DNA of 64,000 nt. Origin: Sphingobacteriales bacterium 16-39-50. Lineage in GTDB: Bacteria; Bacteroidota; Bacteroidia; Sphingobacteriales; Sphingobacteriaceae. This document shows positions 1 through 64,000 of this stretch, one piece after another; the first letter of the stretch is position 1; the number at the start of each line of letters is the position of its first letter. The position numbers were made by a program, and so were the translations under genes. The stretch is taken from assembly GCA_002257025.1 (NCBI GenBank), contig NCHA01000004.1:1-64000 (forward strand). The letters are read 5' to 3'. The notes under the pieces are model-generated. The model did not search any database and was not told where the DNA came from. It saw nothing but the letters and a program-made list of their open reading frames with translations.

Positions 1-106
1 TACCAGTATAATATACAAAAAATAGTTCAATATTTAAACATAAGTAATTGATTTACAGAAACTTAAATCCTTAACTTAATGACATTGGGCTTGACCCGCA
101 ACGGAA

Positions 107-1471
107 CTAGCCCGCCATACTAAACAACTGCGTTTCCGGTTGGCTGGCCCAGAGATGAGCATCAAAGGCCATACAGATATTTCTAAGGAATCTTTTTCCG
201 AGTGGTGTTACTGTTAAACTATGATCCTCAATAATTAGTAATCCATCTTCCTGAAGTGTTTTAGCGCGCTCCAGTCCGGATACCATGGCATCTATCAAAG
301 GCTCGTTTATATTCCAATCTGTTTTCCCTTTGCACATCAGATTTAAGATATGCTTCCGGATAATTAGATCCTCCTCTGTCAAATGATGTCCCTTGAAAAC
401 AGGTAATTTTCCATTGTTAACCAATTCAAGATAATCTTCTACCTTTTTAACGTTTTGTGCAAAGGCAAACCAACTGTCACTGATTGATGAAACCCCAAGG
501 CCCACCATCAATTGTGTGTATTGGTGGGTATAACCCATAAAATTGCGGTGAAGCTTCCCTGAATGTTCGGCCCTAAACAGACTATCGGTACTGAGTGCGA
601 AATGATCCATGCCAATCTCTTCATACCCCATTGAAGTAAACATCTGGCGGCCTAATTCATATAAACTTTGCTTTTCATCTACTGAGGGAAGATCTGCCTC
701 TGTAAAACTCCTTTGTCCGGGTTTAATCCATGGCACATGGGCATAGCTATAAAATGCGATACGGTCGGGCATGAGTTTCTCAACCTGAAAGATAGTATCA
801 CCCAGCCCTTCATAAGTTTGGAGCGGCAATCCATAGATCAGATCAAAATTGATTGAAGTATACCCAATCTCTCTTGCCAGTTCAGTTACAGCTTTTACCT
901 GTTCAAAGCTTTGCATACGATTGATTATTTTCTGCACCTTTGGATCAAAATCCTGTATACCAAGGCTCAGGCGGCGAAAGCCCAAATCATATAATGTTCT
1001 TAAATGGTCTTCTCTGGTATTATTGGGATGAGCTTCAAAACTAAACTCCGCATCAGGATGTAAATCGGCATCTGCAGTCAGACCATTTATGAGAAGCTTT
1101 AGGTTTTCAGCAGCAAAAAAAGTTGGTGTACCCCCACCCAAATGAATTTCTTTGATTTTAGGTTTACCTGCAAAAACCTCTCTGTATAATGTCCATTCTT
1201 TCAAAACTGCCTGAATATAAGGATCTTCCACCTGATGATTCCTGGTAATCCGGGTATTGCAGCCGCAATAAGTACAGAGACTTTCGCAGAAAGGTAAATG
1301 CACATACAAACTTATTCCATTCCCGGAATTACTTTGATCGAACGAAAATTTAACAGACTCTTTCCATTGACTAATATCAGGAACATCGGTATTCCAATAA
1401 GGGACAGTTGGATAACTGGTATATCGTGGAGCAGCCACGTGGTATTTATTAATCAGATTCTGGGTATTCAT
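107..1471 (-). CDS. hemN: oxygen-independent coproporphyrinogen III dehydrogenase (radical SAM)
   Basis: This cytoplasmic enzyme carries out the anaerobic oxidative decarboxylation of coproporphyrinogen III to protoporphyrinogen IX in haem synthesis. The 454-residue length is the usual HemN length. The radical-SAM cluster motif CX3CX2CXC is visible at C62, C66, C69 and C71, followed by the SAM-binding HLGGGTP stretch near residue 110. The fourth Cys (C71) is typical of true HemN rather than HemW. It lies just downstream of a D-lactate dehydrogenase and a FixL-like/Crp two-component pair on the same strand, a context that fits low-oxygen expression. The ATG at 1471 gives the canonical N-terminus. 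Family assignment is secure; the regulation is inferred. Confidence 0.96.
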   Translation of the reverse strand: MNTQNLINKYHVAAPRYTSYPTVPYWNTDVPDISQWKESVKFSFDQSNSGNGISLYVHLPFCESLCTYCGCNTRITRNHQVEDPYIQAVLKEWTLYREVFAGKPKIKEIHLGGGTPTFFAAENLKLLINGLTADADLHPDAEFSFEAHPNNTREDHLRTLYDLGFRRLSLGIQDFDPKVQKIINRMQSFEQVKAVTELAREIGYTSINFDLIYGLPLQTYEGLGDTIFQVEKLMPDRIAFYSYAHVPWIKPGQRSFTEADLPSVDEKQSLYELGRQMFTSMGYEEIGMDHFALSTDSLFRAEHSGKLHRNFMGYTHQYTQLMVGLGVSSISDSWFAFAQNVKKVEDYLELVNNGKLPVFKGHHLTEEDLIIRKHILNLMCKGKTDWNINEPLIDAMVSGLERAKTLQEDGLLIIEDHSLTVTPLGKRFLRNICMAFDAHLWASQPETQLFSMAG

Positions 1472-1495
1472 AATTAGTCGTTTGAGTCTAATATT

Positions 1496-2500
1496 TCAAC
1501 GTTTCGAGCATCCATCAGCACATACACAGGCCTTGCCTGAGCATTTTCCGGCTTGCCAGTTATCCAGGTTCTTAATGATCAGATTCGCAATTTCCTGAAG
1601 TGCTTCCTTTGTCAGAAATGCCTGATGAGGTGAAATAATTACATTCGGAAATGATAATAATTCTTCCATGATAGGATCTTTGACAGGATCAGTACGAAGA
1701 TCAGAATAGAACATATTCTTCTCAAATTCATATCCATCCAGGCCGAGCCAGCCGATCTTACCAGTCTTTAATGCCTTAATCAGATCTTCCGATTTAATTA
1801 ATCCGCCTCTGCTGGTATTAATCAGCATCACACCATTCTTCATTTTTGAAATACTCTGCATATTAATGATATGCTTTGTTTCTGGGTTTAAAGGAATATG
1901 AAGGGAGATAATATCTGACTCTTCTAAAAGCTGCTCAAAACTAACCTCCTCTATACCATCAGGATTTGGAACCGGACTAATATCATGACCAAGGATTTTA
2001 CAGCCCAGGCTTCTGAAAACTGCGGCAGTTGCTTTTCCAATCGCACCAAGGCCAACAATTCCTACAGTTTTTCCTTTAAAATTGAAACCTATATGCTGAT
2101 CTATTCTGAAATCAAACTCGCGGCTGCTGTTCACTGTGGAGATAATCCTCCGGCCTAAAGAAAGAGCGAGCATCAGGGTGTATTCTGAAACAGCCGCGGG
2201 GGAATAAGACGGTACATTCGCCAGTTTGATATTTCTTTTGCCCGCAGCTACCCTGTCAATATGGTCAGTCGACATCGAACGGGTGGTAATGTATTTAATG
2301 CCAAGATCTGCCAGTTTTTCGATTACTTCTTCAGAAAGATCATCCTGGGTTGATACCACAACAGCCTCTTTGCCTTGAGCATAAACCGCAGTTTCAAGGC
2401 TTAGGGAATTAGAAATCAGTGTAATATCGTGTTGTTTTTGATTTGCACGTGCTACAAATTCCTTTTCAAACTCTCTGACACTATAGGCAACAACTTTCAT
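1496..2500 (-). CDS. ldhA: D-lactate dehydrogenase (D-2-hydroxyacid dehydrogenase family)
   Basis: This is a cytoplasmic NAD-dependent enzyme that probably interconverts pyruvate and D-lactate as a fermentative electron sink. At 334 residues it has the family length. The Rossmann motif GLGAIG lies at 150-155, the catalytic Arg in NTSRGG near residue 235 and the catalytic His in the PHQAF segment near 295. An oddity is the Cys-rich C-terminal tail, with Cys at 320, 325, 327 and 331 in the last 16 residues; this is not a usual feature of the family. It sits 24 bp upstream of hemN on the same strand. A 27-bp near-perfect palindrome lies just upstream of the start. The substrate is inferred from family resemblance. 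Confidence 0.88.
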   Translation of the reverse strand: MKVVAYSVREFEKEFVARANQKQHDITLISNSLSLETAVYAQGKEAVVVSTQDDLSEEVIEKLADLGIKYITTRSMSTDHIDRVAAGKRNIKLANVPSYSPAAVSEYTLMLALSLGRRIISTVNSSREFDFRIDQHIGFNFKGKTVGIVGLGAIGKATAAVFRSLGCKILGHDISPVPNPDGIEEVSFEQLLEESDIISLHIPLNPETKHIINMQSISKMKNGVMLINTSRGGLIKSEDLIKALKTGKIGWLGLDGYEFEKNMFYSDLRTDPVKDPIMEELLSFPNVIISPHQAFLTKEALQEIANLIIKNLDNWQAGKCSGKACVCADGCSKR

Positions 2501-2511
2501 TAATAAAACAT

Positions 2512-2538
2512 TTATTCCAAAAGTACTTTTAGGAATAA
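2512..2538. promoter_or_regulatory. near-perfect palindrome upstream of ldhA
   Basis: The arms TTATTCC and GGAATAA flank a palindromic AAAAGTACTTTT core with a single extra A, 12-38 bp upstream of the ldhA start and 41 bp past the stop of the response regulator. It could be an operator for ldhA-hemN or a hairpin ending the two-component transcript. There is no strong T-tract, so an operator is somewhat more likely. Confidence 0.4.
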
Positions 2539-2579
2539 GGTTTCGTAATGAGTGATGTCATAAAGAAAAATGATCTTTA

Positions 2580-3650
2580 TCAGTTTTTCATTTTATGGAG
2601 CTTGGAAAAATCGATGATATCAATCACACTACCTTTCTTTTCAATGATTCCTTCATCTTTAAAATCGCTCAGGGTTCTGCTAACTGTTTCTGTAGCCATG
2701 CCTGCCATTGATGCAAGGTCTTCCCTTGAGATGCGAATCTGGGCTTCAGAATTTTCTGTTGGATTTTGCTGCTTTGCCAGGCGGATCAGAATCTCGGCCA
2801 TTCGCTTCCTCACTGAATGATAGGCGAGCTGGAGTAATTGTTCTTCCTTCTCAATCAGATTGCTGGAGAGCACCTTAATAAATTTCTGGCCAATATCTGT
2901 GTAGGTATCAAGAAGCTGCTTCACGGTATCCTTGGGAAGAAGGCAGATTGTAGTATCATCTACAGCTTCAGTAGTTTCATTATAATGATCTCCGGAAAGC
3001 ATGGCCTGAATTCCCAGATATTCATCCGGTCCATACATTCCTGTAACCAGTTCTCTTCCGTCTTCACTTAATTTAACAGCCTTCACCCTCCCGCTAAGTA
3101 TTAAATATATGCCTGTAATAGCATCACTCTCATAATAAATGATCTGCTTTTTTCTGACCTGTTTAACCTTACGATCAGCGATGATTTTTTTCAATTCATC
3201 CAGCCCCTGACCCTGATTCTGGTTAGTCAGAAGCTGGAGACTTTCAAACGATTTACTATAAAAAGCTTCTATTTTTTCCTTTTTCTGAAAACGCGACTCA
3301 ATGGTATTCAGTAATTCCATATCATCAAAAGGCTTAGTCAGATAATCATCGGCACCCATGTCCATACCTTTCCTCATATCAGCTCTTTCAGCTTTTGCGG
3401 TAAGAAAAATGAAGGGAATATTAGAGGTTTCCCTATTCTTTGACAAGAGATATAAAACACCATAACCATCCAGTTCAGGCATCATAATATCACAAAGTAT
3501 CATATCCGGAATATGCTGCTGTGCGAGCTCAACTCCTATTTTACCGTTATCTGCTTCCAAAACTTCATAACCGGCAAGTTCCAGAATTTCAACAGAACTA
3601 TCCCTGATATCCTCGTTATCTTCAATTATTAGAATTTTCTTCTTCTTCAT
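2580..3650 (-). CDS. response regulator with Crp/Fnr output: receiver + cNMP-binding fold + helix-turn-helix
   Basis: This is a fused transcription regulator of 356 residues. Residues 1-120 form a CheY-like receiver with acidic residues E10/D11, phospho-acceptor D54 (CDIMMP), the conserved Thr in FLTAKA and the Lys in LTKPFDD. Residues about 150-270 form a cyclic-nucleotide-binding-type beta barrel (LSGRVKAV, DEYLGIQAML). The C-terminus is a Crp winged helix-turn-helix (ISREDLASMAGMATETVSR). No Cys cluster of the Fnr type is seen, so oxygen sensing is unlikely to be in this protein. It lies 6 bp downstream of the FixL-like kinase and is surely its partner. By inference it controls micro-aerobic genes such as hemN and ldhA. 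Confidence 0.93.
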   Translation of the reverse strand: MKKKKILIIEDNEDIRDSSVEILELAGYEVLEADNGKIGVELAQQHIPDMILCDIMMPELDGYGVLYLLSKNRETSNIPFIFLTAKAERADMRKGMDMGADDYLTKPFDDMELLNTIESRFQKKEKIEAFYSKSFESLQLLTNQNQGQGLDELKKIIADRKVKQVRKKQIIYYESDAITGIYLILSGRVKAVKLSEDGRELVTGMYGPDEYLGIQAMLSGDHYNETTEAVDDTTICLLPKDTVKQLLDTYTDIGQKFIKVLSSNLIEKEEQLLQLAYHSVRKRMAEILIRLAKQQNPTENSEAQIRISREDLASMAGMATETVSRTLSDFKDEGIIEKKGSVIDIIDFSKLHKMKN

Positions 3651-3656
3651 AGAATT

Positions 3657-4844
3657 TTACTGTGGGAAATTTAGGGTAAAAATTGTTTTCTGTTTAGGCA
3701 GACTTGTAAAATTAACCTTTCCTCCCATCAAATTAACATAACGCATGATAATATTAAGCCCAAGACCTGTACCCGGAATATTTCCGGTATTATTTGCCCT
3801 GAAAAACGGTTCAAATAAATGCCTGTGATCTGCTTCAGGTATGCCAATTCCATTATCTCTGACTGTCACTATACATTCCTTTTCAGAAAGTTCAGTATTG
3901 AACTCAATGAAGGTATTTTCGCCGGAATATTTGATAGCATTAGAAATTAAATTAACGATACAGTTGCGGAGCAAATTCTGATCCAGTAACACTGTGCTAT
4001 GCAGCCCGGTATGCTGATAAATGATATTCTGATCCTTCTTAGCCATCATTTGCATCTCCTCAGTAATCTCTTCGGAGAGTTTGACAATATCAAATTTCGA
4101 AAAAGCTGTTTCAATTTTACCCGCCTCCAGACGTTCGAGAGACAGAAAATCATCCAGAATGGTCGTTAAATTACCGACTGAATTTTTAATCTTACTTACA
4201 TGCTTTGAAATATTTGCTCCATCATCCTGAAGTTTATACTTTTCAATCAATGATGCAGATAATTGTATGGAGCTAAGAGGTGTTCGAAATTCATGGGAAG
4301 CCATTGAGACAAAGCGACTTTTCAATTGATTGAGTTCCTTTTCCTTTTCGAGAGATTTACTTACCGTTTCTTTAGCAACCTGAAGTTCTGTTACAGACTT
4401 CTGAAGTGAATTTGTACGATCTTCAACTAACTTTTCGAGTTGTGAGGCATAATGCAATATCTGAGCCTCAGCTTCTTTTTCTCTGCTCAGGTCATGAATA
4501 AACCCGGTATAAATAGTCCTTCCTGAATACTTTACCTCACTTACTGCCAAACGGAAAGGAAATAAAGTACCATCCTTCTTCAAGCCATTTACATCACGCC
4601 CCATACCTATGATATGAGGGGTACCTGTCCGCTGATACCGTGCAATATATTCATCATGCTGACTTCTATCAGGCTGAGGCATCAGCATAGAAACATTCCT
4701 ACCAGTAACCTCTTCAATTGTATAGCCAAATAAGGCACAGGCCGAAGGATTTATTGACTCAATTAATCCGCGCTGATCGATTGTAATGATTCCGTCAATC
4801 GCATTTTCAATAATAGCATGTAATAATGCTCCTTTTTCAGTCAT
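3657..4844 (-). CDS. FixL-like haem-PAS sensor histidine kinase
   Basis: This is a soluble 395-residue kinase with no membrane segment. The PAS domain (about 5-120) carries the haem-pocket residues of Bradyrhizobium FixL in the same spacing: the proximal His at H63 (FixL H200), R69 (R206), H77-I78 (H214-I215), R83 (R220) and L99 (L236), with V101 where FixL has I238. A coiled coil (125-175) leads to HisKA with phospho-His H184 in SHEFRTPL, then the ATPase boxes NLISNAIKYS, DNGIGIP and GTGLGL. It forms a two-gene operon with the REC-Crp regulator. By analogy it would sense O2 (or CO/NO) through haem. Haem binding is inferred from residues and not shown. Confidence 0.9.
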   Translation of the reverse strand: MTEKGALLHAIIENAIDGIITIDQRGLIESINPSACALFGYTIEEVTGRNVSMLMPQPDRSQHDEYIARYQRTGTPHIIGMGRDVNGLKKDGTLFPFRLAVSEVKYSGRTIYTGFIHDLSREKEAEAQILHYASQLEKLVEDRTNSLQKSVTELQVAKETVSKSLEKEKELNQLKSRFVSMASHEFRTPLSSIQLSASLIEKYKLQDDGANISKHVSKIKNSVGNLTTILDDFLSLERLEAGKIETAFSKFDIVKLSEEITEEMQMMAKKDQNIIYQHTGLHSTVLLDQNLLRNCIVNLISNAIKYSGENTFIEFNTELSEKECIVTVRDNGIGIPEADHRHLFEPFFRANNTGNIPGTGLGLNIIMRYVNLMGGKVNFTSLPKQKTIFTLNFPQ

Positions 4845-5568
4845 TTAACAAAAATAGTCTTTTGAATATAAAAATGAAGGTATACACCAGTCAAATTGCT
4901 TTTAAAATTCAGGTTTAAGAAAAGGGTTAAAAAAGAGCCTGAATGGTACACCAAAATCATCCAAAGCATTCAGAATTCCTGAAGGAAAAGGGCGTGAAAT
5001 AACAAACTGGAGGCCATTAGATTATAAAACAGGGATAAAAGAGGGATAAAACAGTGATGAAACACATTTAATAATAGTCTTTTATTTATATTTTATTTCT
5101 TTTTTATGTGAGTTGCATTTATGTTTTTAAATCTGATGGTAATAATCCTTTTAATGGCCAGATAATTAAGTCCTGGAAAGAATCTGTAATAGATCTCCGG
5201 ACAGGGCAATCTTTGTTTTCCAGGTTCTTGTTGGAGGACGGACTGCCCCCTTCAGAAAAAGATATAAAACCATAGCAAACCCGCAACATCTGAAACACAA
5301 ACCTGATAAGCTCTCACAATAAATGTATACGCTTACTGAATGAAAAAAAATAATATTTTTCTGGCTGTAAACCTTATTGAAAATCGATATAAAACAAAAC
5401 TTATTGTAAATTGTCATACAACAGGCATGCAACGAATAAACAAAATTATGGTTTAGACCTGGCTTTGAGTTATACGGCAAGTCACTTAGGGGCGATAAAA
5501 ATCCGGAACTGCATGCAAATTAATTAATGAGGGCATATACATAGTAAGGCATCTTAAAGAAACTCAAC
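4845..5568. other. intergenic stretch, no gene supported
   Basis: These 724 bases are AT-rich. On the plus strand, about 46 open codons at 4910-5048 end in a TAA and read protein-like (GREITNWRPLDYKTG), but they have no start codon. They may be the tail of a lost gene. A 104-codon minus-strand frame (5166-5480) has an odd Cys/aromatic composition and no recognisable motif, and I do not call it. The end of the region should contain the promoter of the Tat-exported gene at 5569. Confidence 0.5.
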
Positions 5569-6966
5569 ATGAAATCAAAAAGAGATAATACCCGCAGAGA
5601 CTTTATTAAACAATCGATGCTTACCGCTGCAGGTTTAACTATTATTCCTGGATTCGTTTTAGGAGAGGATGGGATCCCATCAATCAGCAGAGAAACAGCT
5701 CAAATAATTTCAGGAGGTCAGACAGGAATGAAAACTGTCGCTTTTATTGCTAATATCTATTTTAAAATTTCTCACGCTGATGTAATTGGGACTAAACTTT
5801 TCCTAGGTATACCAACGGATGAAGGCATGGTAACCCCGCAAGTAAAAATTGTATCAGTATGGATCGACCAAATTGATGACAATGCATGGGTAGGCCATGA
5901 TGATGCCACCGATATTGGTGTTCGGATTGCAAAAATGAATGGGGCAACAATCTATCCAACAATCGCAGAGGCATTAACTCTTGGAGGCGATAAACTGGCT
6001 GTGGATGCTGTTATTTACATTGGCGAGCACGGTGAATACCAGAATAACCGGCTTGGAGTAAAAATGTATCCGCGAATGAATTATTTAGAACAGATTTTCA
6101 GAGTGTTTGATGCCTCCAATAAGTCAGTTCCGGTTTATACAGACAAAGCTTTGGCCTATAGTTGGCTGGATAGTAAGTGGATTTATGATAGGTCTAAAGA
6201 ATTAAACGTCCCAATGATGGCCGGCTCATCACTCCCTTACTGTTGGCGCGACCCTGATTTTGAACATCCAATTGGGACTAAAATCACACAAGCTGTAGCG
6301 ATAGGATACGGTTCGCTTGAATCTTATGGATTCCATGTTGCAGAAATTCTTCAGTGCATGCTTGAGCGCCGGACTGGTGGGGAAACAGGTGTGGCAGGTA
6401 TCCTGGGCTTAGGGGGAGATGATGTATGGGCAGCAATGGATTCCGGAAAAATCTCTCAGGAGCTGGTAGATACTGCCTGCAATAAAATTAGAAATAAAGC
6501 TTCAGGTTCGATGCGCGATTTAGTTAAAATGCCACAAGCTGTAATAGTGCAATACATTGATGGAACTAAGGGAGCAATTTTATTGTTAAATGAGTATGTT
6601 AAGTCTGGCTGGGCTTATGCTGCCAATGCAGAGGGCAAAACCGTAGCTACTGAATTTGTACTTAGCTCTGCTCCGGCTTATTCTCATTTCAGTTATCTGA
6701 CACTTAATATTCAAAAATTTATAGTGACAGGCAAGCCAACGGCAGCTATAGAACGAACTTTACTCACCAGCGGAATTATAGACATTGGAATTCGATCACT
6801 TGCAGAAGGAAAACTAAGAAAGACACCATTTTTGAATATTAAATATTCTGCAAAAGAGTTTGAGAGTATCCGACCGAAAAATCCACGACCAGTCGGACAA
6901 AGTATTGGCCCATGGCCTCCAAAAGGATATGAGTTTACGCTTCGTGATCCTCTAAAGATAAAATAA
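5569..6966 (+). CDS. Tat-exported protein of unknown family (paralogue of the genes at 59.9-64 kb)
   Basis: This 465-residue protein starts with a twin-arginine signal (NTRRDFIKQ, then a hydrophobic stretch), so it is exported folded, perhaps with a cofactor. The mature part starts with a beta-alpha-beta-like segment (VAFIANIYFKISHAD). It shares with the three paralogues the motifs SHAD, EALTLGG, a GEHG-Y motif, SVPV-x2-DK, GSSLP and LQC-x3-ERR-x-GGETGV. I do not recognise a named family. The order of motifs is reminiscent of Gfo/Idh/MocA-like Rossmann proteins, but that is a weak inference. It stands alone between the sensor kinase and glpKF. Compared with the other copies it is divergent: it lacks the conserved pre-sequence before the Tat motif and has WRDP where they have YRKP. 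Confidence 0.8.
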   Translation: MKSKRDNTRRDFIKQSMLTAAGLTIIPGFVLGEDGIPSISRETAQIISGGQTGMKTVAFIANIYFKISHADVIGTKLFLGIPTDEGMVTPQVKIVSVWIDQIDDNAWVGHDDATDIGVRIAKMNGATIYPTIAEALTLGGDKLAVDAVIYIGEHGEYQNNRLGVKMYPRMNYLEQIFRVFDASNKSVPVYTDKALAYSWLDSKWIYDRSKELNVPMMAGSSLPYCWRDPDFEHPIGTKITQAVAIGYGSLESYGFHVAEILQCMLERRTGGETGVAGILGLGGDDVWAAMDSGKISQELVDTACNKIRNKASGSMRDLVKMPQAVIVQYIDGTKGAILLLNEYVKSGWAYAANAEGKTVATEFVLSSAPAYSHFSYLTLNIQKFIVTGKPTAAIERTLLTSGIIDIGIRSLAEGKLRKTPFLNIKYSAKEFESIRPKNPRPVGQSIGPWPPKGYEFTLRDPLKIK

Positions 6967-7158
6967 AGCCCCCCTGCGGAATAATCGGACTAAGCCTTCG
7001 GCATCCAGTTGGATGATGGCACAGTAGATCCACAGGTGCCTGCAGGGATAGCCCTGATTGACATCTATTGTATATTTTTCTCATTTCCAAAATGACATGA
7101 ATTAACTAATTGGCTTAAAAATAAAACTCATACATTCTCAAGCAAATATTTAAACCTG

Positions 7159-7887
7159 TCAATTCAGTAAAAGATATAGGCAAGAAGCCAGACCTGCACC
7201 AATCATAGGCCCCAGAACCGGTATCCATGAATATGACCAGTCACAACTTCCTTTATCGGCTACCGGTAGTAATGCATGCATTATCCTCGGACCGAGATCA
7301 CGGACCGGGTTAATAGCATATCCTGTAGTGCCTCCAAGCGAAAGCCCTATGGCCCAAACCAGAAACATTACAGGAATGGCGCCCAATGAGCCCAGACCAA
7401 CAGGTGTTTTAGTGTCAGCAATTTCTGCACTTGTAAAATGGAATATCACGAACAAAAGCACAAAAGATCCTATAATTTCACTTGTAAGATTGGAGAAGGT
7501 ATTTCTTATCGCAGGTCCGGTGCAAAATGCCGCAAGCTTTAGTCCTTTGTCTTCAGTAGCTGCAAAATGATCCTTATACTTCAGCCAAACCAGTGAAGAG
7601 CCAAGCATTGCTCCAAGCATCTGAGCGAGCATATAGACCGGGACCTGTGCCCAGTCAAACTTCCCGCTGATTGCCAGTGCGAAGGTAACTGCAGGATTAA
7701 GATGTGCACCACTGTAGGGAGCCGATACAACTACCCCAACAAAAACTGCCAGTGCCCAGGCTGTAGTGATTACTATCCATCCCCCGCCGTTTCCTTTGGT
7801 CCCGGTTAAAACAACATTGGCAACAACTCCATTGCCCAGCAAGATCAATAGTGCTGTTCCTAAAAACTCGGCTGTAAAAGGTGTCAT
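7159..7887 (-). CDS. glpF: aquaglyceroporin, MIP family (glycerol facilitator)
   Basis: This is an inner-membrane channel of 242 residues with six predicted helices, for glycerol and other small neutral solutes. The first half-helix has the canonical NPA (GAHLNPAVTF). The second reads NPV followed by RDLGPR, so the usual Ala is Val. The Arg of the selectivity filter (R after NPV) and the glycerol-type Asp two positions after NPV are kept, supporting a glyceroporin rather than a water-only channel. It is 17 bp downstream of glpK, so the two form an operon for glycerol uptake and phosphorylation. The NPV variant was read directly from the DNA (7308-7316, complement). Confidence 0.93.
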   Translation of the reverse strand: MTPFTAEFLGTALLILLGNGVVANVVLTGTKGNGGGWIVITTAWALAVFVGVVVSAPYSGAHLNPAVTFALAISGKFDWAQVPVYMLAQMLGAMLGSSLVWLKYKDHFAATEDKGLKLAAFCTGPAIRNTFSNLTSEIIGSFVLLFVIFHFTSAEIADTKTPVGLGSLGAIPVMFLVWAIGLSLGGTTGYAINPVRDLGPRIMHALLPVADKGSCDWSYSWIPVLGPMIGAGLASCLYLLLN

Positions 7888-7904
7888 ATCCGAAAATTAA
7901 TTTT

Positions 7905-9392
7905 TTAAAGGTTTACATTAGCTTTTGCGGCTCTCACAGCCCTGTTCCATCCATTAACAAGATCATCAAAATTTTCGAGTTCCTTCGGTTCGAAATTTCT
8001 TTCAACCTGCCATTGCTCTGCAATTTCTTCAACACTCCCCCAAAAACCGGTTGCTAGTCCGGCAAGATAAGCTGCCCCAAGAGCAGTCACCTCGGTAACC
8101 TTTGGCCTGATAACCCTGCATTTCATAATATCAGCCTGGAATTGCATTAATAAATTATTGGCTGTGGCACCTCCGTCTACACGCAATTCACTGATTGAAG
8201 TACCTGCATCAGCTTCCATTGCCTTCAATACATCCATTGTTTGAAAAGCAATACTTTCAAGGGCCGCTCGCGCAAAATGCCCTGAATTTGTCCCCCGGGT
8301 AATCCCTGTAATTGTTCCTCTTGCATGCTGGTCCCAATGTGGTGCTCCCAATCCGGCAAAAGCAGGAACCATATAAACACCACCGGTATCTTGTACTTTT
8401 GCAGCCAGTTCTTCCACTTCAGCTGAGGATTTGATCAGACCAAGCTCATCTCTCAGCCATTGAACCACCGCTCCACCAATAAAAATCCCTCCTTCAAGTG
8501 CATAAGTCACTTCTCCGTTTATCTTCCAGGCGATTGTTGTCAGCAGATTATTTGAGGATATTCTTGGCTTTTTACCTATGTTCATCAGCATGAAACATCC
8601 GGTACCATAAGTATTTTTTACCATGCCAACCTTTGTGCACATCTGACCAAAAAGTGCTGCCTGCTGATCACCAGCAATTCCGGCAATAGGAATTTTAGAA
8701 GCAAGGATATCCCCTGCAGTCTCACAGAATACTTCGCTTGATGATTTAACCTCCGGCAACATGGCCATAGGAATATCGAATATTCCGAGTAATTCCTTAT
8801 CCCATTCAAGGGTATTAATATCAAAAAGCATCGTACGGGAGGCATTACTCACATCAGTTACATGACATTTTCCTCCGGACAATTTCCAGATCAACCAGCT
8901 ATCTACCGTACCAAAAAGCAATTTTCCCTGTTCCGCACTTTCTCTTGCACCTTTAACATTTTCAAGAATCCACCTCACTTTGGTTGCAGAAAAATAAGAA
9001 TCAATAATCAGACCGGTCTTTTTCTGGATTTTTTCACCATGTTCCTTCCTGATGGAATCGCAATAATCGGAAGTCCTCCGGTCCTGCCAAACAATTGCAT
9101 TATAAACAGGAAGCCCGGTTTCTTTATCCCAAACGACGGTCGTTTCCCTTTGGTTTGTAATTCCAATGGCATGGATATCCCTGGGATTCAATCCTGCTTT
9201 AACCATCGCCTCAGTAGCTACCGAAACCTGTGTTGACCAGATCTCTACCGGATCATGTTCCACCCATCCTGGCCTGGGATAGATTTGCTCAAATTCCTTT
9301 TGTGAAACTGCAATGATACTGCCCTTACAGTTAAATATAATAGCTCTGGAACTTGTTGTACCCTGATCGAGTGATAAAATATAATCTGGCAT
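7905..9392 (-). CDS. glpK: glycerol kinase
   Basis: The enzyme phosphorylates glycerol to sn-glycerol 3-phosphate in the cytoplasm with ATP. It has 495 residues, the standard length. It shows the FGGY-family N-terminal ATP loop [10 protein letters not shown], the WVEHDP substrate segment, the [11 protein letters not shown] region and the [15 protein letters not shown] motif, and the C-terminal DGGATANN nucleotide-binding stretch. It is first in the operon with glpF and divergent from tyrA across a 192-bp gap. No glpD is visible in the window. Confidence 0.97.
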
Positions 9393-9584
9393 ATAGATAT
9401 TAATTTATTCAGCCTGATGTTTATGGCCTAACTAAATATGAGAAAAATATGTAATATTGACGATAATATTTACCTATTAAAAGGTATCATGGCTTGCGAA
9501 AATATTTCAGCAGCATGAGTTTTATTGTTTTTGATTAAAGTTAAAACCGGATAAATTTATCCATAAATACATCAGCGCTTAAAC

Positions 9585-10844
9585 ATGAATATAGGAATTA
9601 TAGGCCTCGGTGACATGGGCTGTATCTATGCTAAGTCTTTCGCTAAAGCCGGATACAGGGTTTACGGATGCGACCTGCCTAATCGTAGAGAAATACTTGA
9701 AACTGAGCTGAGCCCATATGGGATTGAAGTAATGGATGATGGCAGGGCTGTATCACGAATTTCTGATGTGATCATTTATTCTGTTGAAGCTGAACGGATT
9801 ACAGAAGTTCTGAGTTTATACGGCTCATACACCAAATATGGAGCAATTGTAGCAGGACAAACCTCAGTTAAACACCCTGAAATAGAAGCTTTTGAAAAAT
9901 ACCTTCCCAAGGATGCCCATATTATAACCTGTCATTCCCTGCATGGTCCCGGATTTGATCCGAAGGGTCAAAAAATGATTGTTATTCCGCACAGAACCTC
10001 CAAAGAAGCGTATCAGCGTATGACAGATCTTCTGTCTACATTGGGTTCGGTGCTTGTAGAAATAGCAGATTTTCATGAACATGATAAAATTGTTGCCGAT
10101 ACTCAGGCAGTGACTCACATGGGTTTCGAAAGTATGGGCACAGCATGGAAAGAGGCCGGTTTCTTCCCATGGGAGAATGCATCATATCTCGGTGGTATTG
10201 ATAATGTAAAGATCTTAATAACACTTAGAATCTTTAGTTATAAAGCGCATATCTATGGCGGACTCGCAATTTTGAATCCATATGCCCGTCATCAGATCAA
10301 GCGATATGCTATTTCTGAATCAGAGTTATTTAAGCTGATGATCAAAGAAGAGGAGGCAGCCTTTCGCAAGCGCTTATATCAGGCGAGGGACTTTATTTTC
10401 GGCAAGGACCATAAACCGGTCATGCTGGATGAAAAAGTGATGCAGGAATTCTCCTTGTCCGCGGGATCTGAAAGCCGGAAGCCAAATTCTCACCTCAGTC
10501 TGCTAAGTATGGTTGACGCGTGGCATCACCTTGGCATTAACCCCTATGATAATCTGATCTGTCAGACACCCCCGTTCAGATTGAGATTGGGCATCGCTGA
10601 ATACCTTTTCAAGAATGAAGAATTACTCGAAGAGTCGATTAATACGGCATTATTTGACAAAACCATTCGCGGCGATGATCTGGAATTCCATTCAGCTGTC
10701 AGGGAATGGACCTCACTCATTGTTTACGGTGATATGGAGGGTTATAAACAACACTTTGACCAGGTGAAAACATTCTTTGCCGGAAGACTTGATCAGGGAA
10801 GGGCACAGAGTGCCGAACTGATCAGAAAACTTGAAATGGAATAG
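9585..10844 (+). CDS. tyrA: prephenate dehydrogenase
   Basis: This enzyme makes 4-hydroxyphenylpyruvate from prephenate with NAD(P) in tyrosine synthesis. The 419-residue protein starts with the dinucleotide fold GIIGLGDMG. The HSLHGPGFDPKGQ segment near residue 120 and the DTQAVTHMGFESMG segment near 170 carry the catalytic and substrate-binding His of the family. Its length and sequence resemble the fungal TYR1-type enzymes more than the short bacterial form, and no chorismate mutase or ACT domain is evident. It is a single gene, not linked to other aromatic amino acid genes here. Confidence 0.85.
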   Translation: MNIGIIGLGDMGCIYAKSFAKAGYRVYGCDLPNRREILETELSPYGIEVMDDGRAVSRISDVIIYSVEAERITEVLSLYGSYTKYGAIVAGQTSVKHPEIEAFEKYLPKDAHIITCHSLHGPGFDPKGQKMIVIPHRTSKEAYQRMTDLLSTLGSVLVEIADFHEHDKIVADTQAVTHMGFESMGTAWKEAGFFPWENASYLGGIDNVKILITLRIFSYKAHIYGGLAILNPYARHQIKRYAISESELFKLMIKEEEAAFRKRLYQARDFIFGKDHKPVMLDEKVMQEFSLSAGSESRKPNSHLSLLSMVDAWHHLGINPYDNLICQTPPFRLRLGIAEYLFKNEELLEESINTALFDKTIRGDDLEFHSAVREWTSLIVYGDMEGYKQHFDQVKTFFAGRLDQGRAQSAELIRKLEME

Positions 10845-10999
10845 AAATAATGCCTTCAATACCCAGATTCAGGACATTCCTTTAATTTATATATTAAAAT
10901 CCCATTGTAATTTCTTTAATATGTGACCGCTATCATATTTTAAGAATTCTTTAATGTCCTTATTTGTACTCGTGGATTAACCCTTTTTTAATTCTTTTC

Positions 11000-12787
11000 A
11001 TGAGTCATACATTTCATATTCCTGTACTTGGCCTTGCCTATTCAGTAGACACACCAATAAAAGTAGCCCGTTATGGTATCAGTTCGGTCGTGTCAATTGT
11101 TGATGATATTTTAATTGAACGAATGCGTCAATTATATACCGAAAAAAACAATGAGGAATTTGTTCCTATCGATCCTAAGGAAACTGATTTCCGTAGTAAA
11201 AGAATCACGGCATACCTTAATCTTGTTAAAAAGATCGTTGACAAACAGTTCGAAACACTGCGCAATGAAGCATTTGCAGAGGGTACTGACATCACAAGGT
11301 ATTTTAATCTCTTGCCGGAAAGCTCTCCCCTAAAAATAAAATATCATCAAATGCTCAATGAAGGGGATGCGATAAAGCGCATTGCGATACAAAATGAATT
11401 GCGCAATGAAATTGAGAAGGGCGAGATTCAGGTCAACATAATGGCTAAAGTCGACCGTATGAATCCAAATACTACCGGTGAGCAGATTTCAGATGCATTA
11501 TCTGCTTTGAAGGGATTTGCACAAAGTGAATTAAATACCCCTGTAGTCCTGTCGGCTGGAATGAATCCCCGACTGTACAGTTATCTTGAAAATTTTCAGG
11601 AATTCTTACCCGATCAATTCAGCAATTTCAGAAAAAGCATAATCCTTAAGGTGAGTGATTTCAGGTCTGCATTGATACAGGCAAAATTCCTTGCTAAAAA
11701 AGGTCTTTGGGTTTCAGAGTTCCGTGTTGAATCAGGTCTGAATTGCGGTGGACATGCGTTTGCAACCGAAGGATACCTCCTGGGTCCGATTTTGGAAGAA
11801 TTTAAAACCAAAAAGCAGGAAATGATCGATGAATTATATCAGATATACAGCAAGGCTATAGAAGAAAAAGGAATTCAGCTATCAATCGTTCCAAAATTAA
11901 AGATTAGTGTTCAGGGGGGTATTGGAACTTCAGATGAAAACGATTTCCTGATGAATCATTATCAGCTTGATGCCACCGGATGGGGAAGCCCCTTTTTACT
12001 GGTACCTGAAGCAACAAATGTGGATGCCGAAACACTTGAACTACTTTCTACGGCTACTCATGATGATTTTTATATCAGTGGTTCATCGCCACTTGGGATA
12101 CCCTTCAACAATTTCAGAAAAAGCACTGCCGAGAAACAGCGTCTTGAACGCATTGCTAAAGGAAGGCCAGGAAGTCCGTGTGTTAAAAAATTCCTATCCT
12201 CAAACACTGAATTTACTGAACAACCAATCTGCACCGCATCAAGAGAGTATCAGAATCTGAAAATCAAGCAACTGCAAACAGAAGGCCTGAAACCTGAAGA
12301 ATATCAGACAAAATTCGAAGAGATTACTGAAAAACTATGTCTTTGTGAAGGACTTGCAGCACCAGCATACCTGAAAAACAATATTCTTAAACCCAAAGAG
12401 AGCCAAGCAGCGGTCATTTGTCCGGGACCTAATATTGCTTATTTCAGCGGTAAGTTTTCACTGGATGAAATGGTCAGTCATATCTATGGTAAACTCAACT
12501 TATTGAATGACGATAATCGTCCTAATCTCTTTGTCAATGAGCTCAATCTTTATGTGGAATACCTAAAAAAAGATATCAGCAGACAGATTCAGGAAATGAA
12601 CGATAAAAAAGCAAAATACATTATAAAATTTAAAGAGCAGCTGGAAAACGGAATTGAATACTATAAACAGCTAATCCCAAAAATTACCGACCAGACTGAA
12701 GTTTACAGGAAGAAAATGTTTAATGAACTCCTGGAAATTGAAGAAAAATTACAGAATTTAAATCCTGTTGTTGAGCAGAGGGTCTAA
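11000..12787 (+). CDS. uncharacterised protein with nitronate-monooxygenase-like barrel motifs and a Cys-rich segment
   Basis: I do not recognise a named family. From the ATG at 11000 the protein has 595 residues; an upstream TTG at 10964 would add a non-conserved hydrophobic stretch, so I prefer the ATG. The N-terminus (FHIPVLGLAYSVDTPIKVARYG) and the segments LNCGGHAFATEG and SVQGGIGTSDENDF resemble, in order, the start, the GGH motif and the glycine-rich phosphate loop of FMN-dependent TIM-barrel proteins of the nitronate monooxygenase group. The C-terminal third contains spaced Cys residues (SPCVKK, PICTAS, KLCLCEG, AVICPG) that could hold a metal cluster, and it ends in a coiled coil. 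No signal peptide is seen. It is followed by a strong terminator. Confidence 0.75.
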   Translation: MSHTFHIPVLGLAYSVDTPIKVARYGISSVVSIVDDILIERMRQLYTEKNNEEFVPIDPKETDFRSKRITAYLNLVKKIVDKQFETLRNEAFAEGTDITRYFNLLPESSPLKIKYHQMLNEGDAIKRIAIQNELRNEIEKGEIQVNIMAKVDRMNPNTTGEQISDALSALKGFAQSELNTPVVLSAGMNPRLYSYLENFQEFLPDQFSNFRKSIILKVSDFRSALIQAKFLAKKGLWVSEFRVESGLNCGGHAFATEGYLLGPILEEFKTKKQEMIDELYQIYSKAIEEKGIQLSIVPKLKISVQGGIGTSDENDFLMNHYQLDATGWGSPFLLVPEATNVDAETLELLSTATHDDFYISGSSPLGIPFNNFRKSTAEKQRLERIAKGRPGSPCVKKFLSSNTEFTEQPICTASREYQNLKIKQLQTEGLKPEEYQTKFEEITEKLCLCEGLAAPAYLKNNILKPKESQAAVICPGPNIAYFSGKFSLDEMVSHIYGKLNLLNDDNRPNLFVNELNLYVEYLKKDISRQIQEMNDKKAKYIIKFKEQLENGIEYYKQLIPKITDQTEVYRKKMFNELLEIEEKLQNLNPVVEQRV

Positions 12788-12803
12788 GCGACCAAACAAT
12801 CAG

Positions 12804-12833
12804 CCGGCTCTAAAATTAGGAGCCGGTTTTTTT
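12804..12833 (+). terminator. intrinsic terminator after the 11000-12787 gene
   Basis: The 7-bp GC-rich stem CCGGCTC/GAGCCGG with a 9-nt loop is followed directly by a run of T residues, 17 bp after the stop codon. Confidence 0.9.
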
Positions 12834-12985
12834 ATGCAATCTCAAAATATTCTTCTTGTTTTAAGTTTTCAAAGCTCAAGAAATACTTCATTCCTTCACA
12901 CTTGTTCAATTAGACAAAAACGCACACATCTTCCTGACTTACAGATACTTAAAATTATAAAAAAGTGACTAAAAAATCATTTAAA

Positions 12986-13001
12986 TATGACTAAAGTCAT
13001 A
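12986..13001. promoter_or_regulatory. TATGACT-AA-AGTCATA palindrome upstream of the fasciclin gene
   Basis: This is a perfect 7-2-7 inverted repeat, with a possible Bacteroidota -7 element (TAACTTGG, one mismatch to TAnnTTTG) at 13023-13030. Its centre would fall near -43 from the inferred start of transcription, a typical activator position. The spacing and TGA/TCA arms resemble Crp/Fnr-family operators. The regulator is unknown. Confidence 0.45.
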
Positions 13002-13055
13002 GTATAAAGAGATAATTCTCAATAACTTGGATGTAAGAAAACTAAATTAAAAATT

Positions 13056-13619
13056 ATGAGAAAGATCTTATTAGCTACATCAATGATCGGTGTATGCGTA
13101 TTGCTGAGCTGCAATAGCGGAACAGAACAAAGTGCCGGCACACCACCTGCTGAGGAAAGTCAGTCTGTCGGACAGTCGGGGGTTCAGGATGACCTGTCAC
13201 AAAAAAATGTTGTTCAGGTTGCTATAGGTAGTACAGACCATACTACTTTAGTGGCAGCCATCCAGGCAGCAGAACTGGTGGATGCATTGAGTAATGCAGG
13301 GCCCTTTACCGTCTTCGCTCCTACAAATGCAGCTTTTGACAAATTACCTGCAGGAACAGTTGATGGTCTTTTAAAACCGGAAAGCATTGATGACCTGACT
13401 AATATTCTACAGTACCATGTTTCGTTGGGAGTATTTAAAGCAGAGAATTTAACCGAAGGGCAAACAATTGGCCAGGTAAATGGAAATGACATCAAAATAA
13501 GCATTTCTGATGGGAAAGTGATGATCAATGAAAGTGCAATTATTGTTGCATCTGTGCCTGCATCAAACGGTATTATCCATATTATTGATGCAGTGTTATT
13601 ACCACCTGCAGCTAATTAA
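13056..13619 (+). CDS. fasciclin (FAS1) domain lipoprotein
   Basis: This is a 187-residue secreted lipoprotein with lipobox LLSC near residue 19 (VCVLLSCNSG), so it is anchored in a membrane facing the periplasm or the surface. After a Ser/Gln/Glu-rich linker a single FAS1 domain fills residues 50-185. It shows the typical opening (TLVAAIQAAELVDAL), the H1 motif FTVFAPTNAAFD and the H2-like NGIIHIIDAVLLP. FAS1 domains mediate adhesion or bind small ligands, but the role of single-domain bacterial versions is poorly known. The gene is monocistronic, with a palindrome in its promoter and a terminator right after the stop. Confidence 0.93.
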   Translation: MRKILLATSMIGVCVLLSCNSGTEQSAGTPPAEESQSVGQSGVQDDLSQKNVVQVAIGSTDHTTLVAAIQAAELVDALSNAGPFTVFAPTNAAFDKLPAGTVDGLLKPESIDDLTNILQYHVSLGVFKAENLTEGQTIGQVNGNDIKISISDGKVMINESAIIVASVPASNGIIHIIDAVLLPPAAN

Positions 13620-13655
13620 AAACTTAAACCGAAGAAGGATTTTTTGCAAATGACA

Positions 13656-13684
13656 AGGGGATTATTCAAAGTAATCCCCTTTCT
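13656..13684 (+). terminator. intrinsic terminator after the fasciclin gene
   Basis: The 9-bp stem AGGGGATTA/TAATCCCCT has a 7-nt loop and is followed by TTCT. It lies 36 bp after the stop codon. Confidence 0.75.
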
Positions 13685-13686
13685 CA

Positions 13687-13894
13687 ATTAACGTGAGTTC
13701 GATATTAAACAATCAAAAGATTAATATTTAACCACATAGATTGAATTTATTATGCTTTAAAGGAAACATAGATTGAAAATCATATAGATTGAAGCGAAGC
13801 TTCAAGGCTATCTGTGTCTACAATTTAGGTAGAAGCTATAAAATGCCATGTTTCTATGTGGTTTTTTAAATATTATGTCGAGTTCACGTTAATT
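13687..13894. repeat. nested inverted-repeat element
   Basis: The outer arms AATTAACGTGAGTTCGA (about 13686-13702) and TCGAGTTCACGTTAATT (about 13878-13894) pair with two mismatches. Inside them, AACCACATAGA (13730-13740) pairs with TCTATGTGGTT (13853-13863). ATAGATTGAA is repeated three times between, and GAAGCGAAGCTTC forms a small central palindrome. It has no coding content and looks like a non-autonomous interspersed repeat. Confidence 0.6.
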
Positions 13895-13897
13895 AAT

Positions 13898-14341
13898 TCA
13901 TGCTTGTGACCGCTTTCGGTTCTTTTTAATATTATTTCTGGGCACTCCGGATCTAATATCTTTGGTTGTTTTCTGATATTCGAAAACCTTGTCTCTTATA
14001 ATTCCTGAAATACAAATAGCCCTTTCCTTAGCAAGTTCAGCCTTTGAGCCTTCAAATAATTGATCTACAGTTAAAATAAAAAGCTTGTTCCACCGATCAA
14101 AATGAGCTTTACTTAGCGGTTCAATAGCGTGTAAATGCTTATGCAAATTTACCGGGTTACCTTCATATGATCCGGTAAAGAAAATTACATTTTCCCAGAA
14201 ATCATATAAGAGTGGAATATGTGTTGACCAGTTAACCTTAGCAACATCCTGAAAAATAAACCCGAGTTGTTTATCAGCTAATACTTTTTTATAAAAAGCA
14301 TCAACCATAAGTTCAATATCAGATCTGTTTTCAATATCCAT
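13898..14341 (-). CDS. group III truncated haemoglobin
   Basis: This is a small cytoplasmic globin of 147 residues from the ATG at 14341; an earlier TTG at 14359 would overlap the upstream gene by 11 bp, so the ATG is preferred. It shows the group III pattern DAFYKKVLADKQLGFIF, then THIPLLYDFWENVIF, and the proximal His in KAHFDRW. Such globins bind O2 and NO and are often found with denitrification genes, so NO detoxification is a fair inference. It is last in the nos operon, 7 bp after the hemerythrin gene. The tail is basic (KKNRKRSQA). Confidence 0.9.
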   Translation of the reverse strand: MDIENRSDIELMVDAFYKKVLADKQLGFIFQDVAKVNWSTHIPLLYDFWENVIFFTGSYEGNPVNLHKHLHAIEPLSKAHFDRWNKLFILTVDQLFEGSKAELAKERAICISGIIRDKVFEYQKTTKDIRSGVPRNNIKKNRKRSQA

Positions 14342-14348
14342 TTTCAAG

Positions 14349-14789
14349 CTATTTTTCAATAAAAATATCAGCGAGTTTATTTAAAAGTTCTTCAGTACAA
14401 GATTCCTGAATCAGCGGAAATATCACCCGATCCTCCTTACGTACATGGCTTTCGAGAGCCCGTCCGATCACATCAAGTTGAGTAGAAAGCCCCTGATCCT
14501 GGTTTATAGAATTAAACAGAGAATGCAATTCCTGATGCTCAGCTTTCATACATATAAGTAAACTATCCAGAGTAGCATTTACACCCTTGATTATTGGTAT
14601 CATTTTCTCTTCCTGTTCAAAATGCTCTAACAGTTCTTCCCGATAATGTTTAAGTGCATATTCTGCTTTTCCTTCTGCATCATGTGGAAGCCCCTTGTAA
14701 GGAGGGGCATCTGAACGCAATAATCTTGCAAGTATCAATGTCCCATGATGGTCTCTTGATAATGGAATAAGTGCTTCATGTCTTTTCAT
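14349..14789 (-). CDS. hemerythrin HHE-domain protein
   Basis: This 146-residue protein is a predicted four-helix bundle with the His/Glu pattern of the HHE family: H4 and H15-H16 (LSRDHHGTL), HFEQEE near 75, KAEHQELH near 98 and SHVRKEDRVIFP near 126. Such domains bind a di-iron site and respond to O2 or NO; the related RIC/YtfE proteins repair nitrosylated iron centres but have an extra N-terminal domain missing here. It sits 1 bp after nosY and 7 bp before the globin gene, so it is translated with the nos operon. A role against NO or O2 stress is inferred. Confidence 0.88.
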   Translation of the reverse strand: MKRHEALIPLSRDHHGTLILARLLRSDAPPYKGLPHDAEGKAEYALKHYREELLEHFEQEEKMIPIIKGVNATLDSLLICMKAEHQELHSLFNSINQDQGLSTQLDVIGRALESHVRKEDRVIFPLIQESCTEELLNKLADIFIEK

Positions 14790-14790
14790 A

Positions 14791-15558
14791 TCACAGATCT
14801 TTAGAATTAAATTTAAGAGTGGAGTACCAAACTGGAATTACAATCCAGGATAGGAGCACAAAAAATGAAAATATCAGGCCATTACTTGCTCCGAAAAAGT
14901 CTTTGAACACCGCACCTGTATATCCCATCATCGCCGAAACATCCAGTTGGAGCAAAATCAAAATACGGCTCAGATCAATTGGATTTAATGCACTTAAACC
15001 TATCATTGCATTTTCCATCGGATAGTCCGCAAATTGAAATAAGATAAATAAAACCAATCCGTCGAACAAGAGCGAAAAGTATAACCATAGCATAATAGCT
15101 GCCCCGATTCCTTTGGCCTTATCACGGGTTTGTACAGTAGCCAGAAATGCGATAGCCGCAAAAATAATGCTGAGTAATACCCCGGTTAAAATCATAGTGA
15201 ATCCGACTAAATTGGCCTGATAAATCAAGACCGGGATACCTGCACCTATTAAAAATGCAATTGAGAGTGAAGAAGCTAAGCCGGTGAACAAACTGAGCCA
15301 GATCGTATTTCTTTTCAAAGGCTGACTCACCAGAAGTTCTATAAACTCCGCGGAATTATACATATAAATGGTCGAAAATATGATACTGACCAATGGTACA
15401 ACTATCAGAATTATATTCAATAAACTTAAGAGACCTTTACTGCTGTTATCTTCCAGACTGAATACACTGAATGAAGCAGCAAGTAAAAAAACGGTATAGA
15501 TAAGCACGATCTTATTGCGCAGGATATCTGTAATTACATATTTTATAATCTTATTCAT
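14791..15558 (-). CDS. nosY: NosY-type ABC transporter permease
   Basis: This is an integral membrane protein of 255 residues with six predicted helices, the permease of the NosDFY complex needed to mature the copper sites of N2O reductase. The N-terminal helix (DILRNKIVLIYTVFLLAA) is typical of ABC-2 type permeases. Its start overlaps the 3' end of nosF by 8 bp. The assignment rests on length, topology and position in a complete nosZ-L-D-F-Y order. Confidence 0.92.
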   Translation of the reverse strand: MNKIIKYVITDILRNKIVLIYTVFLLAASFSVFSLEDNSSKGLLSLLNIILIVVPLVSIIFSTIYMYNSAEFIELLVSQPLKRNTIWLSLFTGLASSLSIAFLIGAGIPVLIYQANLVGFTMILTGVLLSIIFAAIAFLATVQTRDKAKGIGAAIMLWLYFSLLFDGLVLFILFQFADYPMENAMIGLSALNPIDLSRILILLQLDVSAMMGYTGAVFKDFFGASNGLIFSFFVLLSWIVIPVWYSTLKFNSKDL

Positions 15559-16261
15559 AATTGCTGATCATTACCTGTGCAATTGATTTAACTAATCTCT
15601 CTTCTCCGGTATCCTGCCTTAATTCTTCGATGCTTTTATGGAAAACAAGTTTCCCTTCCTGCATATATATGATCCTGGTAACCAGATCATCCAGATCACT
15701 CAGAATGTGAGAAGTGATTAATACGAGTTTTCCTTTATCTTTTTCAGCCAGGATCTTTTCTTTGAAAAGTTCTGATGCTACCGGATCAAGACCTGCAGTT
15801 GGTTCATCAAGAATAAGTACCGAAGGATTGAACAAAAAGGCGAGTGCTGCACTAACTTTTTGTATAGTTCCACCCGACAAAGTACCCATACGCTTATTCA
15901 ATAAGTTCTGAACTGAAAAAGCCTTTATCAGGTCCTCATCCAGACCTTCGGATTTACCGCGGATGTCTTTCATCATCCCCAATACCTGTCCGATGGTCAT
16001 ATTATCAGGATAACGGCCCATTTGTGGCATATAACCAATCTGATCCCTGTACTGCCAATGCTTAAGAATATTTTCACCATTGAATGTGATCGAACCACTA
16101 TCCGGAACCACCATTCCCAGAATTGTTTTGATCAGTGTTGTCTTACCGCAACCGTTTGGTCCTATCAGGGCAATACATTCTGATTTCTCACAGATTGTTG
16201 TTACACCGTCGAGAGCCTTCAGTTTGCCAAAATGCTTGCTGATATTTTTTAATTGAATCAT
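15551..16261 (-). CDS. nosF: NosF-type ABC transporter ATPase
   Basis: This is the cytoplasmic ATPase of the NosDFY complex, 236 residues long. Walker A GPNGCGKTT is near residue 33, the Q-loop is in YMPQMGRYP, the signature is LSGGTIQKV (Thr in place of the usual Gln), Walker B is LILDEPTAGLDP and the switch His is in ITSHIL. It lies 49 bp after nosD and overlaps nosY. By analogy with known NosDFY it powers delivery of a sulfur or copper component for the CuZ site. Confidence 0.95.
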   Translation of the reverse strand: MIQLKNISKHFGKLKALDGVTTICEKSECIALIGPNGCGKTTLIKTILGMVVPDSGSITFNGENILKHWQYRDQIGYMPQMGRYPDNMTIGQVLGMMKDIRGKSEGLDEDLIKAFSVQNLLNKRMGTLSGGTIQKVSAALAFLFNPSVLILDEPTAGLDPVASELFKEKILAEKDKGKLVLITSHILSDLDDLVTRIIYMQEGKLVFHKSIEELRQDTGEERLVKSIAQVMISNYE

Positions 16262-16310
16262 ATTTCTTCTATTTCATCGCTGCCCCAAATATTTATCGGG
16301 CATTAAACCC

Positions 16311-17540
16311 TTAAAAGGCTCTTTTCATCATTGGAGCAGTGTCTTTCAGGTTTTCAGGAGTGAGACTCGGTATTAGTTTTTCTGTTTTATCGAGCAAACT
16401 TGTTATAAAACTTCTAAAAAGGATCATTGCCGGAGGATATTTTTCAACGATCATTGAATACATGCTTACCGGACGGTAAGGTATATCTCCTATTTTATCC
16501 TTATCAAGATCATATCCATCATATTTATCCCAATAATTATTGTTAAACCTATTCAGAACCAATGAGCCATTGGTACCCACATCAAAGGTATTCCCTATGA
16601 AATTATTTAGCTCAAGAACTACATCCATACAACTCGCCTGAATTTTTAAAGCCCATCCATTGTTTTCAAAAACGTTGCGCTTCATATAGATTCTGTTGGC
16701 TCCTTCCATATAAATTCCACTGGTATTCCTTTTGAAATAATTACCCTCCATAAAGCCATCTGAAATTTCTTTGAGCAATATTCCATGAGCAGCATCTCCC
16801 CAGTTCTCTTCAAAATAATTACTGAACATTTTGATCCTGTTAGAGTACATTACAGAGACTCCGGAGCCATTATTTCTGAAGACATTGTTCACATACATAT
16901 CATCATTTGAGAACATAAAATGTAATCCATAACGGAGATTATTCTTTGAAACATTTCTCCAGATAACAGAATTCTTAACAAATTCAAAATATATTCCATC
17001 CCGGTGACCGGATATTTGATTCCCGATTACTCTCAGACTGTCCCCCTTCCAGCAATGAATTCCATTTCCACTCTGCTGCTCTTCCACACCTGTTGCCTTA
17101 AGAGTATTGTTTTCTATACTGCAGTTTATCCCATTCTGAATATATATTCCGAAAAAAGTATCCTCCAGAATATTATTCCTGATAACAACATTCCTGCTGT
17201 CATAAACCTTAATTCCACTTAAATCTTCAAGGCTTGAAATACCACTATGGATTAATTTGAATCCATCGACAACAGCTCCATCTGCTGTTATCGATATAAT
17301 CTCATATTTTTTTTCACCATCGAGTACCGGAGAACCGACCCCTTTCAAAACAATACTTTTATTTATAATGAGATTTTTCTCTCTGTAAAGCCCGGCATCA
17401 ACGAAAATGGTATCTCCGGACTTAGCTTCATTTAGAGCAGAGCTGATTGTCCTGTGACTGCGTTTTGCTCCGACATAAATATTAGCTGCTGAAGTACTGC
17501 AATATAAAAGTGTAAAAAATATGAAGAAAAAATATCTCAC
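16311..17540 (-). CDS. nosD: NosD, periplasmic beta-helix copper/sulfur-handling protein
   Basis: NosD is the periplasmic partner of the NosFY transporter in N2O reductase maturation. The 409-residue protein has a signal peptide (MRYFFFIFFTLLYCSTSAA) and a run of parallel beta-helix repeats (NSRNVVIRNN-, NGINCSIENN-, NSVIWRN- type) over residues 80-330. It starts with GTG at 17540, and the stop of nosL lies within it (GTGA, 4-bp overlap), so the two are translationally coupled. Confidence 0.94.
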   Translation of the reverse strand: MRYFFFIFFTLLYCSTSAANIYVGAKRSHRTISSALNEAKSGDTIFVDAGLYREKNLIINKSIVLKGVGSPVLDGEKKYEIISITADGAVVDGFKLIHSGISSLEDLSGIKVYDSRNVVIRNNILEDTFFGIYIQNGINCSIENNTLKATGVEEQQSGNGIHCWKGDSLRVIGNQISGHRDGIYFEFVKNSVIWRNVSKNNLRYGLHFMFSNDDMYVNNVFRNNGSGVSVMYSNRIKMFSNYFEENWGDAAHGILLKEISDGFMEGNYFKRNTSGIYMEGANRIYMKRNVFENNGWALKIQASCMDVVLELNNFIGNTFDVGTNGSLVLNRFNNNYWDKYDGYDLDKDKIGDIPYRPVSMYSMIVEKYPPAMILFRSFITSLLDKTEKLIPSLTPENLKDTAPMMKRAF

Positions 17541-18559
17541 TTCAGTATCTCCTCCCAGGTAATTTTATTACCGTAGAATTTCTGAACGGCATTTTCCAGA
17601 CTATCATTATTACTGAAAGCGGCTATATTGCCATTCATCGGACTTTTTAAAGAAGGGCTTTGAAGGAAAAATGCATTTTCTGCATTAATAAGATCATGCG
17701 GTTGATTAAAATCCACAAAATAAACACCTGCAATGTCCCCATCTTTAACTTTATCCTCGTATAAGAACTGTGACAGGCAATGCTGATCATCAAACTTATG
17801 CTTTTTACCTTTGTTTGTTACAATCTGGGCTCCAAACCTGGAATCACTGATCGTCATTTTACAAAAATCACAATTATCCTTCCCGATTCGAATTGGTTCT
17901 GGTTCCGTACTGCAGGAACTGAAAAGCATAGAAAGTAGTCCGACAATAACCAGATTAAAAGCGTTTTTAGGGTGTTTACTTTTGTTTTTTCTTTTCAACT
18001 CAAAAACAACTACACCCAAAAGAACGGCACCAGCTCCTATAAAGATCCATCCACCGATATCCGGAATTGAATAGGCACCAAAATTAAGAAGCTGTTTAAA
18101 TCCGATTAATGGTGGCTGATAAGCCATACCCGGTACTATGATGGCTGCATTAGGATCAAGATTGTGCCCGTAATCGTATTCCCATCTCCAAAAATCAACC
18201 ATCGCCAATATTCCAAAGACAACAAATAACCCTAGAAGGAAGTTGATTAGCTTCCTTCTGGCAAGCAAACCGGCCAGAACAAAAAAGGCTGCAAAAAACA
18301 ATATGATACCCGGAAGCACTTTAAATTCAACAAAATCATCCGCATGAAGGGTCTTCATTCCTATATAATGATTCAATCCGTTTATGATCTCCACATTTCC
18401 GGCCAGTTTATTTGCATAAATCAGTAACATTAAGCCTTCAGGATATTGTGGGGCGTCCAGTTCAATTCTCCAGATTGGAGTAAAGAGTACCAGAACTAAA
18501 GAAAGACCGCATACAATAAGTGCAATGCTGCTTGTTTTGGCAATTTTATTATTACTCAT
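17537..18559 (-). CDS. nosL: membrane domain fused to NosL copper chaperone
   Basis: The protein has 340 residues in two parts. Residues 1-190 hold about four transmembrane segments (near 10-30, 82-100, 106-123, 168-187) with a long extracytoplasmic loop containing LDAPQYPEGL. Residues 218-340 are NosL, the copper chaperone for N2O reductase, with the metal motif NCDFCKM (C230, C233, M235). Between them lies a complete lipoprotein signal: a hydrophobic segment and LFSSC with Cys 216, preceded by Met 211. So NosL is either joined to a membrane module or also made from an internal start. The membrane part sits where clade II clusters often have the small membrane gene nosB; that identity is inferred. 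Confidence 0.9.
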   Translation of the reverse strand: MSNNKIAKTSSIALIVCGLSLVLVLFTPIWRIELDAPQYPEGLMLLIYANKLAGNVEIINGLNHYIGMKTLHADDFVEFKVLPGIILFFAAFFVLAGLLARRKLINFLLGLFVVFGILAMVDFWRWEYDYGHNLDPNAAIIVPGMAYQPPLIGFKQLLNFGAYSIPDIGGWIFIGAGAVLLGVVVFELKRKNKSKHPKNAFNLVIVGLLSMLFSSCSTEPEPIRIGKDNCDFCKMTISDSRFGAQIVTNKGKKHKFDDQHCLSQFLYEDKVKDGDIAGVYFVDFNQPHDLINAENAFFLQSPSLKSPMNGNIAAFSNNDSLENAVQKFYGNKITWEEILK

Positions 18560-18570
18560 AATAAATTGTT

Positions 18571-18621
18571 AAAAAAGGAGAGATATGAAATTGCTAAAAG
18601 CATATCCCATACCTCTCCTTA
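18571..18621 (-). terminator. hairpin with T-tract between nosZ and nosL
   Basis: Reading the minus strand after the nosZ stop, AAGGAGAG pairs with CTCTCCTT, an inner ATATG/CATAT pairing extends the stem, and six T residues follow (complement of 18571-18576). It probably terminates or attenuates the nosZ transcript, allowing more NosZ than accessory proteins. Confidence 0.65.
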
Positions 18622-18628
18622 ATGAAAA

Positions 18629-20641
18629 TTATTTTTTGGCCGCAGCACCCTGAACGGCTGCATTATCTGGTTTAGGTGTATTAGTACCGGTACTAAAACT
18701 AATCGGAACATTACTTCCAGCTGGAGAAACCCGCACATATCCTGACATTTCCTGGTGCAATGCACTACAGAAGTCGGTACAATACATTGGGTACATACCG
18801 GCTTTTAGCGGAATCCATTTCAAGGTAGTTGTTTCACCTGGCATTACTAAAAGTTCGGCATTTAAAGCTCCTTTAACGGCAAAACCATGTGGAACATCCC
18901 AATCCTGTTCAAGGTTAGTAGTATGGAAATAAACTTCATCGCCTACTCTGACACCTTCAATATTATCCGGGGTAAGGTGTGAGCGCATCAGGGTCATGTT
19001 AATATGCACCTTGTTACCTTCACGCCATACTTTTGCTTCTTTCTCACCTTTAGCAACGTAAGGGTGCTTATTTTCTTCGATCTTAAAGAACTTAGTTGAA
19101 TTGTTTTTTATTACATCAGCAGCAACTCCCTGTGCATAGTGTGGTTCACCAATGGTTGGGAAGTCTAATAACAATTGCATCTTATCGCCGCTGATATCAT
19201 ACAACTGAGCACTCTGAGAAAGCTCGGGGCCTGTTGGCAAATAACGATCTTTGGTAATTTTATTATAAGCTACCAGGTATTTTCCTGTTGGCTTTTTGGA
19301 GTCTCCTCCAGGAATCATCAGGTGACCTACAGAATAGTAAGTAGGAACCCTATCTAAAACTTTAAGATCCTTTACATTCCACTTTACAACCTCACTTGAA
19401 ACAAACATGGAAGTGTATGCATTTCCTTTATCGTCAAACTCTGTATGCAATGGACCTAAACCTGGTTTTTTAACCTCGCCGTATAAAGCAGCTTCGTACT
19501 TAATAACCGGAATGCCATCATACTCGCCGTCAAATGCCTTATCTGCAATAGCTTTCTGAATTTTATCAAAACTGAATACAGGAATCAAAGCAGCAAGTTT
19601 ACCACTACCAACAATATATTCCCCGGTTGGATCAACGTCGCAACCATGCGGAGATTTAGGACATGGAATCATATAAACCAAGCCAGGGAAATCTCTGATA
19701 TCCAGAACGGTCACCTGATTTTTGATCGTGGAAGTTGCAGTATGAGTGCTTTCGTCAAAACGATTGCTGGCATATTTTACAGCCTGCTTGCGGCCTTTAC
19801 CCTCTTTGATTAGCTTTTCTGCCATCTTCCAGTTTACCGCCATGATAAAATCCTTATCACGTTTTGATGCATTCACTTCCAATAAAGTATTGGCCTGCTC
19901 AGTATTATAAGTACTGAAGAAGAACCAGCCATTGGATTTCCCTTTTCCGGCATGACTCAGGTCAAAATTAACGCCCGGTCCCTGCAACTGGAATGCAACA
20001 TCCATATTTCCACTGGTCTTATCTACACTAATAAAGCTGATTGTACCTTTAAAATTCTCCTTATAAGTATTGATCGGAACATCCCCATTTTTATCATCCG
20101 GTGGAATACTAAATCTGGTTCCTGCAACAATATATTCTGAGTTCTCTGTAATAAAAGGCGAAGAGTGGTTACCTCCACTGTTTGGAAGTTCCAGAATCTC
20201 GGCAGTCCGGAATGTTTTAAGGTCAATTCTGGCAACACGAGGAGTATTATTTCCATTTGCAAATACCCAGCGACCATCAATTTCGCCATTGGTCTGAGAC
20301 ATGGATACGTGGTGAAGATCATCCCATGGAACATTTCCGTGAGAGGTATTTAACATCGGCTTGGTTTCTTCAGAATAACCCCAGCCCTTTTCAGGATCTA
20401 CAGAAAAAACAGGGATTACACGAAGCAATCTGCCACTTGGAAGCCCGTAAACGGACAGTTGTCCGCTAAATCCCCCGGACACGAAGTTATAATACTCATC
20501 ATATTTACCCGGGGCAACATACACTTTTGCAGCAGCATCTCCGCTAACAACAGAGCCTGCATCTTTTGGCTTACAAGCATTCATACTTGCTAATAATGCA
20601 AGGGCAGCCATCCCCTGTACATATTTGGAATTTATCTTCAT
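18629..20641 (-). CDS. nosZ: nitrous oxide reductase, clade II type
   Basis: NosZ reduces N2O to N2 as the last step of denitrification outside the cytoplasmic membrane. The protein has 670 residues: an N-terminal beta-propeller with CuZ ligands (DDLHHVSMSQTNG near 110, NSGGNHSSPF near 160, KSPHGCDVDPTG near 325) and a C-terminal cupredoxin with the CuA motif C621-x3-C625-x3-H629 (CTDFCSALHQEM). The signal is Sec-type, without twin arginines, and ends in MNAC, a possible Bacteroidota lipoprotein site. Absence of a Tat signal and of nosR marks the clade II type. It follows a cytochrome c gene and precedes nosLDFY. Confidence 0.98.
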   Translation of the reverse strand: MKINSKYVQGMAALALLASMNACKPKDAGSVVSGDAAAKVYVAPGKYDEYYNFVSGGFSGQLSVYGLPSGRLLRVIPVFSVDPEKGWGYSEETKPMLNTSHGNVPWDDLHHVSMSQTNGEIDGRWVFANGNNTPRVARIDLKTFRTAEILELPNSGGNHSSPFITENSEYIVAGTRFSIPPDDKNGDVPINTYKENFKGTISFISVDKTSGNMDVAFQLQGPGVNFDLSHAGKGKSNGWFFFSTYNTEQANTLLEVNASKRDKDFIMAVNWKMAEKLIKEGKGRKQAVKYASNRFDESTHTATSTIKNQVTVLDIRDFPGLVYMIPCPKSPHGCDVDPTGEYIVGSGKLAALIPVFSFDKIQKAIADKAFDGEYDGIPVIKYEAALYGEVKKPGLGPLHTEFDDKGNAYTSMFVSSEVVKWNVKDLKVLDRVPTYYSVGHLMIPGGDSKKPTGKYLVAYNKITKDRYLPTGPELSQSAQLYDISGDKMQLLLDFPTIGEPHYAQGVAADVIKNNSTKFFKIEENKHPYVAKGEKEAKVWREGNKVHINMTLMRSHLTPDNIEGVRVGDEVYFHTTNLEQDWDVPHGFAVKGALNAELLVMPGETTTLKWIPLKAGMYPMYCTDFCSALHQEMSGYVRVSPAGSNVPISFSTGTNTPKPDNAAVQGAAAKK

Positions 20642-20787
20642 TTTTTTAATTATATGGTTTTAATAATTTTAGTTTAATTCTCCTTTTTATGTTTAAAAAA
20701 AGCACAAAGTATCTCTGTTAAGCATTTTTTTGAATGCCATTATCCCTTTTTAAGAAATTTACAGAGCTTATAAGGCCTGGATCAAAC

Positions 20788-21273
20788 CTATTTTACTCCG
20801 TCATTCTGGCGCATGAATTCAAGCAGATTTCTGGCATCTTCATCTGAAAGATTTTGATTTGGCATACGTACCAGACAAAGTTCAAGCTGTGCCTGTACTT
20901 CTGGATCTTTATCGATCATTACATCAGTATTGGTGATGAAATTCATGATCCACTCAGGCTTCCGGCGGGTTGTCACTCCTGCCCATCCCGGACCCACCAG
21001 TTTCTCATCAGTAAGTTTATGGCAACTGCTGCACTTTACCTGAGAGACCTGATTTCCTAATTCAGCTTTCGCGACATCCAATGTCGGAGAAAGGTCTACG
21101 CTGGTAAATTTACCTTCACCTCTGTGAGGATCATACGAAGGGTTGCCTGAATCTGTGCTGGCAGTAGACTCGGTTGTGGCTTCAGTGGTTTTCTCTGAAT
21201 CACTACTACCACCGCATGAAGCTGCAGCAACAATAATCAGAGTAATAATGCTTAGTGAAAGAAGTTTTTTCAT
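20788..21273 (-). CDS. mono-haem cytochrome c lipoprotein, likely electron donor to NosZ
   Basis: This is a 161-residue exported lipoprotein with lipid-attachment Cys 20 (VAAASC), a Ser/Thr-rich linker (22-45) and one class I cytochrome c domain. The haem motif CSSCH is at 81-85 and the likely axial Met is M137 (VRMPNQ). It is first in the nos gene row, 146 bp ahead of nosZ, so it most likely passes electrons to the CuA site of NosZ. Its promoter region is shared with the divergent Crp/Fnr regulator and holds an FNR-like palindrome. Confidence 0.94.
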   Translation of the reverse strand: MKKLLSLSIITLIIVAAASCGGSSDSEKTTEATTESTASTDSGNPSYDPHRGEGKFTSVDLSPTLDVAKAELGNQVSQVKCSSCHKLTDEKLVGPGWAGVTTRRKPEWIMNFITNTDVMIDKDPEVQAQLELCLVRMPNQNLSDEDARNLLEFMRQNDGVK

Positions 21274-21355
21274 GTTTCAGAATTTAATTTTAGGAACTAT
21301 TTGTTTGTACAATTTTACCTAAGACCTAAGGATCTTCTTATGCGTTCAATCATAA

Positions 21356-21369
21356 ATGATAAATATCAT
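21356..21369. promoter_or_regulatory. FNR-like operator ATGAT-N4-ATCAT in the divergent nos promoter region
   Basis: The 5-4-5 inverted repeat differs from the FNR consensus (TTGAT-N4-ATCAA) only at the outer base of each arm. It lies about 85 bp from the starts of both the cytochrome c/nosZ row and the Crp/Fnr gene. On the plus strand it is followed at once by TATATTTG (21369-21376), a match to the Bacteroidota -7 element, so binding there could repress the regulator gene while activating the nos side. Confidence 0.6.
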
Positions 21370-21446
21370 ATATTTGAATAAGCAGGGTCACAATTTGAGT
21401 CTCTGCCAGACTATAGTTTTGTTTATCATTCAAAAATGTATAAATT

Positions 21447-22067
21447 ATGATTGATATTAACTTATTATTGGCATGGGGGGCTACTTATAAAAAGATTAGT
21501 TCAGGCGAAACAATCTTCTGCGAAGGACAGGTTTGCAGCTACTATTTTCAATTGGTAAGCGGAACTGTAAGATGGATTAATATAGATGCTGAAGGAAGAG
21601 AATGTATTCACAGCATTATAGAACCAGGTGAATCCTTCGGCGAATTCCCGCTCTTTGATGATGGGCCTTATGCTGCATCAGCAATTGCCGAATCAGACTG
21701 CATCCTGATAAGACTTTATAAGCCAACATTTATTAATCTGCTGAAGGAAAACACAAATTTGCTTTTTGATTTTACCCGATTATTAACCAGGAGATTAAGA
21801 TTCAGATACTCTGTTATCCAGTCATTTGCCTGCCATAACCCTGAAACAAGAATAATTAATTTGATTAACCATTTGAAAGCAGAAAACAAGAACTTCTGCA
21901 AAGAGTGCAATCAATTAAAATTAACCCGGCAGCAAATAGCATACATGACTGGCTTGAGAGTTGAAACCGTTATCCGAACCATGCGATTAATGCATGAAAA
22001 AGGAGAATTGGTAATCAGCAAGGGTAAAGTGTATTGTAAGGATATGATTGAAGTCATAGCGACATAA
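21447..22067 (+). CDS. Crp/Fnr-family transcription regulator of the nos cluster
   Basis: This is a 206-residue regulator with an N-terminal cNMP-binding-fold domain (residues 10-110, motifs SGTVRWI, PGESFGEFPLF) and a C-terminal winged helix-turn-helix (KLTRQQIAYMTGLRVETVIR, about 158-178). Cys residues occur in pairs, CEGQVC in the sensor part and FCKEC just before the helix-turn-helix, so a redox or Fe-S role is possible but the arrangement is not the Fnr one. It is divergent from the cytochrome c-nosZ row with the FNR-like palindrome between. Control of N2O reduction in response to NO or O2 is inferred. Confidence 0.9.
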   Translation: MIDINLLLAWGATYKKISSGETIFCEGQVCSYYFQLVSGTVRWINIDAEGRECIHSIIEPGESFGEFPLFDDGPYAASAIAESDCILIRLYKPTFINLLKENTNLLFDFTRLLTRRLRFRYSVIQSFACHNPETRIINLINHLKAENKNFCKECNQLKLTRQQIAYMTGLRVETVIRTMRLMHEKGELVISKGKVYCKDMIEVIAT

Positions 22068-22095
22068 TTAATTCCGGGCTATTTTTGTACTAATC

Positions 22096-23334
22096 ATGAA
22101 TAGCTTTTTATCTAAGTGGCTCAGTATATCTATACTAAATCTATCGTTTGTTGCAGCTCTGGGATTAATTCTGCGTTACAAAATTGCCTATTCCCTTCCC
22201 TTTCTTGATCAGAAATATATTCTGCATAGTCATTCTCATTTTGCATTCTCAGGCTGGATCACCCAAACGCTGATGATTCTGATGATCTTTTACCTGAGCA
22301 AATCATTGGGAAAAGAGATTACTAACAGGTACCGCTGGTTATTATACGCTAATCTGATCAGTTCCTATGGTATGATGATTTCCTTCATCTTACAGGGATA
22401 CGGCTTGTATTCCATCAGTTTTTCAACTCTCAATATTTTTGCATTTTACGCCTTTGCATTTTACTTCTGGCTCGATCTTAACCGAATTAAAGAGAAAAGC
22501 ACAACAATTCTCTGGTTTAAAGCCGCTTTGGTTTTTGGGTTCATTTCATCATTTGGAGCATTTAATCTGGCTTATATGATGGCCAATAAGATGAGTAATC
22601 AGAACGTATATCTGACCTCAATCTATTTTTTTCTCCATTTTCAGTACAATGGATGGTTCCTCTTTGCAGGGATGGGACTGCTTAACGACAAGCTGGAAAT
22701 TATCACTGGGGAGCGAATGAAACTCTACAGGGCATTCCAGCTTTTTTGCTTTGCCTGCATACCAGCGTATTTCCTTTCAATCCTTTGGATGGAATTTATC
22801 AGCAATATCTACATTTTACTTATTACAGCAGTAATTTCACAATTGGCTTCCTGGATAATTATACTGAACGTTTATTATAAGAATAGAAGTTTGATCCGAC
22901 AGAAGATTACACATTATGGAAAAATCCTGCTGATCTTGTCGGCTTTAGCTTTTTCTATAAAATTGATTTTGCAATCGGGATCTATACATCCTGAGTTAAG
23001 CCATTTATCCTATGGATTCAGGCCAATAATAATCGGGTACCTCCATCTTGTTCTGTTGGGGGTAACAAGCATATTTCTGTTGGGATATATTGTTTCCTTT
23101 GAGCTGATCAGAATCAACAAATTACTAATTAAGGGCATATTCATCTTTGTGGCAGGAGTAATTATCAATGAGTTGCTCCTGATGATTCAGGGTGTGGCAG
23201 CATTGAGTTATACCGCGATACCTTATATCAATGAGATGTTACTTGCTGCTGCAGTCATTCTATTCAGCGGTATACTGATCATGCTGATCAGTCGTTTTAC
23301 CATCTTGAAAAAGGAAGTGATGCAAAGACTCTAA
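22096..23334 (+). CDS. polytopic membrane protein with buried His motifs, possibly NnrS/haem-copper-oxidase-like
   Basis: This is an integral membrane protein of 412 residues with about 12 predicted helices. His residues fall in or at the edge of helices: LHSHSHFAFSGW near 43-53, FFLHFQYNGW near 180 and GYLHLVLLG near 315. This spacing recalls haem-binding helices of NO reductase/oxidase subunit I and of NnrS, but the complete ligand set of an active haem-copper oxidase is not evident. It lies 28 bp after the Crp/Fnr gene and is probably co-transcribed with it. A role in NO metabolism or sensing is inferred from the position next to nos; the family is not certain. Confidence 0.7.
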   Translation: MNSFLSKWLSISILNLSFVAALGLILRYKIAYSLPFLDQKYILHSHSHFAFSGWITQTLMILMIFYLSKSLGKEITNRYRWLLYANLISSYGMMISFILQGYGLYSISFSTLNIFAFYAFAFYFWLDLNRIKEKSTTILWFKAALVFGFISSFGAFNLAYMMANKMSNQNVYLTSIYFFLHFQYNGWFLFAGMGLLNDKLEIITGERMKLYRAFQLFCFACIPAYFLSILWMEFISNIYILLITAVISQLASWIIILNVYYKNRSLIRQKITHYGKILLILSALAFSIKLILQSGSIHPELSHLSYGFRPIIIGYLHLVLLGVTSIFLLGYIVSFELIRINKLLIKGIFIFVAGVIINELLLMIQGVAALSYTAIPYINEMLLAAAVILFSGILIMLISRFTILKKEVMQRL

Positions 23335-23355
23335 ATAATCGAATAGACAATCAAT

Positions 23356-23898
23356 TTACAGATTCCGTTTTGCCTGCAAGAGATGCCTCCTGTTATGCGC
23401 AAGCAAAAATCTGAACGTGTCGCCAAGCCTGATACCTATGAAAGGGGAAATAGACAGGGGAATTTTAACAGAAGCCATGTCCAGGCTTTTTGCATCACTC
23501 AGATACCCCAGCAATAATTCTTCCTGACGAAGGAATTCGCTAATGACCCTTTTTGAATCAAGCCCCTTTTCAGGCTGATGATCTCTAAATGCTTTAAACT
23601 TTTTGGTACCGGTTTCGGGCGACATAATCTTTGTAAAATAATCTCCAAGCCAGCCGCTTTTATAGACCGATGAATCCGATCTTTTAGCCCGCTTAAGTGC
23701 ATCGCTGATCTGTGGCAAATAATAGAACCCATAGCTGTTTAAATGATCAAGACACTGCAAAATACTCCAGCCTCCCGAATCAGCAGGGCTTTGCAATATA
23801 GTTTCAGAAACATTTTCAAAACTTTCTTTTACCTGTGCAATCTGATTTCTAAGCTCCGCTTCAAGTTCTTCTGTCAGCCTGTATTTGTTGAGTTTCAT
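23356..23898 (-). CDS. DinB-superfamily protein
   Basis: This is a cytoplasmic protein of 180 residues, predicted to be a four-helix bundle. The putative metal-binding His residues are in CLDHLNSY near 51 and LLAHNRRHLLQ near 167-171. These fit the DinB_2 (DUF1569/YfiT-like) pattern, whose members act as thiol-dependent transferases or have no known job. It converges on the membrane protein gene and is followed upstream by a Crp-type regulator on the same strand, 66 bp away. Confidence 0.8.
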   Translation of the reverse strand: MKLNKYRLTEELEAELRNQIAQVKESFENVSETILQSPADSGGWSILQCLDHLNSYGFYYLPQISDALKRAKRSDSSVYKSGWLGDYFTKIMSPETGTKKFKAFRDHQPEKGLDSKRVISEFLRQEELLLGYLSDAKSLDMASVKIPLSISPFIGIRLGDTFRFLLAHNRRHLLQAKRNL

Positions 23899-23964
23899 GA
23901 TAGGTATTGAAATCTCAAAATAATGCAGTTGTAATTAAAAATTTGTTGGTATTTACCAAGATTT

Positions 23965-24573
23965 TCAAATAATAACTCTGTTGATGAGCTTGCTGAAATT
24001 TGTCGGGTCAATACCCAGATAATTTGCCAGGTATTTATGAGGTACTATATTTAGAATGTGCGGACTTCGGGTAAGTAATTTTTTAAACTTTTCCTCCGAA
24101 GAAAAACATTGCAATTCTGCCAGTCGTTCAAGTACCCCGGCAAGTGCTCCCGAAACTCCCGTCATTATGATGGATCTTACACCCTGATGCCTGAGCATAA
24201 GATCATTCAGATCAGAGAAAGAAGCTCTTAAAAATTCAGATTTACTTAAGGCTTCATAATTATATTTCGAGACCTGATCATTCAGCATTGAATCCAGAAC
24301 TCCGCCAAATGAAGGTGCATAAGTAAATACCAGAGTTGCCTCACGTCCGTATTCATCATGGTAGTAGACCCGCTGAATCCCATCCAGAACAAAATAAAGA
24401 TACCTTTCCCTTTCACCAGAGCGGGTAATGATCTCCTTTCTTCTGGCAGTAAATGGAGTCCATATCTTAGAAAAAGCATCCCACTCCTCCTGATTCAGTT
24501 TATGAATCCGATCACTCAGGAGTTTTAACTGGCCTTTTGAGTTTTCTGTTGTCTGTTGTTTGTTACCAGTCAT
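23965..24573 (-). CDS. Crp/Fnr-type regulator of the Bacteroidota Crp-like group
   Basis: This 202-residue protein has a cNMP-binding fold (residues 35-130; YLYFVLDGIQRVYYHD, PSFGGVLDSML) and a shortened C-terminal helix-turn-helix ending in VPHKYLANYLGIDPTNFSKL. The same ending occurs in the regulator at 58866-59432. Such proteins often control a divergent or adjacent small-molecule enzyme gene; here the DinB-like gene follows 66 bp downstream, so the two may form a unit. The effector is unknown. Confidence 0.88.
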   Translation of the reverse strand: MTGNKQQTTENSKGQLKLLSDRIHKLNQEEWDAFSKIWTPFTARRKEIITRSGERERYLYFVLDGIQRVYYHDEYGREATLVFTYAPSFGGVLDSMLNDQVSKYNYEALSKSEFLRASFSDLNDLMLRHQGVRSIIMTGVSGALAGVLERLAELQCFSSEEKFKKLLTRSPHILNIVPHKYLANYLGIDPTNFSKLINRVII

Positions 24574-24597
24574 AGATTATGCGTTGATTCCAACCAG

Positions 24598-24640
24598 CAC
24601 ATTTGCTAATTTGCTAATTTACACATTTGCTAATACACTA
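24598..24640. repeat. short tandem TTTGCTAAT repeat
   Basis: Three copies of TTTGCTAAT, two of them directly adjacent and the third after TTACACA, lie between the Crp-type regulator and the end of the surface-protein gene. It has no coding content. Confidence 0.5.
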
Positions 24641-24653
24641 ATAAGCAGCTGCT

Positions 24654-27600
24654 TCATCTCAATATCGTCACAGCCCCCGAAATAACTTGCCGCCCCTTGG
24701 TTTTAGGGTCAATAATATAATAATAGGTACCTACCGGCAAATCTATTCCATTAAATTGTCCGTTCCATGGTTTAGAATAACCCTTGCTGCTCTGGTAAAC
24801 TATCCCTCCATACCTGCTGAAAACCTTAACGGTGGCATTGGCATAACTCTCAAGGTATTTCACATTCCAAAGGTCGTTCATCCCATCGTTATTGGGACTA
24901 AATGCATTCGGTACTTCAGGCTGTTTCAATACCTTAATCCGGATATTATCCATAGCAGTACATGCCTGATCGGAGGTAACAGTCAGTGTATAAACAATGT
25001 CCTCTGCAGGGCTTGCTACCGGATCTGGTATATCATCGCGGCTTAAACCAGTTGAAGGAAACCATTTATAAGTCAGGTTACTACCGCTTGCTATTGCATT
25101 CAGTTTAGTTTCACCTCCTTCAAGGATCAATGTATCTCTGCCGGCATTAACCGAAGGAGTTGGCATGACTGTTATTGTCTGAGAAATTGATTCAGAACAA
25201 CCATTATTAGCAGAAAAGATATATTGCAGGGTATGTGTACCAACTCCCGCTTGTGCAGGATTAAATATCCCTGTTGAAGATAGCCCGGGACCAGAAAAAG
25301 TACCAATTCCCGTCTGTCCAGATAATTCACTTGCCTGAATTATGCGAAAAGGAGCAATCTCCTGACAAACATTTGTCAGAGTAGTAAAACTTACAGAAGG
25401 AGCCGCCAATAAGGTGAGAGTTTGAATTTCTTCATCAGCACAGCTTCCCCCCGAATACGCGACCATTCTTATTCTGACTTGCTTTGTAGCCTGTGAACTA
25501 AAAACAGGATAAGAAAAACGGTACTCTTTGTTTGGAAGTGGATTCTCATCAACAATTTTATTTGTGGGGGCATTATCATAATCAAAATACCACTCTACTT
25601 TTCCAACGTCACCAAAATCAACAGTCGATGTATTACGAAATACTACCTCCTTATTACTGCATAAGCCCGCAGGGTTTAAAACTTCAAAACCAGCAGTTGG
25701 GATGGCGCCATTTACGGTAAATGTTTTAACCACAGTATTTACACAGCCTGCCTTTGAAGTTACAGTTAGTGTGACCTGATAATTACCTGCAAGAGTATAT
25801 CTGTGAGTGGGATTTTTTAGTGTGGATGTATTCGTACCCGGAGCCGCTGAAGCATTACCAAAATCCCAAAGATAAGTTAACTCAGTACCATCTGATATTG
25901 TCGTAGAATCTGTAAACTGGGCAAAAGAGTCTTTAATACAAACCTCGGGGACTCCAAAATTGACTACAGGAGATGGATTAATCAGTATTGATTTTTCAAA
26001 TGTGAGACCCTCACAACCATTTTCAGTCAGCACCCTTAATTTGACGATATAAGTTCCACTGACTTTGAAAGTATGAGTAAAGGGACTTGCAGAATCCTTT
26101 TCCTCTACCGGACTCTGATCGCCAAAATCCCAGAACCATTTAATGATCTTACCCTCTGAGGAAACCGACTGATCACTGAAAGTTACTGTCTTATTTTCGC
26201 AGGCAGGAGAACCTGCAGTAAAATCTGCAACTGGAAGAGCATAAATGATAATATCCTGAGAGAAAACCTCTGAAACACAACCACTTTCCCCCTCTACAAT
26301 AAATTTGACCTTATAAGTTCCGCTCTTTTTGTAAATATGAGTTGGGTGTTGTTTATCAGAAAATTCATTGTCGCCAAAATCCCATATCCAACTGATTATT
26401 TTTTTTTCATTGGCAACACTGGTATCCCTGAATGCAACTGAAGCATTGACACAACTTTGACTTAATGTCTTAAAAGAGGCTACAGGGGGATCAAATATCT
26501 CGAAATCCAGGCTAATCAGTTCACTAGCATCACAGCCCGATGGATTAGGATTTTGAGCAATAGCAGTAATTTTATACTTACCGATAGTTTTATACACAGG
26601 GTCAGCTTGAGGATAAACATAGCTGTACACTGTTCTTCCATCAATTTGAGAAGTTGTAAAAACCGGATTGGAATCTGTGTATGAACTTTTCCCATCGTCA
26701 AGATCCCATACAATACTTGAAGACTGATACGGAAGCTTTAATATGAATTTGGGTGCCGAATTTGAACAACCACTCGTAATGACCTTAGATGATTGAGTAT
26801 TTGCAGTAATATTCTGAAAGAGATTTCGAACATCGGCACCGGCCAGATAGGCATATGACTCAACAGCCCCGTAGCCATAAGCTATCGCAACAAAGCCCCC
26901 GTTTGCTTTGATCCTATGCTGATCCTGAGAGCCTGTAACATCAATAATAACATATGAATATTCATTATCAATTGTTTTAAAATTACTTACGGCTACACCA
27001 TCTACTGTTAAACCGGCAGTATCAGCAGTCTTAATTATAATATTCAGAAAATACTTCGAAATATTAGTTCTGACACCTGCAACGCTATTTAATTTGGAAA
27101 ATACTGTAATGTCGCTCAATGTCTGTTCAATGGGATTCAAAATAGTCATTTCAGGATCACCGGGAAATACAGAACTCTGGATATTTACCGGGTTTGCTGC
27201 ATTACAATTCTGAGCACTTTGATACTGAGCAACCCCTATTGGTTTATCAGACTTCAGAATACTGGGCTTATTGGTAAAATAGGTTATAATACTCCCCTTT
27301 TTATATGGGTTGCTCAATAGAGTACCCAGAGCAAGGGTGTTGCTGCCATTTACCGTAATATTGGTATTGTCTTCCGAAACAATGATACGAACAGCATCAA
27401 TATTCCCGTTCTCAGTATTGTAGAAAGGGGCAGTCACGAAGTTCTTTCCCCATGAGGATACCGGGAATAGCTGCTGATATAAGTTATCGCCTCCACTGGG
27501 AATTGTCCTGGGATTTCCAACTTCGCAAAAGGCAGACCATGTACTTCCCGAAAAAACTGCTATCGGTTTACAACTTCCTAAAGTTCTTATCAGTGAGCCG

Positions 27601-28319
27601 GAAACATCATTTGCAGACTGATACTGATAGATATCCCCCTTATTCAATTTCTGTGTTATTTTAAACGTCGAGTTTGCCTGACGTGCACCATTTAAGCTGC
27701 TGGCTGAAGGTGTGATTTCAATCTCAGTATTGTCCTCAACCGCTAATATTGTAAATTCGGACCTGGCATTCCCACCTTGCGAACCTCCAGCATTCTGATA
27801 GGAAAATGCATAATATTCCCGCCCTAAAGATTTGGTCGGAAGTATTAAGCTGCCTCCTGTTCTGGCGCTGTTTGAAATTATTGAGTAAACTGAAATCGGG
27901 CTTCCTGAAGTAATATGAATACCCTTGTTGGATTCAACAACATCAGAACTCGCAATATGAACATCAATTATATTCGGATCTACAAATACTGGAGTAATTA
28001 TGTTTGCACTTATATTACCGGAAGAAATGGTTTGACCATTAGCCTCTACCTGGTACGTTGTATTCACGTCTGAGGAAAGGAATAAGGTCATCCTTGATAA
28101 TTTAGCATCAATATGACCAGCATAGGCTACCCAGAAATCTATCCCTTTGTTTGAAGTACTTTGTGCAGATGCTGATAGAAGGGAACCAGCAATCAGACCA
28201 AAAATAATCAGTAATATCCCCGCACGATGTTTCAAAATTGTTTCAGATAATAAAAGATTATAATTCAGAAGAAATATGCTTCTAAAACTACGTAAACAGA
28301 TTGATTCGATGTCAGACAT
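24654..28319 (-). CDS. large PKD-domain surface protein with type B (gliding) sorting domain
   Basis: This is a 1221-residue exported protein. A signal peptide ends at about residue 53 (SASAQS), preceded by an unusually long N-terminal extension; the ATG at 28319 is the only available Met start. Residues 55-500 resemble the IgGFc-binding N-terminal domain (GIDFWVAYAGH, SKGIHI-type motifs). Then follow PKD repeats with the hallmark WDFGD (ISWIWDFGDNEF, IKWFWDFGDQS, TYLWDFGNAS). The last 85 residues are the gliding-motility C-terminal domain (FSPNNDGMNDLW), which sends proteins through the type IX secretion system. It is probably an adhesin or a gliding-related surface protein. Confidence 0.9.
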   Translation of the reverse strand: MSDIESICLRSFRSIFLLNYNLLLSETILKHRAGILLIIFGLIAGSLLSASAQSTSNKGIDFWVAYAGHIDAKLSRMTLFLSSDVNTTYQVEANGQTISSGNISANIITPVFVDPNIIDVHIASSDVVESNKGIHITSGSPISVYSIISNSARTGGSLILPTKSLGREYYAFSYQNAGGSQGGNARSEFTILAVEDNTEIEITPSASSLNGARQANSTFKITQKLNKGDIYQYQSANDVSGSLIRTLGSCKPIAVFSGSTWSAFCEVGNPRTIPSGGDNLYQQLFPVSSWGKNFVTAPFYNTENGNIDAVRIIVSEDNTNITVNGSNTLALGTLLSNPYKKGSIITYFTNKPSILKSDKPIGVAQYQSAQNCNAANPVNIQSSVFPGDPEMTILNPIEQTLSDITVFSKLNSVAGVRTNISKYFLNIIIKTADTAGLTVDGVAVSNFKTIDNEYSYVIIDVTGSQDQHRIKANGGFVAIAYGYGAVESYAYLAGADVRNLFQNITANTQSSKVITSGCSNSAPKFILKLPYQSSSIVWDLDDGKSSYTDSNPVFTTSQIDGRTVYSYVYPQADPVYKTIGKYKITAIAQNPNPSGCDASELISLDFEIFDPPVASFKTLSQSCVNASVAFRDTSVANEKKIISWIWDFGDNEFSDKQHPTHIYKKSGTYKVKFIVEGESGCVSEVFSQDIIIYALPVADFTAGSPACENKTVTFSDQSVSSEGKIIKWFWDFGDQSPVEEKDSASPFTHTFKVSGTYIVKLRVLTENGCEGLTFEKSILINPSPVVNFGVPEVCIKDSFAQFTDSTTISDGTELTYLWDFGNASAAPGTNTSTLKNPTHRYTLAGNYQVTLTVTSKAGCVNTVVKTFTVNGAIPTAGFEVLNPAGLCSNKEVVFRNTSTVDFGDVGKVEWYFDYDNAPTNKIVDENPLPNKEYRFSYPVFSSQATKQVRIRMVAYSGGSCADEEIQTLTLLAAPSVSFTTLTNVCQEIAPFRIIQASELSGQTGIGTFSGPGLSSTGIFNPAQAGVGTHTLQYIFSANNGCSESISQTITVMPTPSVNAGRDTLILEGGETKLNAIASGSNLTYKWFPSTGLSRDDIPDPVASPAEDIVYTLTVTSDQACTAMDNIRIKVLKQPEVPNAFSPNNDGMNDLWNVKYLESYANATVKVFSRYGGIVYQSSKGYSKPWNGQFNGIDLPVGTYYYIIDPKTKGRQVISGAVTILR

Positions 28320-28364
28320 TTAATCTTTCTGATTATTTTTTGAAGATCATGATTAGTAATCAAC

Positions 28365-29486
28365 TTAATCAATCGGCACAAACCTGAGAAATGATGGCTT
28401 GTCGATCTGTAATTTCTGACCAGTTGGGTTTAATTTACCAGTTTGCTGATCCCGCTTAAACACAATGATCTCATTGCTGGCCTGTCCGGTAGAAAGAAGC
28501 CAGTTGCCACTAGGGTCAATTTCAAATGTACGTGAACTTCTGCCCAATGAAGGCTGCCTGCTAATCAGGCTGAGCATACCTGTTTTCTGATCAATTGAAA
28601 AGATTGCTATTTCATTCAGAGTGCTTCTTGTACTTGCATAAAGAAATTTTCCATCTGCAGAAACATGAATGTCTGCACCATGCCCTGGCCCGGTAAATCC
28701 ATCAGGCAGCATTGAAACAGACTGAATTGGACTTAAATGTCCCTTTTTATAATTAAAGGCATATACTTTTGAGTTAATTTCTGTAACTGAATAGAGAAAT
28801 TTTTTATTGGGATGAAAAGTCAGGTGTCGGGGGCCAGCTCCAGGATCCAGAATAACAAATGGCTGAACTGCTGCAGATAAGGCCTGAGGTCTGGCTTTGG
28901 CTCGGAATCTGTAAATATTGATCTTATCTGTTCCCAGATCGGCAGTTAAAACAAATTTATTATCCGGAGAAACAATTACTGAATGAACAAATGGCTTTTT
29001 CCTTGCAATACTGCTTCCTTCATGCTTGATATCCTGAATATCCACCCCCAAAGTACCATCAGCCTCTACCGGCAAAGCAGTGACAGAGCCTCCCCCATAA
29101 TTGGCTGCAAATACGTATTTACCTTTGGAATCAACAGAAATATAAGTTGGGCCATTGCTTCCTGAAGGCTGACTGTTCAGGAACGTCAGTTCTCCAGTCC
29201 TGGAATTAAATGCAAGCGCACTAATCTTACTCCCTCTTCCTTCTGTTACAGAATAAACAAATTTACGGTCTTTAGTTAGTGCAAAATAGGAAGGACTTTC
29301 AATTATAGCTTTTGACTTATAGGTCATATCACCGGTTTGACCATCAAATTCATACACATAAATCCCTTCGCTTTTCCCTGGTGAAGTATAGGTGCCTATT
29401 AGTAAGTGGTATTTTGTGGTCTGAGACTTTAAACCTGAGGTTAAAAGCAATAAAGCAAAAAGTAAGGCAATTCTTATAGTGGGCAT
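28365..29486 (-). CDS. lactonase-family seven-bladed beta-propeller (6-phosphogluconolactonase-like)
   Basis: From the ATG at 29486 the protein has 373 residues; a TTG at 29510 would only add eight residues before the signal peptide (ending LKSQTT). The propeller repeats show LLIGTYTSPGKSEGIYVY, NGPTYISVDSKGKYVFAANYGGG, GPRHLTFHPNKKFLYSVTE and FEIDPSGNWLLSTGQ, as in the YbhE/Pgl lactonases. The exported location means it cannot be the pentose-pathway enzyme; an extracytoplasmic lactonase for aldonolactones is more likely. Substrate unknown. Confidence 0.9.
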   Translation of the reverse strand: MPTIRIALLFALLLLTSGLKSQTTKYHLLIGTYTSPGKSEGIYVYEFDGQTGDMTYKSKAIIESPSYFALTKDRKFVYSVTEGRGSKISALAFNSRTGELTFLNSQPSGSNGPTYISVDSKGKYVFAANYGGGSVTALPVEADGTLGVDIQDIKHEGSSIARKKPFVHSVIVSPDNKFVLTADLGTDKINIYRFRAKARPQALSAAVQPFVILDPGAGPRHLTFHPNKKFLYSVTEINSKVYAFNYKKGHLSPIQSVSMLPDGFTGPGHGADIHVSADGKFLYASTRSTLNEIAIFSIDQKTGMLSLISRQPSLGRSSRTFEIDPSGNWLLSTGQASNEIIVFKRDQQTGKLNPTGQKLQIDKPSFLRFVPID

Positions 29487-29512
29487 AATTATTCTATATT
29501 TTAATTCCAAAA

Positions 29513-29557
29513 ATATTAAAAAAAAGGGGAGAAATCTGAATACAACAGATTCTCCCC
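29513..29557 (-). terminator. intrinsic terminator after the MopE-like lipoprotein gene
   Basis: On the minus strand GGGGAGAATCTG pairs with CAGATTTCTCCCC (one bulge) around a 7-nt loop, followed by a T-tract (complement of the A run at 29518-29525). It separates the lipoprotein gene from the downstream lactonase gene. Confidence 0.85.
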
Positions 29558-29603
29558 ATTATTAATATTTCACCCGGGAATAAGTCCCGGAAATCAAAAT
29601 TCC

Positions 29604-30638
29604 TTAGTTCTGGGCGGTATGTACCACACCGGATGCTGTCACTGTTAATCCTCCAATTTGCCCGCTTCTCTGGGCAAAATTAGCCTGCGTATCACCCCAT
29701 ATCAGATTAAAACCATAACCACCGCGAGGAGCTCCGGTACCTACATTTGGAGAAGGATAAACTCCTGGATCGCCTATCACAATTCTATCGCTTAACTGTG
29801 ATAAAGTGATCCTGGATCCATTAAGGGTTAAATATTGAGCATTGTCCCTTGCCCCGGTTCCACTATCGAAAAGCCAGTTGAAATTGCTGGTTGAAGTTCC
29901 ATATTCAAATATCTTCCATTCTGCACGGGTTCCAAAATCAGTTCCCCTGTAATTATTCTCTGAAGAAATGACAGCATAATTACCTGCACCATCAGTCACC
30001 CAAATATTCAGATATGGTACAATTCCTCCATTTCCGGCAATTACATTCCAATTCCAATTGACACTTTTAATTGTATTTAACTTAAGTCCGTCAAAGAATT
30101 TTGTTCCATATCCAACTTTTTGGCCACTTCTGGGTGTACCGAATGAGAATCCATCTCCTGCGGCATTTTCAGATAAAACAATATCAGAATCCCAGGGCGC
30201 ACTAATTCTGTTTGCTATTGGAATAGCGTTATTATTTCTAATATTGAATATTACGAAATCTGGTCCGCAGTTTTCATCTACAACTCCATTGCAGTTATTA
30301 TCAATTCCATCACCACAAACTTCTTCAGCACCAGGATTTATTGTTGCATCGTTATCATTGCAGTCATCCTTTGAACCTGTGCAGGCACCCACGGCTGTAT
30401 AACCATCCCCATCACTGTCCGGCACAATGTCACCATGAGCAAGATGAGCAGCAAGAGCATTTTGATTAACTTGAATGACAATCACTTTGCCATCGCCTGC
30501 AGAGTGGCAGATAGTCACTTTTCCTGCAGACCCTTTACTCATCTCCTTATTTGCTTCTAAGGTCAGATCAGTATCTGCCTTCTGGCACGCGGAGAAAAAT
30601 AAGAGGAGGGAAAAACTTAAATAAATGAGCTTTTTCAT
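29604..30638 (-). CDS. secreted lipoprotein with MopE-like Asp/Cys-rich metal-binding repeat
   Basis: The protein has 344 residues from the ATG at 30638 (a TTG at 30659 is less likely). The lipobox is FFSAC at residues 14-18. Residues about 60-125 form a MopE-like repeat with DSDGDGY, DDCNDND, INPGAEEVC and DGIDNNCNG, which binds calcium and is disulfide-linked in related proteins. The rest (130-344) is a beta-rich domain of unknown family. It may be a surface-exposed binding protein; function is unknown. It is divergent from the propeller gene at 30874. Confidence 0.8.
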   Translation of the reverse strand: MKKLIYLSFSLLLFFSACQKADTDLTLEANKEMSKGSAGKVTICHSAGDGKVIVIQVNQNALAAHLAHGDIVPDSDGDGYTAVGACTGSKDDCNDNDATINPGAEEVCGDGIDNNCNGVVDENCGPDFVIFNIRNNNAIPIANRISAPWDSDIVLSENAAGDGFSFGTPRSGQKVGYGTKFFDGLKLNTIKSVNWNWNVIAGNGGIVPYLNIWVTDGAGNYAVISSENNYRGTDFGTRAEWKIFEYGTSTSNFNWLFDSGTGARDNAQYLTLNGSRITLSQLSDRIVIGDPGVYPSPNVGTGAPRGGYGFNLIWGDTQANFAQRSGQIGGLTVTASGVVHTAQN

Positions 30639-30873
30639 AATAGATAGTTTAGATTTCAATACCGGCTTTTTGAGTATATATACTCAATATTAGAAAAATA
30701 TTTTTTAATAATTATCGTCAGTAGAAAATATTTTTCCTTGAAACAAGCTCTTGTTCAGGGATAATCAGAATATCCATATAGCGATATAAAGAATAAAAAA
30801 GATAAATAATTCCTTTCACTTTCTGATATGAATTAAATTACTTTATATTTATGGGTACGTACACAATCTATCT

Positions 30874-32841
30874 ATGAGAACAAAATTCACTTTCCTGCTT
30901 TTAATCTATGTCTCACTTTCCCTTGAAGCTTTTTCTCAAAAGCAGGTCAGGGTTATCCCTCTTCCCGACAAAACAGGTTTTACAGTAGAGACCTCTACAA
31001 AGGATCTGGGCAATGGCTTTTTTGACCATGGTGTGGCCTCTCCAATCAGCAATCATCGTGGGGTGGTTTCTACCATTGACGGGAAAGGAAAGAACGTAGT
31101 TTTGGTATGGCTTTTTGATCATCGCGGAGGATATTCTTTATTAATGATCGATGCTGAGACCGGAAAGAGCGAGGAATTTCCAATTCCTTTTGATCCGAAG
31201 CAGGATACTCCATACTCATCAATCTTATCAAAGGATAATAAATTCTATACACACTTCAGCGACCATTTCACCGAATTTGATCCTGTAAAACGAGCCTTTA
31301 CCTTCACTCAAAAGACTATGCCGCAAATGGCTATGTCGATGACTGAAGACGATAATGGCAAAATATGGTCTGTGACTTATCCAAACAGTGGACTCGTTGC
31401 ATTTGATCCGAAAAAACGGGAGCTGGTGGACTACGCTTATGTTAATAAGGAAAACTGGCGTCAGTATCAGCGCAGCATCGTTGCTGATAATAAAGGCTGG
31501 ATCTACTTTGGATTGGGAAATGCCTCCAGTCAGATTCTTGCTTTTAACCCGAATACAGGAAAAGCTAGCGGCATTCTTCCGCAGAATGAACGAAAACTGG
31601 GAACTGCCGCAGTTTATCGGGATGAGAATGGTAAAGTTTACGGTCGCGCATTAGAATCAATCAAGGATCAATGGTACGAGCTTTATAAAGGTGAGGCCAG
31701 AAAGATTGGAGAATACAATGACCTGAAGCCTGTAAAAATCATAACAGGTTCTCAAAGTCTGTTCCATAGAAACTTCCCTGATGGCACTATACTAAAGAAT
31801 CTTGATCTCGTTAACCGCATCCTCATTACAGAAAACCCCAAAACAAATACTACAAAAGAAGTTTCCTTTGATTATACCAGCGATGGAGCAATCGTAATGG
31901 GTATTGGTACGGCTCCTGATGGTACTATTGTTGGTGGCACGGCATTTCCGATGCGTTTCTTCAATTATGACCTGAAAAAAGACAGATGGGTTAACCGTTA
32001 TGCTTTAGGGCAATTCAATGCACTGGTAAACCAGAACAAAAAGGTATATTTTGGAGTATACTCGGGAGGACATCTGATAGAATGGGACCCTTACAAGCCA
32101 TGGGTACAAACCAAACTCAATGATAAAAGTTCAAACCCCCTGCATCTTACCACAGTTTCGCCTGAATTAATCCGTCCCTATCGTATCATAGCCCATCCTG
32201 ATGGAAAAACAATCATCATGGGTGGTACCCCGCAATATGGCGCTACCGGTGGTGGATTATTGCTTTATGATAACCAGGCAAAAAACAGAATCCTGCTTAC
32301 TGACAGCATGGTAGTAAAGGATCAGAGCAGTATGAGTCTGGTTCCTCTGAAAAATGGCAAACTATTGGGCGGAACGACTACCTCACCCGGAACCGGAGGT
32401 GAAAAAAAGGCGAAAGAGGCACAAATGTATATCATGGATATGGGTAGTAAAAAAATCGAATGGCAGGAAGTCGTTTTTCCTGGAGTTCAGGAGTACAGTG
32501 AGATGCGTATGATGCCCGATGGACTGGTTTATGGCATTACCGACAAGAGGAATTTCTTTGTTTTTGATCCTGCTACGAAGCAGGTTGTTTACACAAAAGA
32601 TATTTTTTCTGAATTCGGACCCACAACCGCAGAGCAAAGTCCGAGGATATTTGTCATGGGTCCTAAGAATGAAGTTTATATACTTTTTGCAAAGGGAGCT
32701 ATCGTGCAGGTTTTACCAAAGAGCTACGAAATGAAACTTATAGCTACGGCTCCGGGGCCGATCAAAGCAGGCGGAGATTATGCCCATGGCCGGATATTCT
32801 TTGTATCAGGCTCTCATTTAATGAGTTATAAACTAAAATAA
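30874..32841 (+). CDS. exported beta-propeller protein of unknown function
   Basis: The protein has 655 residues with a signal peptide ending at SFSQ near residue 22. The mature part is a series of propeller-like repeats with DDNGKIWSVTYPNSGLVAFDPKK, DNKGWIYFGLGN, NQNKKVYFGVYSGGHLIEWDP and MPDGLVYGITDKRNFFVFDP, similar to Vgb/Kelch-like propellers. No catalytic motif is seen. It is first of a row (42 bp to the heparinase II/III gene), so it probably binds or processes the same polysaccharide or acts as its sensor or partner. Confidence 0.8.
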   Translation: MRTKFTFLLLIYVSLSLEAFSQKQVRVIPLPDKTGFTVETSTKDLGNGFFDHGVASPISNHRGVVSTIDGKGKNVVLVWLFDHRGGYSLLMIDAETGKSEEFPIPFDPKQDTPYSSILSKDNKFYTHFSDHFTEFDPVKRAFTFTQKTMPQMAMSMTEDDNGKIWSVTYPNSGLVAFDPKKRELVDYAYVNKENWRQYQRSIVADNKGWIYFGLGNASSQILAFNPNTGKASGILPQNERKLGTAAVYRDENGKVYGRALESIKDQWYELYKGEARKIGEYNDLKPVKIITGSQSLFHRNFPDGTILKNLDLVNRILITENPKTNTTKEVSFDYTSDGAIVMGIGTAPDGTIVGGTAFPMRFFNYDLKKDRWVNRYALGQFNALVNQNKKVYFGVYSGGHLIEWDPYKPWVQTKLNDKSSNPLHLTTVSPELIRPYRIIAHPDGKTIIMGGTPQYGATGGGLLLYDNQAKNRILLTDSMVVKDQSSMSLVPLKNGKLLGGTTTSPGTGGEKKAKEAQMYIMDMGSKKIEWQEVVFPGVQEYSEMRMMPDGLVYGITDKRNFFVFDPATKQVVYTKDIFSEFGPTTAEQSPRIFVMGPKNEVYILFAKGAIVQVLPKSYEMKLIATAPGPIKAGGDYAHGRIFFVSGSHLMSYKLK

Positions 32842-32882
32842 TTACAAATCAATCAGAAAATACCCATTATTAAATTCAATTT

Positions 32883-35800
32883 ATGAAACATATAATCCGC
32901 TGTTGTTTAGCCATTCTGACACTCATTGCAATTTCACATTTAAGTTTTGCACAACGTCAGTATGGTGGATTCTACACCAAGGAAAAGATTCAAAACCTTA
33001 GAAATAATTGCAATAAGTACGATTGGGCAAAGGAATTGAAAAACTCTGTTATCAATAATGCGAAAAACTTTGCCAATAAAAGCGATGATGAAATATGGTC
33101 ATTAGTACCCGGACAGAATACTCCGCGCGGTATCGATGTCACCCTCGACCGTATAGCGAAAGGCCCTAAAGTTTTAGGTTGTTTAAAATGCGGGCTGGAT
33201 GTACTTAAATTCGGTAATTATCCCTATGAACCGGAATTTGAGGATAAACCATGGAAGCTTACCTGTCCTTCCTGCAAAAGTGTATTTCCAACGAATGATT
33301 TCGGTAAATTTTATGCAAGTGCATTAGATGAACGTGGTCAGTTTGATGTAACAAAAGGCGACAAAAGCCTGCTTTTCAATACAGCCCATCCTGATCCATC
33401 CGATCCTTTGCATAAATATGGCGTTGATGATGGATATGGATACATTGATCAGAACGGTCGTGCACACCGCTTCATTGGATATTATGTCTGGAAAAAATGG
33501 GATTACATAAGCAAGGGACTTGCAGATCTGGCTGAGGCCTATTTATATACCGGCGATAAAATGTATGCACGCAAAGCTGCAATCATTTTAGACCGCATCG
33601 CTGATGTTTATCCTGAAATGGACTGGAAACCCTATGCCGACAAGGGATGGTATCATTCTGACGGAGGACGCAATATGGGCAAAATACACGGATCTATATG
33701 GGAAACCCAAATCATCACATCTTTCGCTGATTCTTATGATAAAATTATAAGTGGTACCGTTGATAATAATGAATTATACAGCTTCCTGAAGAAACAATCC
33801 GAAAAATACAAAATCGGAACAAAAGGTACCCGTGCTTTGTTAATGCAAAACATAGATGACGGACTTCTAAGAACGGCATACAAAGCTGTTTTGTCAACAC
33901 ATATCAGGGGTAATCAGGGAATGCATCAATTAACTCTTGCGACTTGTGCAATTGCCCTGGATTCGCAACCCGAAAGTAATTTATGGATCGACTGGATCTT
34001 TGCGGCGGATGGCGGAAATATCCCGGGCCTCATGATTTCAACGTTCGACAGAGATGGCACCTCCAATGAAGGTGCTCCTGGTTATACCCTGATGTGGGGC
34101 AGGTTAATTACTCAGGTTGCTGAAAAACTTCAAGGCTATCCCGCATATACAAAGCATAATATCATTAAAGAATTCCCTCAGTTCAATACCACATTTCTTG
34201 CTGCATACAGGATGGCAGCCCTTGGCATAGCCATTCCGAATATGGGCGATAGCGGTTCAACCGGAACGGTAAGTAATGGCTATGCTGATCCGAAATTTAT
34301 CGCCAAAGGTTATATTTTCACCAAAGATCCTGAATTTGCAAAAGCTGCTTACTTATCCAATAAAAATTCAGCAGATAAACTTGGCAGGGATATCTTTTCA
34401 AAAGATCCGGATGCAATTAGCAGAGAAATACAAAAAATAGCTGAACCTCTTGGACCGAGACCACAGGGAGGTTATTTAATGAGTGGCTTCGGACTCGCCT
34501 TACTGGAAAATGGAAGCGGGAACAGTGGAGTTGCTATTGCGAATAATTTTGGAAGGACCATAATGCATGCGCATCCCGACCTGATGAACTTTGATCTCCT
34601 TGCTTTCGGCAAATGGCTGGCACCTGATCATGGATACCCTGAATTTGCGACTAATATTCCGAGTAATCGCGATTGGACAGGAAGTACAGTATCACATAAC
34701 CTCGTTTTCGTGAATGAAAAACCTCAAAAAGAAATTTGGGGCGGACATACCCGATTATTTAAACAGTTGAAAGGTTTTGGAGTATTCGAAATCGATGGAC
34801 AGAAAGCTTATCCTGAGACGAAAACCTATCAAAGAACCATGTTTCTTGTTGATGCAGAATCAGGTGAAAACAATTCCTATGTCATTGATATTTTCAAGGT
34901 TGATGGCGGCAAAGACCATTTATACAGCTTCCATGGCCCTCCGGGAGAGATCAGCACTACAGGATTGAATTTAACAGCCCAAAAATCTGGAACCTATGCA
35001 GGCGAAAATATTGAAAAAGGAATTGCCGCAAATGGATTTCCAATGGGTTACTCATTCTTTTACAATGTAAAAAGGGATTTAAGTCCGGCCTCAGGATTCA
35101 TGATCGACTGGAAAACCGAAACAGGCTATCGTGGGACGAAGGCAGATGATAATATCCATTTAAGAATGCATGCCCTCAGTCAGGCAAATGATGTTGCCCT
35201 TGCTGATGGGGATCCCCCTCAGAACAAAGCCGGGAATCCCAAAAAACTGGGCTATGTATTGATGCACAGAAAAGGTGAGAATCTAAACAGTACTTTCATT
35301 TCAGTCTTTGAGCCTTACCGTCTAAATCCCTTCATTAAATCGGTTAAACGCATCGATAATGGGGATGAATCGCAGATCGCATTGCAAATTGAACATACCA
35401 ATGGCAATATTGATCATGTTCTATACAATCCTGAATCAGAAAAACTGATGAAACTGCCCAATAATGTGAGTATGACCGGAAATATAGGCTTCCTGAGGAC
35501 AAAGAATAATCAGTTAAGCAAGGCTCTTCTTGTAAATGGTACTGAATTAAATTCCGGGGATTTGAATCTTAAATCCGATGGTCAAATAAAAGGAAGGATC
35601 GTTAAGATGAATAAAAACCCTTCTGGAAGTGGTTGGGTACTGGTTGATCAGATTCTCCCGGAAAACGGCAGCCTGATTGGGGAGCAACTGATTATTTCAA
35701 CTAAAGGAGAAAGAGATGCCACCTACACGATAAAAAGTGTGAAAAGAGAAGGGAAATATACCCGGATAGATTGCGGGCCAATCACTTTTGCTATGGGATT

Positions 35801-35915
35801 AAAGAATAATCCATCAGCAGACCCGAAAGATCCATACAGCAATTATATCTACGAATTTGAAGAAGGAGCTGCATTCAGCATCCCTACACATAATGAATGG
35901 TCATCTAAAAAATAA
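32883..35915 (+). CDS. heparinase II/III-family polysaccharide lyase
   Basis: This is a large exported protein of 1010 residues with a signal peptide (ends SFAQ, residue 23). It has an alpha-toroid region (about 150-480) with Tyr/His-rich motifs and then a beta-sandwich domain (from about 520), where ARTIMHAHPDLMNFDL-like sequence (FGRTIMHAHPDLM) matches the Heparinase_II_III fold. Such lyases cleave uronic-acid-containing polymers by beta-elimination. An unusual four-Cys segment, CLKCG then CPSC, around residues 101-137 looks like a metal-binding ribbon. It is 3 bp ahead of a beta-helix gene, so the two are likely co-translated against the same polymer. The exact substrate is not known. Confidence 0.88.
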   Translation: MKHIIRCCLAILTLIAISHLSFAQRQYGGFYTKEKIQNLRNNCNKYDWAKELKNSVINNAKNFANKSDDEIWSLVPGQNTPRGIDVTLDRIAKGPKVLGCLKCGLDVLKFGNYPYEPEFEDKPWKLTCPSCKSVFPTNDFGKFYASALDERGQFDVTKGDKSLLFNTAHPDPSDPLHKYGVDDGYGYIDQNGRAHRFIGYYVWKKWDYISKGLADLAEAYLYTGDKMYARKAAIILDRIADVYPEMDWKPYADKGWYHSDGGRNMGKIHGSIWETQIITSFADSYDKIISGTVDNNELYSFLKKQSEKYKIGTKGTRALLMQNIDDGLLRTAYKAVLSTHIRGNQGMHQLTLATCAIALDSQPESNLWIDWIFAADGGNIPGLMISTFDRDGTSNEGAPGYTLMWGRLITQVAEKLQGYPAYTKHNIIKEFPQFNTTFLAAYRMAALGIAIPNMGDSGSTGTVSNGYADPKFIAKGYIFTKDPEFAKAAYLSNKNSADKLGRDIFSKDPDAISREIQKIAEPLGPRPQGGYLMSGFGLALLENGSGNSGVAIANNFGRTIMHAHPDLMNFDLLAFGKWLAPDHGYPEFATNIPSNRDWTGSTVSHNLVFVNEKPQKEIWGGHTRLFKQLKGFGVFEIDGQKAYPETKTYQRTMFLVDAESGENNSYVIDIFKVDGGKDHLYSFHGPPGEISTTGLNLTAQKSGTYAGENIEKGIAANGFPMGYSFFYNVKRDLSPASGFMIDWKTETGYRGTKADDNIHLRMHALSQANDVALADGDPPQNKAGNPKKLGYVLMHRKGENLNSTFISVFEPYRLNPFIKSVKRIDNGDESQIALQIEHTNGNIDHVLYNPESEKLMKLPNNVSMTGNIGFLRTKNNQLSKALLVNGTELNSGDLNLKSDGQIKGRIVKMNKNPSGSGWVLVDQILPENGSLIGEQLIISTKGERDATYTIKSVKREGKYTRIDCGPITFAMGLKNNPSADPKDPYSNYIYEFEEGAAFSIPTHNEWSSKK

Positions 35916-35918
35916 AAC

Positions 35919-37061
35919 ATGGGAACAAAAAATTTTAACAGAAGGCAGTTTGTTACTGCTGCTTCTTTAGGCTCGCTCGCTGCATTAAGCTCAATTAGCC
36001 CTGCAATTGCAGTTGAATCAAATTCTGAGGCAAATTATGCAAAAAAAGAAAAACCTACCTGGAAAAAGATAGGGAATACCATTTATGGGGCTAAGGCCGA
36101 TGAAACCGGTCCTATCGGAGGCGGCAAAGGGTATACAAAGATCATAACAAGCGGTGATTACACTGTCGACAGCCTCGAATCACTGATTGATGCCCTTGCC
36201 AAAGCAAAATCCGGACAAGTAATATTTATTCCGGGGGATAAGATTATCGACATGACGACTTTCATCTATATTGATAAGATCATGCTAAAGATCCCCGGAG
36301 GAGTTACCCTGGCCAGCGACAGAGGACATAATGGTTCAGCCGGAGCACAGATTACAAGCGATAGCCTTGATACACCGGGAATGATCTCAATCGAAGGTCC
36401 GGGCGTACGTATAAGCGGCATCAGGTTGCAGGGGCCAAATTCAAAACGATACCTGGATCATCATAAAAGAGCATTTGGTCCTGGGGGCCCGGGTCATACC
36501 TATTATTATAAATTCCCTACTTCAAGAGGGATTATCACTAAATTCGGAAATCTGGAAATAGACAATTGTGAGATCTCGGCTTTTGCAAATGCAGGTGTCA
36601 GCCTACAGAAAGGTACCGGCAGTCATATTCATCATAACTTGATTCATAAATGCCAGTATAACGGACTTGGTTATGGGGTTAGTCATGATGAAGCCAGTTC
36701 TACCATTGAGTTTAATCATTTCAATGAGAACCGCCATTCATTGGCAGGAACGGGCAGACCAGGCTGCGGCTATATTGCACGTAATAATGTGGAATTGGGA
36801 ATCTCGCTTAGCCATAACTTTGATATGCACGGAGGACGCGACCGCAAAGACAATACAACCATCGCCGGAACCACTATGGAAATGTATAACAATACCTTTC
36901 TTGGGCCACAAAGAGCCGTTGTGATCCGTGGAGTACCTCAGGACAAATGTGATGTGCACCATAACTGGATTCCAACCCATAAAGATGCAACAACAGCAAT
37001 CAGAGCAGAAGAAAAAACATATGCTACAAATAACCTTTATTCAGACGGAAAGGTTTCCTGA
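35919..37061 (+). CDS. Tat-exported right-handed beta-helix protein, pectate-lyase-like
   Basis: The protein has 380 residues with a twin-arginine signal (NRRQFVTAASLGS, then ISPAIA). The mature part has GGVTLASDRG, PGVRISGIRLQGP, NLEIDNCEISAFANAGV, SHIHHNLIHKCQYNGLGYGV and ARNNVELGISLSHNFDMHGG, the pattern of parallel beta-helix proteins with pectate-lyase-like loops. It follows the heparinase II/III gene by 3 bp and is followed by a terminator. It may be a lyase or a hydrolase on a uronate polymer. The family (PL number) is not assigned here. Confidence 0.85.
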   Translation: MGTKNFNRRQFVTAASLGSLAALSSISPAIAVESNSEANYAKKEKPTWKKIGNTIYGAKADETGPIGGGKGYTKIITSGDYTVDSLESLIDALAKAKSGQVIFIPGDKIIDMTTFIYIDKIMLKIPGGVTLASDRGHNGSAGAQITSDSLDTPGMISIEGPGVRISGIRLQGPNSKRYLDHHKRAFGPGGPGHTYYYKFPTSRGIITKFGNLEIDNCEISAFANAGVSLQKGTGSHIHHNLIHKCQYNGLGYGVSHDEASSTIEFNHFNENRHSLAGTGRPGCGYIARNNVELGISLSHNFDMHGGRDRKDNTTIAGTTMEMYNNTFLGPQRAVVIRGVPQDKCDVHHNWIPTHKDATTAIRAEEKTYATNNLYSDGKVS

Positions 37062-37080
37062 TATATGGTAATTTTTCAAT

Positions 37081-37117
37081 AAAAAAGCTTTTTCATGTTT
37101 TGAAAGAGCTTTTTTTT
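37081..37117 (+). terminator. intrinsic terminator after the beta-helix gene
   Basis: AAAAAAGCTTTTTCA pairs with TGAAAGAGCTTTTTT (one mismatch) around a 5-nt loop and continues into a T run. It lies 20 bp after the stop, and a small CGGCTTTCGCCG hairpin follows at once. Confidence 0.8.
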
Positions 37118-37164
37118 CGGCTTTCGCCGGAAATCACTAAATTGATTTTCACAAAGGATAACCA

Positions 37165-37893
37165 ATGAGAACAAAATATATGCACTTCCTATCCAGGGTA
37201 ATAGTTGTACTACTTATTGTCCTGTTAAGTACATTTTCTTCAGCACAAGAGAAAAAGGATTTAACTATCGTCACTTTCGGTAATTCCACGACAGCAGTTC
37301 GTAAAGGAATTGAAAAGGTTTACGCAGTTCGTATCCATGAGGCCTTAACTGAAGCAGGAATATCGAATAAAGTGATCAATGCGGGAATTGGAGGTAGCCA
37401 TACCGGGTCGGCAAAGGATTATAGCAGGGGTACCAATATAGAGCATGGGATGGATAGGTTTGATAAAGCAGTATTAAAACACAATCCTGACTGGGTAACG
37501 CTCAATTTCGGTCTCAATGATGCTTATCAGGACAAGGGAGATGGTACCGCATCACGCATTCCCCTGGATGCCTATATTGCCAATCTGACTCATTTCATTA
37601 CCGAGGTCAAAAAAATCAATGGCAGAATTATACTTCTGACTCCTAATCCCCTTAGTTCAAAACTGGAACAATTCAGACATGAGCGCCTGAAACTTTACAA
37701 GGATGCTGTCATAAAACTTGCAAAATCTGAGCATGTTGAACTCATCAATTCCTGGAAAGTCTTTGGAAAATTTGCCAGAAAAGACCCTGCAGGAATGGAG
37801 GGACTATTACCCGATGGAACCCATCCGATGGATACCGGTCATAAGCTGATTGCTGATGAGATAGTGAAAATCATTAAAAAAAGGAACCGCTAA
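37165..37893 (+). CDS. exported SGNH/GDSL-type hydrolase
   Basis: This 242-residue protein has a signal peptide ending at STFSSAQ (residue 28). The SGNH blocks are present: the nucleophile in FGNSTTA (block I, in place of GDS), GIGGS (block II Gly), NFGLNDAY (block III Asn) and DGTHPMDTGH (block V Asp/His). It is likely a carbohydrate esterase, removing acetyl or other esters from the polysaccharide attacked by the lyases upstream. Block I has GNS where most have GDS. Confidence 0.88.
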   Translation: MRTKYMHFLSRVIVVLLIVLLSTFSSAQEKKDLTIVTFGNSTTAVRKGIEKVYAVRIHEALTEAGISNKVINAGIGGSHTGSAKDYSRGTNIEHGMDRFDKAVLKHNPDWVTLNFGLNDAYQDKGDGTASRIPLDAYIANLTHFITEVKKINGRIILLTPNPLSSKLEQFRHERLKLYKDAVIKLAKSEHVELINSWKVFGKFARKDPAGMEGLLPDGTHPMDTGHKLIADEIVKIIKKRNR

Positions 37894-38556
37894 ATTCGGT
37901 TAAATTGTTCTTGTTGCTCGACCCCGAAGGTGCAATGTCATTAATTAAGTGTATGATTAGGATTTTGGGGTTAACAAACAGTGTGGGATATTTGGGAGGT
38001 TCCAGCCTACGCGGGTATGATGTGTTAAATGATCTTAAAAGAACAATAATTGCAAACTTGTCGTGACATAAGGTAGAGGTTCCAGCTTTCGCTGGAATGA
38101 CAAGTATTGTTGGGGGTAGGAGATTCCAGCCTTCGCTGGAATCGAACAGTTTACCTACAAATTTAAAGAACCAATCCTTGACAAAATCATTCCTTCAGGG
38201 TTATATTTTTCACTTAAAACCAATTTAAAAAGCGTTGCAATTTGTATTTTAAGTATTTAACCAAAAATACCTGCAGCCCCAAAATCACAATCCCCGAAAT
38301 ACATCAGGAAAAAAAATGAGTTAAAGTATACATAATTTATTATGCGTTTCCGTCTTTCGATTCCAGCGAAGGCTGGAATCTCCCCATTTCTCCCTTACGA
38401 TTTGTCATTCCAGCGAAAGCTGGAACCTAATTCACGTTTTGTCAACCGATAAAATCGGATCCCGAAAGCTGGAACCTACCAAACCTTAAATAATAACATT
38501 GGCCTTCAGGGTCAGTTGAAATATAATCGAACATTAATTAAAAGGAACCGCTAAAT
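37894..38556. other. 663-bp intergenic region carrying a mirrored palindrome array
   Basis: No coding frame is supported. The region holds the repeat array described separately at 37997-38478. The rest is AT-rich. Confidence 0.7.
37997..38478. repeat. mirrored REP-like palindrome array, A0-A-B ... B'-A'-A''
   Basis: Two palindromic units with TTCCAGC/GCTGGAA stems are repeated in mirror order. Unit A is at 38077-38103 and its exact inverse A' at 38402-38428 (27 bp identical). Unit B is at 38119-38146 and its exact inverse B' at 38356-38383 (28 bp identical). A degenerate A copy lies at 37997-38020 and a half copy of A' at 38463-38478. The 210-bp core between B and B' is AT-rich and unpaired. 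Confidence 0.85.
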
Positions 38557-39510
38557 TCAAAGGCGGAACATCTTTTTAGCGTTATTGTAGAGGATTTTTC
38601 GTTCAATGGCTTTACTCGCGGAAAGTTTTTTGATCGCTTCGATAGTTCCTGCACCCTGACAAGCTGGTCCATGCCCTGCATAGTCATCACAATCACTGCC
38701 ATACAAGAGTTTGTCCTGATGTTTGCTTAAAAAAGCACGTGCATGATCTTCATCCCTGGTCATTGAACTCAGTCCGGATCCTCCGGAAATGTCACCATAC
38801 ATATTCGGATAATCGCTCATCAGGCGATCAGTTAAGCCACCCGGTGTTACCTTGCCCCGGGGATATAAAATATTTTGATCAGCATGATTCTTATCAATAT
38901 TGGCCCAGAAGGTCTGAGAATGCCCTAAAAAATTCACTTTTGGGAACTTTTCGAGCATTTTATGGAAACGCTCAAAGCCTCGGTTATACATATTGTATTG
39001 CCAGTGCATCAGTACAGGAACATCATACTCCTGAGCAAGCTGATAGATCTTTTGCATTTCGGGAGAATCACAATCGACATTGAACTTTAATTCTCCGATC
39101 ATTTTTGCACCTAATTTCAAATATTTTTCAATCTCGGGAATAGCACCCGGAAAATCAGGGACCTCACAGGCACCGAAAAGCATTTCAGGAGCACGATCTT
39201 TCGCATATTGGTAACAAACCTCATTTCCTCCAGCTTTAACCTGCAATCCATTACTGACTCCATAATGTGTTGAGCCATAATTCAGTGGCCTTCCACCTGG
39301 CAGAAGTATTGTGGTCGTAATTCCCATCATCCGTTGATGTGCGAGCATTTTATCCTGAGTTCTGCCGGCATAATCGGTATGCTGATGAATATCAATGATC
39401 GGTTCAGAAGGTTGGAGTACGGCCCCATTAAGATTTAAACTATAGCCCGCAAGCAGTAAACCTGTTCCTGCAATAAAATGGCGGCGATTGATTGTATTTT
39501 TTGTTTCCAT
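38557..39510 (-). CDS. Tat-exported amidohydrolase-2 family TIM-barrel hydrolase
   Basis: This is a 317-residue protein with a twin-arginine signal (NRRHFIAGTG, then LLLAGYSL). Metal ligands of the amidohydrolase_2 family are present: IDIHQHTD near residue 40, the His in VLMHWQYN near 172, LGHSQTFW near 197 and the Asp in YGSDCDDY near 275. Such enzymes hydrolyse C-O or C-N bonds or decarboxylate aromatic acids, usually in the cytoplasm; export through Tat is the notable point. It converges on the SGNH hydrolase gene across the repeat array. Confidence 0.88.
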   Translation of the reverse strand: METKNTINRRHFIAGTGLLLAGYSLNLNGAVLQPSEPIIDIHQHTDYAGRTQDKMLAHQRMMGITTTILLPGGRPLNYGSTHYGVSNGLQVKAGGNEVCYQYAKDRAPEMLFGACEVPDFPGAIPEIEKYLKLGAKMIGELKFNVDCDSPEMQKIYQLAQEYDVPVLMHWQYNMYNRGFERFHKMLEKFPKVNFLGHSQTFWANIDKNHADQNILYPRGKVTPGGLTDRLMSDYPNMYGDISGGSGLSSMTRDEDHARAFLSKHQDKLLYGSDCDDYAGHGPACQGAGTIEAIKKLSASKAIERKILYNNAKKMFRL

Positions 39511-39827
39511 AATAACGTTTACGTACCCAATTTACACATTGTTAAACAATAATTCCTAAACAAATTAGTCCGTCATGGCAATGAAAGTCATGATAGGTGT
39601 CATTGCGAGTGCCGTACTATGTCATTGCGAGCACAGCGAAGCAATCTCCTCACTAATGTTACTAACCGTCAAAGGATTGCTTCGTCGTGCCTCCCTGCCC
39701 GTCCGGTCAGGCGGGCTCGCAACGACATTAATACTATATTTCGTCATTCCCTCAGTCACCTGTATTTTACAGACAATGACTATATATTAATCAAATCTTA
39801 ATTAACTTTATCTCCTCAAATAAAACT
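39511..39827. other. 317-bp intergenic region with a CATTGCGAG repeat
   Basis: This is the divergent promoter region between the amidohydrolase and the alcohol dehydrogenase. Its only structure is the repeat at 39599-39726. Confidence 0.6.
39599..39726. repeat. TCATTGCGAG interspersed repeat with nested GC-rich palindrome
   Basis: GTCATTGCGAG (39621-39631) pairs with CTCGCAACGAC at 39716-39726, and GCGAAGCAATC (39637-39647) pairs with GATTGCTTCG near 39675-39684. An extra half unit is at 39599-39610. A GC-rich sub-element (CCTGCCCGTCCGGTCAGGCGGG, 39694-39715) sits inside the right arm; related CCTGCC-GGCAGG elements occur at 51901-51920 and 61243-61257. Confidence 0.75.
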
Positions 39828-40874
39828 ATGAAAGCAGTAAAAGCATATGCCGCCCAAAGTGCGGAAAGTCCACTGGCACCATGGCACTTAGATCGCCGTG
39901 AACCCGGGGCAGAGGATGTTGAAATCGAGATCCTGTTTTGCGGTGTTTGTCACTCAGATATTCATACCGCCCGTAACGAATGGAGAGGAACAGTATATCC
40001 GGCGGTCCCGGGTCATGAGATCGTTGGAAAGGTCACCAGGGTGGGTGATTCAGTTACCCGCTTCAAAGCAGGCGATACTGTTGGAGTGGGTTGTTTTGTC
40101 GATTCCTGCGGACATTGCAGCAATTGTAATGACTATCTGGAACAATATTGTGAAAACGGACATACTCAAACTTATAACTCCTTGTCTCAAGACAAAAAAT
40201 CGATTACCCTGGGTGGCTATTCAACTCATATCGTAGTCAGGGAACGATTTGTACTCAATGTTTCTGATAAACTGCCGCTGGCAAACGTTGCACCCCTCCT
40301 ATGTGCCGGAATTACCACCTACTCTCCTATCAAACACTGGAATGTAAAAAAGGGTGATAAACTGGCGGTTTTGGGTCTTGGAGGATTAGGTCACATGGCA
40401 GTTAAAATTGCATCATCGATGGGTGCAGAAGTCACGGTATTAAGCCGTTCAAAAAGTAAAGAAAAGGATGCAAAACGTCTGGGTGCTACTCATTTCAAAA
40501 TTACTTCAGACCCTGAAGTAATGAAATCACTGGCTGCAAGCTTCAATTTCATTATTGATACGGTCTCAGCAGATCATGATTACAATGAATACCTCGCACT
40601 CTTACGTTCAAACGGTGTGATGATACTTCTGGGTGCTCCACCAAATCCTGCTGATGTATCTGCCTTTCAACTGATCGGTGGCCGCAGGAGTCTTGTGGGT
40701 TCACTGGTTGGTGGCACCAAAGAAACTCAGGAAATGCTGGATTACTGTGCCGAACATAATATTACATCCGACATTGAACTGATCAATATTGACCAGATCA
40801 ATGAGGCCTATGAACGGACACTCAAAGGAGATGTTCATTATCGCTTTGTAATCGACATGAAATCCCTTAAATAA
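39828..40874 (+). CDS. zinc-dependent alcohol/aldehyde dehydrogenase, YahK/CAD-like
   Basis: This is a cytoplasmic NAD(P)-dependent enzyme of 348 residues. Catalytic zinc ligands are C41-H42 (CGVCHSD), the GHEIVG His near 64 and Cys in LLCAGIT near 159. The structural zinc Cys are in SCGHCSNC and QYC (about 96-110). The Rossmann loop is GLGGLGHMAVKIA near 185. The family reduces aldehydes or oxidises primary alcohols with broad range. It precedes the PQQ sugar dehydrogenase by 55 bp. Confidence 0.94.
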   Translation: MKAVKAYAAQSAESPLAPWHLDRREPGAEDVEIEILFCGVCHSDIHTARNEWRGTVYPAVPGHEIVGKVTRVGDSVTRFKAGDTVGVGCFVDSCGHCSNCNDYLEQYCENGHTQTYNSLSQDKKSITLGGYSTHIVVRERFVLNVSDKLPLANVAPLLCAGITTYSPIKHWNVKKGDKLAVLGLGGLGHMAVKIASSMGAEVTVLSRSKSKEKDAKRLGATHFKITSDPEVMKSLAASFNFIIDTVSADHDYNEYLALLRSNGVMILLGAPPNPADVSAFQLIGGRRSLVGSLVGGTKETQEMLDYCAEHNITSDIELINIDQINEAYERTLKGDVHYRFVIDMKSLK

Positions 40875-40929
40875 GGCTAATTTTAATGTATATATTTATT
40901 AATTTGTGAGATTATCTAAAAAAAACAAA

Positions 40930-42162
40930 ATGACAAAGAAATTCCATGTTCTTGCAGCAGGTGCGGCAATAATTTTTACCTCTTACAGCAATAATGCCAA
41001 TGCATTTGCAAAACTTCACTCAATTCAGGACACCACAAAAGCTCCTGTTGAGAAATTAGCTCCAAACAATAGTTATTCTCCTGCATTCGCAGGTCAAACC
41101 AGAATTGCAGGAACAAAAACTAAAACTGCATTGGATGTCAAAGTACTTGCCGAGGGATTGAAAAGACCCTGGGGCATTACAATTCTTCCTGACGGACGTT
41201 TGCTGATCACTGAAAAAACCGGGACAATGAAAATTATCACCACAGCCGGAAAGGTAAGTGAGCCTATCACCGGTTTACCGGAAGTAAATTCTGGTGGTCA
41301 GGGAGGTCTATTGGGCTTAACCACCGATCCTGCTTTTTCAAAAAACAGAATTGTCTATTGGGTATTTTCTGAAAAAACAAGCACAGGTAACCTGACTGCT
41401 GTTGCTAAAGGAACTCTTTCTGCTGATGAAAAAAGAATGGAAAATGTTAGTGTCATTTACAGGGCGGATCCCGCACACCCAAGCATGGGACATTATGGAG
41501 GTAGAATCCTTGTCGACAAAACCGGTAATTTACTGGTTACAACCGGAGAACGTTCTTCCCTGGAAACCAGACCACAGGCCCAATATTTAACATCTGCCAA
41601 CGGTAAAGTATTACGCATAACCAAAGATGGTAAACCTGCTCCGGGTAACCCTGTATGGAGCGCTGGCGCAAAACCTGAAATTTATTCTTATGGTCACAGA
41701 AACGTACAAAATCTTGCATTCCACCCGGTAACTGGTGATATCTGGACTGCAGAATTTGGTCCAATGGGCGGCGATGAGCTTAACCTTGTAAAACCAGGCA
41801 AGAACTATGGCTGGCCAACAATCACTTATGGTCTGGAATACAGCGGAGCCAAAGTGGGCGATGGAATACAGCAAAAAGAGGGTATGGAGCAACCGGTTTA
41901 CTACTGGAACCCATCTATCTCTCCAAGCGGAATGTCCTTCTATTCAGGCAACATGATTCCTGAATGGAAAAACAATCTGTTCATTGGTGCATTGAGCGGC
42001 AAGCACATCTTAAGATTGGTAATTAAAGACAATAAAGTTATTGGAGAAGAAAGATTACTTGCTGATCAAAACCAACGTTTCAGATCAACAATGCAGGGAA
42101 AAGATGGTGCGCTTTATGCGATTACTGATGAAGGTAGACTTTATAGAATAGCTAAAAAGTAA
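40930..42162 (+). CDS. exported PQQ-dependent aldose (sugar) dehydrogenase, GSDH family
   Basis: From the ATG at 40930 the protein has 410 residues; a GTG at 40906 adds eight residues before the signal peptide (MTKKFHVLAAGAAIIF, ends ANAFA). The six-bladed propeller shows GLKRPWGITILPDGRLLITEK, SGGQGGLLGLTTDPAF, GHYGGRI, YGHRNVQNLAFHP, EFGPMGGDELN and KNYGWPT, the signature of soluble glucose/aldose dehydrogenases such as YliI. It would oxidise free sugars outside the cytoplasm, with PQQ and Ca as cofactors. No pqq synthesis genes are in the window. A terminator follows at 42231. Confidence 0.93.
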   Translation: MTKKFHVLAAGAAIIFTSYSNNANAFAKLHSIQDTTKAPVEKLAPNNSYSPAFAGQTRIAGTKTKTALDVKVLAEGLKRPWGITILPDGRLLITEKTGTMKIITTAGKVSEPITGLPEVNSGGQGGLLGLTTDPAFSKNRIVYWVFSEKTSTGNLTAVAKGTLSADEKRMENVSVIYRADPAHPSMGHYGGRILVDKTGNLLVTTGERSSLETRPQAQYLTSANGKVLRITKDGKPAPGNPVWSAGAKPEIYSYGHRNVQNLAFHPVTGDIWTAEFGPMGGDELNLVKPGKNYGWPTITYGLEYSGAKVGDGIQQKEGMEQPVYYWNPSISPSGMSFYSGNMIPEWKNNLFIGALSGKHILRLVIKDNKVIGEERLLADQNQRFRSTMQGKDGALYAITDEGRLYRIAKK

Positions 42163-42230
42163 AAACATTACCGACTCAGAATTATGTGAGTTAATTAATT
42201 GAGCACGTTTTAATGTGCTGAATAAAATGA

Positions 42231-42266
42231 AAAACGGCAATTTTCTAATTGGGAATTGCCGTTTTT
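42231..42266. terminator. bidirectional intrinsic terminator after the sugar dehydrogenase
   Basis: AAAACGGCAATT pairs perfectly with AATTGCCGTTTT around an 11-nt loop, with A and T runs on either side, so it can work in both directions. Confidence 0.85.
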
Positions 42267-42274
42267 CATTCAGC

Positions 42275-42619
42275 CTAAATCCAAGCAAAGGTGTATGATA
42301 ATTGCTGTGGCTGAGTTAAGGATGGAAGCGGCAGCCCTGCAGGCATTTTGGCTTTTGTGCCAAAAAGATAAGGCAGATGGTCTTTTGCGCCGGGCTGCCC
42401 ATCCCAATGAAATACAGCTCCGGGTAAAATAAACCTTGCCGGAGGAGGTAGCTTCCGGCTGTTGATAATTTGAAATATAACGCGATTTCCTGCCGGAACT
42501 ACTCCGGAGGAAAGGGCTGAACCAGCCTATAACACACAGATATTGATTTCCAAAACCTTATCATTATTACTGCAGAGCCTTATCTGACCAATGATAACCG
42601 TATTATTTTCCCCTGCCAT
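42275..42619 (-). pseudogene. possible amber-interrupted small gene
   Basis: Reading the minus strand from the ATG at 42619 gives 30 codons (MAGENNTVIIGQIRLCS...), then TAG at 42529-42527, then 83 more open codons to a final TAG at 42275. The second part is protein-like (GAVFHWDGQPGAK, HLPYLFGT) and has no start of its own near the break. I do not recognise the family. It may be a decayed gene remnant or a chance open frame. Confidence 0.3.
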
Positions 42620-42770
42620 ATATCGAACACAGATTAAAATAAATATTCAAACTAGTTTTCTATTAATGACTTTTAGCTTTTAACCCTGCTTCTTTTAATT
42701 CATTATGTTCCAAACCTTAATTTTTTAAATAAAATTGAGCATATTTATTTTTCAATCGCATACATTATTC

Positions 42771-43760
42771 ATGAGATCATTTATCCTTCATTTCAAATCA
42801 GCATTCCTTGGCTTAATTCTATTCCCTTTACTCACATTAGCTCAGGAGAATGATTTTAAAAGTTATACTCAAAACCTTGAAGGAACTGACCTGAAATTTG
42901 ACATGATTGCGATACCGGGTGGAAGTTTTAATATGGGCAGTCCGCTGACTGAAGCTGGCCGGCGCCCGGATGAAGGTCCTCAGCACCAGGTAAGGATCAG
43001 TGCATTCTGGATGGGGAAACATGAAGTTACCTGGGACTTTTTTGAACCTTTCGTTTACAAAAACCAGGAAATCAGTCGCAGTAAAGTCCCTCTAAAACAA
43101 CAGGTAGATGCCTTAACCCGACCGACGAAACCCTATGTCGATATGACCTGGGGCATGGGTAAAGAAGGTTTCCCTGCGATTGGTATGACACAATACGCTG
43201 CGATACAGTTCTGTAAATGGCTTTATGCCAGAACAGGTGAATTTTACCGCCTTCCAACAGAAGCAGAATGGGAATACGCCTGTCGTGCCGGAACTAACGG
43301 TGCTTACTCTCACCCCTCAGAATCAAAACTCGACGACTATGCCTGGTACAAGGCAAACAGCGGCAATAAAACCCATCCGGTTGGAGAAAAAAAGCCTAAT
43401 CCATGGGGTTTATTTGATATGCATGGGAATGTCACAGAATGGACCTATGACCAGTATAAACCCGACACTTATTCAAAATTCGCAGGGATAATTGCTCAGG
43501 ATCCGGTAATTCCTTTTGAGACTTTATATCCAAATTCTGTGCGCGGAGGATCATATGAAGACCCTGCCACAGATCTGCGTTCCGCAAGCCGCAGAGGATC
43601 ACTAGCAGAGTGGAAACAGATAGACCCGCAAATCCCAAAAAGCAACTGGTGGTTAACCGGAGGTACATTTGTTGGAATACGGGTGGTGCGGCCTCTTGTT
43701 GCACCTTCTAAGGAAGAAATTGAAGCATATTATAATCGTGAACCCATAGCTGACTTTTAA
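42771..43760 (+). CDS. exported FGE-sulfatase-domain protein (SUMF1 fold, catalytic Cys pair not seen)
   Basis: From the ATG at 42771 the protein has 329 residues with a signal peptide ending at LTLAQ; a TTG at 42735 would put 12 residues ahead of it. The fold motifs are FNMGSP, HQVRISAFWMGKHEVT, YRLPTEAEWEYACRAGT, NPWGLFDMHGNVTEWTYD, VRGGSYEDP and FVGIRVVRP. Where formylglycine-generating enzyme has its reactive Cys pair, the sequence reads LRSASRRGS without Cys, and no sulfatase gene is near. So it is probably a binding protein or another enzyme of this fold. It lies 17 bp ahead of the oxidoreductase gene. Confidence 0.88.
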   Translation: MRSFILHFKSAFLGLILFPLLTLAQENDFKSYTQNLEGTDLKFDMIAIPGGSFNMGSPLTEAGRRPDEGPQHQVRISAFWMGKHEVTWDFFEPFVYKNQEISRSKVPLKQQVDALTRPTKPYVDMTWGMGKEGFPAIGMTQYAAIQFCKWLYARTGEFYRLPTEAEWEYACRAGTNGAYSHPSESKLDDYAWYKANSGNKTHPVGEKKPNPWGLFDMHGNVTEWTYDQYKPDTYSKFAGIIAQDPVIPFETLYPNSVRGGSYEDPATDLRSASRRGSLAEWKQIDPQIPKSNWWLTGGTFVGIRVVRPLVAPSKEEIEAYYNREPIADF

Positions 43761-43777
43761 TTCAAATTATTCATAAC

Positions 43778-45103
43778 ATGAAGAACGAAATTTCTAAAAC
43801 TAAACACAGAAGAGATTTTCTAAAAACCTCAGCCATCCTTACAGGTGGTGCATTATTGAGTGGGATTCCACTGGCAGGTGCCTATGCAAGTGGCTCCGAC
43901 GTTATTAAAGTTGCTCTCATCGGCTGTGGCAGCCGCGGTACAGGAGCTGCATTTCAGGCTCTGAGTACGAAGTTCAATCTAAAGCTTGTTGCCATGGCTG
44001 ATGCTTTTCCCGATAAACTGGAGAAAAGTTATCAAACCCTATTGACAAAATTCGGAGCTGAGAAAATCAGCGTTCCGGCTGATAAAAAGTTTGTTGGCTT
44101 CGAGGGTTATATAGCAGCAATGCAGGATGCTGATGTAGTCATGCTTTGTACTCCTCCGGGATTCAGACCAGCACATTTTGCAGAAGCAGTAAAACAGAAC
44201 AAACAGATCTTCATGGAGAAGCCGGTTGCAACCGATTCGCCAGGTATCCGAAGTGTATTGGCTACTGCTGAAGAAGCTAAACGTAAAAAACTGAACGTTG
44301 TCGTTGGACTCCAGCGTCATTATCAGAAAAATTACCGTGAGATCATCGACAGAGTTCATCAGGGTGGAATCGGAGATGTTATTTCAGGACAGGTGTACTG
44401 GAATAGCGGCGGAGTATGGGTAAATCCACGTCAGCCGAATCAAACTGAGATGGAATATCAGATGAGAAACTGGTATTATTTCAACTGGCTGTGCGGCGAT
44501 CATATCGTTGAACAGCATGTTCATAATATCGATGTAGCCAACTGGGTAAAAAACAAATATCCTGTCTCAGCCTATGGCGCAGGTGGTCGCTTTTTGCGGA
44601 CCGGAAAAGATTATGGAGAGATCTTCGACAGTCACTCTGTAGAATTCGTTTACGATGATGGTAGTGTGATCTCAAGTCAGTGCCGCCACTATACCGGAGG
44701 TGCAAACCGGGTGGATGAATCCTTCCAGGGGACTAAAGGCAAGGTCTTTCTTGATTCAAGCAATATTGGTAAGATCTGGGATCATAAAGGCAAAGTGCTG
44801 GTGAATTACGAAGGGAAAGGCGATGCCAATCCATATCAGACCGAGCACGATGAATTATTTGCGGCAATTACTGCAGGTCAGTTCAAGTTTTCGGATGCAG
44901 AAAATGCAGCAAAAAGCACAATGACGGCAATTCTGGGTCGTTATGCATCTTATTCAGGCAATGTGGTTAAATGGGATGATGCATTGAATTCGGAGATTAG
45001 CCTGATGCCTGAACGCCTCGCATGGGATGCATTGCCTAAAGTTTTACCAAATTTCGATGGCACTTATCCTTATGCTATTCCGGGAGTAACAAAAGTGGTC
45101 TGA
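43778..45103 (+). CDS. Tat-exported Gfo/Idh/MocA-family oxidoreductase
   Basis: The protein has 441 residues with a twin-arginine-like signal (HRRDFLKTSAILTGGALL). The nucleotide loop is ALIGCGSRGTGA near residue 50, the EKPVA motif is near 150 and the conserved HNIDVANW segment is near 250. It is an NAD(P)-dependent sugar-type oxidoreductase or a hydrolase of the GH109-like sort; export with a bound cofactor explains Tat use. It follows the FGE-like gene by 17 bp and precedes the isomerase-like gene by 20 bp, so the three form an operon. Confidence 0.93.
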   Translation: MKNEISKTKHRRDFLKTSAILTGGALLSGIPLAGAYASGSDVIKVALIGCGSRGTGAAFQALSTKFNLKLVAMADAFPDKLEKSYQTLLTKFGAEKISVPADKKFVGFEGYIAAMQDADVVMLCTPPGFRPAHFAEAVKQNKQIFMEKPVATDSPGIRSVLATAEEAKRKKLNVVVGLQRHYQKNYREIIDRVHQGGIGDVISGQVYWNSGGVWVNPRQPNQTEMEYQMRNWYYFNWLCGDHIVEQHVHNIDVANWVKNKYPVSAYGAGGRFLRTGKDYGEIFDSHSVEFVYDDGSVISSQCRHYTGGANRVDESFQGTKGKVFLDSSNIGKIWDHKGKVLVNYEGKGDANPYQTEHDELFAAITAGQFKFSDAENAAKSTMTAILGRYASYSGNVVKWDDALNSEISLMPERLAWDALPKVLPNFDGTYPYAIPGVTKVV

Positions 45104-45123
45104 GAATCTAAAAAACAAGCACT

Positions 45124-46041
45124 ATGAAACGAAGTGAATTCATAAAAAGCAGCGTCCTGCTCGGTCTGGGTGCTACTGCTGCAAACTCAGTTTTTGCTGC
45201 AGGTATGCCCGCAGCTGGCAGGGCAGAAAAAACCTTTAATCTGGATTATGCACCGCATGCAGGCATGTTTGCTGCCCATGCCGGAGAAAATTTTATCGAT
45301 CAGATTAAATTCATGCACGACCAAGGCTTTAGAAGCATTGAAGACAATGGTTTAATGAAGCGCCCGGTAGCTTTGCAGGAAGAAATAGGGAATACCCTGG
45401 CTAAACTAAACATGACCATGGGAGTATTCGTTGTCGACAAAGGCGGAAACGGTGCAAATACACTCGCTGCAGGCAAAAAAGAATACATCGATATCTTTTT
45501 AAACGGGTGCCGTCAGGCAGTTGAGGTAGCCAAGCGGGTTAACGCAAAATGGGCAACGGTAGTTCCCGGTGATTTTGAGCGTGCTCTTCCTATCGGTATT
45601 CAAACCGGAAATGTGATAGAAGCATTGAGACGCGGTGCCGAAATTCTGGAACCACATGGATTAATTATGGTGCTTGAACCGCTCAGTGACACCCCTAACC
45701 TGTTCCTGCGTCATTCCGACCAAACCCATCTGATCTGTAAAGGTGTAAATAGTCCTTCCTGTAAGATCCTGTATGATATTTACCATATGCAGAAAAATGA
45801 AGGAAATCTGATCACAAGCATGGAGAAATGCTGGGATGAGATCGCCTACATTCAGATCGGTGATAATCCCGGAAGAAAAGAACCAGGAACCGGCGAGATT
45901 AATTACCGGAATGTATTCAAATACATTGATAGTAAAGGCTTTAAAGGAGTTCTTGGAATGGAACACGGAAATGCAATGCCCGGTAAAGAAGGAGAGCTGG
46001 CATTGATCAAAGCTTATCGGGAAGCTGATAAGTTTAAGTAA
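45124..46041 (+). CDS. exported hydroxypyruvate-isomerase-like TIM barrel
   Basis: The protein has 305 residues with a signal (MKRSEFIKSSVLLGLGATAA), lacking a true RR pair. It belongs to the xylose-isomerase-like TIM barrel superfamily, nearest to hydroxypyruvate isomerase: NLDYAPHAGMFAAHAG, VLEPLSD near 182, KILYDIYHMQ near 217, YIQIGDNPGRKEPGTGEINY near 240 and GMEHGNAMPG near 280 carry the Glu/Asp/His metal site. It is last in the FGE-like/Gfo-Idh operon. The true substrate outside the cytoplasm is not known. Confidence 0.9.
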   Translation: MKRSEFIKSSVLLGLGATAANSVFAAGMPAAGRAEKTFNLDYAPHAGMFAAHAGENFIDQIKFMHDQGFRSIEDNGLMKRPVALQEEIGNTLAKLNMTMGVFVVDKGGNGANTLAAGKKEYIDIFLNGCRQAVEVAKRVNAKWATVVPGDFERALPIGIQTGNVIEALRRGAEILEPHGLIMVLEPLSDTPNLFLRHSDQTHLICKGVNSPSCKILYDIYHMQKNEGNLITSMEKCWDEIAYIQIGDNPGRKEPGTGEINYRNVFKYIDSKGFKGVLGMEHGNAMPGKEGELALIKAYREADKFK

Positions 46042-46344
46042 TCTGTTTGGATTTTAAATCTTTATGGTTAAGAAATAGAGGTGCTTTTCCTTCATGCTAA
46101 AAGGTTTATCATTTGAAAAACTGCTGTTCTGCAATCTTTAATGGTAGCCCCGCTTTGCGCTCATACTGCACAGGCCTTAAGCACAGGCCGGTATCCGCTG
46201 CAATCGGGTTTTAAGAACCAAAAGCAGTACTTAAAAACCTAATCAGTCCTCACAATTAAAAATGGACTTTTAAAGCTGGAAATTCTGATGAACCTGTCCC
46301 TCAAAGCGGGACAGGTTCATTTATTTAAAGAACCAAGCTTACAA
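46042..46344. other. intergenic region between convergent genes
   Basis: The region contains a bidirectional terminator (46288-46320). A GC-richer patch at about 46140-46215 (CCCGCTTTGCGC, CACAGGCC twice, TATCCGCTGCAATCGGG) looks like a decayed interspersed repeat. No gene is seen. Confidence 0.5.
46288..46320. terminator. bidirectional intrinsic terminator
   Basis: A perfect 13-bp inverted repeat (ATGAACCTGTCCC / GGGACAGGTTCAT) with a 7-nt loop lies between the convergent isomerase-like and sialidase-like genes. Confidence 0.8.
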
Positions 46345-47565
46345 TTAATCCACTTTTAAGATCGTTCCCTGAATCGATCTTGTGCCATTATCCTTATTAA
46401 AATAATAAACAACCAGAACCCGCTTCTTATCTAACTGAACCGGCCAGGTATAGCCAATATCTCCGCTTCCGCCATCCTCACGCAGAATAATCTCTGGTGC
46501 TGTTTTAAAATCAGTACACTCCTCATTCAGAATCCGGGCACGAATTCCAAAAGGCTTGTGGCGGTAGCCATAGGTAATCAGCACCCGCTTATCCGGAAGG
46601 CGGAGTGCATTCAACGGATGACCCTTAAATCCCATACCCTCCCATTTGCTGAAAGTTTTGCCTCCATCAGTAGAACGGGCAATACAAGCCTGATCTTCAT
46701 AGCCTGCAGTCCTCAGGAATGCCAGAATATCACCTTTTGGAGTTTCATAAACCGAGGTCTCATTAAACGAAATTTTATCATCTACAGCTACCGGAGCTGA
46801 ATAATTCCAGGTCTGACCCTTATCGTCAGAATTGATCAGATGAACAGAAGTTTTACCAGTAGCTTGACTTGCAGCAACTGCCCAGAAGATTCTTCCGCTC
46901 TTCCCTTCATACAGGGCACCACGGTTGTATGCCGGAACAGGATTACCCATCGGATTAATATTAATTTCAGGCTGAATATGAGGTGGATAGATAGGCTGCT
47001 CCCAGTTTTTTCCGCCATCTTTTGAACGAACAAGATAGCCCCCTAAAAACACCGCACCCCCGGCAAGGAAATAAGGCTTTTTAAGATTTGCCATACCATC
47101 GGGTCTGACAAATGCCCAGCCATAACTCGTACATAATATGGTGCCATCGCGCAGTTGGAGCAGACATGGATCCTGAGAACCTCCAAACGGGTGAGCATAA
47201 ATTAATTCAGGCTCTTTTGTCCAGTTTTCTCCATCTTTAGACTTGAGAGAAACCAGATAACTGTTTGGATCAACATGATTGGTATGACTTTCTCCAAACA
47301 CCTTACGATCTGGTGCCCTTCTGAAAGCCAAAAGCAATTCCCCATTCGGGCGTTTTACTATGGATGGAAATGAGGAATAGAACATGGGGTCTTCGTAGAT
47401 CATGACGTCTTTGATCTTTTGAACTCCTGGGATGCTGTCCGTCCTGAGTGGCTCATAGGGAAAATCTGAGTTGCCTGTATTGGCAATGATGCCGAAACCA
47501 TTGCTTGTGATACATAGAACAAGCGCACAAACTTCAAATGCCAGAATTAATCTTAATTTTTTCAT
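46345..47565 (-). CDS. sialidase/neuraminidase-fold exported glycosidase-like protein
   Basis: The protein has 406 residues with a signal peptide (LRLILAFEVCALVLCITS). Four Asp-box (BNR) repeats are visible: SKDGENW, SKDGGKNW, SDDKGQTW and STDGGKTF, giving a six-bladed propeller. An Arg triad is plausible (FRRAPD near 82, YNRGALYEG near 214) but a clear sialidase active site cannot be confirmed. Many such proteins in polysaccharide loci act on other sugars. It converges on the isomerase-like gene. Confidence 0.82.
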   Translation of the reverse strand: MKKLRLILAFEVCALVLCITSNGFGIIANTGNSDFPYEPLRTDSIPGVQKIKDVMIYEDPMFYSSFPSIVKRPNGELLLAFRRAPDRKVFGESHTNHVDPNSYLVSLKSKDGENWTKEPELIYAHPFGGSQDPCLLQLRDGTILCTSYGWAFVRPDGMANLKKPYFLAGGAVFLGGYLVRSKDGGKNWEQPIYPPHIQPEININPMGNPVPAYNRGALYEGKSGRIFWAVAASQATGKTSVHLINSDDKGQTWNYSAPVAVDDKISFNETSVYETPKGDILAFLRTAGYEDQACIARSTDGGKTFSKWEGMGFKGHPLNALRLPDKRVLITYGYRHKPFGIRARILNEECTDFKTAPEIILREDGGSGDIGYTWPVQLDKKRVLVVYYFNKDNGTRSIQGTILKVD

Positions 47566-47874
47566 AAAAAGGATTGAAAAAGGAAACTATATCCACCAGC
47601 CATTTTGAGGAGACAGGATTTGTTCAGAGAACAAATTAATAAAAAGAAAGAGGAAATGTTTATTGAACTCCATTAAAGGACAAAATTTTGTTTCAAGAGC
47701 GCTAAATTCCTTCTCTTCGTTCAGGATGACAGGCTGGAAGGCTGCTTAGAAGAAATAAGGCACCAAAAACACTGTCATCCCGAAAGCTGCCCTTCAGCAG
47801 CTGAGGGAACTTAGTGAGTTTAGATCAAATTTTGACTCAAACCAACTGAGGGCTTCAATCAAATAAAACCCAAC
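47566..47874. other. intergenic region with GTCATCC-GGGAACTTAG repeats
   Basis: No gene is seen. Two repeats in opposite orientation are present (47702-47731 and 47773-47814). The first 100 bp hold the promoter region of the sialidase-like gene. Confidence 0.5.
47702..47814. repeat. inverted pair of TGTCATCC...GGGAACTTAG repeats
   Basis: The left copy at 47702-47731 reads CTAAATTCC...GGATGACA; the right copy at 47773-47814 reads TGTCATCC...GGGAACTTAG. A third copy is at 51894-51942. The middle part of each unit differs. Confidence 0.65.
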
Positions 47875-48075
47875 CTATCCCAAAATCGTAAAAACCAAAA
47901 AAGCAATAGGAATAGCAAGAATCATCCCAATAATAACCAGGGATTCTTTATGCGCAAAATTCAAGGTCCAGCCAATGCCAAAACGCTTATCAACCCATAT
48001 TGAGGGATCATTCGGGTTGTAATAGAGAATCCCCCATTTCCAAAACTCATCATTTTGTCTGTTGAAATCATCCAT
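47875..48075 (-). CDS. small DUF5808-domain membrane protein
   Basis: From the ATG at 48075 the protein has 66 residues (a TTG at 48096 would add seven). It contains WGILYYNPNDPSIWVDKRFGIGWTLNF, the DUF5808 pattern, and a C-terminal transmembrane segment (SLVIIGMILAIPIAFLVFTI). Function is unknown; the domain is found alone or fused to membrane proteins. Confidence 0.85.
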   Translation of the reverse strand: MDDFNRQNDEFWKWGILYYNPNDPSIWVDKRFGIGWTLNFAHKESLVIIGMILAIPIAFLVFTILG

Positions 48076-48208
48076 GATTGTCTCTAGCTTAAACAATTTC
48101 TAATAATCTATCAGTAACAATACAATTCCATGTTTGCTACTATCTCCTAAATTACTGATATTCAGAAAACTTTGCAAAAAATCGGATGCAATACCTAATC
48201 TTATATCT

Positions 48209-50647
48209 ATGTCAATTCATACCCAAAGATCATTCAAACAGTTTAACCAAAAGTCGCTAAGGTTTACACTCATAATCCTCCTCGGAACTTTTCTTATTTC
48301 TTGCAACAAATCAGGCATTGATAATTTAGCTGTCAAAGGTCTGAAAGAACCGGTCGAAATTATTAGAGATGAATGGGGAGTGAACCATATTTATGCAAAA
48401 AATCAGCATGATCTGTTCTTCGCCCAGGGCTATGCCGCTGCCAAAGACCGGCTCTTTCAGTTTGAAATATGGAGGAGACAGGCTACCGGGACCGTCGCAG
48501 AAATCCTCGGAGAACGGGAAATAAAGCGGGATATAGGTTCCCGATTATTTAAATTCAGAGGGGACATGAAGCAGGAAATGAATCATTATCATAAAGATGG
48601 TGAAGAGATCATTACTGCCTATAGCGATGGAGTGAATGCCTACATCGAAGAGATTCTTAAAACACCCGAAAAACTGCCTATAGAATTCAAGTTATTAAAT
48701 ATTAAACCCGGCAAATGGACACCTGAAGTAGTGATCTCGCGGCATCAGGGTCTTTTAGGGAATATCGGTGCTGAACTAAAGACTGGCCGTGCTGTAGCCC
48801 GTCTGGGTTCTGAAAAAGTGAAAGAACTGTCCTCCTTCCATCCACAGGTTCCTGATATTGAACTCGATCCGGCAATCAATAAAGAACTATTATTTGATGA
48901 TATTCTGGAAGTTTATGATGCTTTCCGTGCAACCGTAAAATTCGAACCCGAAGATATTCAACCTGAATATCGCGGAGATAAAAAAGAGACAGCCCGTCTG
49001 AATATGCTCCCACCGGATGAATCCATGGAAGATAAACTATCTATAGGCAGCAATAACTGGGTTGTTGGAGCCAATAAAATGGCCGATGGAGCTGCCTTTA
49101 TGGCCAATGACCCGCACCGTACTATTTCTGTTCCATCACTTCGCTACATGAGTCACCTGGTCGCGCCGGGATGGAATGTAGTGGGTGGCGGAGAGCCAGA
49201 AATTCCGGGTATTTCAATCGGACATAATGAATATGGTTCATGGGGTTTAACCATTTTCGGCACCGATAGCGAAGATCTCTATGTTTACGATTTGAATCCA
49301 AACAATTTGCGTCAATATCAATACCAGGGGAAATGGGAGGATATGAAGGTCATAAAGGAAAAAATTAAAGTAAAAGGGAAAGGGGATGTTGCAGTTGATT
49401 TGCTTTATACCCGACATGGTCCGGTAAGCTATGTCGACAGTCTGAATAAAAAGGCCTATGCAGTCCGCTGCGGATGGTTGGAACCTGGTGCAGCACCCTA
49501 TCTGGCCTCCCTGAGAATGGATCAGGCGAAAAGCTGGGAAGAATTCCGTGAGGCCTGCTCTTACAGTCACATCCCAAGTCTGAATATGGTATGGGCTGAT
49601 AAGCAAGGAAATATTGGCTGGCAGGTAGTTGGTTATCAACCAATTCGGAAGAAATCAAGCGGACTGGTACCAGTACCCGGCGATGGTCGCTTTGAATGGG
49701 AAGGCCGTTTACCAATTAAAGAACGTCCGCACACCTATAATCCTGCTAAAGGCTTTTTTGCGACTGCCAATCAGAATCTGACCCCTGAGAATTTTAACCG
49801 CTGGGATGCGACCGGCTTTGCATGGGCAGACCCCTTCCGAGGAAACCGTATCAATGAGGTTTTGGGCACGGATAAAAAGTTAACCATGGATGATATGAAA
49901 GCACTGCAGGTAGATTATCTGTCTATTCCGGCGAGAACAATCACTCCCCTCCTGAATAATTTAACCTTATCAGGAAAAGAGGCAGAAGCAAGGGAACAAC
50001 TCAAGGCCTGGGATTTTAAACTTAACCTGAACTCCATTGAAGCCGCAATCTATGTTGCCTGGGAAAATCAGATTAAAGCACAGGCTGCGGAGCGATTTAT
50101 TCCTGAATCAGTAAAAGGTTTGATTAGTCTGCAGACTAAGAAAATAATCGATTGGGTCATGAACCCGGATAAAAAATTCGGTTCAGATCCGATTGCCAGC
50201 CGCGATAGATTTTTAGCTGAAACATTTAGCGCCGGATTACAAGATCTTGAAGAAAAGCTTGGCTCCGATAAGAGCAAATGGCAATACGGACAAGAGAAAT
50301 ATAAACATAGCTATATGGCCCATGCATTAGGACATTTGGTAAAAGACAGCATAAAAGCAAACTTAGACCTCGGTCCCCTGCCCCGCGGCGGTTACGGCGA
50401 CACTCCTGGTTCAACCAGTGGGAATTTACGGCAAAGTGCAGGTGCCTCTTTCCGGATCATCGTAAATACCGGTGATTGGGATGCCGCAGTAGCGACTAAC
50501 GGTCCGGGACAATCGGGTGATCCTGCAAGTCCCTTTTACAGAAACCTCTTTGAGCCATGGGCCAAAGATCAGCATTTCCCAATCTATTATTCCAGAGATA
50601 AAATTGAGAAAGTAAGCGTAAGTAAGACGCTGCTGAAACCGGAATAA
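48209..50647 (+). CDS. penicillin acylase-family Ntn-hydrolase lipoprotein
   Basis: From the ATG at 48209 the protein has 812 residues; an upstream TTG at 48134 gives a signal peptide an unlikely extra 25 residues. The lipobox is FLISC. It has the family order: an alpha chain (VEIIRDEWGVNHIYAKN, FAQGYAAAKDRLFQFEIWRR), a spacer, then the self-cleavage site before the nucleophile Ser in LSIGSNNWVVGANK, and a beta chain with MANDPHR and GDSEDLYVYDL-like motifs. It hydrolyses amides, such as acyl-homoserine lactones, N-acyl amino acids or beta-lactams; the natural substrate is unknown. A terminator follows. Confidence 0.93.
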   Translation: MSIHTQRSFKQFNQKSLRFTLIILLGTFLISCNKSGIDNLAVKGLKEPVEIIRDEWGVNHIYAKNQHDLFFAQGYAAAKDRLFQFEIWRRQATGTVAEILGEREIKRDIGSRLFKFRGDMKQEMNHYHKDGEEIITAYSDGVNAYIEEILKTPEKLPIEFKLLNIKPGKWTPEVVISRHQGLLGNIGAELKTGRAVARLGSEKVKELSSFHPQVPDIELDPAINKELLFDDILEVYDAFRATVKFEPEDIQPEYRGDKKETARLNMLPPDESMEDKLSIGSNNWVVGANKMADGAAFMANDPHRTISVPSLRYMSHLVAPGWNVVGGGEPEIPGISIGHNEYGSWGLTIFGTDSEDLYVYDLNPNNLRQYQYQGKWEDMKVIKEKIKVKGKGDVAVDLLYTRHGPVSYVDSLNKKAYAVRCGWLEPGAAPYLASLRMDQAKSWEEFREACSYSHIPSLNMVWADKQGNIGWQVVGYQPIRKKSSGLVPVPGDGRFEWEGRLPIKERPHTYNPAKGFFATANQNLTPENFNRWDATGFAWADPFRGNRINEVLGTDKKLTMDDMKALQVDYLSIPARTITPLLNNLTLSGKEAEAREQLKAWDFKLNLNSIEAAIYVAWENQIKAQAAERFIPESVKGLISLQTKKIIDWVMNPDKKFGSDPIASRDRFLAETFSAGLQDLEEKLGSDKSKWQYGQEKYKHSYMAHALGHLVKDSIKANLDLGPLPRGGYGDTPGSTSGNLRQSAGASFRIIVNTGDWDAAVATNGPGQSGDPASPFYRNLFEPWAKDQHFPIYYSRDKIEKVSVSKTLLKPE

Positions 50648-50666
50648 TCCGCTTTTCATTAAATAC

Positions 50667-50707
50667 AAAGGACAAGCTCTCAGACCCTGAGTTTGTCCTT
50701 TTTTTTT
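50667..50707 (+). terminator. intrinsic terminator after the penicillin acylase gene
   Basis: AAAGGACAAGCTC pairs with GAGTTTGTCCTTT (one G-T pair) around a 9-nt loop and runs into nine T residues. Confidence 0.88.
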
Positions 50708-50765
50708 GAAATCAATTACATTTCCAACCAGATGTGTATTTTGGCGCCTGAACAATTAAACACCT

Positions 50766-51227
50766 ATGGATATCGTACAAAATGTCAATTCACTAAAAAT
50801 CGATCTCGAAAATTTACCTAAACCGGGCGGTTCCTATACCGCAGTCAATACCCGCGGCAAAATTGCTTATGTTGCGATTCAGTTTCCGATAATGAATGGA
50901 CAGCTTCAGCATGCAGGCCGTTTGGGTGGTCAGATCAGCACGGAACAGGGTTATGAAGCTGCGGGGATCTGTGCAAGGAATATCATCGGACAGATCCAAA
51001 AATTCATTGGATTTGAAAATATTGAAGGCCTCAATCATCTCGATATTTATTTTCAAAATACTGAGAACTGGAATGATGGCCCGGCAGTAGCAAACGGTGC
51101 TTCTGATCTCTTTAATGAGGTTTTGGGAGAAGCAGGTGTACATACCCGAACAATAATCGGGGTGCATTCCCTTTCCAGAAATTCCTGCATTTCAATTACA
51201 AGTTCCTTTACCTTGAAATCAAAATAA
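50766..51227 (+). CDS. RidA/YjgF-family protein
   Basis: This is a cytoplasmic protein of 153 residues of the YjgF-like endoribonuclease group (NLPKPGGSYTAVNTRGKIAYVAIQFPI, GRLGGQISTEQGYEAAGICARN, GVHSLSRNSCISI). RidA proteins deaminate reactive enamine/imine intermediates; this longer subgroup, ending in SLSRN rather than the usual catalytic Arg context, is less well known. It is a single gene following the acylase terminator. Confidence 0.9.
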   Translation: MDIVQNVNSLKIDLENLPKPGGSYTAVNTRGKIAYVAIQFPIMNGQLQHAGRLGGQISTEQGYEAAGICARNIIGQIQKFIGFENIEGLNHLDIYFQNTENWNDGPAVANGASDLFNEVLGEAGVHTRTIIGVHSLSRNSCISITSSFTLKSK

Positions 51228-51316
51228 TTGGAATTTTTAGAGCCATTGGCTACATTTAATTTAACCTGATATAGCCTGATAAATAGCTTGCTTGGGTATT
51301 GAACCTTAATTAGAAT

Positions 51317-51853
51317 ATGAGAAATTTCATTATTGCAGGCATTTTGCTCCTATTCGCTTCATGCGGACAAAATGCAGAACAAAAGGGTCCGGCAGATCAG
51401 ATCAAATTTGTGAACTATGTCAAATTCATCAGGGATGCAGTTAACTCCTCAAATGAGGATAAAGCAAATCGGAGTGTACAGCTCGACAATGGAGTACTTT
51501 TAACTAAAACCTATGTCAAGGATAGTCTGTCCTTGAAATTTGATTCCTGGCAGGCAACTTTGGCAGAGGTCATCGAAAAGCCGACATCCATAGAAGTTAA
51601 TTTCAGCATTCCGCTTGATTCTTCTAATAAATCCGCCCAGAAGTCGATTGTTTTAAGCAGCATGCTGGAAACAAGCAAAAAAGAAATGATTCAGGGATTA
51701 AAAGTTGGCGATCAAGTAAAAATCAGTGGAAATTTTATTGAAAAAGAGGGATTTATTGATATTGATAGCTATAGTGATTATAAGTTTTCGAAGAATGTGT
51801 TTGATAATCCGGAGTTTAAAGTGATTTTGAAGGGAATTGGGAATGGGAAATAG
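51317..51853 (+). CDS. hypothetical lipoprotein
   Basis: This 178-residue protein has lipobox LFASC near residue 16 (ILLLFASCGQN). The mature part is hydrophilic, with mixed alpha/beta character (VNFSIPLDSSNKSAQ, GLKVGDQVKISGNFIEKEGFIDIDSYSDY); the latter stretch resembles an OB-like beta segment. I do not recognise a family. It stands between the RidA-like and DUF4838 genes. Confidence 0.8.
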   Translation: MRNFIIAGILLLFASCGQNAEQKGPADQIKFVNYVKFIRDAVNSSNEDKANRSVQLDNGVLLTKTYVKDSLSLKFDSWQATLAEVIEKPTSIEVNFSIPLDSSNKSAQKSIVLSSMLETSKKEMIQGLKVGDQVKISGNFIEKEGFIDIDSYSDYKFSKNVFDNPEFKVILKGIGNGK

Positions 51854-51893
51854 GGAATTGATAATTGAAAACGGAGAGTGAATCAAACCACGA

Positions 51894-51975
51894 TGTCATC
51901 CCTGCCTGCCGGCAGGCAAGGCCGACGCAGGAGGGAACTTAGCCATTTAGTTGATAATTGACAGTTGACAATTGA
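51894..51975. repeat. GTCATCC-GGGAACTTAG repeat with nested palindrome and TTGACAATTGA-like run
   Basis: TGTCATCC (51894-51901) to GGGAACTTAG (51933-51942) matches the unit at 47773-47814 but carries the GC-rich palindrome CCTGCCTGCCGGCAGGCAAG (51901-51920) inside. It is followed by TTGATAATTGACAGTTGACAATTGA (51951-51975 region), a run of near-identical 10-mers. Confidence 0.6.
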
Positions 51976-52030
51976 GTGAGTGGCTGGAGAACATAATTTG
52001 GAGTTGTAAAAGAATTAGGAAATTATATAG

Positions 52031-54376
52031 ATGAAAAAAGATACAGTTAAGAACATATCAAGACTGAGTTTTTTAAAGAACACAGGTATTGTTGCTGCGG
52101 GATTGACTTTTCTTCCGGATTTGCTGAGTGCGGAATTGAAGGATAGTCTTTTGGGTAAGCAGTTAAGCGGGGATGGAATTTTAGATTATCAAATCATTAT
52201 TCCGGTACAGGCGAACGCAATCGAAAAGGAGGCGGCCTCGCAGCTTCAAAAGTATTTATCGAAATTATCTGACAAGGAAGTTCCCATTGCAGAAGAAGGG
52301 AAATCAGTACTTAAGAACGGCATTTACCTCGGTGAAACAGATTATGCGAAAGCCCGGCAAATCAATTTTACTCAGCTACCTGAAGCCGGTTTTATCCGGA
52401 AAACCGATGGGAACAATTTTATCATAGCCGGTGGTGCAAAAAGAGGTTTGCTTTTTGGCCTTGTTGATCTGCTGGAAGATCTGGGTTTCAGGAAATACTC
52501 ACCAGAGATTGCGACTAGTCCAAAAGCTAAGACTTTCAATCCACCCAAGACTGAAAAGGTGGTTGAGCCTAAGATCAAATACAGAACTACCTCCTACAGC
52601 CAAATGGCTGATCAGGAGTATTCAGACTGGCATAAGCTTTCGTCGAGGGATGACTGGGGATTATTTGTACATACCTTTAATACACTGGTCCCGCAACAGC
52701 AATACGCACAAAGTCATCCCGAATATTATTCGCTGATTGATGGTAAACGAAGACCAGGAACCCAGTTATGCCTTTCGAATCCAGAGGTATTAAAGCTTCT
52801 GGTTGCCAGCCTTAAAAATAAAATAAAAGAAAAACCAAATTCCAGCTATTGGTCGGTTAGTCAGGACGATAATGACAGGTATTGTCAATGTGATGGTTGC
52901 AAAGCTTTGAATGAGAAATACGGAAATGTTCCAAGTGGCTCGATCATTTATTTTGTCAATCAGGTTGCACGCGAAATTCCTGATAAGATCATTTCAACCC
53001 TGGCCTATTGGTACTCCCGCAAGGCTCCGAAAAACATTACAATCGAGCCCAATGTCAATATAATGCTATGCAATATTGAAAGTACAAGACAGGCTCCGGT
53101 TTATGTTACTGACCCTGCTTTTTCCAAAGACCTGAAAGATTGGGGTGCCCTTTCAAAAGATATCATCATCTGGGATTACAATATTCAGTTCACCAATTAT
53201 GTATCCCCTTTCCCAAATCTGTATACCTTAAAACCCAATATTAAATTCTATACCGATAATCGTGTAAATGCTTTGTTCATGCAGGCAAACAACGAAGCAG
53301 CAGCCGAAATGGCCCTGCTCCGCTCCTACCTGATCAGCAAATTAATGTGGGATCCGGATGCAGACGACAAAGCAATTATCAATGAATTTCTGAACGGATA
53401 TTTCGAAGCGGCTGCTCCATTTATCCGTCAGTACATCGAAAGCATGCAGGATTCGCTTGTTAAAAGCGGTATGGTGCTGAGTATTTTTGGAGATCCGATC
53501 CATGCAAAAAATGCCTACTTGTCGGCAGGGATGATGCAGCAATACAAGCAGCTTTTTGATAAAGCCGAAAAGGCAGTAGCTTCAAACCCTGAATTATTAA
53601 AGCGTGTCAGAACTGCCCGTCTTCCCCTCATGTATGCTGAAATACAGATTGGCCGTACAGAGATCAACACCGACCGAAGTATGTTCCGTAAGGACAGTAC
53701 CGGGCGGGTTCTACCTAAAACAGAATTTAAAGCCCTGGTCAATAATTTTGCGGATGGCTGTTCCCTAAATAAGGTCAAACTGGTACGGGAAAGAAGCGGC
53801 ACGCCTGAACATTATCGGGCATCCTATATGCGGGTTTTTGACAATATGGAAGGAATGAGCGCTGTTAAATCATTCCAGAAAAAAATTATCCCAATCAGCA
53901 AAGCTAATCCTAAATCAAAAGCTTTAGAAAGCCTTACCGATGGCATTTTTGCATCCTATGAATCATGGCAGGAAGCCGATCAAAACTGGGTTTATTGCAC
54001 TGCTGAGCACATGGATTTTGTTCTTGATCTCGGAGAAGTCATGCCTGTCAATTCTGTAAACATGGATTTCCTGAACCCGCAGGCACAACCCGACTGGCAT
54101 TTATTTGCTTTGCCAAAATATGTTAGCTATTCCCTTTCTTCGGATGGTAAGGAATACAGTGAAGCTATTACAATTACAAACCCGCACAATCCAAACCCGC
54201 TTGAAAACCCTGGAATTATCAAAATTTCAGTTCTTCCCTTTCTGGCAGAATTAAAAGCAGGTACAAAAGCACGGTACATTAAGGTCCATGCAGAAAGTTT
54301 GTTAAAAACCCCATCCTGGCATATTCGTTCGGGACAGCCGCTTTCTATTTATACGGATCAGATTGTGGTGAGGTAA
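52031..54376 (+). CDS. exported DUF4838-type glycosidase-like protein
   Basis: The protein has 781 residues with a signal (ISRLSFLKNTGIVAAGLTFLP). The N-terminal domain (IEKEAASQLQKYLSKLSDKEVPI, GIYLGETDYA, FIIAGGAKRGLLFGLVDLLEDLGFR) matches the N-terminal domain seen in alpha-glucuronidases and GH20-like enzymes. The middle is a DUF4838 TIM barrel (WSVSQDDNDRYCQCDGCKAL, IIYFVNQVAREIPDK, YWYSRKAPKNI). The C-terminus is a carbohydrate-binding-like beta-sandwich (VLDLGEVMPVNSV). A role in cleaving a uronate or amino-sugar polymer is inferred. Confidence 0.85.
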   Translation: MKKDTVKNISRLSFLKNTGIVAAGLTFLPDLLSAELKDSLLGKQLSGDGILDYQIIIPVQANAIEKEAASQLQKYLSKLSDKEVPIAEEGKSVLKNGIYLGETDYAKARQINFTQLPEAGFIRKTDGNNFIIAGGAKRGLLFGLVDLLEDLGFRKYSPEIATSPKAKTFNPPKTEKVVEPKIKYRTTSYSQMADQEYSDWHKLSSRDDWGLFVHTFNTLVPQQQYAQSHPEYYSLIDGKRRPGTQLCLSNPEVLKLLVASLKNKIKEKPNSSYWSVSQDDNDRYCQCDGCKALNEKYGNVPSGSIIYFVNQVAREIPDKIISTLAYWYSRKAPKNITIEPNVNIMLCNIESTRQAPVYVTDPAFSKDLKDWGALSKDIIIWDYNIQFTNYVSPFPNLYTLKPNIKFYTDNRVNALFMQANNEAAAEMALLRSYLISKLMWDPDADDKAIINEFLNGYFEAAAPFIRQYIESMQDSLVKSGMVLSIFGDPIHAKNAYLSAGMMQQYKQLFDKAEKAVASNPELLKRVRTARLPLMYAEIQIGRTEINTDRSMFRKDSTGRVLPKTEFKALVNNFADGCSLNKVKLVRERSGTPEHYRASYMRVFDNMEGMSAVKSFQKKIIPISKANPKSKALESLTDGIFASYESWQEADQNWVYCTAEHMDFVLDLGEVMPVNSVNMDFLNPQAQPDWHLFALPKYVSYSLSSDGKEYSEAITITNPHNPNPLENPGIIKISVLPFLAELKAGTKARYIKVHAESLLKTPSWHIRSGQPLSIYTDQIVVR

Positions 54377-54476
54377 AAAGAGAATAAGATTTGTTAATAA
54401 ATGAAAAAACGCGACTTGTATCTCTCTATCGCAACTTTTGAACTAAACTTCATAACAGTCTAAAAATTAGGTTTTG

Positions 54477-54557
54477 GTCGTACCTCCTTCGTAACTTGTT
54501 CGTAGAACACCCCCTTTTTGGTACCCTGAGGGCAATGTTTTACGAAGAAGGTACGAA
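54477..54557. repeat. inverted repeat GTCGTACCTCCTTCGTAA / TTACGAAGAAGGTACGAAC
   Basis: The arms at 54477-54494 and 54539-54557 pair over 17-18 bp with two mismatches and a spacer of about 45 bp. It lies between the DUF4838 and MFS genes. Confidence 0.6.
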
Positions 54558-54630
54558 CATGGTATGATGTTGGTACCTTTATGTCAGGTTGAAAAATTTG
54601 AGGGGAGATAAAAATAAACTCAAATTTCAT

Positions 54631-55920
54631 ATGTTTGAGTCTATGACCCAGCCAACTACCCCCGCGAATCCGGTACGCCGTATTTTAGCAGCGAGCCTCA
54701 TCGGCACCACCATTGAGTTTTTCGATTTTTATATTTATGCCACTGCTGCGGTGTTGGTCTTTCCAAAATTATTTTTCTCGGCTTCTGATCCTGCTATGGC
54801 TACCCTGGAGTCGCTGGCTACTTTTGCGCTGGCCTTTTTTGCAAGGCCATTAGGTGCAGCCCTATTCGGACATTTTGGCGACCGTAAAGGACGTAAGGCA
54901 ACGCTTGTTGCAGCGCTTATGACTATGGGTCCATCTACTGTCGCTATCGGACTCCTACCGGGCTATGACTCCATAGGCATAGCTGCACCGATATTACTGG
55001 CCGTATTTCGTTTCGGACAGGGATTAGGCCTGGGCGGTGAATGGGGTGGTGCAGTATTACTCGCGACAGAAAATGCACCACCGCACAAAAAAGCCTGGTA
55101 CGGCATGTTTCCGCAATTAGGTGCGCCTATAGGTTTCCTCTTATCTACCGGCTCATTTTTTATACTGAGCAGAACCATGAATGATAGTGACTTTATAAAC
55201 TACGGCTGGCGCATACCTTTCATAGCCAGTGCATTGCTTGTATTTGTAGGCCTCTATGTGCGTTTAAAAATTACCGAAACGCCTGATTTTATGAAGATTG
55301 TTGACAATAAGCAACAATCAAAAATGCCGGTAAAGGATGTGTTTGTAAAAAATACTAAAGCCATCAGCCTTGGCACCCTGGCTACGATCACCACCTTCCT
55401 GCTCTTTTATTTAATGACTGTATTTACGCTGAGCTGGGGTACAACGGCGCTGAATTATACTAAAAGTGATTTCCTGATCCTGCAAATGGTCTCTATGCTA
55501 TTCTTCGGATTAGGAATCCCCCTATCGGCCTGGCTGGCTGATAAATATGGACGCAATGAAATGCTACTTGCTGCAACGATCGGGATCATGTTGTTCGGAC
55601 TTTTCTTTGCTTTCATATTTATCTCAGACAACTTATTTCTCACAGGAGTATTCCTTTCACTGGGTATGTTCCTGATGGGTCTTAGCTACGGACCAATAGG
55701 CACCGCACTAGCAGGGATCTTTCCGGCGCCTGTACGTTATACCGGAGCTTCATTAGCCTTTACACTTGCCGGGATTTTGGGAGCTTCTTTAACTCCCTAT
55801 TTAGCCACCACCCTGGCGCAGAATTACGGACTTGCCTATGTGGGTTATTATCTGACCATTGCTGCTGGACTTACACTGCTGGCTTTGCTGGGATCGAAGA
55901 AAATGATGAGGAAGGATTAA
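54631..55920 (+). CDS. MFS transporter, metabolite:H+ symporter (MHS) family
   Basis: This is an inner-membrane protein with 12 predicted helices, 429 residues from the ATG at 54631; a TTG at 54589 and an ATG at 54643 are alternatives. Family motifs are IGTTIEFFDFYIYATAAVLVFPKLFF, the loop GHFGDRKGRKATL and GLGLGGEWGGAVLLATENAP. The MHS group (ShiA, KgtP, ProP) moves organic acids, osmolytes and the like with protons. It may import the breakdown product of the nearby degradation genes, but the substrate cannot be told. It ends in the AAGCTTAAAGC repeat. Confidence 0.93.
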   Translation: MFESMTQPTTPANPVRRILAASLIGTTIEFFDFYIYATAAVLVFPKLFFSASDPAMATLESLATFALAFFARPLGAALFGHFGDRKGRKATLVAALMTMGPSTVAIGLLPGYDSIGIAAPILLAVFRFGQGLGLGGEWGGAVLLATENAPPHKKAWYGMFPQLGAPIGFLLSTGSFFILSRTMNDSDFINYGWRIPFIASALLVFVGLYVRLKITETPDFMKIVDNKQQSKMPVKDVFVKNTKAISLGTLATITTFLLFYLMTVFTLSWGTTALNYTKSDFLILQMVSMLFFGLGIPLSAWLADKYGRNEMLLAATIGIMLFGLFFAFIFISDNLFLTGVFLSLGMFLMGLSYGPIGTALAGIFPAPVRYTGASLAFTLAGILGASLTPYLATTLAQNYGLAYVGYYLTIAAGLTLLALLGSKKMMRKD

Positions 55921-56007
55921 GCTAAAAGCAGAAAGCTTAAAGCTAAAAGCAATAACCTGTGAACAGACAATGAAACGAGTAAATAAATAGCATAAACTAA
56001 TAACAAC

Positions 56008-56574
56008 ATGAAAAATTTAATTTTTTTTATGCACACTTCACTTGATGGTTTTGTTGCAGGACCTAAGGGGGAATTGAATTGGGCAAAATTAGATGATGAA
56101 ATTTTTGACTTTGTTGCAGCAATGACCGAAAAGGCTGACACCGCACTTTACGGACGGGTAACTTATCAATTGATGGAAAGTTATTGGCCAACAGCTGCTG
56201 ATCATCCAAATGCCTCAAAACACGACAAAGAGCATTCAGCCTGGTACAAGAAAGTTCCCAAAGTTGTTTTATCAAAGACAATCAGTGCAAAAGGACTTGA
56301 AAACACCATAATTATCAGTGATAAACTCGCAGACAACATAAATAAAATCAAAAATCAGGAAGGGAAGAATATATTGATCTTTGGAAGTCCGACAGCTTCA
56401 CATTCATTGTTAAGTGAGGGTTTGATTGACGAATTTTGGTTATTTGTTAATCCGGTCTTACTGGGAGAGGGCATTCCCTTATTTAAGGGTATAAAAGAAG
56501 CGACTAAACTGAATCTAATAGAGACTAAAACATTTGCTTGTGGAGTGATTGCACTACACTACAGAAAAGCTTAA
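56008..56574 (+). CDS. dihydrofolate-reductase-family protein (RibD C-terminal domain)
   Basis: This 188-residue cytoplasmic protein has the RibD_C pattern: FFMHTSLDGFVAGPKGELNW, TALYGRVTYQLMESYWPTA, KNILIFGSPTASHSLLSEGLIDEFWLFVNPVLLGEGIPLF. It would bind NADPH and reduce an unknown pterin- or flavin-like substrate. The final Lys-Ala-stop is inside a repeat copy. Confidence 0.93.
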   Translation: MKNLIFFMHTSLDGFVAGPKGELNWAKLDDEIFDFVAAMTEKADTALYGRVTYQLMESYWPTAADHPNASKHDKEHSAWYKKVPKVVLSKTISAKGLENTIIISDKLADNINKIKNQEGKNILIFGSPTASHSLLSEGLIDEFWLFVNPVLLGEGIPLFKGIKEATKLNLIETKTFACGVIALHYRKA

Positions 56575-56650
56575 AGCGAAAAGCTTAAAGCCGAATTTAG
56601 TAGTTTTATGAAAAGACTATGCCAACAACACAATATCACAATTAAAGATT

Positions 56651-56902
56651 ATGACAGAAAGAAAACTCTCAGAATTAACAGACAAAGAATTATTGCAGGA
56701 AGCAAAAAAAATGAAATCCAATTCAATTATGAATGCTGTATTAATTGGCTTTCTGGCAGGTATTATAATTTATAGTGTTGTGAAAAACACTTTAGGATTT
56801 CTGACACTAATCCCTCTGTTTTTAGCATATAAATTGGTTAATAAGTCGAACCATAATAAACAGGAATTAGAAAATCTTTTAAAAGAACGGAATTTAAAAT
56901 AA
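56651..56902 (+). CDS. small membrane protein, unknown
   Basis: The protein has 83 residues with an acidic/basic N-terminus (RKLSELTDKELLQEAKKMKSN) and two adjacent transmembrane helices (VLIGFLAGIIIYSVV and TLGFLTLIPLFLAYKL). A short charged tail follows. Such proteins are common in Bacteroidota, with unknown function. Confidence 0.75.
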   Translation: MTERKLSELTDKELLQEAKKMKSNSIMNAVLIGFLAGIIIYSVVKNTLGFLTLIPLFLAYKLVNKSNHNKQELENLLKERNLK

Positions 56903-57113
56903 ACAAGGATTCAAAATTGAATTCTTAATGAGCTTACTCCTTTAGGTGGTTCTATCATCATTATATTTAGCACTCAATTTATAAAAACCACCAATCAACA
57001 AAAGCATTTTAATCCCAATTAAAGGAATTTGTTTTAATTGATATTTAATGTATATTTATTGTTTATCAATAAATATTTATTATCTTGCGACATTAATTTA
57101 AATTTCTTACAAG

Positions 57114-57650
57114 ATGGAAAAGAAAAACAACTACATATTTATATTCCTGACTATTGTGGCATGGATCATCTTCGTTGGTTTGTGCATTGAAGCCGGAGCC
57201 TTGATAGTCAATTTTGTATTCAGCCTGTACAAACCTGAATTTGTCCAAAACTTATATCAAAAGCTCGACTTAAGTGAGATGTATACTTATAGCAAGTGGG
57301 ATTTTTTCAATATGTACACTTTTATCCTGGCTATCTCACTTTTGAAAGCCTACTTATTTTATATAGTCGTCATGCTAATAAGCAAACTGGATCTTGAAAA
57401 ACCATTCAATAGTTTTGTTTCAAAACAAATTACTCAAATTAGTTACTTTACGTTTTCAATAGGTTTATTAAGTTCCTTAGCCCAACACACAGCGAAAAAT
57501 CTGATGCATCAGGGATATGAAATTGACATACTGGATCAGTTTTGGGCAGACAGTGAAGCGTTTATTTTGATGGCAGCCATAATCTATATTATTGCAACCA
57601 TAATAAAAAGGGGCGTTGAAATCCAAAACGAAAACGATTTAACTGTATAA
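57114..57650 (+). CDS. DUF2975 membrane protein
   Basis: This 178-residue protein has four predicted helices (IFLTIVAWIIFVGLCIEA, YTFILAISLLKAYLFYIVVMLI, YFTFSIGLLSSLA, FILMAAIIYIIATII), typical of DUF2975. It is 3 bp ahead of a small XRE regulator; DUF2975 genes are regularly paired with such a gene. The function is unknown. Confidence 0.9.
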   Translation: MEKKNNYIFIFLTIVAWIIFVGLCIEAGALIVNFVFSLYKPEFVQNLYQKLDLSEMYTYSKWDFFNMYTFILAISLLKAYLFYIVVMLISKLDLEKPFNSFVSKQITQISYFTFSIGLLSSLAQHTAKNLMHQGYEIDILDQFWADSEAFILMAAIIYIIATIIKRGVEIQNENDLTV

Positions 57651-57653
57651 TCT

Positions 57654-57881
57654 ATGCCAATCATAGTAAACCTGGATGTGATCATGGCAAAGAGAAAAAT
57701 ATCTCTGAACGAACTTTCCGAAAGAGTTGATCTGACATTATCTAATCTTTCAATCTTAAAAACCGGAAAGGCCAAGGCTATACGTTTCAGCACTTTAGAT
57801 GCAATTTGTAAAGCCCTTGATTGTCAGCCCGGTGATATTTTGGAATACGTAAATGAGGATAAAGGATCAATAGACTGCTAG
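57654..57881 (+). CDS. XRE-family small DNA-binding protein paired with DUF2975
   Basis: This is a 75-residue Cro/C1-type helix-turn-helix of the YozG/HTH_26 sort: DVIMAKRKISLNELSERVDLTLSNLS, then IRFSTLDAICKALDCQPGDILEY. It is translated after the DUF2975 gene with a 3-bp gap, so the two should work together, perhaps with the membrane protein controlling the regulator. Confidence 0.93.
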   Translation: MPIIVNLDVIMAKRKISLNELSERVDLTLSNLSILKTGKAKAIRFSTLDAICKALDCQPGDILEYVNEDKGSIDC

Positions 57882-57908
57882 CTGTTAGCCAGCTTTCTGC
57901 TTTTAGCT

Positions 57909-58802
57909 TTAAACTTTTAGCTTTATAATCGCTTCCCTCAATGTTTCAATCCCATGACCGGTATCAGGCAAAATAGTAACTTGCTTCAAATTCTTCAAAC
58001 CCTGTTCAGCAGCTCTAATAGTCTCCTGATAAGGGAATAACAAATCATTCTCCCCCACAATCAGGTGAACTGCTGCTTCAACCTTTTGTAGTTCATCAAA
58101 AGTCATAGCATAAGGTTTTTGAGCATTGTCCACATATCGGGTCAGAGCAAATACTTCATAATCAATGATCATCTTCATCCGCTCCTCAGTTAAATAATGT
58201 GCGGGCGGACAGAATACCGCTTTATCCAGAAAACGTTTAACATTTTTGATCGAGGGCCGTACGATGGGCAGTAGATTATAATACAGATTTTTTAGGGACA
58301 ATGAAAATGCCTGAAAACAGCCGGGATTAAGCAGGAATATCTGGTCAACCTTTTCTGGGACTGCAATAGCAAGCTTCAGGCAAACTAATCCACCGAAAGA
58401 TGCACCTGCAACACTTACCTTTCCGGAAGTAAATTGCTTAATGACCTCAGCCGCCCAATAACCATAATCCAGTGTCTTTATATCGGGAGTATTTCCATCA
58501 CTTGGGGTAGGTTGTCCATTTGTTTCAACCAGAAAGACCCTGTAATGATCTTCAATCTGTTCTAAAGCATTATCGAGATCCCAAAAGAGACTGCTGGTCC
58601 TGAAGCCGGGGAGGATAAAAAGGAAAGGGAGTTCTATCTGATCACTATTGAGACTCCAAACGACCGTATTGCCAAGAGATGTTTGAACATTGTGCCGTTC
58701 ATATTGCCTGTTATTTAGCTGTTCGAGTTTCGAAACCCATTGTTCAATAAACTGATGATCGGATGCCGGATCTTTGAAATAAGATGTGCTGTAAGTTTTC
58801 AT
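57909..58802 (-). CDS. alpha/beta-hydrolase-fold protein
   Basis: From the ATG at 58802 the protein has 297 residues; a GTG at 58832 would add ten. The nucleophile elbow is GASFGG (Ser near 140), the oxyanion segment is LFILPGFRTSS, the acid is in VGENDLLFP and the His is in DTGHGIETL. No signal peptide. The last codons (IKLKV) are formed by an interspersed repeat copy. The substrate is unknown. It lies 63 bp after a Crp-type regulator on the same strand and may be its target. Confidence 0.9.
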   Translation of the reverse strand: MKTYSTSYFKDPASDHQFIEQWVSKLEQLNNRQYERHNVQTSLGNTVVWSLNSDQIELPFLFILPGFRTSSLFWDLDNALEQIEDHYRVFLVETNGQPTPSDGNTPDIKTLDYGYWAAEVIKQFTSGKVSVAGASFGGLVCLKLAIAVPEKVDQIFLLNPGCFQAFSLSLKNLYYNLLPIVRPSIKNVKRFLDKAVFCPPAHYLTEERMKMIIDYEVFALTRYVDNAQKPYAMTFDELQKVEAAVHLIVGENDLLFPYQETIRAAEQGLKNLKQVTILPDTGHGIETLREAIIKLKV

Positions 58803-58865
58803 TGAAATTCTTTGAATGCAAATTTCTTTCACTGAAAAGTATTAATTCTTGGTATAGACCAATAT

Positions 58866-59432
58866 CTACATGCGAATAGAATTATAAAGCTTACTGAAAT
58901 TAGTAGGATCGATATTCAGGTAACTTGCAATATACTTATGCGGAACCAGGTGTAAGAGATGAGGGCTTCTTGCAACGAAATTTTTAACCCGTTCTTCAAT
59001 TGTACAGGTATGAAATTCCCTGTGTCTGGTTACGAGTCCGCAGAATTTAGCCTCAGTCATCTTTCGGAACAACCTTTCAATAGCCTGCGACTCATCAAAT
59101 AATTCTTCCAGCCTGCGAAATGAGATAGCCCCATAACTGCTGTCGGTAAGTGCCCGGATATAATATTGTGTGGGCTGCTGATTATAAAAACTATCCGGCA
59201 AGCCCATTAAGGATTGGGGGTAATGGAAAGACATCACACACTCTGCCCCATCATGATTATAGCAGGATATCTGGGTTCCTTCGTAAACAAAATACAGATC
59301 CCTGGTAATATCTCCTTCGGCTGCTATGAGATCATTACGCTTTGCATGACAGGTACTTAAACTATCCGCAATTAATTCATAATCCCGCCTGCTGATCTGA
59401 TGATACTTATTTAAAAAATCATGATAATCCAT
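58866..59432 (-). CDS. Crp/Fnr-type regulator of the Bacteroidota Crp-like group
   Basis: The protein has 188 residues: a cNMP-binding fold (about 20-110; LYFVYEGTQISCYNHDGAE, PQSLMGLPDSFYN) and a C-terminal helix-turn-helix (HLVPHKYIASYLNIDPTNFSKL). It is a paralogue of the protein at 23965-24573. It lies directly upstream of the alpha/beta hydrolase gene, which it may control. Confidence 0.9.
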   Translation of the reverse strand: MDYHDFLNKYHQISRRDYELIADSLSTCHAKRNDLIAAEGDITRDLYFVYEGTQISCYNHDGAECVMSFHYPQSLMGLPDSFYNQQPTQYYIRALTDSSYGAISFRRLEELFDESQAIERLFRKMTEAKFCGLVTRHREFHTCTIEERVKNFVARSPHLLHLVPHKYIASYLNIDPTNFSKLYNSIRM

Positions 59433-59854
59433 GGATGAAGATAGGAAATAAGAAGGATGCTCATAAAATTTAAACTTGAATAAAAAGCTTGAATTGATAT
59501 CAATACTTATTAGGTAAGGAGTCAGCAGAGCCTCTACATTTGAAAAATCGTAAAGGTACTTTGCTATAATCAGTATTTTGTCTGAACCATGGTTTTTTGA
59601 TATGCCTGAAGTAATGATTCATAATAATCAAATAAATCATTTGAATCATGGTTCAGACAACAGCATATTCGGGGCTCTTCATCATTCAGCTATTCAAGAT
59701 GTTCTGCAAGGCATATCCAATTCCAGATGATGCGGGTTTTTATCCCGAACTTTAAAAACATAAAAATCAGCAGGCAAAATTTTTATTTAATTTATAGATT
59801 TATAATAAATGAACCGCAGGGCAGATTCATTCCTATACAAGAAAATAAAACATC
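59433..59854. other. 422-bp intergenic region
   Basis: Between divergent genes. It contains the inverted repeat at 59578-59660. A 76-codon plus-strand frame (59727-59957) overlaps the start of the Tat gene and is not called. The promoter of the Tat-exported row should be in the last 100 bp. Confidence 0.5.
59578..59660. repeat. TTGTCTGAACCATG / CATGGTTCAGACAA inverted repeat element
   Basis: Perfect 14-bp arms enclose an AT-rich core with several ATCAT/ATGATT words. This build, TCTGAACC ... GGTTCAGA around AT-rich words, is that of an interspersed repeat found in many bacterial genomes. Confidence 0.7.
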
Positions 59855-61222
59855 ATGGCAAAGAGACCAAGCGAAATCAATGGCAAGGCATCAGATACAT
59901 TCCCCATCAATGAAATTATTGAGTCAAACCCAGGCTTTACACGGCGGGAATTGCTAGGGATGGCCGGCTTAGCGGGTGTAATGGCCCTTACCGGCAATGC
60001 GGCAGATACTTTCGCACAGACTACGCAGACAAAACCTCGTATCGCTTGTCTTGTCAGTTATTGGGCTCTTACCAGATCACATGCCGACTGGATTATTTGC
60101 AAGCTATTGGATGGTTATTGGTGGCAGGGCGCCCATAATCCATCGCGGGTGGAGGTTGTGTCTGTTTACATCCATCAGCTTGAAGAAAGCGCATTGGGTC
60201 AGAAAATTTGCAAAGCGAAAAACATTCCGATCTTTAAGACTGTAGCCCAGGCCGTAACACTTGGGGGAACGGAACTTGCCGTGGATGGTGTGGTCATTAT
60301 CGGGGAACACGGAAATTACCCAACCGATCTTAAGGGGCATTGGTTATTGCCGCGCTGGTGGATTTACAATCAGGTAATTCGTGTTTTCGAGCAGAGTAAA
60401 CGTTCGGTGCCGGTCTTTAACGACAAGCATCTCTCCTATAATTGGGATGAAGCTAAGTGGATGTTTGACAAATCGCGTGAGCTGAACTTTCCCCTGACTG
60501 GAGGATCTTCAATACCCAGCTATTATCGCAAGCCAGAAATAGAACTGGATATTGATACACCCATAAAGACATCGATAGTTGTCGGAGTCGCTCAAAATGA
60601 AGGAGCCATTTTCCATTGTATCGATACGCTCCAGTGTTTTGTAGAACGCCGTAAGGGCGGTGAGACCGGCGTGAAGTCAGTGCAGAACATTACAGGACCT
60701 GAAACATGGAAGTGGGTTAAACGCAATCCCTTGGTTGACAAACTGCTTGAAGCGGTGCGAACAAGTTTGGACCTGAAGCCGGGTTATTTTCAGGAGAATA
60801 GAAGACCAAGTGTCCTGATCGTGGAGTATAATGACGGAACTAAAGGCGCTGTAATTTCCGGACTTGAAGTTGGCTGGACTTACGCCGGCGAAATCGAAGG
60901 GCGCAAAGAACCAGTGATCGTCTCGATGCTTGGAATGCCAGGCCCTTTCGGACAGTACCACGCAGCCAATGACCTGCCGCATTGGATTACCGAGATGATG
61001 CTCACTAAAAAGGAGCCATTTAATGCTGAACGGCTGCTTCTATCGACAGGGATTACAAACCAATTCAATGAATCAAACTGGGAGAACGGTCGTTACTCTG
61101 CAGTAGGACGACGTATCGAGACGCCGTTCCTGAACATTTCCTACCGCTCTACTCGGGGACCACTCTTTAACAAGGGCGAACGACCACCTAACCTACCCTA
61201 CATCCGCGGCTTTGATCAATAG
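59855..61222 (+). CDS. Tat-exported protein of unknown family, tandem copy 1
   Basis: The protein has 455 residues. A conserved pre-sequence (DTFPINEIIESNPGF) is followed by the twin-arginine motif TRRELLG and a hydrophobic stretch ending near residue 55. The mature part begins PRIACLVSYWALTRSHAD and has IFKTVAQAVTLGGTELAVDG, VVIIGEHGNY, RSVPVFNDKHLSYNW, LTGGSSIPSYYRKPE, FVERRKGGETGV, LIVEYNDGTKGAV and LLLSTGITN. No named family is recognised. Transport in folded form suggests a bound cofactor; a Rossmann-like N-terminus is inferred. It is highly similar to the next two genes. Confidence 0.85.
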   Translation: MAKRPSEINGKASDTFPINEIIESNPGFTRRELLGMAGLAGVMALTGNAADTFAQTTQTKPRIACLVSYWALTRSHADWIICKLLDGYWWQGAHNPSRVEVVSVYIHQLEESALGQKICKAKNIPIFKTVAQAVTLGGTELAVDGVVIIGEHGNYPTDLKGHWLLPRWWIYNQVIRVFEQSKRSVPVFNDKHLSYNWDEAKWMFDKSRELNFPLTGGSSIPSYYRKPEIELDIDTPIKTSIVVGVAQNEGAIFHCIDTLQCFVERRKGGETGVKSVQNITGPETWKWVKRNPLVDKLLEAVRTSLDLKPGYFQENRRPSVLIVEYNDGTKGAVISGLEVGWTYAGEIEGRKEPVIVSMLGMPGPFGQYHAANDLPHWITEMMLTKKEPFNAERLLLSTGITNQFNESNWENGRYSAVGRRIETPFLNISYRSTRGPLFNKGERPPNLPYIRGFDQ

Positions 61223-61242
61223 ATCAAAAAACAGGAAGCAAC

Positions 61243-61257
61243 CCTGCCGGCAGGCAG
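61243..61257. repeat. CCTGCCGGCAGGCAG palindrome
   Basis: This short GC-rich palindrome between the first two tandem copies is related to the elements at 39694-39715 and 51901-51920. Confidence 0.5.
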
Positions 61258-61419
61258 AGAAAAAAGACAAAGACGAAATCTTCAATTCCATCAACCATAT
61301 TTGTTACATGACTGACTGCATAATCATTCCTAATCATTCAAAGTATTGTTAATTTAGTTTCCGGATATAGATTAAATGGCAGGGCATAATATTCACTCCT
61401 AAACAAGAAATAAAACTTT

Positions 61420-62790
61420 ATGGCAAAGAAACAAATGGAAATTGCAACAGGAGCTGCAGATTCCTTTCCAATCACCGAAATTATGGATGCTAATCCGCTG
61501 TTTACCAGGCGTCAAATGCTTGGAATCGCGGGCATGGCAGGTTTAACGGCTTTTGCGGGCAATGCTGCAGCTGCTGCTTTCCCAAATACTCAGCAAAGCC
61601 GGCCCCGTATCGCTGTTCTGGCCAGTTATTGGGCTTTTACGAGATCACATGCCGACTGGATCGTAAACAAGCTGATCGATGGTTATTGGTGGGATGGTGC
61701 TTATACTCCATCGAGAGTAGATGTTGTTTCTATTTATATTCACCAGCATGATGAAAGCTTATTGGGTCAGAAGGTAGCTAAGGCAAAAGGTATTCCGGTA
61801 TATAAAACAGTAGCGGAAGCGGTTACACTTGGCGGTAAGGAACTTGCAGTAGATGGGGTTGTCATCGTAGCAGAACATGGGGAATATGCAACCGACCTCA
61901 GAGGGCACTGGCTCCTGCCGCGCTGGTGGATCTACCAGCAGGTTGTGCGGGTTTTTGAACAAAGCAAACGCTCTGTTCCGGTCTTTAACGACAAGCACCT
62001 CTCCTATAATTGGGACGAGGCAAAGTGGATGTTTGATAAATCGCGTGAGCTGAACTTTCCATTAACAGGAGGTTCCTCCATACCAGTCTATTATCGTAAG
62101 CCTGAAATCGAAATCGATATTGATACCCCTATAAAAAATTCGATCGTGATTGGAGGTGCCGGAGATGAAGGTGGCATTTTCCATGCGATTGATGTACTTC
62201 AATGCTTTGTAGAACGTCGTAAAGGGGGTGAATCTGGCGTTAAGTCGATACAATCTATTCGCGGACCGGAAGCATGGAAATGGGTCGAACGTAATCCATG
62301 GGCCGGAAAACTGCTCGATTCAGTCGCAAAAAGATTTGAATTCAAACCCGGATATTTCCAGGAGAGCCCGGGAACAAATATATGTGTCATAGAATATAAT
62401 GACGGAACTAAAGCCGCCGTAATTGGTGGTCGTGGTGTGGGATGGACTTACGCAGGTGAAATTGCAGGAAAAAATGATCCAACGATCATCTCCATGCTGG
62501 GCTGGGCCGGTCCATACGACCAGTATCATGCCTCTAACGCTCAACCACACTGGATCACAGAGATGATGGTGACTAAAAAGGAACCATTCAATGCTGAGCG
62601 TTTGCTTCTATCTACTGGTATTACAAACCACTATATGGAATCAAACTGGGAAGGTAGCAAGTACTCGGCAGTCGGACGACGCCTCGAAACGCCGGCACTG
62701 AATATCAAGTATCGGTCTACAAGAGGTGCACAGTTCAGCAAAGGGGAAAGACCACCGGCTAGGCCGTATATCAGGGGGTTTGATCAGTAG
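61420..62790 (+). CDS. Tat-exported protein of unknown family, tandem copy 2
   Basis: The protein has 456 residues with the same layout as copy 1: the pre-sequence DSFPITEIMDANPLF, the Tat motif TRRQMLG, and a mature part beginning PRIAVLASYWAFTRSHAD. DNA identity with copy 1 is high over long stretches (for example the region coding NDKHLSYNW), which suggests rather recent duplication. Differences cluster in the middle (GAGDEGGIFHAIDVL) and towards the end. The aromatic-rich segment DGYWWDGAYTPSR is kept. Function unknown. Confidence 0.85.
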   Translation: MAKKQMEIATGAADSFPITEIMDANPLFTRRQMLGIAGMAGLTAFAGNAAAAAFPNTQQSRPRIAVLASYWAFTRSHADWIVNKLIDGYWWDGAYTPSRVDVVSIYIHQHDESLLGQKVAKAKGIPVYKTVAEAVTLGGKELAVDGVVIVAEHGEYATDLRGHWLLPRWWIYQQVVRVFEQSKRSVPVFNDKHLSYNWDEAKWMFDKSRELNFPLTGGSSIPVYYRKPEIEIDIDTPIKNSIVIGGAGDEGGIFHAIDVLQCFVERRKGGESGVKSIQSIRGPEAWKWVERNPWAGKLLDSVAKRFEFKPGYFQESPGTNICVIEYNDGTKAAVIGGRGVGWTYAGEIAGKNDPTIISMLGWAGPYDQYHASNAQPHWITEMMVTKKEPFNAERLLLSTGITNHYMESNWEGSKYSAVGRRLETPALNIKYRSTRGAQFSKGERPPARPYIRGFDQ

Positions 62791-62795
62791 GAGAT

Positions 62796-62892
62796 TGAGG
62801 TCTGAGATAGGAGGTCTGAGGTAGGATGTTTCAGACCTCAGACTTCTGACCTCAGACTTCTGACCTCAGACTTCTGACCTCAGACCTCAGAC
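62796..62892. repeat. tandem and inverted CTCAGACTTCTGAC repeat
   Basis: Three full 14-bp units CTCAGACTTCTGAC (62837-62850, 62851-62864, 62865-62878) and a partial one end at 62892. On the left, GAGGTCTGAG words at 62797 and 62812 are the inverse, so the tract can fold back on itself. It lies between copies 2 and 3. Confidence 0.8.
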
Positions 62893-62931
62893 AAATGGAA
62901 CAAATAAAATATAACAAATAAAATTGCAGTC

Positions 62932-64000
62932 ATGGAGCCAGATTCATTCCCAATTAATGAAATTATAGAGTCAAACCCAATTTTTAGTAGACGTGAAATG
63001 CTTGGAATTGGTGGTATTGCAGGTTTAGCGGCTCTAACGGGCATCTCCAGCGATGCTGTTGGACAGAGTCAGGAGAGAAAACCCCGGATTGCTGTTTTAG
63101 CAACGTTTTGGGGAGCCACGAGATCACATTCCGACTGGTTGGTAAACAAACTGATCGACGGTTATTGGTGGCAGGGTGCTTATCATCCTTCACGTGTTGA
63201 AGTGGTATCGTTATACCTGCACCAGCATGATACAAGCTTGCTCGGACAGAAGGTCGCAAAAGCAAAGGGTTTTCCGGTATATAAATCGATAGCCGAGGCT
63301 TTGACACTTGGTGGCAAGGAACTTGCAGTGGATGGTGTAGTCATCGTTGGAGAACATGGCAACTACATCACCGATATGAAGGGACGTTGGCTATTGCCAC
63401 GCTGGTGGATGTATAATCAGGTTATCCGGGTATTTGAACAGAGTAAGCGCTCCGTACCGGTGTTTAACGACAAGCACTTCTCATACAATTGGGATGATGC
63501 GAAGTGGATGTTTGACAAATCCCGTGAACTGGGCTTTCCATTGACCGGTGGATCATTACTTCCGGTCTACTACCGCAAACCCGAAATAGAACTGGAAAAC
63601 GATACACCAATAAAGCACTCAATCGTGGTTGGGGCAGCCCCTGATGAGGGAGCAATTTTCCATTGTATCGAATTACTGCATGCATTCGTCGAGCGCCGAA
63701 AGGGCGGTGAGACCGGTGTGAAGTCGATTCAATCCATCCGCGGACCTGAATCATGGAAGTGGGTGGAACGCAACACCTGGGCAGCTAATCTACTGGAAGC
63801 GGTAGCCAAAAGACTGGAATTAAAGCCGGAGAACTATCAGGCAAATCCAAGAACCAATATTTGTGTAATTGAATACAATGATGGAACAAAGGCAGCGATC
63901 ATTGGCGTTCCCTTATCCGGATGGACGTATGCCGGTGAGATAGAAGGACGTACAGAGCCAACAATTGTCTCCTTACTTAACTTCCCGGGGCCATTCGACC
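62932..64000 (+). CDS. Tat-exported protein of unknown family, tandem copy 3 (partial, runs off the window)
   Basis: The first 356 codons are visible, starting at the ATG at 62932 (MEPDSFPINEIIESNPIFS) with the Tat motif SRREMLG. It lacks the MAKK-like first ten residues of copies 1 and 2. The mature part keeps the family motifs (TRSHSDW, EALTLGGKELAVDG, GEHGNY, NDKHFSYNW, GGETGVKSIQS, VIEYNDGTKAA). The 3' end is beyond the window. No frameshift or stop is seen. Confidence 0.85.
   Translation, partial: MEPDSFPINEIIESNPIFSRREMLGIGGIAGLAALTGISSDAVGQSQERKPRIAVLATFWGATRSHSDWLVNKLIDGYWWQGAYHPSRVEVVSLYLHQHDTSLLGQKVAKAKGFPVYKSIAEALTLGGKELAVDGVVIVGEHGNYITDMKGRWLLPRWWMYNQVIRVFEQSKRSVPVFNDKHFSYNWDDAKWMFDKSRELGFPLTGGSLLPVYYRKPEIELENDTPIKHSIVVGAAPDEGAIFHCIELLHAFVERRKGGETGVKSIQSIRGPESWKWVERNTWAANLLEAVAKRLELKPENYQANPRTNICVIEYNDGTKAAIIGVPLSGWTYAGEIEGRTEPTIVSLLNFPGPFD

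Follow-up and report, generated by a model that had tools for sequence, protein, structure and literature searches.

A probable Tat-exported branch of the Gfo/Idh/MocA superfamily with an altered cofactor loop, encoded beside an M19-type hydrolase

A tandem gene array under long-standing purifying selection

The window (the whole 64,000-nucleotide stretch of DNA that was analysed) holds three tandem genes of one protein family and a fourth copy at 5.6 kb, and the open reading frames of all four, as called in the original prediction, were confirmed (Table 1). Protein identity among the tandem copies is 71-75%, with copy 2 the most conserved of the three, and three further family members of ~35% identity are encoded on another contig (C62) of the same 4.1 Mb genome, in which the window is positions 1-64000 of contig C37. 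The nearest named relatives are Daejeonella (97% and 93%), and the host genome is therefore that of a Daejeonella-like Sphingobacteriaceae. The five motifs that had been described as shared are present but carry substitutions in some copies: SHAD (SHSD in copy 3), LGGxELAVD (LGGDKLAVD in copy 4), GEHGxY (AEHGEY in copy 2), DKHxSYNW (DKALAYSW in copy 4) and ERRKGGETGV (with ESGV in copy 2, and ERRTGGETGV in copy 4). Likewise, the pre-sequence ahead of the RR pair, also described as conserved, is kept in the tandem copies and in many close Bacteroidota and Acidobacteriota homologs, but not in copy 4.

Table 1. Family gene copies in the window and landmark positions within copy 2
Feature	Position (strand)	Description
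Tandem copy 1	59855..61222 (+)	455 aa, complete ORF; Tat-type signal and predicted divergent Gfo/Idh/MocA-fold body
Tandem copy 2	61420..62790 (+)	456 aa, complete ORF; basis of the structure model
Tandem copy 3	62932..64000 (+)	Gene cut by the window end; stop at contig base 64269, 445 aa
Copy 4	5569..6966 (+)	465 aa; distant paralog, ~36% protein identity
Copy 2 twin-arginine motif T-R-R-Q-M	61504..61518 (+)	Residues 29-33; R30 and R31 97% conserved in 111 members
Copy 2 beta1-alpha1 loop, RIAVLASYWAFTRSH	61606..61650 (+)	Residues 63-77; position of the superfamily GxGxxG, without the glycine motif
Copy 2 EHGxY motif	61873..61887 (+)	Residues 152-156, after beta strand 146-150
Copy 2 D191-K192	61990..61995 (+)	Aligned with the Gfo/Idh/MocA EKP/DKP Lys motif in profile alignments
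Copy 2 E250 to H255	62167..62184 (+)	Helix start; aligned with the superfamily catalytic His region

The tandem array is old. Maximum-likelihood analysis places every one of the three positions in a clade of its own, together with its counterparts from other Daejeonella, and copy 3 even groups with a Saprospiraceae gene. The copies share 70-73% DNA identity, with a saturated dS of 1.8-2.6 and a longest identical run of 23 bases, so that the high DNA identity proposed originally is not borne out, and the absence of long identical stretches speaks against gene conversion between copies. All three orthologous clades are under strong purifying selection, with dN/dS values of 0.03-0.11 both between copies and between orthologs (~0.1 for copy 1 against its ortholog, 0.03-0.04 for copy 2 against its orthologs). 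The tree and these ratios rule out recent tandem expansion and positive selection, and with them the recent selection that had been suggested.

A Crp/Fnr-type regulator gene at 58866-59432 (-) is divergent from tandem copy 1 and may control the array; four further loci of the family (L041, L051, L057 and L061) contain similar regulators. An MFS transporter gene at 54589-55920 (+) lies upstream of the array, as it does in five other Sphingobacteriaceae loci.

Predicted fold and superfamily placement

Searches of Pfam, NCBIfam, PADLOC and PDB sequences with single proteins and with a family profile returned nothing meaningful, the matches to Pex24p and phenylalanine ammonia-lyase being due to chance, and PF01408 gave zero matches among 32 diverse family members even at E 0.1. 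Literature searches returned nothing on the family and nothing on a Gfo-M19 pair. The earlier statement that no named function is recognised thus holds, in that neither a curated model of Pfam or NCBIfam nor any PDB sequence matches. The profile search and structure prediction that had been recommended as a check were run, and revealed a relationship to Gfo/Idh/MocA proteins.

An AlphaFold2 (AF2) model of copy 2, computed with 46 aligned relatives, reached a pLDDT of 80.6 and a pTM of 0.81; pLDDT exceeds 85 over most of the mature protein, and confidence is low for residues 1-58. The model of copy 4 was weaker (pLDDT 69.5). The models predict two domains, an N-terminal Rossmann domain and a C-terminal alpha/beta domain, as in Gfo/Idh/MocA proteins. 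Foldseek comparison of the copy 2 model with the PDB gave 296 matches at E <=0.001 (best E 4e-12), and the 50 listed among these 296 were all of Gfo/Idh/MocA type, comprising biliverdin reductase, glucose-fructose oxidoreductase (GFOR), inositol dehydrogenases, GenD2, KanD2, NAD-dependent glycoside hydrolases and similar proteins. The 50 matches listed for copy 4 were likewise all of this type (best E 3e-13), and both GFOR and Caulobacter AAOR are among the matches listed for the family models. TM-scores were moderate, at ~0.5-0.65 by target length.

Profile comparisons, which do not depend on the structure models, point in the same direction. Run against genomes, the family profile retrieved at E 3e-5 a Tat-type Gfo/Idh/MocA protein that is itself a PF01408 member. 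In hhalign, the closest profile match was a Tat-exported subgroup with the loop sequence GLDTSH (for example L073:1021-2040, and L103 and L105 of the own genome), which scored 97.8-98.2% (98.2% at E 6e-14), and a mixed Gfo/Idh/MocA profile scored 98.0%; after removal of the signal peptide the values were 97.3% and 97.0%, respectively, and the profile similarity spans the mature protein. Control profiles (reversed, column-shuffled and unrelated, including SDR Rossmann proteins) reached at most 0.8%, and hhalign was negative for the M19 protein (<=5.9%) and other neighbours as remote relatives of the family. On the basis of predicted structure and profile similarity, the family very probably belongs to the Gfo/Idh/MocA superfamily, as a branch that has diverged deeply and lies near the 'GLDTSH' subgroup; it is called a divergent branch, and not an ordinary member, because the GxGxxG loop is absent.

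The undescribed enzyme family of the original prediction is therefore unnamed by the databases but not a new fold or superfamily. That it should be entirely new, unrelated to known superfamilies and recently expanded under positive selection would accord with the lack of a Pfam, NCBIfam or PDB sequence match, but is highly improbable in view of the fold and profile matches with their clean controls, and of the three ancient orthologous clades with dN/dS of 0.03-0.11.

An altered cofactor loop behind a conserved export signal

In Gfo/Idh/MocA proteins the loop after the first strand carries the GxGxxG motif and contacts the cofactor diphosphate (PMC11489326). No GxGxx[GA] was found after beta1 in any of the 111 aligned family members (0/111). 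Positions conserved in at least 97% of the 111 members include A65, H77, E152, H153, P167, R168, D191, K192, G218, R226, H255, Q261, R266, R267, G269-E271 and Y431 (copy 2 numbering), among them the invariant or nearly invariant H77 (99%), E152 (100%), H153 (99%), D191 (99%), K192 (100%), R226 and H255 (99%), and invariant residues occupy the cleft-side positions. The DK pair occupies the position of the EKP motif, whose Pro is replaced in the family, mostly by His, and H255, which starts the predicted catalytic helix as in the superfamily, aligns with the YGIH of the 'GLDTSH' subgroup; distant family members have YGFHxxE where the subgroup has YGIHGVE. Unlike in the superfamily, the Asp of the DxxxH motif is not at its usual position: there is none at -4 from H255, and the alignment rows that were inspected have an acidic residue at -5. 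The C-terminal part of the family is larger and bears the GGETGV motif. Judged from the models and alignments, the family keeps the fold and two landmark residues (the Lys and the His) and has lost the standard cofactor grip, and, with GxGxxG gone in all members and no match to PF01408, dinucleotide binding may be lost.

The 'GLDTSH' subgroup shares with the family the SH after beta1, the DK motif and YGxHxxE at the catalytic helix, whereas it matches PF01408 (E 1.7e-13), keeps one loop glycine, is ~340 aa long and is without the EHGxY and GGETGV motifs; it may represent an intermediate stage in the loss of the canonical loop. This Tat-type subgroup (L103, L105, L107, L108 and L073) has GLDTSH or a similar sequence in place of GxGxxG.

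The idea of an ordinary NAD(P)-dependent dehydrogenase of the Gfo/Idh/MocA type, missed by the Pfam model, accords with the shared fold and with the 35 PF01408 matches in the own genome, several of which carry an RR-type leader. This explanation is nonetheless unlikely, since GxGxxG is absent from all aligned members, none of the 32 diverse members matches PF01408 at E 0.1, and hhalign against canonical cytosolic Gfo profiles alone gives ~29-52%.

Across the 111 members the twin-arginine motif shows 97% conservation, and the own genome encodes TatC (contig C45, E 2.4e-63); the TIGR01409 match is weak and below the cut-off. The protein would thus probably sit in the periplasm. Both Zymomonas GFOR and Caulobacter AAOR share with the family the superfamily and Tat export, so that Tat export of a Gfo/Idh/MocA enzyme has precedent (PMC4628093). 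The original argument that export in folded form suggests a cofactor is possible by the GFOR precedent (PMC4628093), but is weaker than it sounds because the cofactor-holding GxGxxG loop is absent. Exported Gfo/Idh/MocA proteins appear numerous in the own genome, where many of the 35 PF01408 matches in 4.1 Mb have RR-type leaders. GFOR and AAOR themselves have a canonical superfamily sequence match and act on free aldoses, and to our knowledge no M19 partner has been described for either.

A conserved hydrolase partner and its possible meaning

An M19-type gene (PF01244, E 2e-80) follows copy 3 at contig positions 64453-65733, just past the end of the window. Outside Acidobacteriota, 34 loci have 1 kb or more of sequence downstream of the family gene, and in 30 of them an M19 gene lies on the same strand at most 1 kb downstream, with a median gap of ~46 bp and mostly within 150 bp; these loci partly share ancestry, and p-values for the adjacency are accordingly too small. 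In Acidobacteriota with a single-copy gene the M19 gene is usually non-adjacent, and of 16 family-positive genomes that lack the adjacency, 12 have the partner elsewhere in the genome; in about half of the Acidobacteriota stretches fetched around M19, the gene next to it is another, more divergent paralog of the family. Among 296 genomes drawn from the phylum of the window, full-strength family members and the M19 partner were both restricted to the own genome, and Fisher's exact test gave ~1e-18, a value that is indicative only, as genomes are related and phyla differ. Copy 4 has neither M19 nor any other cassette gene alongside. The search for genomic partners in other genomes, also proposed as a check, thus yielded partners, among them the M19-type hydrolase with its probable export signal.

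The first metal motif of the peptidase M19 reference is HxD. In all 18 aligned partner sequences it is HxH, the Asp of the HxD position being replaced by His69, and H67, E166, H235, H256 and D374 are invariant; most partners have an RR or hydrophobic leader. The Glu, two His and Asp motif positions are conserved as in peptidase family M19, and any dipeptidase activity of the partner is putative.

Around the Acidobacteriota copies and the distant Daejeonella copies, neighbouring genes encode M81 (MlrC-like) metallopeptidases, GSA-aminomutase-like PLP enzymes, DgaE-like PLP lyases, EF_0837-type amidohydrolases, RidA proteins and gamma-glutamyltransferases (GGT), and SusC/SusD genes also lie beside family copies in Bacteroidota. 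Of 60 loci, 13 have M81 within the stretch that was fetched, compared with 0.7% expected from M81 density. Directly upstream of the Latescibacterota homolog lies a gene for an EF_0837-like amidohydrolase, and the neighbourhood of an Arthrobacter plasmid homolog (27.7%) is uninformative. Together, the family, M19 and these wider genes have the look of an exported cassette for the catabolism of amide-linked compounds. Two more specific substrate models, mercapturate (GGT, M19 and beta-lyase) and glucosaminate (deacetylase, DgaE, RidA and KDPG aldolase), were considered and are tentative, each fitting part of the cassettes. The deacetylase, PLP deaminase and RidA steps of the Pseudoalteromonas chitin oxidation (ong) cluster follow a logic similar to that of the genes for amidohydrolase, DgaE-like and RidA proteins found close to distant members of the family. 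This is an analogy that bears on the substrate class only; the ong enzymes are cytoplasmic and have no Gfo/Idh/MocA-like or M19 partner (PMC9537276).

Two loci of the own genome illustrate the wider gene content. The contig C62 cassette (L245, L010 and L011) has three family members, SusC/D, amidohydrolases, DgaE-like PLP genes, a RidA pair, a BASS transporter, M81, GGT and a GSDH-cytochrome c fusion gene. Contig C58 (L247 and L153) has a PUL-like locus without glycoside hydrolases, with SusC, FecI/FecR-like genes, an HxH M19, several EF_0837-type amidohydrolases, DgaE-like PLP proteins, two RidA, KDPG aldolase, an RraA-like gene, 2-hydroxyacid dehydrogenase and glycerate kinase, and looks like a locus for breakdown of an amino-sugar acid, amide or similar compound.

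The role we favour, with confidence at about the midpoint, is that of a Tat-exported, loop-altered Gfo/Idh/MocA branch acting as redox partner of the HxH M19-type hydrolase in a cassette for amide compounds. The family protein would be exported folded via the Tat pathway and would pair in the periplasm with the exported M19-type metal hydrolase, the pair being part of a catabolic cassette for uptake and breakdown of small amide-linked compounds. Acting on what the hydrolase takes as substrate or releases as product, the family protein would most likely still perform redox or hydride chemistry, in an active site built on K192, H255, H77, E152 and H153, with a dinucleotide that would be exported already bound, as in GFOR, and gripped by a remodelled loop in place of GxGxxG. 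Redox chemistry as such, the function we prefer, has a roughly even chance of being correct. A serious rival, though a less probable one, is that the fold was kept and redox activity lost, the protein being a lyase, an isomerase, a hydrolase or a substrate-binding or helper subunit of the M19-type hydrolase in which the invariant His/Glu/Asp cluster serves acid-base chemistry or metal binding. The absence of GxGxxG (0/111), the strict linkage to hydrolases and the invariant H77, E152, H153, D191 and H255, which could make a metal or acid-base site, are consistent with such a loss, whereas the retained Lys and His positions are typical of redox members, and Tat export is typical of, though not exclusive to, cofactor-loaded proteins.

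A further-reaching proposal, that the Gfo/Idh/MocA fold has here become a non-canonical, possibly dinucleotide-free Tat-exported catalyst, obligatory with the variant M19, in an undescribed periplasmic amide pathway common in soil Acidobacteriota and Bacteroidota, is tentative and rather doubtful. The probable superfamily identity and the conserved hydrolase partner make many unnamed proteins a testable two-gene system. Should the standard cofactor loop prove dispensable, this would reveal a novel use for a very common enzyme fold, and should NAD(P) still be held, a new mode of NAD(P) binding.

Of 200 genomes sampled from a single Acidobacteriota order (the order of genome G305, with named members assigned to Bryobacterales or Solibacteraceae), half carry the family, and some have at least 8 copies. 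Some Acidobacteriota paralogs (L184 and others) have an in-frame stop, which suggests gene turnover in the expanded Acidobacteriota family.
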